64,000 nucleotides of DNA. It comes from Ceratodon purpureus (lineage: Eukaryota > Streptophyta > Bryopsida > Pseudoditrichales > Ditrichaceae). The notes under the pieces are model-generated. The model was not told where the DNA came from, searched no databases, and saw only the letters and a list, made by a program, of their open reading frames with translations. Within the stretch, counting starts at the first letter, position 1, and each line of letters starts with the position of its first letter. The translations under genes were made by a program, and so were the position numbers. The DNA lies in the NCBI GenBank assembly GCA_014871385.1, contig CM026421.1, positions 13,865,117 through 13,929,116 on the forward strand. The letters are read 5' to 3'. Of the stretch, positions 1 through 64,000 are shown piece by piece.

Positions 1-3000
1 GGAGGCGAATATGGAACCCTCAGACGTGGTTTCACATGATTCGCCATCAACGTCTGCCCTCCAACAGAGCCAAGCTTCGAAGCCTCCGAGCTCCCTGCTC
101 CATCAATCGGATACAGTTGATCGGGTAAGTCATGGACAGACGCTGGAGAGGCAGGTCGGCTATCATCCAACCCCCCAAAAGTAGACCCCTCGGAGAAGAA
201 CCCTTTGAAACGGGTCGCATATAGAGCTGCTGCAGTCGGACTCATGTCGCCTACATAACCAGTAGTGCCTGGAAATAAAGGCTCAGATTGTTGGACATGT
301 TCTGGCACCAAGAGGCGGTGGAAGCTGTTGACGGGATCGATCTCCTTCTCCAATCCTGTCTGGAAGCTGGGCTCGGAACTGGAGCTGCACTGACTGAGGT
401 TGCCGAAGTGGTTGCCCCAGATATCATACACCAGCTCCCCTGAGCTTTGCCCAGAAAAGGATGTGCTCGCATGCCAGGAATCGCGGGAACTATCCTCAAT
501 GCGGCCACCGTGCAGATCAGGACTTGGAGTTATTCCAAGGCTGCTCCAACTTGGTTCACTTGTGGGAGCCTGTTTTGTTATCTTGGCTCCGGGGGCTCGT
601 AGTGCCGGTGCAATGGCAGGTGGGGGAACAACAAACGTATCGAATGAATCGATCCCAAAGTCACATAAACTGGCCCGTGATTCTCCAGGACGAGAATTTA
701 GCCGTGGAAACGAAGCTGAGGTTGTGAAAGAGGCAGCAGATACAGTTCCATCTTCCGACCCTGTAAAAGCATCATATCCTACCTTCTGGTGAGGATGACG
801 ACTCGCTCTATACGAGTGGCTTCCATCGCCAGATTCTGACCCCTTGCTAGAGCCAGTGCTTGACGGCTTCTTACGAGCAACGGCAGCCCATTCACTAAAA
901 TTGCTCTTCCTGCTAACACTTGGCCCCCGGCCCCTCTCCAAAGGTGATGGCCTGCGATGCTCCGCTGCTTTGCCTTGCAGCCTCGGTTGCAACTGAGAAG
1001 GGGTAGCAATACTACGCCGAGGACTCTCGGTCGCTGAGGTGACCGGTGCACGGTTGGTAACTTTTGGTGAGTTAAGTATTTTCACCTTCAGCTTTGGAAG
1101 TGGTGCAGCCTCTGCAAGGTCTACAGATCCCATGCTTCGTGGGCTCAGCGACGCTGTTGATTGATCAGATTTCTTATCAGGAGATGGAGGACTAACAGGC
1201 CATGTGGAACGGAAGGGTGCCACTGGAGAGGTAGGTGATGCAGGTGACACACCTCCACTAGTACCCAAATGTGAAGCCACATCATGCTTGCTAGATTTCT
1301 TCCTTCGCTTCCTCTTCTCACGTTCAACTGGTTGAGCGCAAGGTGAACCTGTCTTCTGAGCCACTGGGACGCATGAATAGGTGCTTGTAATATTCTTAGG
1401 TGACTCTTTGATGGAAGAATCGATAATAGGACCTGTACTTTGTGCAGGTGCTATCACTTGTATTGGTTCTATTTCTTGCACGGGAGCAGTTGCTACTGTT
1501 TCATCCTTCACAACTCTGCTGACATCGACAGAATCCTCCACGCAAACGGCATGCTTTGCTGAAGTATTTTCTGGCCTCAAAAACTTTGACGCCTTAGGCT
1601 GCTTCACAGAGGATGGATGATGGTTTGAGTCCCTAGGCGTAACAGGTGAACCACCACCCGACGGCTCACCATTACCTTTACTATTCCGGCTCTGCTCGGA
1701 CTTAGCAGAGCCACTATTTTTCCTATCTGCGCTTCCTTTCCGACCCCCTGTCTGCACTGATCCTGGCCCAGATGCACCAGACCCCCCTGTTGATGACTTC
1801 GGCAGTGGTGTGGCAGATGGTGCAGGTGTCGGCGCTGGTGTCACAGAGCGAGGAAGACTATAGTCCGGGGAGGGCGTATTACAATCCTTCGTCCATAACG
1901 AGGATCCAAATGCTGTCCAGATACCATCTACGACCGTAGCAAGAGCTCCCCAGCCCCACATCTTCAGGATCTTATTTCTCTTCTTTATAAGAGGGCTGAC
2001 TCGACTCATGCTTCTTCGATGACATCCGCCGCCTTTTCCAATGTCGCCCGACAGTGTAGGTAATTCTGTGTCATGTACAACTACATGGAAGAAAACCAGT
2101 GTCCCTACCAAAAGTCCACAAATGAGCAAACCCATGAACACCTTGTAATCCATAAGCAAGTCAGTGATACCCAGTTGACCTGTGTGAGAGCCTTCGAGGT
2201 CCCCACCTGTTCCTAGGCTTCCAGTCCCAAACGCCATCGCAGGAGGGGACTGTAAACACTGCAACACCATAGCCCTGTACGGAATCTCGATTAGGTGACC
2301 GATGGTGCTGTTGGTGCGGACGATGATCTTTTGCGACCTCTTGCACGCGCTGGACTCGTAAGGCTGATTCTGGCCACTGTACGTGACATTAGCTACTTCG
2401 GTCTCCGAATTTGGTAGCAAGATTTTACCCTTTTTGTAATCAATTTTAATTTTCGAATCAACAGGCACTTCATATACATCCTCTACCTGCAACAGAAGAC
2501 AAACGATAAAATCTTCATCAGCATTGAATATTGAGGTAACTGCAGGTATCCTAGAAGTCCAAAAAGAACCCTAGCCTTTCAAGTGAATTAGGAAGCACAA
2601 AACAATAACCGCAGATAAAATAAAATAGACGAAGACTAGGGGACTATTCCTCAACTATTGGCTAACCATTAGCTAGAGCAAAGCCATGGTCAATGATGAA
2701 CGTTAAATACGAGCAGCTTCGACCAGAACGAGGTCTCCAGTCAAATAATATTCAACACATTGGTCAAAAAAAGAATGGGGTACAATGTTCTGACCTGCAC
2801 TAACTGCTCGCCGGAATTTTGAAGGACCAAGGGCTGCGAGCTTGCCTGATCACCAACCAGCATCCCAAAGTCCAATGTATGAGGAACTGACAGCACAGGT
2901 GACGGCCGAGAGACTCTTGAGCTGAACGGGTATACTAAAGTAATCCCCTTACTATCGAGAGATGGCCCAGTAACTCGAATGTGAAACAACCCCCTAAAGA

Positions 3001-4434
3001 CTTCCCCTTGATTCAGGCATATTTTGAAATCTAAGATGTCCCCACTGGTTTGACCTGGAAGTTCCCATGTTTCCCCTACTCTCATCAAAAGTCCATCTTC
3101 ATTCTGACTATTATTCCCGTCTTGTTTCAAGCACTCTTCTTGTGCTTCAATAACAATTTCATTTTCTAAGGTGGATAAGCTAACAAGATCCGGAGATCTC
3201 TTCCTTTCTTCACTGCTCTCATCATCCCTTTTCGGCGTGACTACAGCTTCCTCCACAAATAAGGTATCTTTAAAAGGGTTGAAGATGGAAATCACATAGT
3301 GCGACTTCTCATGCACCCTAACCTTCATCTTGTACAGAGATGCAACGCCTTCCCCTTGTAATTGCACTACTAGCGGTTCTGTTCTGGTTTCTATAATTAT
3401 ACTCCCTCTGGCTGCTCCCACGTATGCAGGTAAGTAATACACAGGAAGTTTTAGAGTTCCACCGGGTGCAAGAAATTTCTCAGAGAATCCAGTGACAAAA
3501 AACTGTCTGTTATCACTTTTAGCCGCTAATAGTGATAGTTTTGAGCCATTGCATGAGTTCATGATAGTCAGGAAGGCCACCTGGCGCTGGTGCAAGGGTT
3601 GTTGCCCAAACTCAAGTAGAGAAGGGAAAACAGGACCGTCCGAATTACACGAGGAGCTTCTGTCCTCGGAGGATACCTTGGAACAATCACACAATTCAGA
3701 AGCCCCATCGGCTTCAAGAGCAGGAAACAAATCAGGAGCAGCACATGTCACTTGCTGGCCAGATCGAACAAGGGCTCTACATGATTGTAGCTCAACCTTT
3801 CCGTCTAGTGCTGGAATGTGCGCTTCAGACTGAAATGAATCTACAGAGGAGTCAAAACTGCTCTGCTCGCTATTTTGCTCCTCCTGTGCATTCTCTACTA
3901 CAGGTCCACTGGTCACATCGTCATTTCTCTTCTCAGGACCTCCACTATCGACGCTTTGGGAGGCTGTCTCAACATCCAAATCTGCAATGACAGGTGTGTG
4001 GCAACCATAAGTTCTCTTGAAAGAAAAGTGACTCATTCAACATGCACAACTCATAACTCAATTGCGACACAAATATCAAGCTCATGCTTCTATCAGTACG
4101 CCAACTTGTTACTTCAATCAATATTCATCAATCAATACCTACCGTGTTCTACAAGTTATCAGTGATATAGAACCTAAGTTTCTATGATCGAAAATCTAAG
4201 ACTTGGTGAGCCATGTTCAAAAATATGTGTATACAAAGATTTTGTACAAATAACACCCATTCCTTGGAAGATGCTGCACAAAACATTACCTTTAAAAGTA
4301 ACTTCTAAAATCTCCTGCCCGTCACCAAGGGATGATAGACTATCTGTGTCTGCTTGAGCTTTGCCGATCTCGGCATTTGCCATCGATGGCATGCAAAGTA
4401 GCAGAAACAACAGCGCCCACGTAAGAAACAGCAT
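1..4434 (-). CDS. TMEM131-like transmembrane protein, partial (3' end beyond window)
   Basis: Three exons are modelled on the minus strand: 4434-4290 (phase 1), 3981-2795 (phase 0) and 2486-1, which is open to the window edge. This gives about 1,272 residues so far. The chosen ATG opens a clean signal peptide (MLFLTWALLFLLLCMPSMANA). An acidic, Ser-rich stretch follows, then the PapD/Ig-like region of the TMEM131 family (for example VPHTLDFGMLVG), then one membrane helix at about residues 550-575 (FMGLLICGLLVGTLVFF), then a long Ser/Pro/Lys-rich cytosolic tail. The tail holds a KRKRRKK cluster followed by SP-rich repeats and a late YDIWGNHFG motif, both as I recall from plant members. Animal TMEM131 works in ER-to-Golgi export of secretory cargo; the plant role is unclear, so function here is inference. 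An in-frame ATG upstream at 4560 would add 42 residues ahead of the signal peptide and is less likely. Confidence 0.85.
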
Positions 4435-5220
4435 TGCCAGCTGAAACCCGCGGGGTGCCTCACCGCAGCACCACCATGACCTAAGAAAATCCACGCACAT
4501 CAGAAGATAACAAGAATAATCACCGCACCACGTGAGACAATCATACATGACGCAAGCCAAACAAAGAGCAAACGAAGACGACAGAAACCGGAGACAATCC
4601 CGAGGAATCTAGTCTATCTCTGTAATGGGACAAGACTTGCGCTCCACGCCAATATAACGGACTTGCGCTTCACTCAAAGACAGCAGGTTAAGTTGATCCG
4701 ACACTACTCGCATGCTCCTTATTTCGGACAACAATGCATTCACTTACCCTTCTAACACTATGCTTCCGGATCACCAATGAAATAATACTGCCCCATATTC
4801 ACCATAGCATGGCAAGCTTGTCCTCAAACAGTACAAATGTGTATGAGGTTTCATATTCTGCCCTCTCTTCGAGAATCTGAAAGCAAACTACTGACAAAAT
4901 GTTGTAGAAGGGAAGGCACGAAGTACCGATTTCCCAGCTTCGAGCTCACACGGGAGCAGTCTATGTAAAGGCTGCTGTACTTGGCTTCATTTTCATCCGC
5001 TGAGAAAACACCTTCATGCGGACTCCAACACCAGGACGCCACGCTGATAAGGACTGAGAGCGTAACGAACAGCAAGGAGAACGGAATGGAGCCAACGAAA
5101 AACAAGGGCGAAAAGGAAGTGAAAGCGAGACAAGACAGAAGTGTCGGCACTGCCTGCACTGTCATCCTCCACACAATCCCTTCCCGAATTTCCTCCATCC
5201 TCCACTTTCCCTCTTAAAAT
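4435..5220 (-). other. upstream region of the TMEM131-like gene; possible 5' leader
   Basis: A minus-strand open frame at 5198-4851 has a hydrophobic N-terminus and could be an upstream exon or an upstream ORF. It ends without a convincing splice link to the signal-peptide exon. A possible acceptor (TTTTCTTAG) lies near 4480, which would fit a spliced leader. No strong TATA box was seen. Confidence 0.25.
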
Positions 5221-7540
5221 ACCTTGGCCATTTTTTACTACCCAATGCCCACAGAACAAAATGTCAAACACCAGCACCTAACCTCGTGCAGTTCAAAACA
5301 TATTGGTGTCTACTTATGCATTGCGTGGTGCCACTTCTGCTGCAAGAATCCCAGTATAATCATCATAAATCCTAATGATTAAAACGTGCCCAAGGGTCCT
5401 GGAGCTTCCCAACCCAGTTCCAAATCGGTATGCATGAGGACAATATGCAATAATCGGGAGTAACTGTGGATACATGATTCATTAATCTGTAGTGACAAAT
5501 AGGAATTCATTGCAGTCATCAGCATGAAAGTCCTGATGAATTGCTTATGCACTCGTGAAATGGATATCTTGACTGGCAACTCACTAAATCAAGAGAGCAA
5601 TGAACTGCTTACAAAATATAAATATGCAGAATATGAAGAATTCAATGTCCAGATTTCCTAGCACGTCCTTTCATTTCACTTCCTGCGATAAGAAACAGGA
5701 TCGCCATCAGTCATACGAAGAAGTCGTCCCAAACGAAGACACAGATTACTCATTAGAGCGATCCAGTAACATCCAAACTCCAACGGAAGGTGGAGGAAAT
5801 CACGCAACATGATCCGGTTGAGCCACTGCCAATTGTGAGAGGTAATCCTTACGCCGTTTATCTACCGAGCTTACGATCTCCTCGTCGTCTATCATAGTAC
5901 CGTATCTTAGAGTCCTGCTCAAACTCACCATTACTAAAACCACCTTCGACACACATATTTTTCCATGCCGACTACTTCACGATCCAGTTTCTGCTATCCG
6001 TCGCAAGAGCTTGCCCACAATCATGCTGCTCAACTTAAAACCTATCAGTAGCAATCAACGGAGGTTCCACTCTCACCAGCTCCCCATATTCTCTCCGGTA
6101 AGGAATCCGCTCTTGACAGGCAAGGAGTTAGATTTTCCTTTGAACTATGGCAGAATGACAGTTTTCTGATGTCACGGGATAGGTAACCGAGAAAAAATCG
6201 AATGCTTGTTCCCTACTAAACCATGAAGTACAATCACTTGAATGTATTATATGGTAAATAATTGCCTCCTTACTGCCCGATATCGACATTGTGACACCAA
6301 TGCGGTAAGCGTCAAATTGGAAATAGATACAGAAATGATACCATCGGGAAGCTTGATCGTAACGAGTGAAAATTATGCGCTGAAATGCAACTTCTAGAGT
6401 ATCCTTGTACAAGCCTTTATCAGTAATTAAACTAGTAAAAGTGGTCGCAGGTACAAGGCATCATCAGATCTTCTTACTATACGGTGAAATAGTATCAAGA
6501 GACTTGTTTTTCTTGACATAAAATCAAGCAATTCCAAAGAATGGATTGCAAAGCCAAGAGGCGGATGAACTTACAAAGCTAAGTCGTAAATTTCTGGGCA
6601 CATTCTTGGTTACACAGCTTGTCGTTCATGGCACAACGTATTTGAATATCTGTGACGTAGTCTCGCCAAACCCAAGGCCGCTTTGCAAATTTGGCGACTT
6701 TGAAAACACACAATTGCCCAAGGTTTTCCAGAACCACATCTTTCCCCTAATATCCTTCCTTGAAGTCCTGCTCCGGATCGGGAGCGCAAATCCGTCCACT
6801 ACTGGTACACCAGGACTCGCACTGCTTGGTTTCGATATACACCTGAATACCAAGTTACCGAATCAGCATGGCTTCAGTTTAACAGCCTTCTTCTCGACGC
6901 CCGTAACTCAAAAACATATGTAAGACAGAAAGGCGACCCCGACAAATCAATATTGAATTAAACATACTCCCGTACTAACTTCAAATTGGATATATCTAGT
7001 GCGAGAAGGTTTCACTCAAAACTTGTATACAGCATTCTCTAAAACCACCCCCAAAGCAAGGCTTCTAAGAGACTGGGAGAGTGCTCCACTAACGCGACCA
7101 TACTACCCGAAAGCAAATTGAACAAAGGAAAACATCCTGCAGCTCTACTACCCGCTAAAGCACCTTTAACCTCAAGCACTGATGAAATTTAAAAGCTCCT
7201 CCAAACTATATGCTCAAATGACGATACTCCTTCAGAACTACCAACAGCGTGAGAACCCTCACGAGCCTGTTTCAAAAGCTCCGTACTACTCTCACAAATC
7301 CACTCTCCAACAGTGAAGGTCTTCCGTCATAGAAGGTAGTAGTACGTGCTCCAGTAAACACACTCGGGCTTGAAAGAGATAACCCCCGAGCGCTTCAAAT
7401 ATCCCCTCAACCATGTGTACATTGCATTTCGAAGACCCAGACACAAGCCCAATCTACCACTAAACCAATTCTTTAAATTTCAAAATTTTGAAACACCGAA
7501 ATAACTTTTGATCGTCGAAAACTTCGCACGGACAAACCCC
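5221..7540. other. intergenic, no recognisable gene
   Basis: Only short open frames on both strands, none resembling a known family or linked by plausible splice sites. The longest, 6546-6923 on the plus strand, has no family signature and an overlapping open frame opposite. No repeat was recognised. Confidence 0.5.
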
Positions 7541-8260
7541 CTGGCTTCACCGTACCCCAATTCCACCCCCATTTACCCTCCCAAAGAGTCAAAGAAGAGC
7601 ATATCAGAGTAGTCACAAACCCAGTACCGTTTCTCATCAAACACAGCGTTCAACCGCACACGCACGTATGTTCCTACTCATGCACCTGCAACTCCACCAC
7701 CACTCCCCACTGTCAGCCACCAGCGAACCTGTCACCTACTCAAGAAAAATAGCAAAATCGCCCTGCCCAATGACGCCACCAAGCCCACCCCTCGGAGCAA
7801 CACCCAAGACACACACACACACAGACAAACACAACTCCAGGAGAAAAAAAACAACAATCTTCTCCAGACAACACAGAAACAAGTCCTCTCTACCCGCACG
7901 AGACAACCACACCCGAACACCCAAAAAACAACCACAACCGAAAAATGGCTACCTACACAACAACCAAGACAAAAACAAAAACAAAAAACCTACCAAAAAA
8001 CTAGTCACACCCTCCCACCACAGAAAAAAAAACAAACCGAAAGATGATCATCTCCCGCAAAACACGAATCCCCCAAAATGAGCCCAAAAATAAGATAACC
8101 ACGAATCCTACCCTGTCAAACGAAAAACTTCCCCCAGATTCTCCACACTCCTCCTCTCCCCCACTCCCACTCCCACCTCTCTCTCCATTCCCCGAAATCC
8201 CTCCCCCTTCCCAAGACGAACCCAAACTACTCCAAGTGTTCAAAAATCCGCCCACCTGCT
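7541..8260. other. C/A-rich low-complexity stretch (G/T-rich on the minus strand)
   Basis: The plus strand is strongly biased to C and A with very little G, and includes a short (AC)n run near 7810-7830. On the minus strand it reads as a G/T-rich tract resembling the leader intron of the GCN2 gene in this window. It may be a leader intron or promoter-proximal DNA of the TMEM131-like gene. This is inference. Confidence 0.3.
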
Positions 8261-8884
8261 AAAACCAGCACTAAGTTACTCCTGCAAGCAACCTGCAACC
8301 TGGGAGGAAGCTTGCAGTCAGGAGCCTGCAGTCTGGAGTCTGTGTGACCTGGGAGTGAGTCTGCGAGTGTGGTTTGAGTGCTATGATGATGTTGATGTGA
8401 GGTCTGGTTGATGGAAGTGCGGCTGCTGCTGTTGTTGTTGTTGGCAGAGGTGTAAGTTGACGTACTAGAGTGAGCCTGGGAGTGAGTTTAAGGCAAGCTG
8501 AAAGAGCGCAGGAATGATAGCAGACACTGCGAGTGCAGGTGCGAGTGAGCATGTGGCGATGGGGAGTGAGTGACGGTCGACATGGCCCAAACCTGGCGCA
8601 AAACGACGTCCCACTTGGCTGCCCTTCTCTTCTCGGGTCTTCTCTCTCCCCCTCCCAAGCTGTAAGCTATTCTATTCTACCGTATGGCGGCCGTTTGGCT
8701 TGGCTTTCAAGCCCACCCTTGCCTCATACCCGTCATGGACGGTACTGTCCAATACAGGAAGTAGTACGGGCTGCACACATGTACACCCCTAACAACACAA
8801 CATCTACGCAATCACTAAATGCCAAGGCCTAAAATCTAACCAATTCATAGATCGTATGGGCGACACACGCTCTTTAGGTGTCAT
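8261..8884. other. intergenic, nothing recognised
   Basis: Mixed-composition DNA with a short (GTT)n run near 8430. The open frames are short and overlap on opposite strands. No gene or repeat family was recognised. Confidence 0.4.
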
Positions 8885-9385
8885 AACTAACGGGTTTGGG
8901 TTTTGGTAACGGATTTGGGATCTGCTACGATCCTGGTGCTGTGTATGTAGATCGGGGATAGATCTTGGAGGTGAGGAGTGGATTTGGGTTGTGGTGGTGG
9001 TTTTGGGTGTTGGTGATGGTAATGGGGTAGTGGGGTGGGCCAGGGTTGGGCCTCACGGCGCTGGGACAGTACAAGAGGAGGCTCTTCCAGGGTGGGGGGG
9101 GAGTGAGTGTTCGTCGCTAGCTTCCAACGCATCTGCGTCGCGCTTCTGGCGTGGGGCTTTTACTTTTTTGTGTCTTTTGGGCCTTTCCGTCGGGGGGGGG
9201 CCCTCCGTTCGGTGCTAAGCCAAGCCTGCTTCGGGGCCGGGGCCGGGGCCGGGGGGCGCGGGTTTGGGGATACAGAATGTGGGCTGGGGCAGGGGTGGGG
9301 CGGGGTCGGGCAGGGCAGAAAGGGAAGAGAGGGCAGGACGGGCAGGGGGGGCGGAAATGGAAGTGCACCGCCACGGGTAGCTAGA
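8885..9385 (+). repeat. G-rich island with G-quadruplex-type runs
   Basis: The plus strand is G-dominated. It has runs of 7-9 G near 9090-9105 and 9190-9200, and a block of GGGGCC units at 9234-9256 that fits the four-G-run pattern. Open frames here come from the absence of A/T-rich stop codons and are not taken as genes. Confidence 0.6.
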
Positions 9386-9605
9386 TCTCCTCCCGTGTAC
9401 CTTGCGGATGCGGGCAGATTCCTCCTCCGCATTGTCATTTCTCAGGCCCTCTTTTCAGTTTTCTGCCCAGAAATTTCCTCACTCTATGTTTTTAACGGTT
9501 TTAATTCTCAGAATGACATTAGCATGAATTTCCTTCAGTTGACGAGCTTCAAAACAAAGTTTTGGGGAAAAACAGAGAAAAAAAAAATATTGGGTCCTTC
9601 TTTGT

Positions 9606-10163
9606 ATGAATGGATGCCTTTATTTTCATTGAGTTTGGGGTTTTTTTCCACTAGTTGAAACTATGCCCGCAATTACAAGAACAAGTGGCCAGGATCATAA
9701 CTATTTTTATCAGATTTTCTTTAATCTAGTTAGAATGGTCACGACCCCGGTCACATGTTCTCGTCATTGCGGGCATCGTTTCAACTAGTGTTTGAAGGGG
9801 CGGTTTGAGTTGGCGTAAAGTGAACGCAAATTTCATGTTGGTTGTTCGGGTTGAGTCAGCTTGGTTGTTGAAGATAGAGTTTCCTTAGTGAGCTGGAATA
9901 CTATAGTCAAAAAAATGCGTTGAATTGAGTTCTGACCATGGGATTTATAGGTGGTGAAGATGACTGGATCGATGTCGTTTTGCTTAACAGGTTGTGCTTT
10001 TAGAGATGCTGTAATAGACATTGATATTATCCTTGCTTGAGGAGTAGACAAGTGTGTTGTTGTACTATTGTGACATTTGTGGTGAAACATGTTTGATGAT
10101 GTGTTGGACCACGCATGTAGGAAGCCCAGTGACTCTGATGGGATCCTCATCTCTTCCTTCGAT
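9606..10163 (+). repeat. left arm of a large inverted repeat
   Basis: This segment is the reverse complement of 11073-11617. The inner part (about 9730-10163) is nearly identical to its partner, while the outer part (9606-9730) is only about 80% alike. The arms enclose about 0.9 kb, so a transcript could fold into a hairpin with a stem of over 500 bp. Confidence 0.85.
9652..9790. mobile_element. small palindromic MITE-like unit inside the left arm
   Basis: The two ends are inverted copies of each other: it starts CACTAGTTGAAAC followed by ATGCCCGCAAT, and it ends with the complement, finishing GTTTCAACTAGTG. The palindromic ends are about 45 bp each. A matching unit sits in the other arm at 11449-11587. 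No transposase is present. Confidence 0.6.
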
Positions 10164-10359
10164 GAGCAGTTTTCCTTACACATATGTATGTAGATATAAT
10201 TGTTCCATCAAATTTTAAATCATAATTGAATGAAATTCAAAGTAATTTTTTAACTATTCAATTATTTTTATCACTTTGACATCATTTGTTATAATTTAAA
10301 CTATTTTTAGAATATTACTTTATCATGGAAGATATGACAATCCCGTCAAAGTCATTAGG

Positions 10360-10975
10360 CTTCCTTCCTACGTGGTTCAATACATCATCTTGAAAGTTTT
10401 ATCACAAATGTCACAATAGTACAACAATACAATTCTCAATAACTAAGCAAAAACAAATATAAATGCATGTTAAAACATCTCAAAAATCATCAAATGTCAA
10501 GAAAATCACTACATGGATCTAGTCACCTGTAAGTCTAACTAGTAGAATTTAATTCAATCCACTATTTTTTCTAAAGTACTTCACATCACTAATAAGTCTT
10601 TATATTTATCGACCCTTGTTCACTTAAAAGATCCAATCATACTCATGGACATTTATTAAAATCAATTCACTAATCTTAGAAAAATAATTTATTCACAAAG
10701 TAAATCGGGACCAAGTCACAGTCCTTTGGTTTCCATAAGTTTGCGTGGTCTAACACGTCAACCCAAGAAGTCTCACCACAAATGTCACTTAAGTACAACA
10801 ATACACTTGCTTACTACACAAGCAAAGAAACAATATCAATGTCGATTGAAGCATCTTGAAAAGTATAACTTGTTAACCAAAACGACATGGATCCAGTCAT
10901 CTTCACCACCTATGAATCCCATGGTCATGACCCAATTCAAGACAACTTTTGACCCTAGTACTCAAACTCACTAAT
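10360..10975 (+). repeat. two diverged direct copies of the arm sequence in the loop
   Basis: Around 10360-10445 and 10725-10975 the plus strand repeats the sequence of the right arm (11095-11350) in the same direction with many differences. The shared core is CACAAATGTCAC followed by AGTACAACAA; the second copy also shares the later ATCCCATGGTCA segment. The region therefore holds three direct copies and one inverted copy of one unit. Confidence 0.7.
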
Positions 10976-11072
10976 TAAACTCTAATTTCAACATCCTATA
11001 CAGTTGCAAAAGCTCTAATCATACTAAAAGGCCTTACTAAAATCAATTTAAACGTCTCAAGAGAACTAATCA

Positions 11073-11617
11073 TCGAAGGAAGAGATGAGGATCCCATCAG
11101 AGTCACTGGGCTTCCTACATGCGTGGTCCAACACATCATCAAACATGTTTCACCACAAATGTCACAATAGTACAACAACACACTTGTCTACTCCTCAAGC
11201 AAGGACAATATCAATGTCTATTACAGCATCTCTAAAAGCACAACCTGTTAAGCAAAACGACATCGATCCAGTCATCTTCACCACCTATAAATCCCATGGT
11301 CAGAACTCAATTCAACGCATTTTTTTGACTATAGTATTCCAGCTCACTAAGGAAACTCTATCTTCAACAACCAAGCTGACTCAACCCGAACAACCAACAT
11401 GAAATTTGCGTTCACTTTACGCCAACTCAAACCGCCCCTTCAAACACTAGTTGAAACGATGCCCGCAATGACGAGAACATGTGACCGGGGTCGTGACCAT
11501 TCTAACTAGATTAAAGAAAAGTTGATAAAAATAGTTATAATCCTTACTACTTGTTCCGGTCATTGCGAGCATAGTTCTCACTTGTGAAAAAAACCCGAAC
11601 TCAAGCATCCATTCATA
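11073..11617 (-). repeat. right arm of the large inverted repeat
   Basis: Partner of 9606-10163. Over about 315 bp of the inner arm (11085-11400) the conceptual translation differs from the left arm at one residue, so the arms are close to identical there. The outer edge stops exactly where a Stowaway-like MITE begins. Confidence 0.85.
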
Positions 11618-11800
11618 TACTCTCTCCTTCCTACTAAAAGACCGTTGTTTGCTCAAAAAATCTGTCCCTAAATAAGATCGTTGTCTCTTAATTTGGCCAA
11701 CTTTTTGTTTAAGGCTAACGCAGATTGTTAATACTCCCTCACATGTTTGACACAGTTTTGGGAAATCAAACAACGTCCTTTTAGTGGAACGAAGGGAGTA
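11618..11800. mobile_element. Stowaway-like (Tc1/mariner) MITE, 183 bp
   Basis: It begins TACTCTCTCCTTCCTACTAA and ends with an imperfect inverted copy finishing GAAGGGAGTA. The TIRs are about 34 bp, flanked by TA on both sides. This is the CTCCCTC-type terminus of plant Stowaway elements. It is too short to encode protein. Confidence 0.8.
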
Positions 11801-13267
11801 TTATTTTGTATGTTGAATGGTTTAATTGTTAAATTTTATTTTAAAGGATTGTAAGCCTATTTTTATCAAAATTATAATTGTTGAAATCTAAAATTTGACT
11901 AGCCAATTCAATTAAGAAGCAAAAGTACCAAGATTGTTCTTAGAGAATTAACTTGTAATTTGTTTTGTAATCAAATACTTTATAGCAGTTTTATCACTAA
12001 AAATTTATCATAATGCAGTATTCAAGAGTTTTGCTTGAAAGATACATGCAATCAAATATTTAAATAAATATCGATATTAATTATAATGTATGATAATTTC
12101 ATTTATAAAATTTTAAAATCAAATATACTCTATAAGATTTATAAAAAATAGATGCTTTAGTATTTGATTATTTGCAGAATTTTCCATACATCTTATATTA
12201 ATATTTATTTATTTAGTTATGGTTGTGAGAAAATCTAAGACACTTGTTATTTGTGTTATCAAAAGCTTCAAGTGGATTTTGTTGATAAGAGGGCAAATTC
12301 ATGTTATTCATAATAAATTATTTTAGTTTTTTTCATTTTAAATATGGCATTTTAGATTTTTAGCATAATTGTTGATCTAGCCAGTAGAGATGTTTATATC
12401 TGAAACATGGTCCTTTTAAATTATGATTATAATTTCACGTCTTACAATAAGAAATTACTTGTTGTTTCTAAACTTTGCATTAAACTTTGATAGCTTCAAC
12501 CATACTTTTAAAAACATCATATCAATTGGTTTTAAAATGTCTACTAATTCAATATTCAAAGTTTGTTAATAATTTAAACCTAAATTATACATATCCTAAA
12601 AAATAGCCAAGTGCAACATTTGTAGGTGCTCCATGTTTGTTTTATAACACTTGCAATTGTGGTTTTTTATGTAGAGGATAGATGTTTAAACGTTTAAAGA
12701 TGTTGTATGTAAGTTAAATTATAATTCATGACGCTTGTGTAGACGTTGATAGTGCAAGTATTTATAAGCTATAATAAGGTAAATAATTTTTAACATGAAA
12801 TCCAAAATCTACATAAACCAAATATAAGCTTGATTACCATAATACAGTAGAATTATGATTTCTATTTCATTTCCAATATTTTTACAATATGCAAGAAAAG
12901 ATTACCTTTTATGTGGAAAAATCTCAAGTGTCAATATTGAAATATCTTCACTCTAATAGCATATATGGTAACAAATGAACTACAAAAAAACTAGCAAGAA
13001 TAAAGACTTTGAAAGAATGCCAGTTATGCTTAGGGCAGGCTTTTAAGTTGGATTGGTGATCGGTATCGGTCCGCAAAAGAAGGGAGCTCCACCAAAATGG
13101 GTGGATCATCGGTGCACTTAAGAGCAATTTTTGTCTTTCCACCAAAATAAGTGGAGTATTGGTGACTATTGAGACCTAGTTCCTTGTCTTTCATCCAACC
13201 GATCCTCACATAGAAGGAGGCCCTTAGTAATGATCATATGAGCTCAATGATTAAAATTGTAAATTAT
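11801..13267. other. AT-rich intergenic DNA, nothing recognised
   Basis: Very AT-rich with stop codons in all frames and no family similarity or clear repeat structure. Confidence 0.5.
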
Positions 13268-13288
13268 TATATATATATATATATATAT
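13268..13288. repeat. (TA)n microsatellite
   Basis: An uninterrupted alternating T/A run of 21 bases. Confidence 0.95.
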
Positions 13289-13359
13289 TGTATACACATT
13301 TTGAACTTGGTTTTGGCACAATGGTAAATTACCATTTTGCAACATTAGAGTTCATATGC

Positions 13360-13680
13360 AGGCTGGTTCAAATTATGCCCAAGCTAAGAGAGCCACCATC
13401 ACTTTTTTAAATCAAACTATGTCGAGAGGTCGAGTCCAATGAAAAAAAAAGTTTGGCCTCTTCACCGCATTTTGATCGACCCAATCTATTGCTCGAGAGG
13501 ACGTTGCCTTGACGCCATGACTTCCTAGAAGTCCCGCCACTTAGGTGTTTTTGGAGGCGATATCCTTTGAACATCGGCCCTTAATGTGAAGTCCAAGAGA
13601 CCGGACTTTGAGCATTTGAGCATTTTCATTGGTCCAAACCGACGGCCTCTCAAAGTTCCGGCATAGTCTGAACCAGCCCT
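13360..13680. mobile_element. hAT-like MITE, copy A
   Basis: The left end GGCTGGTTCAAATTATGC and the right end GCATAGTCTGAACCAGCC are imperfect inverted repeats. The interior is related along its length to 16392-16735 (shared AAAAGTTTGGCCTCT and CTCGAGAGG blocks). The termini resemble short hAT TIRs. No clear target-site duplication was seen, so the superfamily is tentative. Confidence 0.65.
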
Positions 13681-15478
13681 AAGTCCATACAAGTTGGCCT
13701 AACTTAGCGTGCCAGTCTGAAAAGGATCAAGACTTGAAGCCTACAGTATTTAGAGGATTTAAATTATTTTTTGAAAGTGTACAGGTGCTGTTGGAGTACA
13801 AGATGGAAATTCAAAGGTCATCAGGTTCCCTACCACACAACAGCAATGTTCAAGTTTAGGCACCAAGTTTCTAGGATTCTGTAATTTAATTATTTTATTT
13901 TACTTGACACAAATAGAACCCACTTTACTCTTTAACTTCAATTTTGGCAGAAACACAGCTTGCATTTCAAGGCTATCCTGAGTAAAATAAATGGTAAAAT
14001 TAACTTGAGCAGAAGCAGATATACTGTGGGGGTACAGTATTTAACCTTGTCTTTGAGGACTTAAATTTAAACCATGAATGCATTTATTATTGAAGTGTAT
14101 TCATGGACTGGGATGCAAATCTTCAAGTTTATTTTTGAAGACTGACTCAATCCGAAATAGAAATTTACAGGCTGAAGGATCTCTGATAGAGACACAACAA
14201 TATTCATTATTCAGTATCTTTGAGATGTTATTCCGTAATTACTGTATGTTGTACTGAATATTTGAATCATGGGACGTGAACATGATTAGAAGTGAGACTA
14301 TTGAACATGATGACTAAAAATTAATAACAGTATGACACACGCTTTCACTAGTGGCACTTCATTTGCCTGAATAGCACCTGAGTGTTACCACATTTTAGTG
14401 TAAAAAGGTATACTCAATTTTTGAAGTTGTATCCCCTTTGCTAAAATATTGTAGGAATCGATGAATCTTTCAGCGTGTTATGAAGTGCTTTACTAGATGT
14501 TTACATTTGAAAGGTGAGGAAAGGATACGAAATGTAAGTTTATAATGTCTCAGAATTCATAGTCAAATGTACTCATTTGTGGGTCAGTTTTTTCAAACAT
14601 TAGAAAGCGCAGGATTGTACATTGACGTAAACACAGTGGGTTACTGTGACTACTGCAAGTGACTCACATATGGTCAGTGACTATTGCTTTTTTTGTAAAA
14701 TTTGGTTTGTACTGGTAACTGATTCAATCATATGGAATTATGAATGGGAAGAAAGACAGAGTAATGTGATTGGTAGCCTTGAGACGAGAAACAGTAGCCT
14801 TTAGTGTTCAAGTGAGTTTCGTTTTGAAGGACTCTTAAATTAATATTTTTAATTATTTATTTAGTTTTGTAATATTCAGATTCTCAGGTGAAGGACTCGT
14901 TCAAATCCAAGATATCAATTCAGAAAATAGGAAGAACATACAAAACTCATGTTAAATTTATGTATGAATCATATGGTGAATGTTTTAACCATCTAACTCA
15001 CTTTGTTTGAATCCCTCCAACCTCTTCATTTTTTAGTCCCCTAGAGAGCTACAATGTCAAGTAAAACTTGACCTACTTTTGTATAAACAACATGTGAGTA
15101 GCATATGGCAATGAAGACTTGAAGTGACATCTCTTTTTTTAATATTGAAATATGTTGTGTGAAGGATGTTTTAAGAAAAGTATATTTTAAAGGTCTGGAT
15201 TGCATTTGATAAGCACTAAAGATTCAAATGTAGAACATTGGTAGGGTTAACTAATTCATATTTGGGCATTGAGTATTTTTGCTCCTTCAAGTCTTCTTCT
15301 TCATTAATTTTTTTTCACTATTAATGCTAAAGTATGTGAAACTTCGACAAAATCAAACTTTTATTAGGTAACAAAACTTCAAAAATATTTCTCCGCCGGC
15401 TTGCATCCTCGGGCCTGGTTTGCAATGGTGTATTTTCTATTTGCAATGGAATTTTCACCATTTCACTCAAAAATTTAT
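13681..15478. other. AT-rich intergenic DNA, nothing recognised
   Basis: No open frame with family similarity and no obvious repeat structure. Confidence 0.45.
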
Positions 15479-15534
15479 AAAAAAAAAAAAAAATTTAAAA
15501 AAAAAAATTTAAAAAAAAAAAAATAAAAAAAAAA
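15479..15534. repeat. A-rich low-complexity run
   Basis: Runs of 8-15 A separated by short T pieces. Confidence 0.9.
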
Positions 15535-16391
15535 TCTTGAAAAATAATATCATCGATTCCAGCCAAAAGAATTAGAAAATTATCATGGCAAAAATATTTT
15601 CATTTCAAATCTATTCCAATAGTTTTTATTTTGATATAGTATTCTATTTGTGATCAAATTTAGAAGAACATTTTAATTATCATTCTCAAATACCAAAAAA
15701 AACACTATTGACGACATCATTAAATTCGACTTTTTGCATAAAATCTAAAAATCAAAATCTACAACCTTTATCTATACTTTATCTCTATATACTCTTCAAA
15801 ATGATACTTCTGTAATGATTTTTGAAATCTTTTCATTTGAAGACACTCTTGGGCCCTTTGCGGTGAAGGTCAACCATGACATTGACTAGAACTGGCCGCA
15901 ACTCAACGCCACTATTCCTAACTCAGTTCATGCCATCTGAAGTTTGAACAGTAAACTTGCAAAGCTTTGACAAAACTTTTGCAGCTCAGACAACAATCTT
16001 GAAGACCATGGCACAGCTATGCAGGTGCGCAACATCCATCAGGATGGGGCACCTGTGACAAGGAGCATTTAACAGAAAGAAAACTCTTTAATCCACAAGT
16101 TTGGTGTCCCTCTTCTTGAGATAAGGCCCAAGGGATAGGATATTGCTTGATGGAATCTCTCATTTTTAGCAACATGGAAGATAGAATCTCTCAACCTGTG
16201 GCTTCACACAGACCATTCAGAAGCTGCCTATGCACAATTTTAGCACTCATCAGGAAGTGCCGTGTTTTGATGCCACTACTAATTTAAAAGTACCCATGTC
16301 CAGCTATCTCAGTTCCTGAATATTCAATGTACTAATTTCAGTCTTGTATTTCTGGATTATTGGTACTGTAATGGTTTTAGTTCTGTGATTT
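15535..16391. other. intergenic DNA, nothing recognised
   Basis: AT-rich with scattered short open frames. A slightly more balanced patch at 15850-16080 shows no recognisable coding signal. Confidence 0.4.
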
Positions 16392-16735
16392 AGGGCCGGT
16401 TCAGACTATGCTGAAGTTGTGAGGACGACCGTCATTTTTCTGGACCAAACTCTCTCGAGAGGCTGAGTTCAATGAAAAAAAAGTTTGGCCTCTCGACAAA
16501 AATTTGGGTCGAGCATTTTGCTCAACCCAAACTATTACTCGAGAGGTCGTCTTCTTGGCGCCATAACTTTCTAAAAATGTTGTCACCTAGGTTCTTCAAG
16601 AGGTTTAGGGTTTAGGGTTTAGATGTAACTTAAACCCCTAATGTGAAGGCCAAGAGGTTGAACTTTGCACATTTCAATATTTTCATTGATATAAACCGAG
16701 CGCCTCTCAAAGTTTGAGCATAGTCTAAACCGTTG
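16392..16735. mobile_element. hAT-like MITE, copy B, with telomere-like insert
   Basis: It begins AGGGCCGGTTCAGACTATGC and ends with the inverted GCATAGTCTAAACCG. It aligns by eye along its length with copy A (13360-13680). Unlike copy A it carries tandem TTTAGGG units at 16604-16621. Confidence 0.65.
16604..16621 (+). repeat. telomere-like TTTAGGG tandem
   Basis: Two full TTTAGGG units plus a partial third, inside MITE copy B at a place where copy A has unrelated sequence. TTTAGGG is the plant telomere repeat. Confidence 0.8.
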
Positions 16736-16972
16736 AAGGCAAATAATAGCTACTAGAAGTCATTAATGCTTTTGGTGTTGTTTGTCTACCTTGGTTAAAT
16801 TGAAAATTTAGAGTGGCCTAATAGTCATATTATTGGGTATAAAGTTGGGAGTGATTTTTGAAACCAGCTGAGTTCCTCAGTATGTACTTTATTATGATAC
16901 CTAAGTTCCTCCTCCTAAAAATTGGATTATGAAAAGAATTCACTTGATTCTTGTGAAATATTGAAAATCAAA

Positions 16973-17172
16973 TACTCCCTTTGTCTCACTAAAAGAGCAT
17001 GGTTTGGTAAAATAACATGTCTCAAAAAAAAAAGTGGTTTCTAAATTTGGCCACTTATTTCTATATTTGTCAATTTATTTCTAAAATAGTCCAACTTATT
17101 TCTAGATTTAGAACTGTCCTTAAATTTGCTATTATTAGCAAACCATGTTCTTTTAGTGAGACGGAGGGAGTA
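16973..17172. mobile_element. Stowaway-like (Tc1/mariner) MITE, 200 bp
   Basis: The TIRs are about 35 bp. The left starts TACTCCCTTTGTCTCACTAA; the right is its inverted copy ending GACGGAGGGAGTA. Both sides carry TA. It is closely related in its ends to the element at 11618-11800. Confidence 0.88.
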
Positions 17173-19035
17173 TTTATTTTTTATTTTTTATTTCTTATAC
17201 CAAGAATCAAAAAAATTAAAACTCAATGTTATCAAATATAAAACTTCAAATGTAATGATATTTTGGCCTACTTTTACGTTAAAGAAGATCATCAATGTAA
17301 AAGGAAAATCTAATTCTTCTATGTATTAAAAGTGTATAGTTGGTACATATTAAGTTTAAGATCATAATTTATTTATCAATGTAGTCAATTTTTAATAATA
17401 GTATGCATTTTATTAACCATTGTTTGAAATGGAGTGAAGAATGAGATAATTTTTGTTTCGATTATACAGTAAGCTGACTAAAATAGTAGTGATTATATGT
17501 AGGAGTTCCACTTCCCCTATAGAGCATATAATTTTTTTCTATGTTTCACATTTTAATAGCGAGAATGGCACCTTATTGACCAAATAGTTTCACATAACTC
17601 AATCTTGTTGATTATAGTGGTATAGTCAATTAATGCATGTAATATGATATGTTTGCTTCAACAAATGGAAATTTGACAATTTAATTTGGTAATAAAGTTA
17701 CATTTTTGTGGTTATTGAGTAGAGTTTTTGATTGAACTTGTGACTGTTTGCTCTAATGATTTTTTTATATATGTACAGGAAAATTGACTAAGGACATTGT
17801 TGATAAAGAACAGTGTGGAAATGGTCGCATTGGTGGATATTATTATTTACTCTCTTAGTAAATGATAATAAAAGAAATGATGTGGCCGTCATGGCAATAA
17901 TATTATGTGCTTCAACACAACAAATTCCATCAAATCATGTGCTATGTTGTGGTAATGCAAGATTAAGGCAACCTTTCCACTCTCATTAATGATCACTCTT
18001 TTTTCACAATCTCATAGTTTAGTTGTCCAATTTTAATAATCATAAGCATTTCCTTTACTAGCATATTATGGCGCCTTGGCTGCATACTATTGTACTACCA
18101 CATGGTCACAAAGACGAACTTGGTTAGAGGAGAATGATAATTTAAGAGATGATCTAGATGTTGAAAACTACAACATAAAGGGCCATAATGGAGATAGTAG
18201 TGATGAAGAGAAGCCTAAAGGCAATCAATTGATGGACTATGATTTAATGGACGTGGTGAGTTAAATATTGCGAAGACTACATAGATGCTCCAAAGGATGA
18301 ACAAGCTAGTTCATGTAGTGACACCTATGTAACTAAATACAAAGAAGGTAATAATATTTTGGTTGACATGCATATTAGAGGCATAAATTTACATATTGTA
18401 AGGCCAATTTGGATTGTGGCCTACATTTTTCTTATTTTACAAAAAATTCTACATTTTTGAGTGGCAGAAGGTTTAAGCATATTTAATAGGAAAGGTACAA
18501 GCATGAGGCTATAATGGCAATGCAACAATGGACTTCGATGATTGCATTCATATAACTATGTGATTATACCACTTCATTGAAAGTGTGCAAAGGAGTTGCA
18601 CCATTTTACAATAATACATACATCTAGAAGATTCACTTTCTTCATAATATGAATTATTGGTAGAAATATTTGTAGATTTATTAATTTGGATCAACTTTTC
18701 ACTTCAAATATTAGGTAGTTAAATCAGTATTGCAAAAATAAATTTCAAAAAATGCTTGTTCTTCATGAATTTCACTTCCCTTCCTTCACAAATTTCCCCC
18801 ATCTTCTACTCTTACTTGTACTATGCGAGTTATGGATAATGTAGTTGAGGAGCATGTTTGTTTATAAATAATTCTAAAATAAGAAGATCATATTTTGAAG
18901 ATAAAGAAACAAAAACATGGGATTTTTTTTAGCGATGCTTGTTTTTCTAAGTCATCTAAAGTTATTTTAAGCCATATAAGGCTGTTTGTAGTGTTTTATT
19001 TTTTGAAAAAAATAATTCTTATTTGAGAAGAACCT
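17173..19035. other. AT-rich intergenic DNA, nothing recognised
   Basis: A short open frame at 18076-18264 shows no family signature. No other structure was seen. Confidence 0.4.
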
Positions 19036-19133
19036 TTATTTATTTATTTATTTATATATATATATATATATTATTATTTTTTTTATTTTTTTTTAATTTT
19101 TTTTTTCTCTTTTTTTTTTCTCTTTTTTTTTCT
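19036..19133. repeat. (TTTA)n, (TA)n and T-rich low-complexity run
   Basis: Simple-sequence DNA: TTTA units, then TA units, then poly-T interrupted by C. Confidence 0.9.
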
Positions 19134-19588
19134 AGGCAGACGAACCTAAGTACTGGACCTCCACTTCAAGTTTTATTTGACTCTAGGTCTTAGTGGTGGA
19201 GGTAGAGAGAATGCAAATACTGGTAATATAGTTTGAACATCCAACCATCAGACTACTCAACCGTGAAGAAATTCACTAGACTTGCATCCTTTTACACAGA
19301 AATGGAGTCACTCAAAATATTAGCACTCAAGCCTTCGGAATTGACTGTTTACAAAAAGCTGAAGACCAATGCAGTTCAGTCATGGTAGCAGGAAGGTAGA
19401 CTGATGATTTCTTGCAGAACCCTCTCTTAAATTAAAAAAATCAGTGCTACACTTAAAGTATCAAATACAATCTTGAGTTAAGTGCCTGATTGTCCAGTAC
19501 CACATATCTATTTCTGTGTAAAAAATTAAAAAAAATTAATGATAGATCACCGGTAATGTTTGACCATCATTCATCAAAGAACCCCTAA

Positions 19589-19972
19589 GAGCATCCGCAC
19601 CCGTGCGTGGGGTGCGAGACACGCGAAATCATCTACCGAGGGCCCTCTTTGCCTCCTGCAGCTCGCAAAAAAACCACCCCCACCCCTCCGCGGTCAAATG
19701 CGTGACACCATCTACTCGCGTCGAATGGTGATGCTCCACCTCTGCTTCGCCCTCACGACCACCCAACCATATCTCCCTCAGATATTGGAAACGCCAAAAT
19801 TAGGAGACGTAATATAGGAGGGAAGTACGTGAAACTTAGGAGCCCATGAGGTTTTTTGGAGAGCCCGCAACTCAAGTGTCGGAGAAGAGAGTCCCGGTGG
19901 GTGCCTCTTTTTGGTCCGGACCCGCAACAGACTTTTGCGGCCCCGCGTTGGGCGCAGGGGTGCGGATGCTTT
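19589..19972. mobile_element. Harbinger-like non-autonomous element
   Basis: The left end GAGCATCCGCACCCGTGCG is matched at the right by the inverted form ending GGGGTGCGGATGCTTT. It is flanked by TAA on each side, which fits the 3-bp target duplication of PIF/Harbinger elements. It is GC-rich inside an AT-rich setting and lacks a transposase. It shares its terminus with the element at 57056-57493. Confidence 0.6.
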
Positions 19973-22900
19973 TAAACAAGTGCAATGGGTTTAGAACCCG
20001 GACCAACTCTACATTCCAATAACAAATTTGAGCTTATGGCTTGGCAAACTTAACCCCTTGATTTTTTTTTAAATACACACTACCTCTTGCCACCCTCCTT
20101 ATTTGTTCTTGTTTGACCCCTAAAGTTTTTGGCATCAAATTCTGCAATTTTCCGTTAAAACTTGTCTTGTTTCATTGCAAGGTAAAAAAATTCACTTTGT
20201 GACATATTTAGAAGAGTGTTACCTTTGGGTTCAGTACCTAACTTGTACATGTACATGTGCACCAAATTTTAGATAGAAACTCCACATCATTTGTGAGATT
20301 TAATGTTTGAAGTTGGAAAAAGGTTTTTGTCCTTTGTAGTAGAAGGGGACAACAGTGTTTTGGGGGCTCTAAAAACCATTTTTACAAATAGATATGAGTG
20401 AAGGCTCTTCAAATTCTTGTTCCTATGTGAATTAGGTGTATGCTTAGAAAATTTCACCTTCATAGAACATATAGAACCGTGAGAAAAACATTATTTTTCA
20501 CATGGGGGTATGCTGAAATACATATACAAAGGCCAATTTTTGACAATGAAAAAGGCATGTAGAAAATTATCGTAATGAAAATCCAAATGGTGAGAACATA
20601 CCTACGTACGTATTTTATTTAATTGGTACGTAAATCAACCCATTTCTATTTAGTTGATGCTTTAGCGGTTAAAGAGTTTACATGTTTTATGTCTACAATG
20701 CCTACCTCCTGTAGGAGTGCAATAGTTGGGTATCTTTGGTCTATTGTTTTTTAAGAAATATGCACAAAATACTCAACCTATATATGCACTTTATTCAAGA
20801 CCGACCTTCATTGAAACGTGGAATCTTCATCTTCCTCCTCCTCCAAAATTGTAGTACATCAAACCATCTAGACAAACATACTAAGTAGCCATTTTAACCT
20901 TTTCAAACCATCAAATGACCCACATTATTCTTCAATGCATTGGATTACATGTTAACATTCAAAACAACAAGAGAGATATTCATCAAAATTAAATTCTTTT
21001 AAACTTCAATTAATGACTACGTGTAAGGATAGAGAAGAACTCTAATCCTAAAGGGCTTGTTGTCAGTATCATGTTTGTTGAGAACCTTGCATCTACTTTC
21101 AATATATATATATATATAAGAACTTCTAATTAAATATGTTCTTGTAGGTAGCGATACTATTCAAAAATTGTAGGTTTGTCTATGATGAAGTTTTATGCAC
21201 TCATTGTAGTTTTTGAAGAATTCTTAACCTTCATGCATTATTTAGGGCAACCTTTAGATAGAAACATCGCATATCACTATGGTTTTTATGCGAAAAAGGC
21301 ATAGCCTTCAAAAAAAGATAATAATATTCAATCATGCCACTCAATTGGTAAAACATCTATATGTAAGTTCTAAATATAAAGTCACTAGGAAACAAAATGT
21401 GGCTATAGAGGACATATGTACTTTAATATAACATCTCTATTAATGTTGTTTCTATTTGAAAATGACAAAGAGCCTTTGCTATAGCAATTAAATAAAGTGT
21501 GGTTTGTTGTTTCATATAAGTTTAAAAGTACTTTTTATAAGATTAATGGCTTCCACCATGAAGCAAGATACCCCTTTTCTGTTCATAACTTTGTACATTG
21601 GCTATGTAATGTGCAATCACATATAGTAGCTTACACACATGTTAGTCTTTAATTGATTCAAGTACAACGAAGAGAAATGTCTTTGAAATCATGTCACCAA
21701 AATGTCCAAATTGGTGAAAATTGCGTTTATGATGGAAAAATTACCAATCAACAATCGATCAAACAAATCATGTGTAGATGCTTATTGATGCGGGATATTA
21801 CTTTACAGGAGTTGTAATGTGCACGATTGTTACTCAAATGACATCATTTTCAATTGCATCTAGATTATTGGTTTTGGATTTTTATGAGCCTTTAAGCCAG
21901 AAATTTGCTACAAGAATTTGGGGGTCATAGCAACCACCTAGGGCTTTTTAAATACACTTGGGTAGAAAAATGTGGAAACTCTTAAACGTTACTTACGCCC
22001 CACTCCAAGCATTACTTTGAAGGCATAACATTTGAAGAGGTGTTTTTGCAACACTACTATTAAAACGTGTAAGTGTTGGAAATGGGCACATCCTTTTTGA
22101 ATCATGAGATCCACTTCTCTTAATTAAGAATTGGTACAAATGGTAGTTTTGTTTTCACTCATCATTTTCACTATGCAACTTGTATCGTTAACCGCGAAAA
22201 TTTGTCACAATCTATTATATGTAATTTGTAACTGTATTTTCGGACCAGGGATGAATAATGACGATTGATCTTATGTGAATAAAATTGTCCCTAATGTGCT
22301 CTCTTTCTCTGCAAATCACTTACATTTGGACACATACTTTAATTCATCTCATGCACACATTTCACAAGTAGCTTCTAAGAATTTTAGTCCCTTGAGCCAA
22401 TATGAGCATTCACTTGTGCTCACTATTGTCAGTGCTCTTATCCAAAAACTATGTCAGTCTTTTTGCCAATTAAAAAGGTAGAAGGGCAACGCAAAGCTTT
22501 GCTTGTGATTCTAATCGAGAATAATTATGTAAAACTATACAAGGTGTAATTATACAATCTTATTAAATTGCTTGTACACCAACAACTAATTCATTTGTCA
22601 ACTGATTACTGAGTTGCATTACCAACAACACCAAAAACCAGTTGCATGTACAACTCTCTATATTCAAGGGCCAGAAGATAAAAGCTATAAAGAATGACGC
22701 CGACTTTGCAAACTAGACAAGATTGGAAGAAGAAGAAGCAAATTCGGAACTTATATGCCAATCGAAACTTGTTGATAGACATCATGAGCTTGGAAGAATC
22801 ATTAGCATTATTGGCGTTACTCCAACACAATTCCATGTAAAGCAGACAAATGATGTGAGGTGCAAGCAGCAAATCCTAATGAAGTGCTTCTACCAGTGTT

Positions 22901-25530
22901 GGTTTGTTAGTCTAAAGTAGAGGCATAGAGACGTCCAACAATGGTACACACCTATGGTGCAGTGACACCTTGATACATATTGATACCGATCCATGTATAA
23001 AATGCTTGGATAAGCACATAGCTCCATTACGTGGCTTTAAAATGGATATGCTGGGAAGGGATTTTCAACTACAGGCCTTGAATATCCCAGGAAGTCCATA
23101 TAAACTAGTAGAAAGAGATATGAGTAATTCTTGGCATTCAAAATAAGTCACCATTCCATAAGCATTGGGAGGGAACCAAATCTGGAAAATGGTGGATCAA
23201 GCCAGAGGAGTCGTTTGTCGCCACTTGAAGGGAACATTCATAAATACTGCATATAATCCGATGCAAATAATTTGCCTTCAAGTAAACGTTGCAATTGATT
23301 TGCATTAGCTCTTTTGACGAGCGTAATGGGCCACACATTGTTTGTTCAAAGTTATGTTTCTTTCTAAAGGTTGCTAAACCCCCTAACTCTTATAGTGATT
23401 TAATAATAATATTTTGACATCATGTCAAATTATACTTGTTATATTTAATTATACATATTTGAGAAAGTAGTTTAATGATTTGAGTTCAAACTTTATAGAT
23501 TATTGATTGATGATTTTTATGACCCTTTAAGCCAAAAAATCAATAAATATCTTTTGATATGTTTGACAATACTTACCATATTTAATTGAATATATTTAAC
23601 GATATAGCAATGATGCTGCCTTGTGAGCTAAACTGATTTTCTAATGATTTTGGGATGGAGTTGTGTCATACATTTGCTATTGTTGAGCCCTACTCCCTTT
23701 GATTGAATTTTCACTTACTTTAATATTTATAATTTCATTGAAGTATGTATTTTAGTGTTACTAATCTCAATTGTTGGATAGAATAACAACTTCATGAAAA
23801 ACTTCCAAAATATGTTTTATCATATAGAGTCGAAGAGGGAGACCAAGGAATTGATAGAGTGCCACCAATCCAATACGGGTTGGAAAGGCCTTCATGAGTT
23901 GAAATGATCCTTCATTTGTTTCCGCGCCATTTGAGAGCCTCCCAATGCACAGTTGAGACCAAAGTTCTAAAATTCACGAGCTACTGAAAAAACAACAGGT
24001 GTAACCTCAAATGAAATCTCTGCATGAATGGTGTTGGTTTTTAAAATTCTCCCACATCATTCTGAACACCTGAGTTCTAAGGCTGAGTTTGGGAATTGAA
24101 CCTCTTCCAGAGCCACCTTTTCCTTGGTTCAACAAAGAGCATGACAACAGATGCCTGTGATTTACAGGAGGGACCTGCCACCGCAAAATATCTTAAATAC
24201 TCTAACACGAACAGTCTCCTTTGAGTTGACCCGCGAGAGACGTGAAGGTCAAGGAGACCCACATCACATTTTGTCCAAAAACCACAAACATCCGGGAGTT
24301 TCGTGAAGAGGAGTCAGTGCCAAAGACAATTCCTGAGTTCCACACGGCGGCACAAATCAGCCCAGCTTTTGAGGGCACTTGTGTTGAATTTTTATGCATG
24401 TTGCATGAGTTTCGCAACTGAATTGAGAGTGTGCTCCCAGTCACGCAGCGTTTTCAACCAATCACTTTGAGAAGGTTGACCACAGTTGACACACCTGAGA
24501 TGTTGATTTTGTTAAATATTGTTGTTGTTGTTTGCTCAATAATTTGTTCCGGTCCACTGTTTTGGCCGGTAACTTACACAGGTTTATAGGTTGCTCTTTA
24601 AGAATCTCACACCTTCCATGCGCCTACATTTGTACAACAGTGGAAAGTGGCCATAATTTTGTGCCATGGTCTTGGCTTGGCAGTCAATAACAGTCTTCGG
24701 TGATGCTCTCAATCAAATGCCAATCAGTATGGCCACTCTAGTATCCATACTCCTTAAAAAGTACCGGTGGATCAAAACATTGTGGCATCTCAGGTGAAAC
24801 CTATAATTATTTACATAAAACAAAGCAAAACACCTTCATGATTTCTTTTTGGGATCTTTCACATGTAAAGCTTATCAACTCTAGTTTATGGTCTATGGTC
24901 AATTTTGAAAATTGGTGCTTCATAAAAGCCTCAAGGTCTAAGCTCCATTCTACACCCTAATCATATATTGATTCTTAATGGTAAAAACAATTATTGTGAT
25001 TCATTTTGTACCATATTTTCTTTCATAGTATAGATTAACTTCTATTCAAAATTTTAAGAGTTTTATAGTTTGTTCACAATTTTTGTAAAATTTTCACATA
25101 TAAATGAACAACTAGAAGCAAATTCCAACCTTCTTGTGAGAAAACAAATTGCTCTACTTCTGCTTCTTATTCTTTTACTTCCCTTTGTGTTTATGCCCTT
25201 GAATTATTTAACTTTCAAGGGTGTCGTAACTCTAAAAATTGCTCAATTCCCATATCCTTAGGTTCAAATGACCTTCACACAAAAATTGAGTCAATCTTGT
25301 CCACCAACAAATTATAAGCACATTAGAATTATTAAATCAAACAATTACAATGGTGCACATTGACACTACAGGTAAATATCCACCTTTAATTTAATCCATT
25401 ATCCAAATACACAGCAATGTTGGGAGTAAATACCTTGAATGTAGTCCAATGCTAAATTTGAGATATCCATGAATAAGCGTACAAAATCTCAAATCAAGCA
25501 TCAGGCTTCATCAAACCATCAACAGTGCAG
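19973..25530. other. AT-rich intergenic DNA with scattered repeats
   Basis: No gene was recognised. It contains a (TA)n run near 21101-21119 and a dispersed-repeat copy at about 20380-20570. Short open frames at 22606-22920, 23138-23338 and 24077-24444 overlap on opposite strands and show no family similarity. Confidence 0.45.
20380..20570 (+). repeat. dispersed repeat, copy 1
   Basis: The segment around GGCTCTTCAAATTCTTGTTC and a later TATGCTGAAAT block recur in reverse orientation at about 57970-58180, where they form one arm of an inverted-repeat element. Confidence 0.5.
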
Positions 25531-25540
25531 GAGCTGAGTC

Positions 25541-25797
25541 ACACCGTCAACAAAAGGTTCATATTGCCATCTCAGCACAGCTCTGTCCACGTCGGATCTC
25601 CTCAGCAAGCCATCGAGGGGTAACATAACGTCCGTCTCCACCAGCGATTATCGCCGGTATAAAACATGTACGGAAGAAACTCAACCACCGATTCCGGGCC
25701 CGGTATCCACCACGGTAAGTACGTTCTCAGTCACCCTTGACCGCGTCAACAAAGCTCCGCCACCTCAGCACATTCCCCCTCCACGTCGGATTTTCTC
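25541..25797 (+). promoter_or_regulatory. 60-bp direct repeat in the GCN2 upstream region
   Basis: Segments 25541-25602 and 25739-25797 share GTCAACAAA, CTCAGCACA and CCACGTCGGAT in the same order and spacing. The CACGTC core is an ACGT-type element as bound by plant bZIP factors. A regulatory role is inference from position, about 150-350 bp before the likely transcription start. Confidence 0.45.
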
Positions 25798-25905
25798 CCG
25801 TCCAGCGTACGAGGATCCCCAAGAGACACATACCCAAAACCATCACTACTCGAAAAAGCGACACCACCTGAAACCCAGAGATCTTACCCTCACATATCTA
25901 CACTC

Positions 25906-25912
25906 TTTATAG
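25906..25912 (+). promoter_or_regulatory. possible TATA box of the GCN2 gene
   Basis: TTTATAG lies about 80 bp before an open leader segment and is the only TATA-like string near the change from AT-rich to GC-rich DNA. It is a weak match. Confidence 0.3.
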
Positions 25913-25934
25913 ATTGTGTCTGCTTTACGCTCAG

Positions 25935-27049
25935 TAACGGGGTTGGGTTCCCACTTCCAGAGAGGCTCGCAGACAGACAGACAGAGATGGCGGAAGACTT
26001 GGGAAGAGTGTGTGAGCTTCGGGAGGGAGGTGGCGATGGCGGGGCCGGCACCGGATCGTCTTCGATCTGCGTCGCAGAGACGACACTAGAGATCCTTCTG
26101 GAGGCGTTTCCAGTCCCAGCCGGTATTTTTAACGGAGAATTTGGAGCCCTGGCTGGCTGGGGTGGATTTGCGAGGTTTTACTTCAGTTGGTGCGTTGAAG
26201 CTTTTTCCTTAAACCCTAATTCGCTTCCGAGCTTCGGTTTTTCATGAGATTTTCGTGGTTGAAGCTGCAGGTTGATGTGGATTTTGTTGATTTTTTTGAG
26301 TGATTTTGGTGGTGTTCTGGTGAGTTGGTGTTTGGAAGTGGACGATGATTTGGTTTAGAATTGGGCGTGGGGTTTTGGTTGTGGTGATGGTGATGGTGAT
26401 CGTGATGGATGGTGATGTGATGAAGGATTGGGATTTGGAGTTTTTGTTGTTTTTTTGGAGGTGATGAGCATTGATAGAGTGAAGTGATTTTCCAGTTGAT
26501 TTGCTGGATTCGGGTTGTTGGAATTAGAGGTTTTTGTCTGGGTTGGATTTTTTTGGTTTGATGATTTTTGTTGTGAGGTGAAGTTTTTTGGGCGACGTGG
26601 TATTTCAGTGGGTGGCTCCTTGTTGATGTTACTAGTAGTGGAGTTGGATTAGAATTGGGAGTTGCAGTTGTTGTGTTGGTTTGAATTGGTTTGAATTGGT
26701 TAGTAGAACGAATGAGTGTTAAGAATTGATACTTGAAGGTTTCTGTGTGATATGAGTGCTAGGAGTAGAATCATTGGAAAAGCAAGGATCTTGGGCATTG
26801 GATATGCAGTAGCGGTGTTGGTTTTGAGTTGAGCATCAATAGGGTGGGGCGAGTTCCAGTGATTATTACAGTATCATGGAAATGTGATTCCAATGGTTTT
26901 TGGAAGATTGAGGATGCTAGGCATTTGGCTCTAGCTGAAAGGTTTTAAATTTTGAGTTGTTGACTTGTGCAGGTATTTGTGACTCTATGGATTTTTGTGA
27001 TTAGAGAGTCTCAACAATGCCACTTTGATGTTGGCTATTGGTTTTCGCC
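25935..27049 (+). other. GCN2 5' leader with leader intron and upstream ORF
   Basis: The transcribed leader appears to be split by a G/T-rich intron ending at a good acceptor (TGACTTGTGCAG, exon resuming at 26973). The leader holds an 86-codon open frame at 25987-26247 and a telo-box-like AAACCCTAA at 26211-26219, common near plant translation-related genes. The intron donor could not be fixed. Confidence 0.5.
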
Positions 27050-30000
27050 ATGCCGTCCAATAAATCTAATCGGCGTAATAAACGTCCTGCGAAGCACAAA
27101 ACCCGGCAGTCGCTTAAGGAACGTGCTTCTGACTTTTCAGACTCTTCGGACCTGGTTTATGAAGAGATAACAGCTCTGTAAGTTACATTCTAGCATCTTC
27201 CTCAGGTTTTTAATTCTGTGATAGGAGTTATCTTCTTTATATGGTATTCAGGTTGAAGCAAAATTGATTTTTTGAATATGTGTTATGTTTTTCAGATCTG
27301 CGATTTTCCAGGAAGACTTTAACCTTGTGTCTGAGAGGCCTGTTGCTGAGTTCACCATTCAGCTCCGGTAGGTCAAATTTTTGGAAGTTTATTTTGGCAG
27401 CTTGTTTCTAAGTAAGAAAATTTAGTTCTTGAATTTTGTACTGCAATCTCAGGTTTTAGTTTAGCTGCTGCTATGAGGATGAAATGCAATTCAGAAGTGA
27501 CCAGTTCTAGATTGTAGATGAGTGATTTACAAACTGGGGTTGAAGCGACGAGTAAACTCGAAAGCTGATTTTTTGACTAATATTATTTCTTCTTATTTCG
27601 ACTCTGTGCAGACCACATTCAGTGGATCAGGATGATGATGATGACGTATCTTCAGAGCTCGTTGTCAGGTAACTGTACAGGATCTCTCTTTTCTCGAACT
27701 GTTCATTGGACCTGTTACATATTGAATTTCTTTACTCATTAGAATTGACAATCAAGGAGCAATTACCATTGTGAGTGAAAGCCATTTAGAGTCACAAAAG
27801 TGATCTCGCAGAATTTATGCTTTACCACTTATATTCGTTGTTTTTATTTTTTATTTTTTATTTAATGAAATTACGTTGAGGTATATGTGTACTATTCTTC
27901 AGAGGGAGATTTTTACTTTCAAGTGTACAAGTAGCAAGTATTTTTAATTACTGTTGCTTGCAGATGTCTGCCTGGATATCCACATAAACCACCCAAGTTG
28001 ACTGTGATTGCAAAGGAAGGGCTTTCAAATGAGCAATCACACCGGCTTCATTCCTTGCTTGTAGAGCAGGTTTGTTTTGCAGGCTAAACCGATTCATCTC
28101 GTCTTTTACGTTTGATTTGTCGAAGTTGTGTGTTATGCAAGTATTTTCTACTTTACGTCATTGTTCGAAGAGGTAAACTCAACTATGTGTTACTCGAATT
28201 TCAGACCTTTGTTGTGTAGCTCTTTAGATTGCTGAGTTCAACACAGTTGTACTGACTGTATCATGCCGGCCTGACATAGGCCGCATCATTGGCAAGGGAA
28301 GGTCGTGTGATGATCTATAACTTGACCGAAGCTGCTCAAGAATTCCTGTCTGCGAATCGACCTACCAAGTCAACTCTTCATTGTCAGTCAATTGGCAGTC
28401 AGGAGGAGATTTCATTAGAGGAGAATTTGACAAATTCTGCTCGTGAAGCATTCTTGGAGGCAAGAATCCATGCTCACCGATCAATTTATCGCCTTGTAGT
28501 TGAAGCTAGAGATTTGTTCATGGCGCCGAGTTTATTCAGTAAAAATAAAATGCATTTGTCAGATCCAAGTGTCCTAGTATCTTGAAGCTCATGAAGTGTT
28601 TTTCAGGACTCTCTTACAACATCGACAGAAGCAGATGATGGAGGGCTCTCCGAGGATGTTGTGCCCTTTGATCTTTTTGGGAGAAACTGGGTTGAGAATG
28701 ATAATCATTGGGATGAAGGCTTTGTTTCTACACCTACTAAAAGTCAGATGGGCGAGGTTGACCAAGTGGAACGAAAAAAGGGCAGGATAAATATAGATGC
28801 TAAGCCTCGTCATGTATTTGGTGAGGAGAAAGAAGATCTTGGATCAAACAATGGAGGGTTATTGAAGGGAGCATTACATAGTGAAAATAGCCTCAAAGGA
28901 TTGGCCAGTGAGCTGGCTTTACTACTTCCAAAAGATAACCATTCAAAGACTGTGTCAGATATCCTACAGAAAGTTCGGAAAGGCATCTATCAGAGGAGCC
29001 TGACTGTGAAGGTGAGTAGTAGTAATAGAAGACGCGGTCGTGTTTTCCACTCTACCATGAATCTGATTATTTCTTGCAACGTCCTCTTCCGTAGCAATTA
29101 TTTCATTCGTCTTACTCAGATTTCTCTTCGACGTTGTAGGAATCGGGACTTCTGAACCAAAGCTCTAGTACAGCTGAGGATTGTAATGAAGATGACGGTG
29201 ACGATGACGAAGATGATGATGAAGATGAATATTCGGAATTAACCTCTGACGATGAGCTGCCTACATCTACAGTACATCAAGATGCTGCTACAAAGCTGAT
29301 TCAAAAAGATCTTGTTCTGGTACATATTCGATCAGCCTTGAAACAGTGGCTTTCTATGTTTTTTTTGGCTCTTCAATATCCGATATTAAAGGACATGTCA
29401 TAGTCACATCATGAATTTGATACTCTGAAATCTAATATTTGTATACTCCTCAGTTTATTATGATGGTTGTCTGCATGAACGGTTGCACGATCGATGTCGG
29501 GCGTGAGAGGCTTGATTGATTAAGCACTGACACTGTAATAATCTCATTGTGCACTTCAGTACAATTGACAAGACTATCCCGCTGTGTAGTTTTGGTAATC
29601 TCTTTTCTCAAGTCGTTTAGGGGCACCGGAATAAGATGACTTGTTTCTTGACAGGCTCATCTGCTGCGATTGGTTTGTGGAGCAAGAGGCCCTTTACCGA
29701 ATACACTCCCAGCCTTAGCCACGCAATTAGAACACCTCGGGGTAATTTCTAATTTTCTATGGACTAGTTTACCAAGTGGCAGGTCCAGTCCGTCGTGTCT
29801 CATGGTAGTTTTAAATTCTCACCTGAATCACATGAGTACGAAGATGTTTTAAATTGGGTACGCTGTGCTCTAAGTTTATTTTCAATTTACATTGATTATG
29901 GTTCATGATGCAGATTTTGCCACAGTGGGTCAAGGATTTGGTGTCTCATCAACCTGATATCTTCGATGCTACCTTTCGAAGATCCTTTCCACCACAAGCT

Positions 30001-33000
30001 ACTGATATTAATTTCCCAGATCTGGACCCTTCTGTAAGACTAGGACCCTCTACTTTAACCTTAGTTATTTTTGAAACATATGGACAGAAGAGATTTATCT
30101 GGATGTTGACGATTCTGGAATGTGGCACTATCATTGAATGCAGTGCTTCACAAGTTTGGTAGTGTTTATGAACGCGTGTGACATATAACTTAGTCTCTTG
30201 CTAAGTAAAATAACTTCAACTTGCAGACTCAACCATCTGTGAGCCACTTTTGGGATGCCAGTCCGGATCTTTTAGGGGCGGGCAATACATCAAACTCGCG
30301 CTACTTATCCGACTTTGAGGAGATCTCATTGCTCGGTATGTTTTTTTGGTTTAAAGTTCAATTACTATGTCTATAATCCATGATTCTGCGCAAATATCTT
30401 CAATGGGGCGTTCGTCGGTTGTTGGGACGTACTATCATAGCATGATGCTTCATTTTTGCAGGAGAAGGAGGTTTTGGACATGTGGTATTATGTGCCAATA
30501 AATTGGATGGTAGACGATATGCCATGAAGAAAATTCGTCTAAAAGTGAAAACTTTGTCACAAAATAACAAAATATTAAGGTTTGTGCTTTTTTCATTTTA
30601 GAACTCCAGGAGTAGGATGTTTGTGTTCTGGAGACATTCTTGCAGTGATTTTTTTGTGCCAATTTTCTTCTGAGGCACTGATAGATAATTGAATGCTATT
30701 TGCTAGATATATTCTGTCCATAGTAGTTGATGAAAGCAGTGTGCAGATTACTTGATGATGATCCAAGACTACACTTTCTTCAAGATGACTTCGGCTTTAC
30801 ATATATCATTAAATTTAGAGCAGCTCATGATATAGCAATATCGATGCTTGTGACTTACCAAAAGTGGGCTTTGCACAGGGAAGTAGCAACATTGGCTCGC
30901 CTACAGCATCATCATGTAGTCCGATACTATCAGGTACGCAACACTCTGATCTAAAGATGTGCATTTAACAATGGTCTCGTTACTAGAACACGCAGTTGTA
31001 GGAATTATTTACCGAGATTGTATTTTTATGAATTACACATATAAGGCGCTCATTAATATTCAATCTCTGGTTGCTTTCAGGCATGGATAGAAACTGGATT
31101 GGGATCTGTCATGGAGAAGTTGAGAAGTGGGTCTGAAGTCACCGATAGTGTAGGTGATTGGCTTTCAAATGACCAGTTGGGGAGTTCTGATGCAAGCACT
31201 CGACAACTTACGAAAGCTGAGTCAGGGTCTGCTCAAACTACATATCTATACATACAAATGGAGTACTGTCCAAGGTATTTCTTCTTTCTCAAGCTCTTGC
31301 AAAGGCTGCTATTTGTTGTAATGTAGGAGTCTCTCAACGTTTATGGCTCAAAAGCACGCCTGTGTAGTGCTGGAGAGCCTAGTTCAGGTTACTTACATAC
31401 TTTCATGCTTCATGCTTGAGTTTAAGATATTTTGTAACTTTTTGGCTGATTCTCGTTCTCTACTTGCGTGTACGTGCAGAACGTTACGAGAGGTTTTCAG
31501 TACGTATGCAGGGCCAGTTGACAAGGACGCAACTTGGCGGATGTTTCGCCAGATCGTGGAAGGGTTGGCTCACATTCACAGTCGAGGCATCATACACCGA
31601 GATTTGACTCCAAACAATATTTTCTTCGATTCACGCAATGATATCAAGATTGGAGACTTTGGTCTTGGTATGTTTACAAGTAGACAATTGAACTACGCAT
31701 ATGTATCCTTTATTAATTTAAGGTGATGCTGAATATCATTTAGTTCTTTGACAATGAGATGTTCTAAGATATATTCTAAGATGACGAGGATGTAAAATGC
31801 AGCCAAGTTTGCTAATTTGGAGCCAGACTTAGATCCAAACCCATCGGCCTCCGTGGACAAGACCAGTGGTTCACTTGAAGGTACTGGAGCTGTTGGCACA
31901 TACTTTTACACGGCGCCTGAAATTCTGCAAGGGTGGCCTCACATTGATGAGAAGGTACTTGATCTTTGATCTCTGTACTTGTTGGAAGTAATTCTGTAAT
32001 TTAACAAAGTATGCTTGTTTAATAAAAATTGGAAGGATGTCCTTTGATGTAGGCACTGCATAATAATTAGAAGCTTTGATAGTTCGGTTTATGCAAGCTC
32101 TCGCTCTATTTTGTTTTAGTTGAAAATTCGAGGAAACTGTTTTATTATCTTAAGCACTATGTTTATCTTAATATTGGCCATCGATTTAAAAATCCGTTTC
32201 TGTTAATTCTAGTGTAGAAAGTCTTCTTACATGTCTCCTATTTTGTGTGCAGGTGGACATGTACAGTCTTGGGATTGTATTGTTTGAGCTTTGGTATCAG
32301 TTCACAACTGCTATGGAGCGGTACATTGTATTGAATGACCTCAAAGTTAAAGGGATATTGCCATCCACATGGTCTGCAGAATTTGAGTCTCAAGCGAAGC
32401 TAGTGAAGTGGTTGACGGCTGCTCAGCCATCCGAAAGACCATCAGCTGTTCAGCTGTTGCGAAGTGAACATATACCTCCTCGCATGCAAGATGAAGCATT
32501 GAATGGTATGTGCTAAATTAATTGTTCTCTTAATTGTATTTTCTTGAGATCATTATTCTGCTTTTATTATATCTTATTGGCGTGTTTTAGAAATACTCTT
32601 ATCTGGAGCGTGTTGCTGAATCTAGTGGATGGTCCATGTTGCTAAGTGGAGCGTGAGCTTCATTGTGTCTTGCAACGATCAAGTCGATCGGTAGTCCGTG
32701 TGATTTTAATATTATGGACTTTCTTTGTCTTGGCCTGTGGGTGTGAGCAGACATATTACGAACAATTCAAAACGCAGAAGACACGACTGTATGTGACCAA
32801 GTTGTAGCTGCAATCTTTGATGATGACCGTTTAAGAGAAAAGGCTGAACACGCTGACCGATTGCGCCCTAAGTCAAAGCATCATTGCCCCCCTGTGAAAA
32901 AGGTCGGAGTTCAAGAGTTAGTTCTGGAGTATGTAAAGGAGGTATTCACGAGGCACGGAGCACGACCTCTTGAGAGCACAGAAATCTCAGTTCTGGATGA

Positions 33001-36000
33001 CCCTCAGCAAATGAATCGGTATTGTACTTTGGGCCAAGCTAAATGCTGCTCTTTCTAGAGCTATGGATGTCTTATTTTGGTCCGAGGTTTAGGTGTTGGA
33101 GTTAATGTTGTACACCGTGGTGCTCATATTGTATTGACATTAAATTTGGCCCTGAAAACCTTGTTCTTTGGTTTCTATTTGGCTCTCTTACTTATATTTC
33201 ATCCCTAACATGATTCACAAGTGCGTACGAAAGTACTGCCTGAACTGGGGTACTCGTTCCCACTTGAGAGGTTTTTTGAATCGAAAAGTTTACTCGCTGG
33301 ATTGGTTGGCAGGCTTGCTGTGAAACTATTAGATTCATCAAGCAACATGCTTCAGCTACGTTACGAAACTCGCTCGTCATTTGCTTGTTGGATTGCTGCA
33401 AATCAGGTTCGCATAATATCTTGATCTCCCTAAGGCGACTTTGGGTTTGAATAGGTTCTTGAGTTTGTGTTTTGATTGCGGTGTTTGTGGAGTCTTTACA
33501 TAGTTGTTCGTTTATTCTGAGAGCTAGATTTGTTCGATTTGGTAGAAATCCTCGCTATTTCTGAAGTGCTTGGGGTGCTGCCTGCCGTTGACTTCAGTGG
33601 TTGTTATTGCTCTATATCAGCCAACATCACTAAAGCGCTATCAAATATCCAGAGTCTACCGACGTGGTGTTGGGAACAACGCTCCACATGGATATTTCCA
33701 GGTTAGTATAAGGACCAGTTTCAGATCTGATTGGGTGGATGCTCTGAAATTCGTCGTAGGGTTGGTAGAGTACACAATTTCTATAGATTGTAATTTGCCT
33801 CTATATTTACAAACTTTTTCTCAACGTCATTATGCAGGGAGACTTCGATATCGTTGGAGGTGCCCGTTCATTGGCAGAAGCAGAAGTAATCAAGGTGAGG
33901 GATATCTTAATATTCATTGACATGCAGTTTCTCTTGCAGTCCTTGCATCGACATCTTTTTTCTGAAGGGTTTCTTTCCTGTTATGACTCTGCTTTTTATG
34001 AAGGGGTCCTTGCAGGCAATATAAACTTGACATTATACTTTTTTCTTTGGGAAGGTCACCTAACTCTGTAAGACATCAGGTTGCTACCGAGGTGATATCT
34101 AAGTTTTCAATCTTGGATTTGGATGAAGTGCGAGTGAATCACCGGCATTTGTTGAATGCCGTTTGGAGCTGGGCAGGTGTTAAGCGCGATGAAAGACTTC
34201 AGATTGCTCAGGTTGATATCTCAACACTTCTATAACTGGCAGCGACTAATAAGTTTACGTTTGATTAACGTCCACATAGTCCTGCCCTTTTATGTACTGC
34301 TCACTGTAATCCTTGATTTTGTTATGAGCTCCTGAGCAGCTTGGCACTATGGTTTGTACATAAGATATTAAGAATGGTGTTAACGCACCTACCTTAACGT
34401 CTGAAGTGTCACAAATATATGCACGGGACAAAATGGCCTGGTGGATGCCTCGCTAGAGTTCATTATTCTTGTAATTTTAGGATGCTTATTAGTTGATACC
34501 ATCAATTCACCTTTCGATACCTTATATCCCAGGCCTCTCACAACTCGCTTTTTATCTACTCTAGGGATCTTGGTGCTTGAGTTTTATTGATAGCTTTCTG
34601 TGCAGGTCCTCTCTACCATGGGCGGCATGTCACCTCGATCAACCGCTCGTAAGGCTCGCTGGCCAGACGTACGGAGACAGCTCTTAGAGGTAGGTTGCAG
34701 AAAACTGAAATACATTATTATGTAACTATATGTTTTCCTAAATACATTGACATTTTCACTGGCAGCTTTAACTTAATAAATATTTTTACTTAGACCGGAA
34801 TCTTTTAGAGATCAATAGATGAACTCACGTCTCCTTTTTGTCTTATTATTATTTTCCTCTTTTCCAAATCATTGTGTATCTAAAGGGTTTTCTTTGGAAC
34901 AGAGGGGAGTGGCTGCAACTGTAGTGGATAAGTTGCAGACTGTGGAGCGCCGTCTAAGTGGCACTGCTGATGAAGCTCTCGCTCGCCTCCGAGGAGCTTT
35001 GCCTTCCAGTACGCCTTCCGATTACTTTGTAGTTTAATTATTAGCATTTGCATTCTTCATTTAATGCAAGTCATTTGTACAACAAGGCACTGATTCAAGA
35101 AATAATTTGGCTAAGTACAGGTTACAAGTTCAAATGATTGTTTGCTAGATACTACTGATATTCTCATCCTGCAGCATTAGTGATATGTCGCTTTTTTTCA
35201 TGCGCGCAGGTGCTAAAACTTCAGCTGCATTTGATGAGTTATCTATGCTTCTGGGTTTCTTAAGAGTGTGGGGTATTGAGAAGGTTGTCAATATTGATGC
35301 GCTGATGTCACCCACAGAAGAGTACTTCAATGCGATCTATTTTCAGGTTGTCCTTTCTCTAGAAATCAACATGCTTTGTATTATGTGTTTTCTCTCTTTT
35401 CCTTCCCCCTCTAATTCAAAATTGAGTTTTCACTATATATATATGTGTTGTGATATTGTTATCTCGCCTCTTGAAAGTTTTCATCTCAACAGTGTGGCAG
35501 TTGTTCATTTAGAATAGGCCGATGTAGCAGTGTGACGTCTCTTTCAACCTCCTTTACCGGATGCACATTTCGTGGTGCGTATCATGCCCAAGGGTACTAT
35601 TATTTTAGAAGCTGAAGTTGAAGAACAACTTGGATTGCTGTTGTGCACTGCAGATACATGTCAAGAAGGCTAGCTCGAGCTCTTCTACAAGGGACACAAT
35701 ACAACCTATTTGCTTAGCAGTGGGTGGCTGTTACGATCGTCTCCTACATAGATATTGGATACCCAACTTGGTAAATTGCCACCACTTAATCTTTCTTGAA
35801 GGAACTTGTACTCTATCAAGTTTGGGAAACCATATCTGGATTTATATGCTTTCATGCACAGAACTCACTTCCTGACTTGCTTTCTTGCAGGCCTATTCTG
35901 CACCGGGCATGGTGGGTCTGAGCATTGCAGTGCAGAAGCTGATTTCTCTCGCAACGGCAGAAAGGTGAATACTATATTCAAGAATTCAGACTCAAGGAGA

Positions 36001-37046
36001 AAAAGTGGAGTTGAAATTATTTCTTTGTTTCGACAGATCATAGTCAATTCGTGTCTATGATGTCCTGTCCCTTGACGGGTGTACCTCTACTGGTGATCAT
36101 GTTCTTGTATCAAGTTAGCAGATGATTTACTAATGTCCTCCCTGACATGTCAGATATTGGGATTTGGCTGATATCAGTGGGTTCAAGAGTGTTTTACTGT
36201 TCGAGAAATCTATGCTGCACAAATGTGGAGAAGCCGTGACTTATTGATGTGAAACTACAATATGTTGCAGGAATCTTGAAACGGGCACAGAAGTCCTGGT
36301 CTGTAGCCGTGGAGGAGGTGGACTTTTAGCAGAGCGCATGGAGGTTGTCGCTCGATTGTGGGCAGCAAATATTAAGGTGTGCTCCATGTTGGGCATCTCC
36401 GTTGGTGATTTTCCTTGATATCATTGTTTCCTGCTGTAGCTTTGAATGTTGCCTGATATAGTCTCGAGGAATATTATTAAATGACTAGCATTTGGTCAAT
36501 TCACAGGCAGAGTATATGTGTGACTCGGCTCCCAGTCTGACAGAGCAGTATCAGTACGCCCACGAACATGGCATCAAGTGGTTGGTGATCATCACCGAGG
36601 CAGCTTTGTCTCTCCAGCAGACTGTGAAGGTAATTGTTTTAATTTCAACTGTCTGTCGGTCTTTTCTCTTGAGCCAAATCTAGGGACTGTAGATACGGTA
36701 TTGTTTAGTTGCAACCAAGTATAGCTCAAAATAATTGATGCCCTTTTAGTCGAAAGTGTGTTGCTTTTTGAGTTGAAGGAATTCACTACGTCACCTTTGT
36801 ATAGTACTTACCTTGTTTTAAACTTATCGTTCGGTAACCCTATAGCGCTTTTGTCCAGTCATGTTTCTCAGCTGCACAAACTTTTAGTGCTTTTATTTGT
36901 GCATAAGTTGCTGATGACTTATATTGACCGTTCTGGCCATTCGCTAGGTTCGGCACTTGGACTTGAAAATCGAGAACGAGGTGTATCTAGAAGATCTGGC
37001 GATGCACTTCCTGAAGAAACGGTCTAGTCGCCATGGTCTTTACTGA
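27050..37046 (+). CDS. GCN2: GCN2-type eIF2-alpha kinase
   Basis: GCN2 senses uncharged tRNA and phosphorylates eIF2-alpha, lowering translation under amino-acid shortage. I model 29 exons, about 1,309 residues, all GT-AG: 27050-27177, 27296-27367, 27612-27668, 27964-28071, 28280-28495, 28607-29011, 29140-29339, 29655-29741, 29914-30033, 30227-30335, 30462-30579, 30879-30933, 31081-31274, 31480-31667, 31803-31954, 32253-32505, 32751-33018, 33313-33406, 33621-33701, 33838-33894, 34080-34211, 34606-34689, 34903-35008, 35220-35346, 35654-35770, 35891-35964, 36271-36376, 36507-36629, 36948-37046. Order: basic N-terminus; RWD domain (about 35-147); Asp/Glu-rich stretch (about 343-360); kinase (about 490-825) with [12 protein letters not shown] lysine, [12 protein letters not shown] and APE; HisRS-like domain (about 855-1170, GDFDIVGG); anticodon-binding-like C-terminus. 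The RWD start EEITAL matches plant GCN2. Phases agree at every junction. The end of exon 5 is uncertain. Confidence 0.95.
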
Positions 37047-39117
37047 AGGTTTATTATCTTGTATTACTTGGTTATGATACGCACCGGGATTTTACCCCTT
37101 ATATCATTGAGGCACGGACGGAGATTTACTCGTGTTTGAGATACTTTTCATCAAAAAAATTGTACGAAGTTATTCTCAAATGGCGACGATGCTACGGAAG
37201 AGGCGTGCCGAGTATTTCAGCATCCCCATTACTCGGTATAGGTGTTTTTAAAGATATACTGGATGGTTTCTTGTCCTATAACAGGAAATTATATCGACAT
37301 ACAAGCCTTATACAACAGAGATGATATGGTCGCAATGTGGCATAGGAGTGGAATTCTGCTGGAGACTTCTAGCTGACGGTCAGCCACATCACAGTATATT
37401 CGCGCTGTAAAAGTAGATACATATATTTCCATGTGGAAATTGCTACGCCATCTATGGTTCGTTCAGTTCAGGTAATCAGATGAGTTCGTTCTCAGCATTG
37501 GCAGAGAAACCACGTCTCTGACAATTGTAGTGTAGTCAGATGCCAATTTATCAACTTAATTACTACAAATATGTTGAAGTGTCTTCAGGTCAAATTGGGA
37601 CAGAGTCGGTTTTGCTGTCTTTGTTGAAACTTGACATACTCAGTTCTGTCCCTGTTCCGTGGGCTTTTGACATTCATGCTTCTGTTGTCTATTAAATGAT
37701 AGTAGTGCTGACGAGATACGGCTTGGTCATGGAAATTTATGGATGTGGTGTGAGAGGACGCTGAACGGACAGGTGATGTTACTCTTGGTACTTGGTAGAT
37801 ATTCCACATCTTTCACTAAGGTTCTCCTAAATGATTTGGGTTGTACAGAGAGCAATGAGTCTGATTGGGAGTCAGGACTAGAATAACATGGAGAATACTG
37901 CTGGAATGTTTCAAGGCTAAGAGGAGGGACCAATAACTAAGAAGGATCACTTTGTGATAAGTTTTTACGTATGCAGGAATTGACTATGGTGGGACTAATT
38001 GTGATCCCAGGTTAATCCAATAATGTTGACAAATTAGGTGGATTTTTTGCATGCATAACTTGTGATAGTATGGTCTATTTGCTTCTATTTTTATTTCATT
38101 GCTACTTGTTTTTGGAAACATCATACTATCAATTATGTACCCCCCTTATTATCAGGTATTGAGACTTTTGAATTTAGATCTTAGACGTTTTAGAGAAAAT
38201 TCCATTAAAACTATTAATACTAAGATTTGATAAAATCATGTATCAAATCTATTACCACCGCATAATTTCTTAGAAGCATTGATTTTTTAATTTTTTTTTA
38301 TTAGCGTTGTTTCACCTCACTTGTATCAAAAATACGGATTTATTAAGAATTTAATTCATTGCCACCACTCTTGCGTTCTTTGTTACCAATGGCTTAAGTT
38401 TCTTGGCTAATGAATTTTTCCTATCAATAATGAAAATTTCTATATTTGATATTCATGAATTAAAGGTTTGTTTATCTTAGAGTACTGTAGATGTAATAGT
38501 TCCTTGAATTTTGTTTAAAATTTTGTTTTTTCTATAATATGACATAGTTGGTGCATCTAAGTTTTTCAAGTAAATTATGATTATAGATCAAATATCACAT
38601 TCAGTATTTGTAAATCATTTTTATCCTAATCATAATAATTCCAACAAACCAAAAAAACTATGTTGACAAAAAAATCAATTAGATTGGAAAAAGAGGCAGA
38701 ATTTTAAAACAAAAAACAAATGGGAATTTAAATAGCAAATTTTTAATATTAATTATATTTTTAAGTAAAATTTTAAAATCATATTAAATAATACTTTTGG
38801 TTTATTTTATAGAGTTTTTTTTATAGAAATACTATAGAATTTCTTTAAAATCATAAAATAATTTTCTTTTTTCATGTTCTCTAAAAAATGCCTCTTATCA
38901 TACACTTGTCTACCTAGGCATTAAAAGAGAACATTTTTGGTCATATTATCAAAATCATACCATCAATATATAAAACTTTCATGGAGTAAACTGCACTAGC
39001 ATAAATCTATAGACTATTTTTCAGACTCCAAACAAATGCCCATTGGCAGTAGTATATGTTATCAAGCAAAGAGTGAACCAACTTATAAATTAGGCCCACT
39101 TTAAACTCAAGGGATAT
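37047..39117. other. GCN2 3' region and AT-rich spacer, no gene recognised
   Basis: The first few hundred bases are probably GCN2 3' UTR. From about 38100 the DNA becomes very AT-rich with no open frames of note. Confidence 0.45.
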
Positions 39118-39496
39118 TTAGGTAATTCTGGACAAAATACCTAATTCTGGATTTTTTATCATTCTGTCGGCGGGCCGCCGACCAAACTGGCAGGGTTATA
39201 AAAAACTTTTTTTTTTTTTGCAATTTTTGCTCAAAATATGCTGTAATTTTGTAAAAACCATTTTTTGGTTTAAAACTCATTGTTTTGACTCTGTTTTAGC
39301 GATAAATTCTACATTTGGACATCATTAAGTCTATTTTTTTGTGAATTTTGTGAAACATGCCTTATTTTATAGTATTTATCCTAGTTTTTATTTAAATTTT
39401 CAATGATTTTAAGTTATTTTCTATAGACAATTTGTCGGCGGATGAGTTGACTAAGAAATCTGGACTTTAAAAAGTCCAGAATTACTTAAAGTCTCA
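39118..39496. mobile_element. inverted-repeat element (MITE-like)
   Basis: The left end (GTAATTCTGGAC, continuing to GTCGGCGG near 39172) is mirrored at the right (CGGCGGATGAG to GTCCAGAATTACTT). The ends are about 60 bp with gaps. They contain short perfect palindromes at 39166-39182 and 39463-39482. Confidence 0.5.
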
Positions 39497-39673
39497 ATTA
39501 GAGACTTGGCGGACGGTGGCCCAAATTGAACATTTTTCAGACTCCAATGTCCATCAAATTTGGGTCAAAGTTTAAAGTTTGGACTAAGGAAAACCTTGTC
39601 CCAATTGCATCAATCTATCCTAAACATTTTGGCGCCAAAATAGTATCATGAAGGATGTCACATAAGATAAATT

Positions 39674-39765
39674 AAGGGTTCGGTCATAGTACAAAACCTT
39701 TGGACATGATTTGAAAAAATTAAACAATTCTATTGGTTGAAATTTGAAGAGTTTGAACCGGCCCT
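39674..39765. mobile_element. short hAT-like MITE or solo terminus
   Basis: The right end GTTTGAACCGGCCCT is the inverted form of the terminus of MITE copy B at 16392. The left end AAGGGTTCGGTCATAG is a weaker match. Confidence 0.35.
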
Positions 39766-39900
39766 CAATCCGGCCCAAGTATAAACTGGCCCTTAGAGTA
39801 AAAGCTTTGTGGTCTCACCAACCCCCTAACCAATGGGTAATCAGCCATTGACATTACAAACAAACAATCTATTCACGCCAGCCCTGCAAAAGGGTTGGTG

Positions 39901-39939
<39 letters not shown>

Positions 39940-39940
39940 A
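39901..39940 (+). repeat. (TATC)10 microsatellite
   Basis: Ten tandem TATC units without interruption. Confidence 0.97.
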
Positions 39941-40089
39941 AACTCTATGGAACCAATTTGGAAACATGTATGTTGTCTGGTGCCAATTTCCAAACCCCAC
40001 TGCAGGGTAAGTTATAACTTTTAGGATAACATCATTTCACTTCCAAACAATTTGGGTGACTCAACAGGAATAATGTTATTCCGATGCTG

Positions 40090-40400
40090 AATATCCACCA
40101 CCACCACCACAAGTGACAAGTTGCATCCGGACTCCGCAACCGACACCAGCGATCATCGACGATCAGATTCCACCCGACGACGCGGCACCGCGCCGCTGCC
40201 ACCAACCCGAATCCTCCACTCCGCCTCCCCTGGGCCCTCACAGGCTCATCTCCCATCGAAGCACAGTGCACACGCACCTACCTCTCCAGAATCCAGATCT
40301 CCCAGCCACAAGCAAGCGCCACAATTAGCTAGCACCACAAGCCGACACAAAGGTCCAGATTCCTCCCTCGTCCGCGTCCTCATCACATCATGGCACACGA
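40090..40400. other. GC-rich island without a recognised gene
   Basis: A GC- and CpG-rich stretch with a (CCA)n run at its left edge, in otherwise AT-rich DNA. Open frames exist on both strands, but none resembles a known protein. It could be a first exon, a promoter or a transposon fragment. Confidence 0.3.
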
Positions 40401-41289
40401 CTGCAGACTAATCGACTGCACTGAGTCAGCGACCACTCTCCACAATCGAATCATGCACTTAGTAAAACTGTTTGTGCAGTTTACTGTGTGCATTTTTTAT
40501 ATTTTTTTTATACTTTTGGAACAAGAGGGTGATTGTGTGTGCATTTTTCGATTGACGCAAGCTGTGCGATATTCATGAATGTGATACTAGTGTGATACAG
40601 TTATAATATTTATGTAACACTAGAGTTATTTGTAAAGTCCTTGAAAATCTGAGTTTTTGACTTGTAATTTGGAAAGGGCAAGTGGCATGATCTCACATTA
40701 GACCAAGAATAGAACATTGAAGAGATTAAAATTTTTGTTCATAAAAATTTGGGAGAAGAGGGCGGTACCAGCTTTGGTCCATGAAAAAAAGGAGGACAAA
40801 AGACTGGATGCCTTTACAAATAACTCTACTGTGTGGTAAACTTTTGGGTTTGCAGTATGGGGACCCAGTTGATCTGATCCCGGGGAAATCCGACTTTTTC
40901 TAGATGCTACTAGACTGCATGGTGGCTTCGATCGGATGCTAGCTACCGGTTAACGGTGTTGATCGAGTCTAGTGGTTCCATGTCCCCACCTGAATGGTCG
41001 TCCGTGGATTCCTGAACATGGGACTGGTGATGATGGTTTCGAAGTTTTCTCTAAAGGGATGGATTCATGGTCGTGGTTGTTCATTCCTTTGTGTTGATCA
41101 GTTGTGAGAGAGATAGTGATCGAGGAGTGAGAGTTTCTAGAGAGGGAGAGAGGATCGGAGGAGTTGGCCTTCGGGTCGCTCGCATCTAGATTACTCATCC
41201 TCTTACTCTCTGGTGCTCAAGCTTCCCTCGCATCGATCGATTGTGGTTTGTGTGTTTGTGTGTGTGTGTTTGACGAGAGTTGAGTTGGG
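40401..41289. other. upstream region of the AIG2/GGCT-like gene
   Basis: No gene was recognised. A (GT)n-rich stretch at about 41245-41272 directly precedes the start codon and probably lies in the 5' UTR. Confidence 0.4.
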
Positions 41290-42206
41290 ATGGCGTGTCG
41301 GGTGATGATGAGTGCGGGGCCTGGTGTGGCGGCAGGGCCATCCATGGTGCAGCAGCCTGCGTCGGTGAGGTTTTCGACATCTAGTGTGGAATTTGCTGGA
41401 AGTCGGACTGGCGGTGCGATGATGCCGATGCACCTGGTGAATCCACCGTGCTCGCTGGCGTTTGTGTATGGGACACTGAAGCAGGGGTTCTCGAACCACT
41501 GGTTGATTGAGGATGTGGTGGGCGCGGGTCATGCCCAGTTCATTGGCGTTGCCAAGACGAAGCAGATGTATCCACTCGTGTGCGGGCCTTTCCAAGTCCC
41601 GTTTCTGCTCAACATGCCGAATTCCGGTCTCCAAGTGAAGGGCGAGCTCTACGCAGTAAGTACCACTCGCCAACCCTCTCGCGTCGGTTGGCTACGGCAG
41701 CTAGTTCCGTGCGCCCATCCTGAAATGAACCTCACATGTAGCTTGTCTTACGTATGTGTCTTCCCCTGAATTCTCCTGGATTGCTTGTCTAAAGCTTCAA
41801 AGCGTCTGGACAATTTTCATCTGCCAGAACGTTCCTCTGTTGGCCATGGCGTTGATGAAGTGGACCCTTTGTGATGATACCTCAGGTGGATCAATCTGCT
41901 TTGGAGTTGCTGGATGAGCTGGAGGGCGTGACAAAGGGCCATTACGAGCGGCGTCCCGTGGTGCTAACCGGGTTGCAATCTCTGGAGGTCGATTGTGCAC
42001 CGTCATCTGAAATTCTGGCCGAGGCTTACTTCGCTCACCCCACATTGCAGCGGGGCTTATCTAGTGCGCCTCACATTCCTGCGTACACGAAGAAAGAGAC
42101 AGTGAACTATGTTTACAGGAAGGATCGACCGAAGAACCGCACATTCCTGGAGCATGTGAACAACTGGATCAACGCCCAAGGCCCTCTGTCCTACATTCAT
42201 ATTTGA
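41290..42206 (+). CDS. AIG2/gamma-glutamylcyclotransferase-like protein
   Basis: Two exons, 41290-41655 and 41886-42206, joined in phase 0 (donor GCA|GTAAGT, acceptor ACCTCAG), give 228 residues. A 50-residue N-terminal extension precedes the fold's signature FVYGTLKQG (about residues 57-65), the substrate-binding loop of the GGCT/GGACT/AIG2 superfamily. Exon 2 supplies the conserved acidic segment LLDELEGV (about residues 130-137) that carries the catalytic glutamate in family enzymes, followed by a Tyr-Arg pair. The C-terminal half continues as in plant AIG2-like cyclotransferases, with a longer tail. Family enzymes release 5-oxoproline from gamma-glutamyl compounds; the substrate here is unknown. 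The N-terminal extension could be an organelle-targeting peptide (inference). An upstream start is unlikely because the frame closes. Confidence 0.85.
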
Positions 42207-43645
42207 GTGATCATTGCATCAGTTTGTTTCTCAAGCTCTCGCATTCAGAGAACTGAAGCTGCGTCCCTTGTGGAGGCTAAAGACCAAGACTTCAACACCA
42301 GACCGAGCTTGTCGTGACTAGTAGCCGGCTCCATTTATGGCTTCTAGAGTTTCACTTCAATTGCACCAGATTGATCTCCTTACACTTGGATTGAGCAAGT
42401 GCATTAAATCTGGACACTAGATACCCATCTGCTTCAAGTGGTTGGTCTTCGAAAGCATATCTGTTAATGCTCAGTGCATTGCCGAGATGTCGCTTGAACA
42501 GAATCAGTTCTTAACCTCTGGAACTACTCTTCTGGAACACTCCTATCAACGTTAGAGGGCTACCTTTCAACTTCATCGTGACTAAATTACATTCTGAAAG
42601 GAGCTCTACCTGTGTTAAATATTGCAGGGGTGATAATATCATGGTATCGATGTGATTAGTGCGAATTGCCTTGTGCTGGAATGAGGCAGAATAGTGATAC
42701 TTGGTTACGAAACGGTATTTAGATCGAGATAGTTCCGTTGGCAGTAGGATTGTGAAGGGGCTCGTGTTTGGGGTCATTTTCGGAAGGTCGTGGGATAGTG
42801 CAACGTAGCCTGAGCCTTTCTTTAGTTCTCTTGAAGGAAAACTTGTCTCCGTTTGTGATGAGCAGAAAAATGTATATTCCAGTGCCAAATTTGTAATAAG
42901 AGAATGTGATCATTCAAGCTGCGTCTGTATACTTTACTACAAGAGTATCTTTCATGCTGTGAGCATGGTGAAGAATCTGATTTTTTTCTGAAGCATTTGA
43001 TCCAGAAGGTTGCATAATTTGCTTTAATCTTTTACAGATTCTCTAAATTGTACAGTACTAAATTGTCAATGCACTAAATGTCCAGTCGCAATTCTGTACA
43101 AAGTCTTGGATGGTTCTGCAATGGTGGAAGAAATTACATCCTGTTTTCCTGGTCTAACCCACGTCTGGTTTTGTTTCATTCAAGTCGCTTCTCCAAATCT
43201 CCTGCCCCCCCTCGTAACTCTCCAATGGTTTTTGCAGAAATTACTCATGGTATTGTATATGCTGTGAATGTGGTGATTAGAGTTAAAGATGTTGTCATAA
43301 TAACACAACTGGAGGATTAAATGCCTTTAAATTTCACATATCACAAAGGGTCTTCAAGGCTAATTATCAATTACAACAAATCAAGAAGTTGTAATTATGA
43401 CATCTCAAATAAAATTGTAATTGTGCATTTAATTGAAATTATTGAACATAGTACATTACTTCATGGAAATAAAAATAAATATAATAGACTGTAATATATG
43501 ACAGTAGGTAACATTATACACAATCACGCCAAACAAAAATAAATCAAAGAGGACATTCTCTGTTTATTCAGTCTTGAAGACCACTAAACATCAGCCTGAA
43601 TACCTTCATCCAGAACATTCTTTTCTCCAAAACAGAACCAACCTT
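42207..43645. other. intergenic between AIG2-like and dirigent genes
   Basis: It should hold the 3' UTRs of both convergent genes. Small open frames at 42511-42913 and 43078-43320 show no family similarity. Confidence 0.45.
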
Positions 43646-44400
43646 CTAGTATTTGGAAAGGCACACATCCCACAAGTAAACATGTCTAGGCTCAGCTGGA
43701 ACCACTGTTTGTTCCACTCCCTGGCCATAGCCAGAGTATCCCTCAAAATACCCAGTGCCTCCGGGAATGATGCCTCCCGGAATGGTTGTGAAGCTGGAGC
43801 CATTATACTTGGACCCTTCCCCAAAGATGTGTTGTGCCAGGAACTGAACGGGCCCTCCCGCCTTCACGGTAAGGACAGTGGTGCCCGTGATTTTGCCCAG
43901 GAGCTTGCTGTCAGCCGACAATCCTGCCTTGATCATGTTGTCAAAAACAAAAAAGCTCCCCCACCTTCCATCTGAGAAGCTCCCACCCTGATTAGTTCCA
44001 GCAGCGAGCAGGATGGTGTTGTTGGGGCCCCCTCGAATCTCGTGCGTGTAGTATTGTAGGTGCAGGCCACGGCATGATTGAGAGCTTGCTTCAAGACATA
44101 CAAAGAAGCAGCAGCAGCATAGTGATGTGAGGATGAGGAAAACTGTTGGTAATTAGTATGTTAATTCACAATTTGATTTGAGCCTCAAGTGATAGTTATC
44201 ATTGACTTGTGGAAATGTAATCCCTCAAAATTTTCCACAGGTTCAGTTTTAGAGATAGAGCCTACGCTGTTACGATACCCACATCCATGTATATATCATG
44301 CTGATTACATAAAATACTCACCCATAGCCAATGTTTGAAGGCTGTAAGTATAGCAGAGCACGCACAAGGTGTAAAGCAGTACAAGCGCAGATGATGCCAT
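43646..44400 (-). CDS. dirigent-family protein
   Basis: Two exons, 44400-44322 (ends phase 1, donor GTGAGT) and 44142-43646 (acceptor ACCAACAG), give 191 residues, the usual dirigent length. The N-terminus is strongly hydrophobic in two stretches (residues 1-30 and about 28-45), consistent with a secretion signal or signal anchor. The dirigent beta-barrel is seen as YYTHEIRGGPNNT, then GSFFVFDNMIKAGLSADSKL, GKITGTTVLT, a KYNGSSF segment and a GGTGYF turn. Dirigent proteins act in the cell wall, setting the stereochemistry of phenoxy-radical coupling (lignans) or assisting wall polymer deposition. The C-terminus (HVYLWDVCLSKY) departs from the usual ending, so the partner substrate cannot be inferred. 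The gene is convergent with the AIG2-like gene. Its promoter abuts the 12-kb transposon. Confidence 0.82.
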
Positions 44401-44710
44401 TGTTGCAGTACTGAAGCCTGTCAGATACACACAATTTACAAAAGATCAATTGCATCAAACGTTCAAAGTTCAGATCATGTGCATGTGGAGAATCTGGACA
44501 TTTGGGAACATTTTAGATGATCCTGATGAGTGTGGGTCACGAGAAAATCAACGTGAAATTTGCAAAACTTTGTGTAGGCATGTAGGCTATCATACAGTCT
44601 CTGACATACAAAGTGAGCTCTTTGTTGGTTGATGTTCCTAACCTTGAGCTAAACTAGATGTGCTTGTACACTCTGAAAACCAATCTGAATGAGTAGGAGT
44701 GAGGTATCTG

Positions 44711-44718
44711 TATTTATA
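44711..44718 (-). promoter_or_regulatory. TATA box of the dirigent gene
   Basis: On the minus strand this reads TATAAATA, a consensus plant TATA box, 311 bp before the start codon. It implies a leader of about 280 nt. The transposon edge is 135 bp further upstream. Confidence 0.65.
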
Positions 44719-44852
44719 TTCACATGTGATTTGAATTATTGATTGTTCAATGGTGAGTTGATCCATGGAAAAAGATTGGACCCGGAGAGCCGTTAATTTG
44801 ACTTCTACAATGACATGGTATCATGCACAGAGCGTGATGCACAGCTTTAGCG

Positions 44853-45088
44853 GGTCTCTCTATTTCCCCCCATCAAGCGGTGCTGCCGCCCCTCGCGCGG
44901 GCAGGGGCAGCGCCCGATGGGCGGACGCTCGTTCTCCTCGACGCTCGCGTTCCCTGGTTCCCCCGAGGTCCCCCGTCGTCGGGTTCCACGGTCCCCCTCC
45001 CCGCCCCGTGCCCGTGGAGGCCCCCGTCCCCGTTCTCCCCCGCCCCGCCTGGCAAGACCGTGCCCCCCCTTCCCCCCCGCGGGACTTC
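44853..45088 (+). repeat. left terminal inverted repeat, 236 bp
   Basis: Reverse complement of 56575-56810 with about five mismatches and no gaps by eye (about 98%). Very GC-rich, so it is free of stop codons in several frames; those frames are not genes. Confidence 0.92.
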
Positions 45089-46075
45089 TCATCCGTCGTC
45101 GACGCGTCATCCAAGGGGTCGTCTCTCTCGCGCCGGCTTTTGTTCCGCGTCATTATTCTCGCCGCCGCCGGAGAGGGTTGGCGGAACTGCTCCTCCATGG
45201 CGGGTTTGAATCGAGCTTGGAGGTGGATCTGGACAATGGAGTCGACGGTCTTCTTCGAATTTTGTATGATCATCATGCAGTGGAGGCCGGACTCGTAGAG
45301 ATCCGCGCGGTTCAGAAGCGGGTGGACGTTTGCATAGGTGAAACGCTGATGTCGTCGACGGTGGTCATGTTCGAGGGTTGCCACGAACGAGCCGATTCTC
45401 ATGGGCGAGGGCGGTGGAGAATGCGTGGTGCGACCTGCTGCGGATGACATAGAGGACGACCTGAGCTTTTTTCCCGATGATGGTTTGGGTTCTGGCGGGT
45501 TTCATGAATCGACATTGCATGAAGGAGGTGGTGAGAAGGAACTGGCCGGGCGACATGAATGTAGTACTCAACCCCCTCCACATGTTGGTGATCACCTGGG
45601 TTCTAGGGTCGACATCTCTGCAGTCGGAGAGGACTGGACCTGGGAAGGTGATGTCCATGTCGACAAACTTGCAGGACAGGGGAGACAGGACTACTCTCCC
45701 AAGAAACCTGTAGAAGAATCGCTGGATGGTCGGACTGCTAGCATCCGCTGTGTTTGCCAACGACTCTCTTCTGGGAGCGATGTAGGTGAGGGTAGAGGAG
45801 GGTTGCAGGAGGAACGGCAAAATTCGGACTTCCAAGACCTAAGTAAAGGGGATCTGGATCGGGAAGCCCTTGCTGCAAGTTCTGCATGTGAAGAGGACGT
45901 TTTCGGGCGACATCGTCCATCCGGCAGCCATGGAAGACTTGAAGAGATTGACCTAAATGTCTCCACAATTGGAAACGGAGAGCTTGCCGGCACTGATGAG
46001 CGACCTGTCCGGAACAGCGATGGAGATTAACTGCAGCCTTCTGGACACCCCATTGTTGATGATGCTGGGACAGAG
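45089..46075. other. 5' region of transposase gene; possible coding on either strand
   Basis: A plus-strand frame from 45401 (acidic, about 209 codons) runs in phase into the transposase frame, interrupted by TAA at 46028-46030. It may be the true N-terminus. The opposite strand carries a 156-codon frame (45835-45365) with a rather protein-like composition, which could be a captured gene fragment. The choice is unresolved. Confidence 0.35.
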
Positions 46076-46795
46076 ATGGAGGAAGAGAAGGTACCAAGAA
46101 AACGGTGGAGGAAAATGGAGGAGAAGGTGCGGGACTCTGTCCAGAAACCCCCACCAGGGCCATTCAGCCGAGTTGACCTAGTTTGGACCGCTAAGGACAA
46201 TGTGGGCAACGGGAAACGAAGACAAACACAGAAAGCCACAATTCCCTGGGATAGGCTGGACGACTTCTTGGAAGGAGAGATGTCTGGGCGACAACATCCC
46301 TGTACCTTTGTGGAAGTCTCGAAGCAGTGCATGAAGAACGACGTGAGGAAACAGACCCGGGCTGAATCTGCTCTTCAAGAAATCAGGTTTGTTAGTCGAC
46401 CTTCATCATTCCTAGTATTTCATAATTTCAGCATGTTTCCTTCTAGCCCTAATCATTTTTGTTTACTTGCTGTGCTGATCCACAGTTTTCATACTGTCCT
46501 TCTTTCTAATTCGAATTTTGAATTACACTCTATATATAAGTATCACTGTGGCTGCTGTTGGTGTAAATTATTCTCTTCTGTGTCTTGGAAGATTCCTTAC
46601 CTTGCCGATTCCAGTAATCCCAAAATTGAGTTCCGTTGTGACTGAACTGTGCCTGTCCTGAGCAGTTACTGGTGCCAGTACAGACCGGAGGATTTGAGGC
46701 GAAAGTACAACCAGACAGTGCAAAAGGTTTTTGCCCACACCTTGGTGCAGAGGAAGAATTCCACAAACGCAAAAAAAACTCTGAAACGTGCTGAG

Positions 46796-46798
46796 TAG
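46796..46798 (+). other. in-frame TAG in gene A
   Basis: The frame continues directly into a Lys-rich linker after GCT GAG TAG CTG. CAG (Gln) is the simplest ancestor. Confidence 0.8.
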
Positions 46799-47206
46799 CT
46801 GGTCGAAAAGCCAGCTAAGGAGGCTGAAAAAAAAAACAAACCAAAGAAGAAGGCCAAGCAGCAACCCACTATAGATTTGAATGAGGAAGCTGAAGATGAG
46901 GATGAAGAGGAGTTAGCACGGGTTCAAGAAGCACAAGAGCAGCTGATGCAGGCCCAAGCCCTCATTGAGGCAGCTACCAAGCCTACAAGGAAAACCAGGG
47001 TTAGCAAGGTTCAGGGCGGGATGTCCTTGAAACGGGGGTGCCAATGTAACTTTGTAGCCAAGCAGCTTCTTGTCGAACCAACCCTTTGTATAATTCATTT
47101 CCATTGTATGTCGCATACTAACAGGGAGGGGAAACCGTGCCATGGAGCAGAGTTTGGGGGCCAGAGGGCGGGTCTGTCCGGACACCTGTCCGCACAGACC
47201 AAGAAG

Positions 47207-47209
47207 TGA
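47207..47209 (+). other. in-frame TGA in gene A
   Basis: It lies between the Cys/His cluster and the DDE core. The frame continues IADTLRSGKSPAQVM, which reads as normal family sequence. CGA (Arg) is the simplest ancestor. Confidence 0.8.
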
Positions 47210-49053
47210 ATAGCAGACACACTTCGTTCAGGGAAGTCTCCAGCACAGGTAATGGCAGACCACAAGGCCGAAGTGATGAGGTGTGCACAGCTAAACCTTC
47301 CAGCCACGAGGGACACTTTCATTATGCCATCGGATGTCTACAACATTGCGAACAAGTTGGCGAAGGAATTGTGGGAGAAGCATCCTAGCGATGCAATGAG
47401 TGTCAGACTCTGGACGGATGAGAACCCGGACAGCTGGTTCCATTACAGGGAATATGGGACAGTACAGCTGAATGAGCCACCACCTCCCGAAGATGACCCT
47501 TTCTGCTTAGCAATTCAGACTGAGTGGCAGCTCGACATGATGATTAGGCATGGCCATGGGAGGGCCTTATCCATGGACGCCACTTTCTCCACCAATGTCG
47601 CAGGGGTATTACACTTAATCCCATTTTACATTTTCCATTCTTTCAAAATCTTGATTTTTATTTTATCCCCGACTTGAGAATTCTGACTCTGTCCGGAATT
47701 TCCACTGTCTTGGTTTCCTTGCAGTTCCCCCTTTACACAGTCATGGTCTTCGATGAGTGGGAACAAGGCATCCCAGTGGCTTTTGCCATTCAAGGGCGAA
47801 ATCGTGAGGTGGACATCGTGCCATGGATGACCAAGCTACGAGATCGATGTTTGGCCATCAAGCCAGACTGGAGACCAAACGCATTTCTTGTAGATAATGA
47901 TCAGGCGGAACTGAACGCCATTAGGTACGGACACAGTCACCTTCTTAACTGTTGTAATTCAATTCTTTACTGCGTTCTCTCATCCGGACATGGCATGACA
48001 AATTACCCCGGACAGGGCTTTACGGTGACCATTTCATATCCAGATGGACTGATATTTCTGGAACACTGCAGGAAAGTTTGGCCAGAGGCTGAGCCTGTTG
48101 AGGGGCAGAAGAAGCAAGAAGTGGCCATACTATTATGTCTTTGGCATACGAGGAAGGCGTGGCTGGAAAATGCCACTCAGAAAATCAAGGCAAACTACTT
48201 ACGGGCGGAGATTCTCGCAGCCTGTGCAGATCTCATGTACGGCAATGGTATCCTCCAAGGAGATTTGGCTGTCCAGGCTGCAAGGGAGCGCTTCCAATTC
48301 ATCAAAGCTAAGTATCCCCAAGCAAAGGCGTTCTTTGTGTACTTTGAAACACATTGGATCCCAAAAATCGAGATGTGGGTGAAGGGGTTCAGGAACATGC
48401 CCCATGCAAACCAAGACACGAACGCTGCAGTTGAAAGCTACCATGCTAATCTGAAGGCCCTTCTGAGGATGTCCCGTTCGAAGTTCGATGGTAGGAGAGT
48501 AGACTGGCTGATTTATCACTTACTGAAGGATGTGCTTATTCACTATTGGTATGCTGTCCAGCTTAAGCTGTATGGATTCATCAAGAACGGGAGAGCAGAA
48601 GGCATCGTTGCAAGTGCAGTGATTCGAGCCGAAGAAATTCCGGATGAGCATGTCAAGATATGTGAGGAGCAGGATATTGCTTATGTTGCATCCTCGAACC
48701 ACTTTCCTACAATATGGGTAGTGACCAGTCCAAACTCGGACTGGGCCCATTGCAACTGCCCACTTGGTATGCGCGGGAATGTTTGCAAACATGCAATCAA
48801 GGTTTTTAACATGATAAACGTTGGGGTACATCCGGGAGATATTATCAGGTATGCTGGTACACTTAGGGGAACCATTCAGGTGGGGTTCAAGCCAGCTGGA
48901 ATTTCAGAATTAGCCGATGTTGGGGTGGCGGAGGTCATTCCGGACAGAGGAAAACAGCCTGCCAGAGATGATGACCCGGAGACATCAATGCGAGATATCG
49001 ATGCTGTCCTGGCCGTACTCAGGGTAGATGCATGGGACAATCCAGCATTAAGA

Positions 49054-49056
49054 TAG
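49054..49056 (+). other. in-frame TAG near the gene A C-terminus
   Basis: The same frame continues for 71 further codons (NFLAMLNENKGKFASLKV ...) to TAG at 49270-49272, with protein-like composition. CAG is the simplest ancestor. Confidence 0.65.
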
Positions 49057-49272
49057 AACTTTCTGGCAATGCTGAATGAGAACAAGGGCAAGTTTGCGTC
49101 CTTGAAGGTGAAGGCAGCAGCTGGGCTGCTTCATCAACTCTCTCAACCTTCATTTAAGAAGACAGATGGTCCGAAGAACCTTAGGAGGTTCAAGGCATGC
49201 TCTGAGACGGGAGCTAAGAAGTGGGGGGGCAGTCTAGGAAGTGGAATTAGTCTGTTACATTTCAGTACATAG

Positions 49273-50977
49273 AGGTTGTATTAAACCATTTTTTTAATAA
49301 ATATAAATTTTATACGTGTAATGAATGTTTCTCTGCACATCCCTCTGACTGTTTCTCTGGTTTTTTATATCCCTGGTTGCTATATGAGTTTCAGGACATG
49401 CCTGTAAGTTTATTTACTTTACAAAGTCAGACTTTAGTCCTGTCCGGATATACGTGCTCCTATCCGGATGTGTGGTGAGTGGTAGTCTCATCCTACCCCC
49501 ACCCCATAGACCAAGTCCGCTGTATATTCTCTCACGCCACCTTTACCCTTCATTTGTACCTTCTCCCAGTCGTCTATCTTCCTCCTGGGCATTTCATCAT
49601 TATATTTCCTTCTCATAATTTTTGTATGTTCCATTCACTTCCTCAGCCATCCCCTACTAATCCCCTAAGAGCCGAACTCATACAATCTCATGTTGTTATC
49701 TTCTTATTTTTTTCCATATCTGTGATTTTTACTTTTTTTGTTTAAAATTTTGTGAAATTATTTTTTCTACCCCAATCGACCACTCTCTCAATGTTGTCTC
49801 CGATCTTTTACGTACTCAATCTCATACCCCCTATCGTTTAATTTTTTTTTTTTTACTTTTTTCCCACTTATTTATTTTCCCATTCTTACATTCTACCTCC
49901 ACTTCCCCTCAATCGTCTCTCCCTTTCGAACTCATACTCTCCCTAAAATCCCCTTGTACTCCCTTTCACTCCAATGTTTTTTTCAATTTATTAATTTCAT
50001 TTTTAATGTTTCATTCCACTTAATAATTTCGGCTCTCTTTCTTTATACTCTCACTTCCTTCCACTCATCTCTTCCCCCATCCCATACTTAACCTCTTACC
50101 CCCTTTTTTATATTTTATTTTTTTTCTCATCTTTTTTTTTTTTTTTTTAATTTTTTAATTCAATCTTCTTTGTTTCAGCATACTCTCACGTCCTTTCACT
50201 CGTCTCTCCCCCCTCTCATACTGACCCCCTTACTCCCTTGCACCCATTTTTTTTTTTTTTTTTCAACCTTCTCTCTTCCAGCATACTCCCACTTCCTTTC
50301 AGTCGTCTCTGCCCCTTCTCATACGCTTCCCCTTACCTCTTTTCACACTTTTTTTTTTTTTTTTCTGTGGTTTTGTAATTTTTTAAATTTTTTTTTTTTT
50401 TAATTTTCCGTTTAAACCTTCTCCTCCCTTCTTCCTCAATATTCCCCACACCATTTCTGAAATTAATGGTTTTTATTTTTTCCCCTTCGTTTTTTTTCAG
50501 TTAACCTTGCATTTTCTTTCGCCTTTTTCTTTTTCATTTTCTCTCCAGGACAGTGGAGGGGTCTCCCTAAACCCGGACAGGTTGGGCAAGCCTGCTGGCG
50601 AGAACGGAGATCAAACAAAAAAACAACAACATACAAGACACTCAAAACTGCATCACACTTGAGCATGGAGGTCTGGTTCGGATAATAACCGTGTATCACA
50701 ATCGTTCTGTACACTCGGTCTATGTCATTGTCTGCCAAAAATTGTGTCTGCTGAAATTGTTTTAATATCCTAAAGACAGGTAGTCCGGAAAGAAATCCTA
50801 AAAATTAAAAAAAACAAAGGCATGATAGGAGTATTTTTCTGTTCTGTCAACTAGCCACGCCCACTACTACCATAGACAGGGACACTAGACACTCGGTAGG
50901 ATAACAACGGGCTCAGTGGTCTGCCTGTCCGGATCGTCACCTTCCACTGGTGCCTCCAACTTCTCGGCCACAGGGGG
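49273..50977. repeat. pyrimidine-rich spacer between the convergent genes
   Basis: From about 49480 to 50520 the plus strand is mostly C and T, with repeated poly-T runs of 10-18 and recurring CTCCC/CACTTCC-type phrases. No gene was seen. It may hold the 3' ends of both transposon genes. Confidence 0.7.
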
Positions 50978-51933
50978 CTACACGGCCGTCGCGGGGGTTT
51001 CGAAGTCTAGGTCCCAGGGGTCGTCGCCGGAACGTGAGGGGCTGGGATGACGTGGGCTCGGTAAGGCGGGCTCGGTGTGGGCGAGGACTCTGAGCTTGTC
51101 AAGGGTACACAGAATCTGGGAAGGCCTGAACTCATCCAAGTCTTCCAAATCCTCCGTCATGTTCCACACCTGCAGTTTGCCGTGAAGATGATGCACGTTG
51201 TCCCGTTGGAGCTCCGTCGCTGCCTCGAACAGGGCATCTCCACCCGCCCCGTCCGGCCAGGTCTGGTGGCCTCCAAGGAGCCGAAAATGTACCCCAAGTC
51301 TAAGTTCTCCCTGTATAATAGGACTGTCCGGAAAGCATTGGCGACCTTCTCCTTCTCCACACCTGCTCTCTCAACCCACATGTCCCGGAGCAGGTCCGTC
51401 TTCCCCAACGCCAGTGTATCAAGACAGGCACGTACGAAAGTATCTCGCCTCCAGCCGTTGAACTGTGCCACCTGCCCCCCCCGATCCACACAGTCGTCTA
51501 CAACCAACCTAAAAGTCTCGAAGGATTCTCCATCTAAGTCCATTGTTGGGAAGAAAATCTTACCCACTCTGATGAGCTCCTCCATGGCGAGCAAAATCTC
51601 GTCAGACCGCCCCTCCATGAAGTCATCGGTGAGTCCTAGGACTGGACAGAGCATGGATATACGAGCTCCCAACTCGCTCCTCGCAAACAGCTTAAGTGCC
51701 CGTGCCATGTGCGGTGGCTCGTTAACTTCTCCGATCCTCCTCCCCTCCATCTCCATCCACTTCAGAAGTCCTTCAAACTCCTCGTCTGAATGCTCATACG
51801 GCCTCGTGATGCACTTGAGTTGAGGGGCCAAGAAGAAATCCCGGAAGAAGGGCGACCACCACCACTCATCCTCCTCCTCAGCCTTCCTTATCATCTGGTC
51901 ATAACGGGCCATCTCCTCAGCCAGATACGCGTG

Positions 51934-51936
51934 TCA
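51934..51936 (-). other. in-frame TGA in gene B
   Basis: It sits in GAC CGC AAT TGA CAC. The frame runs on into HAYLAEEMARYDQMIRKAEE with the same helical, acidic character. CGA (Arg) is the simplest ancestor. Confidence 0.7.
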
Positions 51937-54602
51937 ATTGCGGTCCACCTGCTCAATCTCTCCCTCGAATTGATGTTGCTTGGCCAGGAAAGTAAGTACA
52001 TCGTCTTGGTGGAGGTAGAACAAATGAATCTCCTTCCTGATGTCGACCTCGGACTTGTAAGTGAAGGCTGTCTTGCACCTTTCAAGTCCAGCCACGATTT
52101 CTACGGGTAACGAGTCCTGAAACAGGCCAGTCATCCCCACACGTTAGTGCATTTCCGTTTCTCTGTCACACCATGTCCCCTACTCCAATCCATCCTGACC
52201 ACAGCATTATCTTCAGAAATCAGCCAAAAGGTAGAAAAGCCTGTCCGGAACACTTACCACGAGATCGGGATTGAATTGTAGGGCGCCCCATGCCGCGGAA
52301 ACCCTACCAGCTAACTGTCCCTGCGAGTGGAGGCTCCGAAGTTCATCCATTGGTGCCTGGAGGTCGCCCATTTTGTCCCCCGTGATTATCCCTCCTATGA
52401 TCTCCTGAAGACAATACAACCCCGGAGGCTGGCCAGGCCCGCGTGGAGCACTCTCGGGGTCGACACTGGGGAAGAGTTCCTTAGCCCGGGATATAGCGGC
52501 CACCTTAACCGCACGCCTCGCCTTCACTCCCTCGTCCTCAACCAAAATCGGCGGATGTCCGACTGTGTTACAGTCAAGGGGCGTCGTCGCAGCTGCTGGT
52601 CCCCTCTCACCCCCTTCCACAATCACATCGTTGCCTAGGGAGTGTAGTGCAGCTCGAACGAGTTTAACTTCTTCCTTGGCCGGGCTTGGAGTCTCACCAT
52701 GCAACCTCCTCCTCTTCGACACGGTGAACTTCAATCTGGTCTTGCCCCCCTTTGTCCCTGCCTCACCGCCTTCCTTCTGTTCCTCTGATCCACGGCCTGC
52801 CCCTCCATGCACCTGTCCTGATATCTTCTCCTTCCCCTTCACCGAGCCAATCCCCCCCTCCTCTTCCAATTGGCCAGCTCCCTCTACAGCATCCCCCTTC
52901 GTCGTCTTCCCTCCATGAGAAGGCCCGCCAGGTCCGCAATTCTGCCCTTCGGACTTGGCCGAGCTCCCCTTCTTGGTCCCCCTCTTTGCCGTCCCCTCCT
53001 GATCCAGCCCTCCTCGCAGTCCCTGCAGTATTTCTGCAATACAGGGCCCTTCGTCTAGCTGGAGGCGCCTCTTCACTCCGGCCTCCCAGTCATTCCGCCC
53101 GTCGCCCTGTATTTTTCCTCCTTCAACGCCTACCCGGTCCTCCGAGTTTCCCAGCGCAGCCCCCGCGTCCCCAGCATCGCCGTGGTCCAGGTCGTCCCCC
53201 TCGCCCTCGTCACCCCCTTCCCCCACTCCGCCCCCGTCGCTGCCCCCGTCGGTGCTTGCCCCGTCCTCGCTGCCGCCCTCCAAACCGACCGTCTCTTCCC
53301 CCTCGTCGCTGCTCCCATCGTCATTCTCTTCCTGAGAATTCCCATTGTCCGATCCAGCGTCTGCCCCCTGCTCTTGCTTCCGTTTGCCGCCCTCCGTTGC
53401 AATCTGCCGGCCATCTTCGTCCTCTCTTTCCCTTTCGCTAATTCCCCCCACCTTCTTCTTCCTTCCGCCCGCACGCCCTCCCTTCGTCTTCTCCTTCACC
53501 TTCCCTCCCCTCCCTTTACTTCCCCCTTCACCGGCCCCTCCTCCCCCGGCCCATACCCACTTCCCCCTACTCTTCTCTGCACCCCGCTTCACCTGCTTCT
53601 TCCCCCTTTTCCCGCGCCCTCCGTCCTCACCTTCCCCCCCGCTCTCGTTCCACACCCATTTCCCGGTGGTTTTTTTGGCCCCCCTCACACTCCTGCGACG
53701 GCCTGCATCAGGGCGTTCTCCCCGCTCCGGACTGCTCAGCTCCACGACCTCCTTCACGTTTCCCGGATTCGGTGTAGCTGCCTGTAACTTCTGCTCCCCA
53801 TCCTCCCCGTCACCGTCAGTGGCCCCTTCCGCCTCCTTCCCTAAACCCTCACCTTCCTCTTCGGAAGACGTCTCCCTCTGGTCCCGCTTCGTCCCCTTCT
53901 TTTTTTTCTTCTTTGCTTGCACCGGCTCCTGTCGCTTCCCCAACATCTGCCACGGTATCCGAAGGTTGTACTTCTGGAAAACCGCCCGGGCAACCTTGTT
54001 CCCGTCGAGACCTCTGGCCGGGTAAATCTTGAGTGGCCCGTAGTCTCTATATTTGTAACAAGGACAATGCCCCATCTTCCTGTGCCACCCCAGAGTTGCT
54101 TTGTCGCAGAATTCTTGGTCGCAGTACTTGCAAATAAAAGGTATCTTGAACCGGCTCTTACCCTTTTCCTGCTCTCTCTCCTCCTCTGCTCTATACTTCC
54201 AATTCACCTCGACCATCATGAAGTCGTGTTCTGTGGTCGTGAAGGCGTCTCGATTCGGCTCATACCCTGCAGCGACACTTGTGCAGACCACCACTTCCTC
54301 CATCCCGAACTTTCCCTGAACCAGTAGCTGACGATTCCCATAACACATTTCAGTAACGACACTCCCCTAAACATTAGACTGAACCTAAACCCCTAAGTCA
54401 AAGAATGGATATGCACTTGAATAATTAGTGAAGTGTATAAAAGGCTTACCCCTGGTACGATCCCTGGTTCGGCTGTCCGTATCTTCTTCTGCCATTCCTT
54501 GGACAGAGTTTTAACATCGAGGAAAGTTGCTCTGTTCTTTAACACGTCCACTGCATCTTCCTTGGACAGCTTGGACAGGTCCGGCAATTCCGGATTGTTT
54601 AT

Positions 54603-55027
54603 CTGCCCATTAAGAACATACGAAGGTTAGCTGACACAGAACAAATTCGAGAAGGAAACCGCAGAGCATAAGGAAGTTGTGGATGGCAAACTACCGATCC
54701 AAACAGAGAGGAGAAGACAGTGGAGAATTTCAGGACATGCGATTATTTCAAGACAGGCGAGTACAGAGGCCTAGAGGATAACAGGGTGTAGGGAAAGAAA
54801 GGTACAAAGTAGTATCACGCAAAAAGGGGTCCTAGTCGAGAAATAGCGGGAAGGAGGGGAAAAAAGTAAAGGAAGAGGATGAGCGGTAACTAAAGGAAAA
54901 ACAGAAAGCGAATGCAAATCCAAAGAATATAAAATAAATAAGAAAATCCAATTAAAAAAGAAAAATAAAAAAAGAAAATGAAACTCTGGATGAATTCGTG
55001 AGAGAAGGCGGAGATTAAAATAAATAA

Positions 55028-55122
<95 letters not shown>

Positions 55123-55357
55123 AATGAAGACAGGCATTAAGTTCAGGACAGAGCAGTAGGCAGATTCGAAGGGGAGACGGGGGAAAAAAATGGAAGGGAC
55201 CAAAAGGCAGCAAAACCATCGAGTCTCATTCGTAAAGAAGCGAAGAACATAAGCATTAAAAAAGAAAAATAGATTAAAAAATGAACATTATTTGAAAAGT
55301 TAAAGAGAAAACGTAAATCATAAAAAAGTGAAATTGATGGAGCAAGGGGAGGAAATT

Positions 55358-55388
<31 letters not shown>

Positions 55389-56209
55389 TAATAAGAGGAC
55401 GTCCGTGAATACCAAGACAGGCAAGGAACAGAATGGGAGAACTAAGACAGGTTTCAGAATCCCAGGACAGGCCACAGTGTAGAAGGAAATAAAATACGTA
55501 TCAAGAAATGAAGGCCGAAGAGATGGGCATTTCAAGACACATACTGCACGGAGGAAGAGATGAGAGAAAAAATACAATGGCAAGGAAATCAAAAAACCGA
55601 ATACAACACCAAGATAAGGAATACAAACGAAAAACTGGAAGACAGAGAACAAGCGTAAGACGAGGGACACGAAGTGAGAGAGTAGACCCTAAGCAAAGAT
55701 ATGCAGGTACAACAAATAACGAAATGAAAACAACAGAAACTCTAACCGACGATGCATGCCACACCTAATCCCAACGTCAAGCCAGGACAGCGCACATGGA
55801 GAAGGCCGTCGACTGAACTACTAAAACAACAAGAGGAAAATGACGAGAGAGAGCGGGAAATGAAGAAGACGATAACAGGACACCACCCACGAAGACTGAC
55901 TAAGGACAGATTGACCGAAGCTCGTGAGAAGAATGAGTTTACAGAAACACCCGGAAAAGGAACCTTAACCAAGAAACAAATGACAACAACCAAATCGTAA
56001 GGACATACACCGATGCAGCTAAGAAGTGACTCAAGACAGGCCGAACTAATAGAAGAAAAAACCTAAAAAATTAAAAAAATGATCCATTGAAGAATGGCAA
56101 CAATGAGGAAAAACCACGACCAACAAGACACATAAGGAGCTACTCACATTGTTAGAACAACAACAAAAACAATGAAAACGAGGAAACCATGTATTATGGG
56201 CGAACTTAC
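54603..56209 (-). other. 1.6-kb leader intron of gene B, purine-rich on the plus strand
   Basis: The donor (CTA|GTAAGT) follows a nine-codon first exon and the acceptor ATGGGCAG precedes the second. Plus-strand composition is dominated by A and G, so the intron RNA would be pyrimidine-rich. It contains the 93-nt homopolymer and many AAGACAGG/AGGACAG motifs. Confidence 0.6.
55029..55121 (+). repeat. 93-nt poly-A tract
   Basis: Ninety-three consecutive A on the plus strand, which is poly-U in the gene B transcript. A second run of 23 A lies at 55358-55380. The exact length may be affected by sequencing or assembly. Confidence 0.9.
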
Positions 56210-56574
56210 TAGGTCATACAGTTTCTTCTTCCCCATCGTCTTCAAACTCCTTCAACTTGTAACTTCGACGACGAGCTCCTTCGAACAGCAGCTACCGGCC
56301 GAGGACAGTCTCCCACATTCACCAACTCCCAGTAGCCGCTGAACCCGCTAACCCCTCCCACATTGCTCGCCTCCTTCGCTACGGTGTCCCCTACATTCCC
56401 TCCATTCGGCATCCATGTCGCCCGAACCCTAAACCGCTACTCAAAATGCAGACCATAACCCTAATCGGAAAACATCCTAACCCTCCCGCAACACCCAAGA
56501 CACGAGGTGGAAGCAAAACGCTGGCGCTCCTCGCGAGAGAGACGACGCAATGGATGAGTGGGGTGGACGCGGAT

Positions 56575-56810
56575 GAAGTCCCGCGGGGGGGAAGGGGGGG
56601 CACGGTCTCGCCGGGCGGGGCGGGGGAGAACGGGGACGGGGGCCTCCACGGGCGCGGGGCGGGGAGGGGGACCGTGGAACCCGACGACGGGGGACCCCGG
56701 GGGAACCAGGGAACGCGAGCGTCGAGGAGAACGAGCGTCCCCCCATCGGGCGCTGCCCCTGCCCGCGCGAGGGGCGGCAGCACCGCTTGATGGGGGGAAA
56801 TAGAGAGACC
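56575..56810 (-). repeat. right terminal inverted repeat, 236 bp
   Basis: Inverted partner of 44853-45088. It ends GAGAGACC, followed by host DNA TAGAGCAAAG. Confidence 0.92.
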
Positions 56811-57055
56811 TAGAGCAAAGGGGCTGTTCCGGTGGACACTGAATCAAGTTGCGTTTCGTCACCTACTAAGAGATCCCCGTGCCCCCCTGCACAGATGCTG
56901 AAAAGGGGATTGGAAATTTATTTAGAATATGGTGCATCAATGTGGGGGTGCAACTTGAGCATCTGGAGAGCAGCACTCCCTATTCTGGGGCAAGCCGTTA
57001 TAAGCAGCGTGAAAGTGCCTAGTACTTTGTGCCTCCCTGTAACCTCGGGTCTTGA

Positions 57056-57493
57056 GAGCATCTGCACCCGTGGTCCACAAGCCTTCAAACAAGTAAATTT
57101 CAAGGGGCCGGAAGCTGTCTACTGCCGCACCGGCGCTCCAGAGCATACATTCAGGGTTGAGGCCGCGTTATATTTCCACCTGGGCTCTGGCACCTCTAGT
57201 GTCAAGCGAGGGCCCTCAGGCGTGATTATCGGACTAGGATGCTTGCTGCGGTCGGACTGCTACAGCACAGTACTCCCGAGGGGCTCCTCCAACTGCTATT
57301 TTAAGAATCAGGCTCGTCCGGGAGAAAACATCGGGGTGACTTGGGGAGCGCCACATGGACAACAAGATATAGCGCGTGGCTATTGCTAGAGCAGCGCTGC
57401 GGGACTCCCAACTCAGCCCACGCAAACGCGCTTCGAGGGCGTGTCAAGGCTTTGCTGCTGAGCCCGGCTTGTGGACCACCAGTAGGGATGCTC
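57056..57493. mobile_element. Harbinger-like non-autonomous element, 438 bp
   Basis: The left end GAGCATCTGCACCCGTGGTC (continuing CACAAGCC) is inverted at the right end (GGCTTGTGGACCAC ... GGGATGCTC). TGA lies directly on both sides, matching a 3-bp target duplication of the PIF/Harbinger type. A long open frame across it (56832-57389) is incidental. Confidence 0.7.
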
Positions 57494-57602
57494 TGATGCT
57501 TCTAAGCCCCAGGCCTTTGGCAGCCCCGTTGATCAGTATTGGAAATTTATTTATTTATTTATTTTTCGAAACAGTTAATGTTTTTATCAATTGAGTGGTG
57601 GA

Positions 57603-58190
57603 ATTTGACAAATGCTCTTCAAATTCTTGTGACTTTGTGGTACCCCTAAAGTTTCAAGGTGCCCAAAACGGTTCGTTTCTATTTCAATGAGGCTCCCATC
57701 TACTTGATTTTTGGGCTATGAAGCTGGAAACATTTTGCATATTCTAGTGTTTTCTCGTATATTTCTAACAAGACCATTTATTCTTCAAACTCCCTCATAC
57801 TTCAAGACATATTCACTCTTGAAGTTCAAAAGTACACTCACGGCAAGGTGATATCTGCCCAATATTACACTATATTCTTGTTTATCCTCAAAATCTACCC
57901 AAAAACAAATAAATTGCAAAAACTTCAAAAATTCACCAAAATTTAAGATTTATTGTTATTTTATTATTATTATTTTATATATATAAACTATTTTTGGTAA
58001 GAATGTTTTTTAGTTGCCTTTCTTATTATCAAAAACCGTCTTTTGTAATTTAATTTCAGCATACTTGCATATCAAAAGCCAAGCTTTTGTCTAGATTCTA
58101 TCGATCCCATGGGGGTAAAAACTATGTAAATATGCTCTTGACTTACCTAGGAACAAGAATTTGAAGAGCCTCAAGTCATGTCAACTTTGA
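57603..58190. mobile_element. inverted-repeat element with dispersed-repeat arms
   Basis: The left arm carries GCTCTTCAAATTCTTGTGAC; the right arm carries its inverted form (GAACAAGAATTTGAAGAGCC). The right arm also matches 20380-20570 in reverse. No coding capacity. Confidence 0.5.
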
Positions 58191-60242
58191 AAAGTTAAAA
58201 AACAACCCCAAATCGATCAACAATTTTCCAACCAATCATTGATCAATCAACCATTTGTCCACGTAGAACCATCGTCTTGTGGACATGGACTCCAGTACTG
58301 GATGAACATACACTTTATTCACGCCGGCCCATTTTTGGCCCGGAGTTCTTTATATATTCCACCAAGAATTGTACATCTATTTCCTTATCATCTCAAGCAA
58401 ATCAAGATGTGATTTGAGGCGCTTTTTCAAATGGAATAAATTAAAAAACGATATGGTACTCCATTGACACTTACACATAATTTTTCACTCCATACACATA
58501 TAGTATTTCGCATCAAACTTATATAATTTTATGTCTTAAATATGTTTTAACAACTTTCATTTGTACAAGTTCAAAGTTATTTCATAGTTTAACCCCCAAA
58601 GGCCCGGAGGTGTAGTAAGCTCCAACTTTCCTCCAAATTGAGCAACTCAATGTATGAATATTTAGATTTTTTTACAAGATTATCCAAAAAATGATAAGCG
58701 TAAGATCTTGTAGAGAAATGCTACTAGTATGAGAAATTCTACAGTATTATTATTTATTTTTTCAATGCATAGATTATGAGATCCATGCATTTGATGAAAA
58801 ACAAGCATTTAATAAAATGTTGAGCAGCTGACTTTGAGCAAACTTTACGACTTCATATGAAGTTAAAAACAAAGCCTTGGTTGAAGAAAACAACGTAAAA
58901 CTAGGTTACCTACAATACTTCTAGTATCGTCAAAGCATTGAAGGTCTATAAAAAAATGTGTGAGACCTACAATTGGTGGAGATACCAAAGATCTTTACAC
59001 TTTATAAATGAAATGGAAAAAAGGTAAATATTTTGGGTAAGGTTGAAATAATAGGTCGCTTGAAGAGACCTTTATTTGACTTTTACTTTAAGACACACTG
59101 TACTAAAAAACGACCATTCATAACTACCATCTCTATTTGACAAACACATCACTGTAGATAGTCTAACCTTCTTGACTGGGAACATTGACGTTTGACCAAG
59201 GGAATTATGGGTGACCCCTATTATTCTTGCCTAATTACAAAACTGTTGATTGTCGGCATTTTGATTAACTACTCATTGCTGCAATCTAATCTAAATTGGC
59301 CTTCATGCAATCTAATTAGATTGGAAATGGCCTCCAAAATTGCCTATGAAAAAAATCTTGCCTTGCTTGAGTTAAAATGCTTTTAAAGTAAAAACCACAA
59401 GGCCAATTGGAGTCTTGTGATTTGAGAAATGAAACTTAAATTTTAACTCACCAGATTTCTAGCAAACCAAAAAAAAAAAATGCAAAAATATTTTTTAGTC
59501 ATAACAGGGCTTCTAAATTCCCAATCGACCATAATATGGTCTTTTGTGCTATTAGGGATTAAGGTACCTACTTTTTTACATGAGCCATTTAAAAGCTGAC
59601 ATGCCACTACAGTTATACATAAAAACAATGCTTTTACTACTCTCTCTCTCTACAAAATTGAAGATTGGAAATAAATATAATCCACGTCATTTTTATTGTT
59701 TTCAATTATCATATTATCAAATAATAGAAAAATAAAGTCATTGTTATTGCACTACCTTTGTCACTCCAAAAACTACATAATCTTCATAAATCCAAAAAAT
59801 ATGCTTCTAAACTCTCACATCAAGGTACCTTTTATACTAAAAAGTGCTCAAATATTGCCCAAGTAATAAACACTATGAAACAATAACACAGATATCACTA
59901 ATTGACTAAAGATGCCCAATCAATGAGCACCGACTTAAAGGAACTTATTCAAACTAAAAAATAAATGTATATTTGTTGAATGGTCAACCCCCCATCCATA
60001 ATTATTCATCCTTTGTTGTCTGCAATGACCGGCAAATAACTTGGCTATGTTGACGTGGAAGTAAACATGATATTATAGAAGTCACCTAGTTATTTAGTTA
60101 TGGGTAACAATTACCACGCTTTTCTACTAGTGACATGTTGGAATTACGACACCTCCAGTATCCACATCACTGCAAGAAAGTGTAGAATAGTGGACTTGTT
60201 CATGTTTTTTCTCCGAGTGTAATATATGCTATGGGAATATAC
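58191..60242. other. AT-rich intergenic DNA, nothing recognised
   Basis: No open frame with family similarity. Short simple-sequence runs only. Confidence 0.45.
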
Positions 60243-60438
60243 GATATGTGGTGAAATATGATACATGGTGATATTTGATACGTGGTGACATTTGCTACGT
60301 AGTGAAATATGATATGTGGTGAAATATGATACGTGGTGATATTTGATATGTGGTGAAATATGATACGTGGTGATATTTGATATGTGGAAATATTTGATAT
60401 GTGGAAATATTTGATATGTGATGATGTTTGATACGTTT
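60243..60438 (+). repeat. 17-bp minisatellite, about 11-12 copies
   Basis: Two related 17-bp units alternate in part of the array: GAAATATGATACGTGGT and GATATTTGATATGTGGT. The 3' copies are more diverged (AAATATTTGATATGTGG). Confidence 0.9.
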
Positions 60439-61470
60439 TACCAAAATGATGTCGAACCAAAATAATTATAATACAGATATTATAAACATTATGATATTTA
60501 TATAATCAACATAATATGATAATATTTATTATGTTAATAAGTTATGTTATATTTGATGTTATATCATAACCAAAATAATTAAAATATTACAAACATATGT
60601 GATTTATAATAAAAATGTACGCCACATATGTTTTTTTTTTCATGTCCTTGGTTGCTTGTAGTAATACTAGTGGGACCCGTGCCGTTGAGCACATTGACCG
60701 CATCTTTGTATGTCTCCTTGACGGATTCCACCACGGAACCGTCGAGTGAGACAAACCATGCTCAATTATAAGATAGATTTGTTCCTTAATTATTTTGGAA
60801 ATATGTATGCAGTTAATAAACAAGACTCTCTTTAGTAGCAAATAATCATGACAAAGATTTTGTTCATTGCATTAATACAATGGAAGTTTTCTTAGAACCT
60901 TCTTGTATCTTCCTATGCTTTAAAACACACTTTATAATTTTACGGCCCTCAATTTTCAAAATAAACACAAACAATTTGATGTACATCAAGTATACCATTT
61001 GTTGTTATTGTTTGTCTCATGTGTTATTGATTTGCCTATTATAAGTTGACTAAAACTTTGTTCTTTTTCTACATAATGTTGATTCCGTTGTTTAAATCCC
61101 TCTCATTTCTATCTCGAGCAATTCATTTATGCTTGAAAAATTGAGTTTGAGATCATGAAAAATAAGACTTTGCACAATGTGTGGCGTAAAATCCTCTTAG
61201 ATGGTGTCTCTAGTATTTCAGAAGAGTGCATCAACAGTATCCCACAAGATGAACGGTATGCTAAAAATTCTTCATTTTGATCATTTTGAAAAAAAAGTGA
61301 TCAAAATCACCCTTGAATCAAACCACTTTCAAAAGAAAAGTGACATGCTTCTTTTAGAAGCAAAATGGGGCTCCTTTTCAAAAAATCTTCACCTTGATAC
61401 TAATGCATTACATGCATGTTGTCTTTATTTCATTTTCAACCCAATAGTGACAGAGTCACGAACTGATTTA
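60439..61470. other. AT-rich intergenic DNA, nothing recognised
   Basis: Short open frames only (for example 61201-61479), without family similarity. Confidence 0.4.
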
Positions 61471-61550
61471 GATACTTGAGGGGGCCATTTGATACTCGAG
61501 GCGGCCATTTGATACTCGAGGCATCCTATTGATACTTCAAGCGGCCTTTC
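61471..61550 (+). repeat. 20-bp tandem repeat, four copies
   Basis: Units begin GATACTCGAG or GATACTTGAG and end GGCCATTT or a variant. The four copies follow each other exactly, and the middle two are the most alike. Confidence 0.9.
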
Positions 61551-61967
61551 GGGCTAATCGAACGTGTTCAGAAAAGGAACAGTTTCTTGCCTTCTTTGAT
61601 GGCATGGCGTGTATATGCTAAAAGTCTTGCAGCTGATGGCCTCTTAGGCTCTTTCTTGTTTGTGGTTACCAGCCGAGTATTTGTATGTTGATAGCTTGAT
61701 AGGTTTATTTCTTGTTGTTTAACGATCCCAAGAAGGGTGTTACTACAAGTAGTGACCATACTCTTGTTGTTGTCATTGATGAACGCTTGCACTCGTGTGA
61801 GTGAAACAAGCGGCAGTACTCAACGCGGTTGGGAGTAAAGACTGATTTTTGTCGGAAAGTTCTAAAAAGTGGGGGCCCAAGAGACATAGACCTCCTCTTC
61901 CATATTTCTTGAGACTAAAACCACAGTTGATCACTCTGGTGGTAGAGTCTTTCTCCTCCCATGTAAA

Positions 61968-62240
61968 ATGACAAGTATAGATGGAATGTTGGAGGGAACA
62001 AGCAACAAGGAGTATCAGAGTTTCAACCTAAACATTGTAAAGTTTCTAACACCAAAAGTGGACTTGAAACAAGTGAGCACCATTCTGTGCAAGTGGAAGT
62101 TTCAGATGCTTGAAGAAGGGCTTTACATTGACCTCACATTGCACGCACAAGGAGGCTTCATCAAAGTGCATCAATACGTGCTTGCCTCATTGTCACCCAT
62201 CTTCCACACCGCTTTTCAACGCCTGCAACGTCGACACTAG
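61968..62240 (+). pseudogene. BTB/POZ-domain gene fragment
   Basis: The open frame includes MLEEGLYIDLTLHA followed by KVHQYVLASLSPIFHTAF, the first third of a BTB fold (Asp-hydrophobic strand, then H-x-x-VL-x-x-x-SP-x-F). It most resembles plant BTB proteins of the Arabidopsis At1g21780 type, which serve as CUL3 substrate adaptors. The frame stops about 10 residues after the signature, with no further BTB helices or splice continuation found, so it looks truncated. It could instead be one exon of a gene I cannot trace. Confidence 0.55.
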
Positions 62241-64000
62241 TAGGAATTGTGTCCAAGAAGGTACAGCACTAAATGACAATTTGTCCAAAGTTTGTCCCAA
62301 GTGACTCCAAAAAAGACGATTAGTCATTTGTGTGTTACGCACAGGGAACTCGCAGTGATGTGTCGCGGCGTCCTTAGTTGCAGGCTTTCCTTTGAGCCAA
62401 CGAGGCAACAGTTGGTGACTTTGTAGGGAACAGTCAGAATGCCGTATGTTCGCAGGGACCTAGTTTCAACATCATGTTCGAACCAGCCTGCTTTTCTCGT
62501 GGACCTGAGATGGAAGATGCTTCTTACCTGCTGTTGCGATGACCCCACAGTGTTCATTTCGCTGATGTCGGATTGAAATCCACCAGTGGAACCCTCCGCC
62601 TAGATTCCAAAACCTACTCAAGGAATGCTCCAGTACTATTAATTCAACCATATCTCTGACTACGCCTAATTCACTCTACTGCAATGTTCATAAATCACAA
62701 GTCCGCCACCAGTATTGGAACCTCCGGTGCCTGCTATTGCTATAACTAATTTTCATTTTTACCTACTTCTGTTTACTTTTATATTTTTATTTGTTCTTTC
62801 TCAACAGACAACACACACGAAGTATTTTTCGGTCATTTCGGAAAAAATTATAAAAAAAAATAATCTTTGGATTCTTTTAATAAGAAATTTAATTAAATGA
62901 TAATAGGAATGATTTTCTAACAACCGGAAAACTATTAACATGCAAAATCTACTAATCTGAATGGCAGACTCTCAATCAATTTATCCAGTACATACTAACA
63001 CGTTTTTTTCAGAAACGTATGCATCATCAAACACGACGCTGAATTAATGAAAGTTTCGAGACATCCACACAAAAAATCAATAGTTCATCTGCGAACAGAA
63101 CGAAGGTTTTCATAAAACACTAAATTGAAAAGCATAAACCCACTGCACAAAAACGAGAACTGCTGTCGATAGTGTCATCATGGGTTGATCAACGAAGTGG
63201 GTTGCCATAAATTTCATTTCATGTGGGGTAATGCTCATCATGACGTACTGTTCAGAGATATAATGTCCACAATAATCACATCCGGTATGAATTTCATAAA
63301 TCACGATTATGTAAGGATCTATTGTTTCTTACGTTATTTTTAGTTAAGCAGGTTTCATTAAATTTCCTTATTCCAAAAAAAAAATATTAAAAAAAAAAAC
63401 GGCAAGAAAAGTCAAACGATAAAAGATAAAGAAAGACATGAATTACAGTAGGACGAATGATTAATTTAAATGTGTTCAGGAAAGATAAAAACTTGAAATC
63501 TGTGGGTGAATAGAAAACAGACAAAAATCCACTATAAATTTAACATTAAGGAAGGATGATAAATTCAATTGAAAAGGTCATTAACATAAATATACGTTGT
63601 CCTATTATGATTTTATCATTTTAAAAGTGCCTAATATCAGAAAAAAAAATTTTCAAGTGATGCACATCATTTTATAAACAAACGGAAATTCTGAGTTTCA
63701 TTAGTAAAGGGCTGGATGACTTCTGTGTTCTTCATCAGCATCTTTATTACGAACAACTGATTATAAGAACAGAATCTCCTACTCAGCTTAAAAAATTTTA
63801 AACAAACTTGAAATGAATTATAAAAAACTCCAAAAAACTAAAGAAAAAAGCTTTATATAAACATAGTTGGAGGAGAAATAATACTGGTTCCTGAACTAGA
63901 GTAAACAGCTCCTCATCAAACATCATGCGAAAATCAGGAGAGATGTGTACATACATGATGGAAAATTTCAAGTGCACTGTACCTTTACAGTGCTGAAAGA
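62241..64000. other. intergenic DNA, nothing recognised
   Basis: A minus-strand open frame at 62557-62324 opens with a short ATG segment followed by GTAAGA, a possible donor, but no further exon was found. The rest is AT-rich. Confidence 0.35.

Follow-up and report, generated by a model that had tools for sequence, protein, structure and literature searches.

Element structure and distribution in the genome

Within the window, i.e. the whole 64,000-nucleotide stretch of Ceratodon purpureus DNA that was analysed, two terminal inverted repeats (TIRs) of 236 bp (44853-45088 and 56575-56810, 98 % complementary) enclose two convergent genes, referred to as gene A and gene B. A sequence-only reading of this DNA had proposed a 236-bp TIR pair around a DDE/SWIM transposase and a convergent gene B; this arrangement was borne out, with relatives present elsewhere in the genome. 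The ends of relatives placed the true end of the left TIR one base outward of 44853 (44852..45088, + strand, GGGTCTCTCTATTTCC...), the terminus reading GGGTCTC.... The right TIR (56575..56810, - strand, 98 % to the left one) is missing the outermost base of the relatives, and the flanks of the window copy are without a 9-bp target-site duplication (AGCTTTAGC vs AGAGCAAAG).

Target-site duplications of Mutator-like elements (MULEs) measure 8-11 bp (PMC6446971), typically 9. Such duplications were found in relatives of the window copy: identical 9-bp duplications flanked 10 of the 13 TIR pairs with both ends present (the exceptions being the window copy, C6:14248650 and C12:7720553) and all four further elements (L053, L054, L055 and L057). 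Long TIRs, another MULE feature, are present in the window copy itself. Genome-wide, 40 TIR matches were retrieved, counting the two of the window, and facing pairs occur elsewhere too. Among seven regions extracted to cover entire elements, five contained paired TIRs (L053, L054, L055, L057 and L058); for L052 and L056 no pair was found within the extracted region. The window copy is damaged: gene A is interrupted by an in-frame stop, and gene B by an in-frame TGA as well as a change of frame near 51240. Other gene B copies have retained a full open frame. In the 362-Mb genome of C. purpureus, 149 gene A copies and, after merging, at least 147 gene B copies were counted. The window element belongs, as a damaged copy, to a diverse family of Mutator-like DNA transposons with two genes. 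No Rfam match was found in the window.

Gene A, the probable transposase

Gene A lies on the + strand. A possible N-terminal exon (46076..46384) is an open frame of tentative placement and approximate boundaries. It is followed by a region (46681..47605, boundaries approximate) that comprises an N-terminal Cys/His-rich part, the first catalytic Asp region (SMDATF) and the in-frame stop. An exon with predicted splice sites (47725..47927) carries the probable second catalytic Asp (FLVDNDQAELNAI), and the last one (48071..49056) carries the catalytic Glu region (DTNAAVESYHANLK) and a SWIM-type finger; in one relative, the frame continues about 60 codons past the stop that ends this exon. The DDE Asp/Glu and SWIM names follow motifs that we take to be those of known transposases.

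The catalytic Glu region and the SWIM-type residues C234, C236, C245 and H247 were invariant in the 16 rows of the gene A alignment (A3). Both Asp regions lie outside the coverage of A3; the first (MDATF) is present in those aligned relatives that extend to it and the second (FLVDND) was read from the window frame. Against Pfam, window gene A scored 15.1 bits for MULE (PF10551, cut-off 27.6) and 16.4 for SWIM (PF04434, cut-off 19.6). None of the 16 catalytic segments of A3 matched PF10551 and all 16 matched DUF5575_C (E up to 1); all 16 gene A members matched PF04434 within an E limit of 1, the best of them with 4e-5. A PDB search with the transposase profile gave nothing convincing. Gene A is probably the transposase of the element.

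Gene B encodes a C2HC-finger protein

On the - strand, a four-exon model of gene B was predicted from splice signals and homology. Exon 1 (56210..56236, MGKKKLYDL) begins much as in the relatives L011 and L020; exon 2 (54450..54602) has 51 codons between predicted splice sites; exon 3 (52258..54327), placed by homology and predicted splice sites, encodes the finger domain, a variable charged region and a conserved 'Mid' block; and exon 4 (50978..52116), placed by homology, encodes a conserved C-terminal domain, roughly 330 residues long, and holds both the TGA and the frame change. The sequence-only reading was right about a long convergent gene; its size of about 1,117 codons gives way to about 1,130 in our predicted model, and the finger it described as C2H2-like is C2HC family-wide (C66, C69, H82 and C88 invariant in 19 rows). 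The finger proper, CKYCDQEFCDKATLGWHRKMGHC, aligns at 54064..54132.

No family reached its curated cut-off for gene B in Pfam, NCBIfam or PHROGs, and nothing convincing emerged from the latter two. For the C-terminal domain, the Pfam matches were all weak (N1221, in 3 of 18 members with a best E of 0.0045; DUF218; WH_RGF3) and we took them as chance, and sequence searches of PDB returned none (best E 0.8 for a single sequence, 0.7 for a profile). The finger domain profile matched generic C2H2 fingers in PDB, the best being PRDM9 arrays (6e-10). No relative of gene B was confirmed in viral contigs or in bacterial and archaeal genome contigs. Median dN/dS, computed from few usable pairs (3, 2 and 6 of 136, respectively), was 0.05 for the finger domain, 0.07 for the C-terminal domain and 0.04 for the transposase core, values that point to constraint.

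Linkage of the two genes

Among the matches listed in this one genome, 125 of the 147 gene B copies had a gene A within 20 kb, convergent in all 125 cases; random placement linked on average 2.4 and at most 8 of 137 copies (against the first gene A list). From the gene A side (n = 149), 125 were convergent, two had the same orientation and 22 were without gene B among the matches listed. The 22 unlinked gene B copies listed include partial matches and near full-length ones (e.g. C8:9745996 and C5:1833421), and one, C2:20952922, sits within a TIR pair bearing a 9-bp duplication. Pairwise distances of A and B correlated across 17 elements (r 0.89, reached in 0 of 2000 permutations), and between the window element and L041 changes per column amounted to 0.35 in gene B vs 0.046 in gene A. 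Lineages whose gene B C-terminal domains are down to about 36 % identical keep gene B in the same convergent position.

The idea that this is a two-gene MULE, with gene B homologs beside SWIM-MULE transposases, is hence supported in its own genome, where no host-like gene B in single copy emerged among the copies listed. Within the best-ranked matches of a literature search, no such two-gene family was found. For annotators, these copies add an unplaced protein family that could otherwise be mistaken for host genes.

A lineage-specific word scattered through the elements

Each main lineage carries a short word scattered through its own noncoding DNA, with some copies in coding DNA: CTGTCCGGA, CTGTCCTGA and CTGTCTTGA in the lineage of the window, CTGTCCTAA in another. 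This lineage-specific word is a new finding. The motif scan located 14 strict sites, CTGTC(CGGA/CTGA/TTGA), in the window element (46005..56039), none of them in the TIRs, whereas 200 shuffles averaged 0.4 and never exceeded 2. The commonest 9-mer occurred 8 times; in 100 shuffles, no 9-mer occurred more than 5 times. Strict sites were absent from the remaining 52 kb of the window and from 26 kb of loci L001-L008, and across 30 TIR loci 37 lay inside and 2 outside. Of the relaxed sites, 10 of 31 fall in coding sequence, and the 52 kb beyond the window element hold 7. Gene B intron 1 (54603..56209) has eight relaxed sites, each of them on the sense strand of gene B, and the intergenic region between the convergent genes (49271..50890) has those at 49391, 49441, 50545 and 50572; overall, the word occurs on both strands, intergenic and coding DNA included.

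Genome-wide, 46 of 54 CTGTCCKGA pairs lay within 5 kb of a family match (0.36 expected); the other eight were distant, and the reversed control yielded 13. All 20 CTGTCCTAA pairs were near family matches, and the word of the third lineage gave 213 sites in this test vs 193 for its reversed control. Outside vs inside conserved coding domains, word density per kb was 1.91 vs 0.84, 0.94 vs 0.17 and 1.69 vs 1.12 in lineages 1, 2 and 3, the outside portion including unconserved coding sequence. The word is weak in the lineage with His at finger helix position +3 (L051 and L059), and tandem arrays of it occur in L045 and L081.

Helix position +3 of the finger tracks the word

Twenty elements were chosen by word-pair class before their fingers were retrieved. 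Helix +3 of the gene B finger tracked the word, Asn going with A at base 8 and Thr with G: Asn was present in all seven CTAA elements, and the 13 CKGA elements had Thr in 12 and Met in one (L073), although in L073 and L074, i.e. 2 of the 13 CKGA assignments, the finger lies about 20 kb from the pair site and may belong to a separate element. In L079 (Thr, CKGA class), whose finger was read by eye, the ligand His is lost. Between nine CKGA and four CTAA elements, helix +3 was the one fixed difference in the finger proper; fixed differences numbered 5 in the 133-column finger domain and 8 in the remaining 911 columns of A and B. When the pattern was relaxed to CTGTCYKnA, base 8 was G at 136 and A at 14 sites of Thr elements, and A at 29 and G at 5 sites of Asn elements. 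Two other lineages fit the finger-word pattern more poorly.

The association reflects mainly one switch in the tree, the copies being related by descent. The Met of L073 was considered as a second independent switch and left unconfirmed; L080, another element, has Asn, and in DNA near its gene A (L081) an array alternates CTGTCATGG and GTGTCCTCT. Since a lone zinc finger seldom reads as many as nine bases, recognition of the word would also call on other parts of gene B.

Candidate function and rival explanations

Our best reading, given a probability of about one half, is that gene B binds the word of its own element and counters silencing; the binding is inferred from the finger and word data, and the anti-silencing proposed by analogy. 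Gene B would be a second protein encoded by the element and evolving along with it; the C2HC finger of this protein would recognise CTGTCC plus a lineage-specific tail, repeated in mostly noncoding DNA of the element, and the conserved C-terminal domain would then act at these sites, probably lifting host silencing in the way VANC does in Arabidopsis VANDAL elements, though VANC's domains are absent. More tentatively, mosses may have evolved self-specific transposon anti-silencing independently of Arabidopsis VANDALs, in which a different zinc-finger protein and a nine-base word change together, helix +3 sets one base and each lineage protects only itself.

Several other explanations bear on the same data. 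Gene B could be a transposition helper comparable to mudrB of maize MuDR, without a silencing role, that assembles or steers the transposition complex, or directs reinsertion, by binding the internal words. The two-gene convergent layout, as in MuDR, and the company gene B keeps with gene A agree with this, as does the available text of PMC6446971, in which mudrB is apparently needed for integration; the window words, however, are missing from both TIRs and distributed over interior and introns, not near the ends as transposition sites would be, and we consider a helper unlikely. Somewhat less probable still, gene B could activate or repress transcription of its own element specifically, using the words as enhancers, with no part in DNA methylation. 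TnpA of En/Spm provides a parallel, the motif and finger data suit it equally, and in all three lineages the words are denser outside conserved coding domains; but the surroundings of the likely promoters close to the TIRs hold fewer of them than introns, intergenic and coding DNA do, and such a role would by itself leave the word change between lineages unexplained.

That the word is read by a host factor (e.g. in splicing) or is a tandem-repeat by-product, the finger association being shared descent, appears improbable. The tails of CTGTCCTAA and CTGTCCTGA, which we take to be branch-point-like, the arrays of L045 and L081 and the one well-supported motif switch in the gene B tree would fit, but the commonest form, CTGTCCGGA, has no such likeness, sites occur on both strands and in intergenic and coding DNA, controls contain few or no strict sites while pairs are concentrated in the family, and, judged by eye, the 14 window sites sit in mutually unlike contexts. 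The branch-point reading was not favoured. Most improbable by far is that gene B was captured from the host and travels as a passenger: MULEs have a tendency to pick up fragments of host genes (PMC6446971, available text) and 22 of the 147 listed copies are unlinked, but divergent lineages hold gene B in the same convergent place, neither a host-like single copy in this genome nor a known family reaching cut-off was found, and the linkage to gene A led us to judge it unlikely.

Should gene B counter silencing as proposed, the element would offer a simple one-finger, one-word system for testing the joint change of transposon and target words.

Comparison with known systems

MuDR of maize, with its convergent mudrA and mudrB, shares with the moss element two genes between long TIRs, but mudrB is far smaller, gene B being several times longer; the two were compared by layout and size. 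Mutyl of Yarrowia has a second gene, mutB, with a reported DNA-binding role, as proposed for gene B; unlike the moss element with its 236-bp TIRs, it is fungal with TIRs of 22 bp, and the likeness is one of description (PMC6446971, in whose available text and table the orientation of mutB differs).

VANDAL21/Hiun of Arabidopsis (VANA, VANB, VANC) is likewise a Mutator-like element with extra genes, its transposase being better conserved than its accessory protein (available text of PMC5735166 and PMC10398659). Both systems have a short, family-characteristic nine-base word, mainly noncoding and repeated in one orientation; VANC21 binds its word, which forms dense one-orientation arrays, and VANC carries the domains DUF1985 and DUF287 (PMC5735166, available text). 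In the moss family, a specific motif is dense in its own noncoding DNA, weakly so in L051 and L059 and with genome-wide support for the CKGA and CTAA words. The words differ (YAGTATTAY in VANDAL, CTGTCC-based in the moss), moss words occur in coding DNA too, one accessory gene was found instead of two, and gene B, which bears a C2HC finger, matched neither DUF1985 nor DUF287 of VANC (Pfam, E up to 1). The gene B system resembles VANDAL/VANC anti-silencing with a protein devoid of VANC's domains. Self-specific anti-silencing has been described, in the sources as available, for Arabidopsis VANDALs, and a moss protein of a different kind with this role would, if true, suggest repeated evolution. 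By analogy, VANDAL/VANC is the closer functional counterpart of gene B, the likeness to mudrB being one of layout only.

Organisation and distribution of the family

The MULE-type element of the window (about 44852 to 56810) is bounded by terminal inverted repeats (TIRs) of 236 bp, 98 % complementary, enclosing a transposase of probable DDE/SWIM type (gene A, forward strand) and a convergent second gene (gene B, reverse strand), as the sequence-only reading had it. Its left end was placed at 44852 because the ends of relatives read GGGTCTC; the right end lacks its outermost base, and comparison of the two flanks revealed no common 9-bp repeat. The copy is damaged: gene A has one in-frame stop and its frame stops earlier than in L040 (L numbers denote loci fetched from the same genome), and gene B is interrupted by a TGA in frame and also changes frame. 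Longer open frames are present in other copies of the family. Outside the element, the sole frame of at least 250 codons in the window is one of 431 codons (2741-4036, reverse strand).

A TIR query of the genome returned 40 matches, many as facing pairs about 11-17 kb apart (outliers 5.6 to 27 kb). Gene B C-terminal queries gave at least 150 and at least 121 matches, the finger query at least 150, and transposase queries at least 123 and at least 132, all lower bounds from a search that scores the best candidates only. Whether gene B homologues always adjoin a transposase had been raised as a question; in this genome, among the matches listed and after merging, 125 of 147 gene B copies had gene A within 20 kb, all 125 convergent, and 22 were unlinked. 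When copies were placed at random against the first list of 123 gene A copies, 2.4 of 137 were linked on average and never more than 8. Seen from the 149 gene A copies listed, 125 were convergent, 2 were in the same orientation and 22 had no linked gene B.

Unlinked copies lay mostly on contig C6 (16/22 for gene B and 21/22 for gene A, among the matches listed), the unlinked gene B matches being in part partial and in part nearly full length. C6, a contig of 110.5 Mb (30 % of the 362.5-Mb assembly), also carries half of the gene B copies listed (74/147). Ceratodon purpureus U and V each exceed 100 Mb, i.e. about 30 % of a 360-Mb genome, according to a review (PMC8000587); C6 is probably a sex chromosome.

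Identical 9-bp duplications flanked 10 of the 13 TIR pairs with both ends covered, the window pair and two others being without. Paired TIRs were found in five of seven stretches fetched to span whole elements, and all four further paired elements outside the 13 (L053, L054, L055, L057) showed the duplication. The TIR pair at C2:20941795-20958470, also flanked by a 9-bp duplication, encloses gene B, with no gene A among the matches listed.

Architecture and apparent constraint of gene B

From exon 2 through the finger domain, the variable charged region and the Mid block to the C-terminal domain, the arrangement was shared by the window element and 20 others, with pieces 36-80 % identical to the reference pieces (the references' own copies aside); the stretches fetched for L042, L043 and L047 did not include gene A. 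Mid had no match in L055, nor exon 2 in L046. The exception L058 (C8:2417372-2422931), without Mid block, C-terminal domain and transposase core, is a 5.6-kb internally deleted derivative with a 9-bp duplication, which retains the finger region of gene B and the N-terminal region of gene A. The finger, first described as C2H2-like, has the ligand pattern C2HC (C-x2-C-x12-H-x5-C, invariant in 19/19 aligned rows).

The conserved domains look constrained, judging from the few usable sequence pairs (2-22 of 120-136 per domain, most being saturated): median dN/dS was 0.05 for the finger domain, 0.07 for the C-terminal domain, 0.04 for the transposase core and N-terminal region, 0.35 for exon 2 and 0.31 for Mid. 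Distances in genes A and B were correlated (r 0.89, 17 elements), with faster change in gene B (0.35 changes per column vs 0.046 in gene A between the window element and L041). With gene B, no family in the libraries searched reached its curated cut-off; among the weak matches were C2H2 fingers and, for 3 of 18 C-terminal domains, N1221.

A word repeated within the elements

Word counting found CTGTCCGGA eight times in the window element and nowhere in the remaining 52 kb, when no 9-mer outside low complexity exceeded five occurrences in 100 shuffles; CTGTCCTGA and CTGTCTTGA behaved similarly. The strict set CTGTC(CGGA/CTGA/TTGA) had 14 sites in the element vs 0.4 on average and at most 2 in 200 dinucleotide shuffles, the surrounding sequence differing, by eye, from site to site. 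Across 30 TIR loci (including the window's two), strict words numbered 37 in 49.8 kb inside vs 2 in 45 kb of adjacent flank (relaxed set: 98 vs 5), and none occurred in 26 kb of control loci found by MULE family search (L001-L008).

Relaxed sites numbered 31 in the window element vs 7 in the remaining 52 kb of the window. All 31 lay outside the TIRs; by intervals of our own setting, 21 lay in 5.6 kb of noncoding and 10 in 5.9 kb of coding sequence, and gene B intron 1 held eight, all on one strand. Some elements carry tandem arrays, e.g. L045, where five sites follow one another every 18 bp. Genome-wide, CTGTCCKGA pairs (two within 30 bases) occurred at 54 sites vs 13 for the reversed control, 46 of the 54 lying within 5 kb of a family match (0.36 expected, this zone being 0.67 % of the genome). 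Arrays of CTGTCCGGA at C1:6947644, C6:93230185 and C10:11972201, two with a 15-bp period, sit inside transposase matches longer than usual (1,005 bp vs 978).

Words of other lineages

A second group bears CTGTCCTAA (8 in L039, 7 in L052, 6 each in L056 and L057, 1 in L051), absent from the remaining elements and controls; its pairs occurred at 20 sites genome-wide (control 1), all 20 within 5 kb of a family match. The first lineage's words appear as strays in L051-L054 and L057 (1-3 each), and the CTGTCC signal is weak in L051 and L059. A third lineage (L053-L055) favours YGTCCTGG, found 9-18 times per element vs 0-5 times in the remaining elements and twice in the window outside its element (52 kb); genome-wide, its pair sites barely exceeded the control (213 vs 193). 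Many of these were identical TGTCCTGGTGTCCTGG sites, together with a CGTCCTGG...TGTCCTGG form, probably from another repeat family.

In the gene B tree, the nine CTGTCCKGA (CKGA) elements form one clade (100/97) with L039, a CTGTCCTAA bearer, as sister (98/98), which therefore places a word switch on one branch; the CTAA elements are not a single clade. The gene A tree had little resolution (CKGA group: 65/91).

Finger residue and word

Asparagine at helix position +3 usually pairs with adenine, and the word's base 8 was compared with the gene B residue that we take to be +3. In CTGTCCT[A/G]A, base 8 was 29 G : 0 A in 12 Thr elements and 3 G : 27 A in 4 Asn elements (L058 left out, sums our own); the looser CTGTCYKnA gave 136 G : 14 A and 5 G : 29 A. 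Among 20 elements chosen by pair class from part of those listed, whose fingers alone were then fetched and which share descent rather than representing 20 independent events, +3 was Asn in 7/7 CTAA and Thr in 12/13 CKGA elements, the remaining one (L073) having Met. L079, counted as Thr by eye, has lost the ligand His; in L073 and L074 the finger lies about 20 kb from the pair site, so each may not be one element. Between nine CKGA and four CTAA elements, the finger domain showed 5 fixed differences in 133 columns vs 8 in 911 for all other gene A and B domains (for 3 of the 8, L039 lacks sequence at the column concerned), and N to T at +3 was the sole one within the 23-residue finger.

Proposed role and comparison with known systems

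From these sequence patterns, gene B is likely to read its element's own word; at the word sites it would then act in anti-silencing, an effect that analogy makes plausible. No such family was mentioned in the titles and abstract openings of the literature retrieved, nor moss or bryophyte in the main text of a 2019 MULE survey (PMC6446971). According to PMC5735166 and PMC10398659, Arabidopsis VANC21 binds a nine-base word, highly enriched in VANDAL21 in mainly noncoding, one-orientation arrays, and causes loss of methylation, and VANC6 targets have other motifs. Beside gene A in L081 (C4:10982760-10983460), an array with CTGTCATGG and GTGTCCTCT alternating is similar to the arrayed repeats reported at targets of VANC. 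Although gene B is without VANC's domains, the moss family repeats the VANDAL21/VANC21 pattern of a dense self-word.
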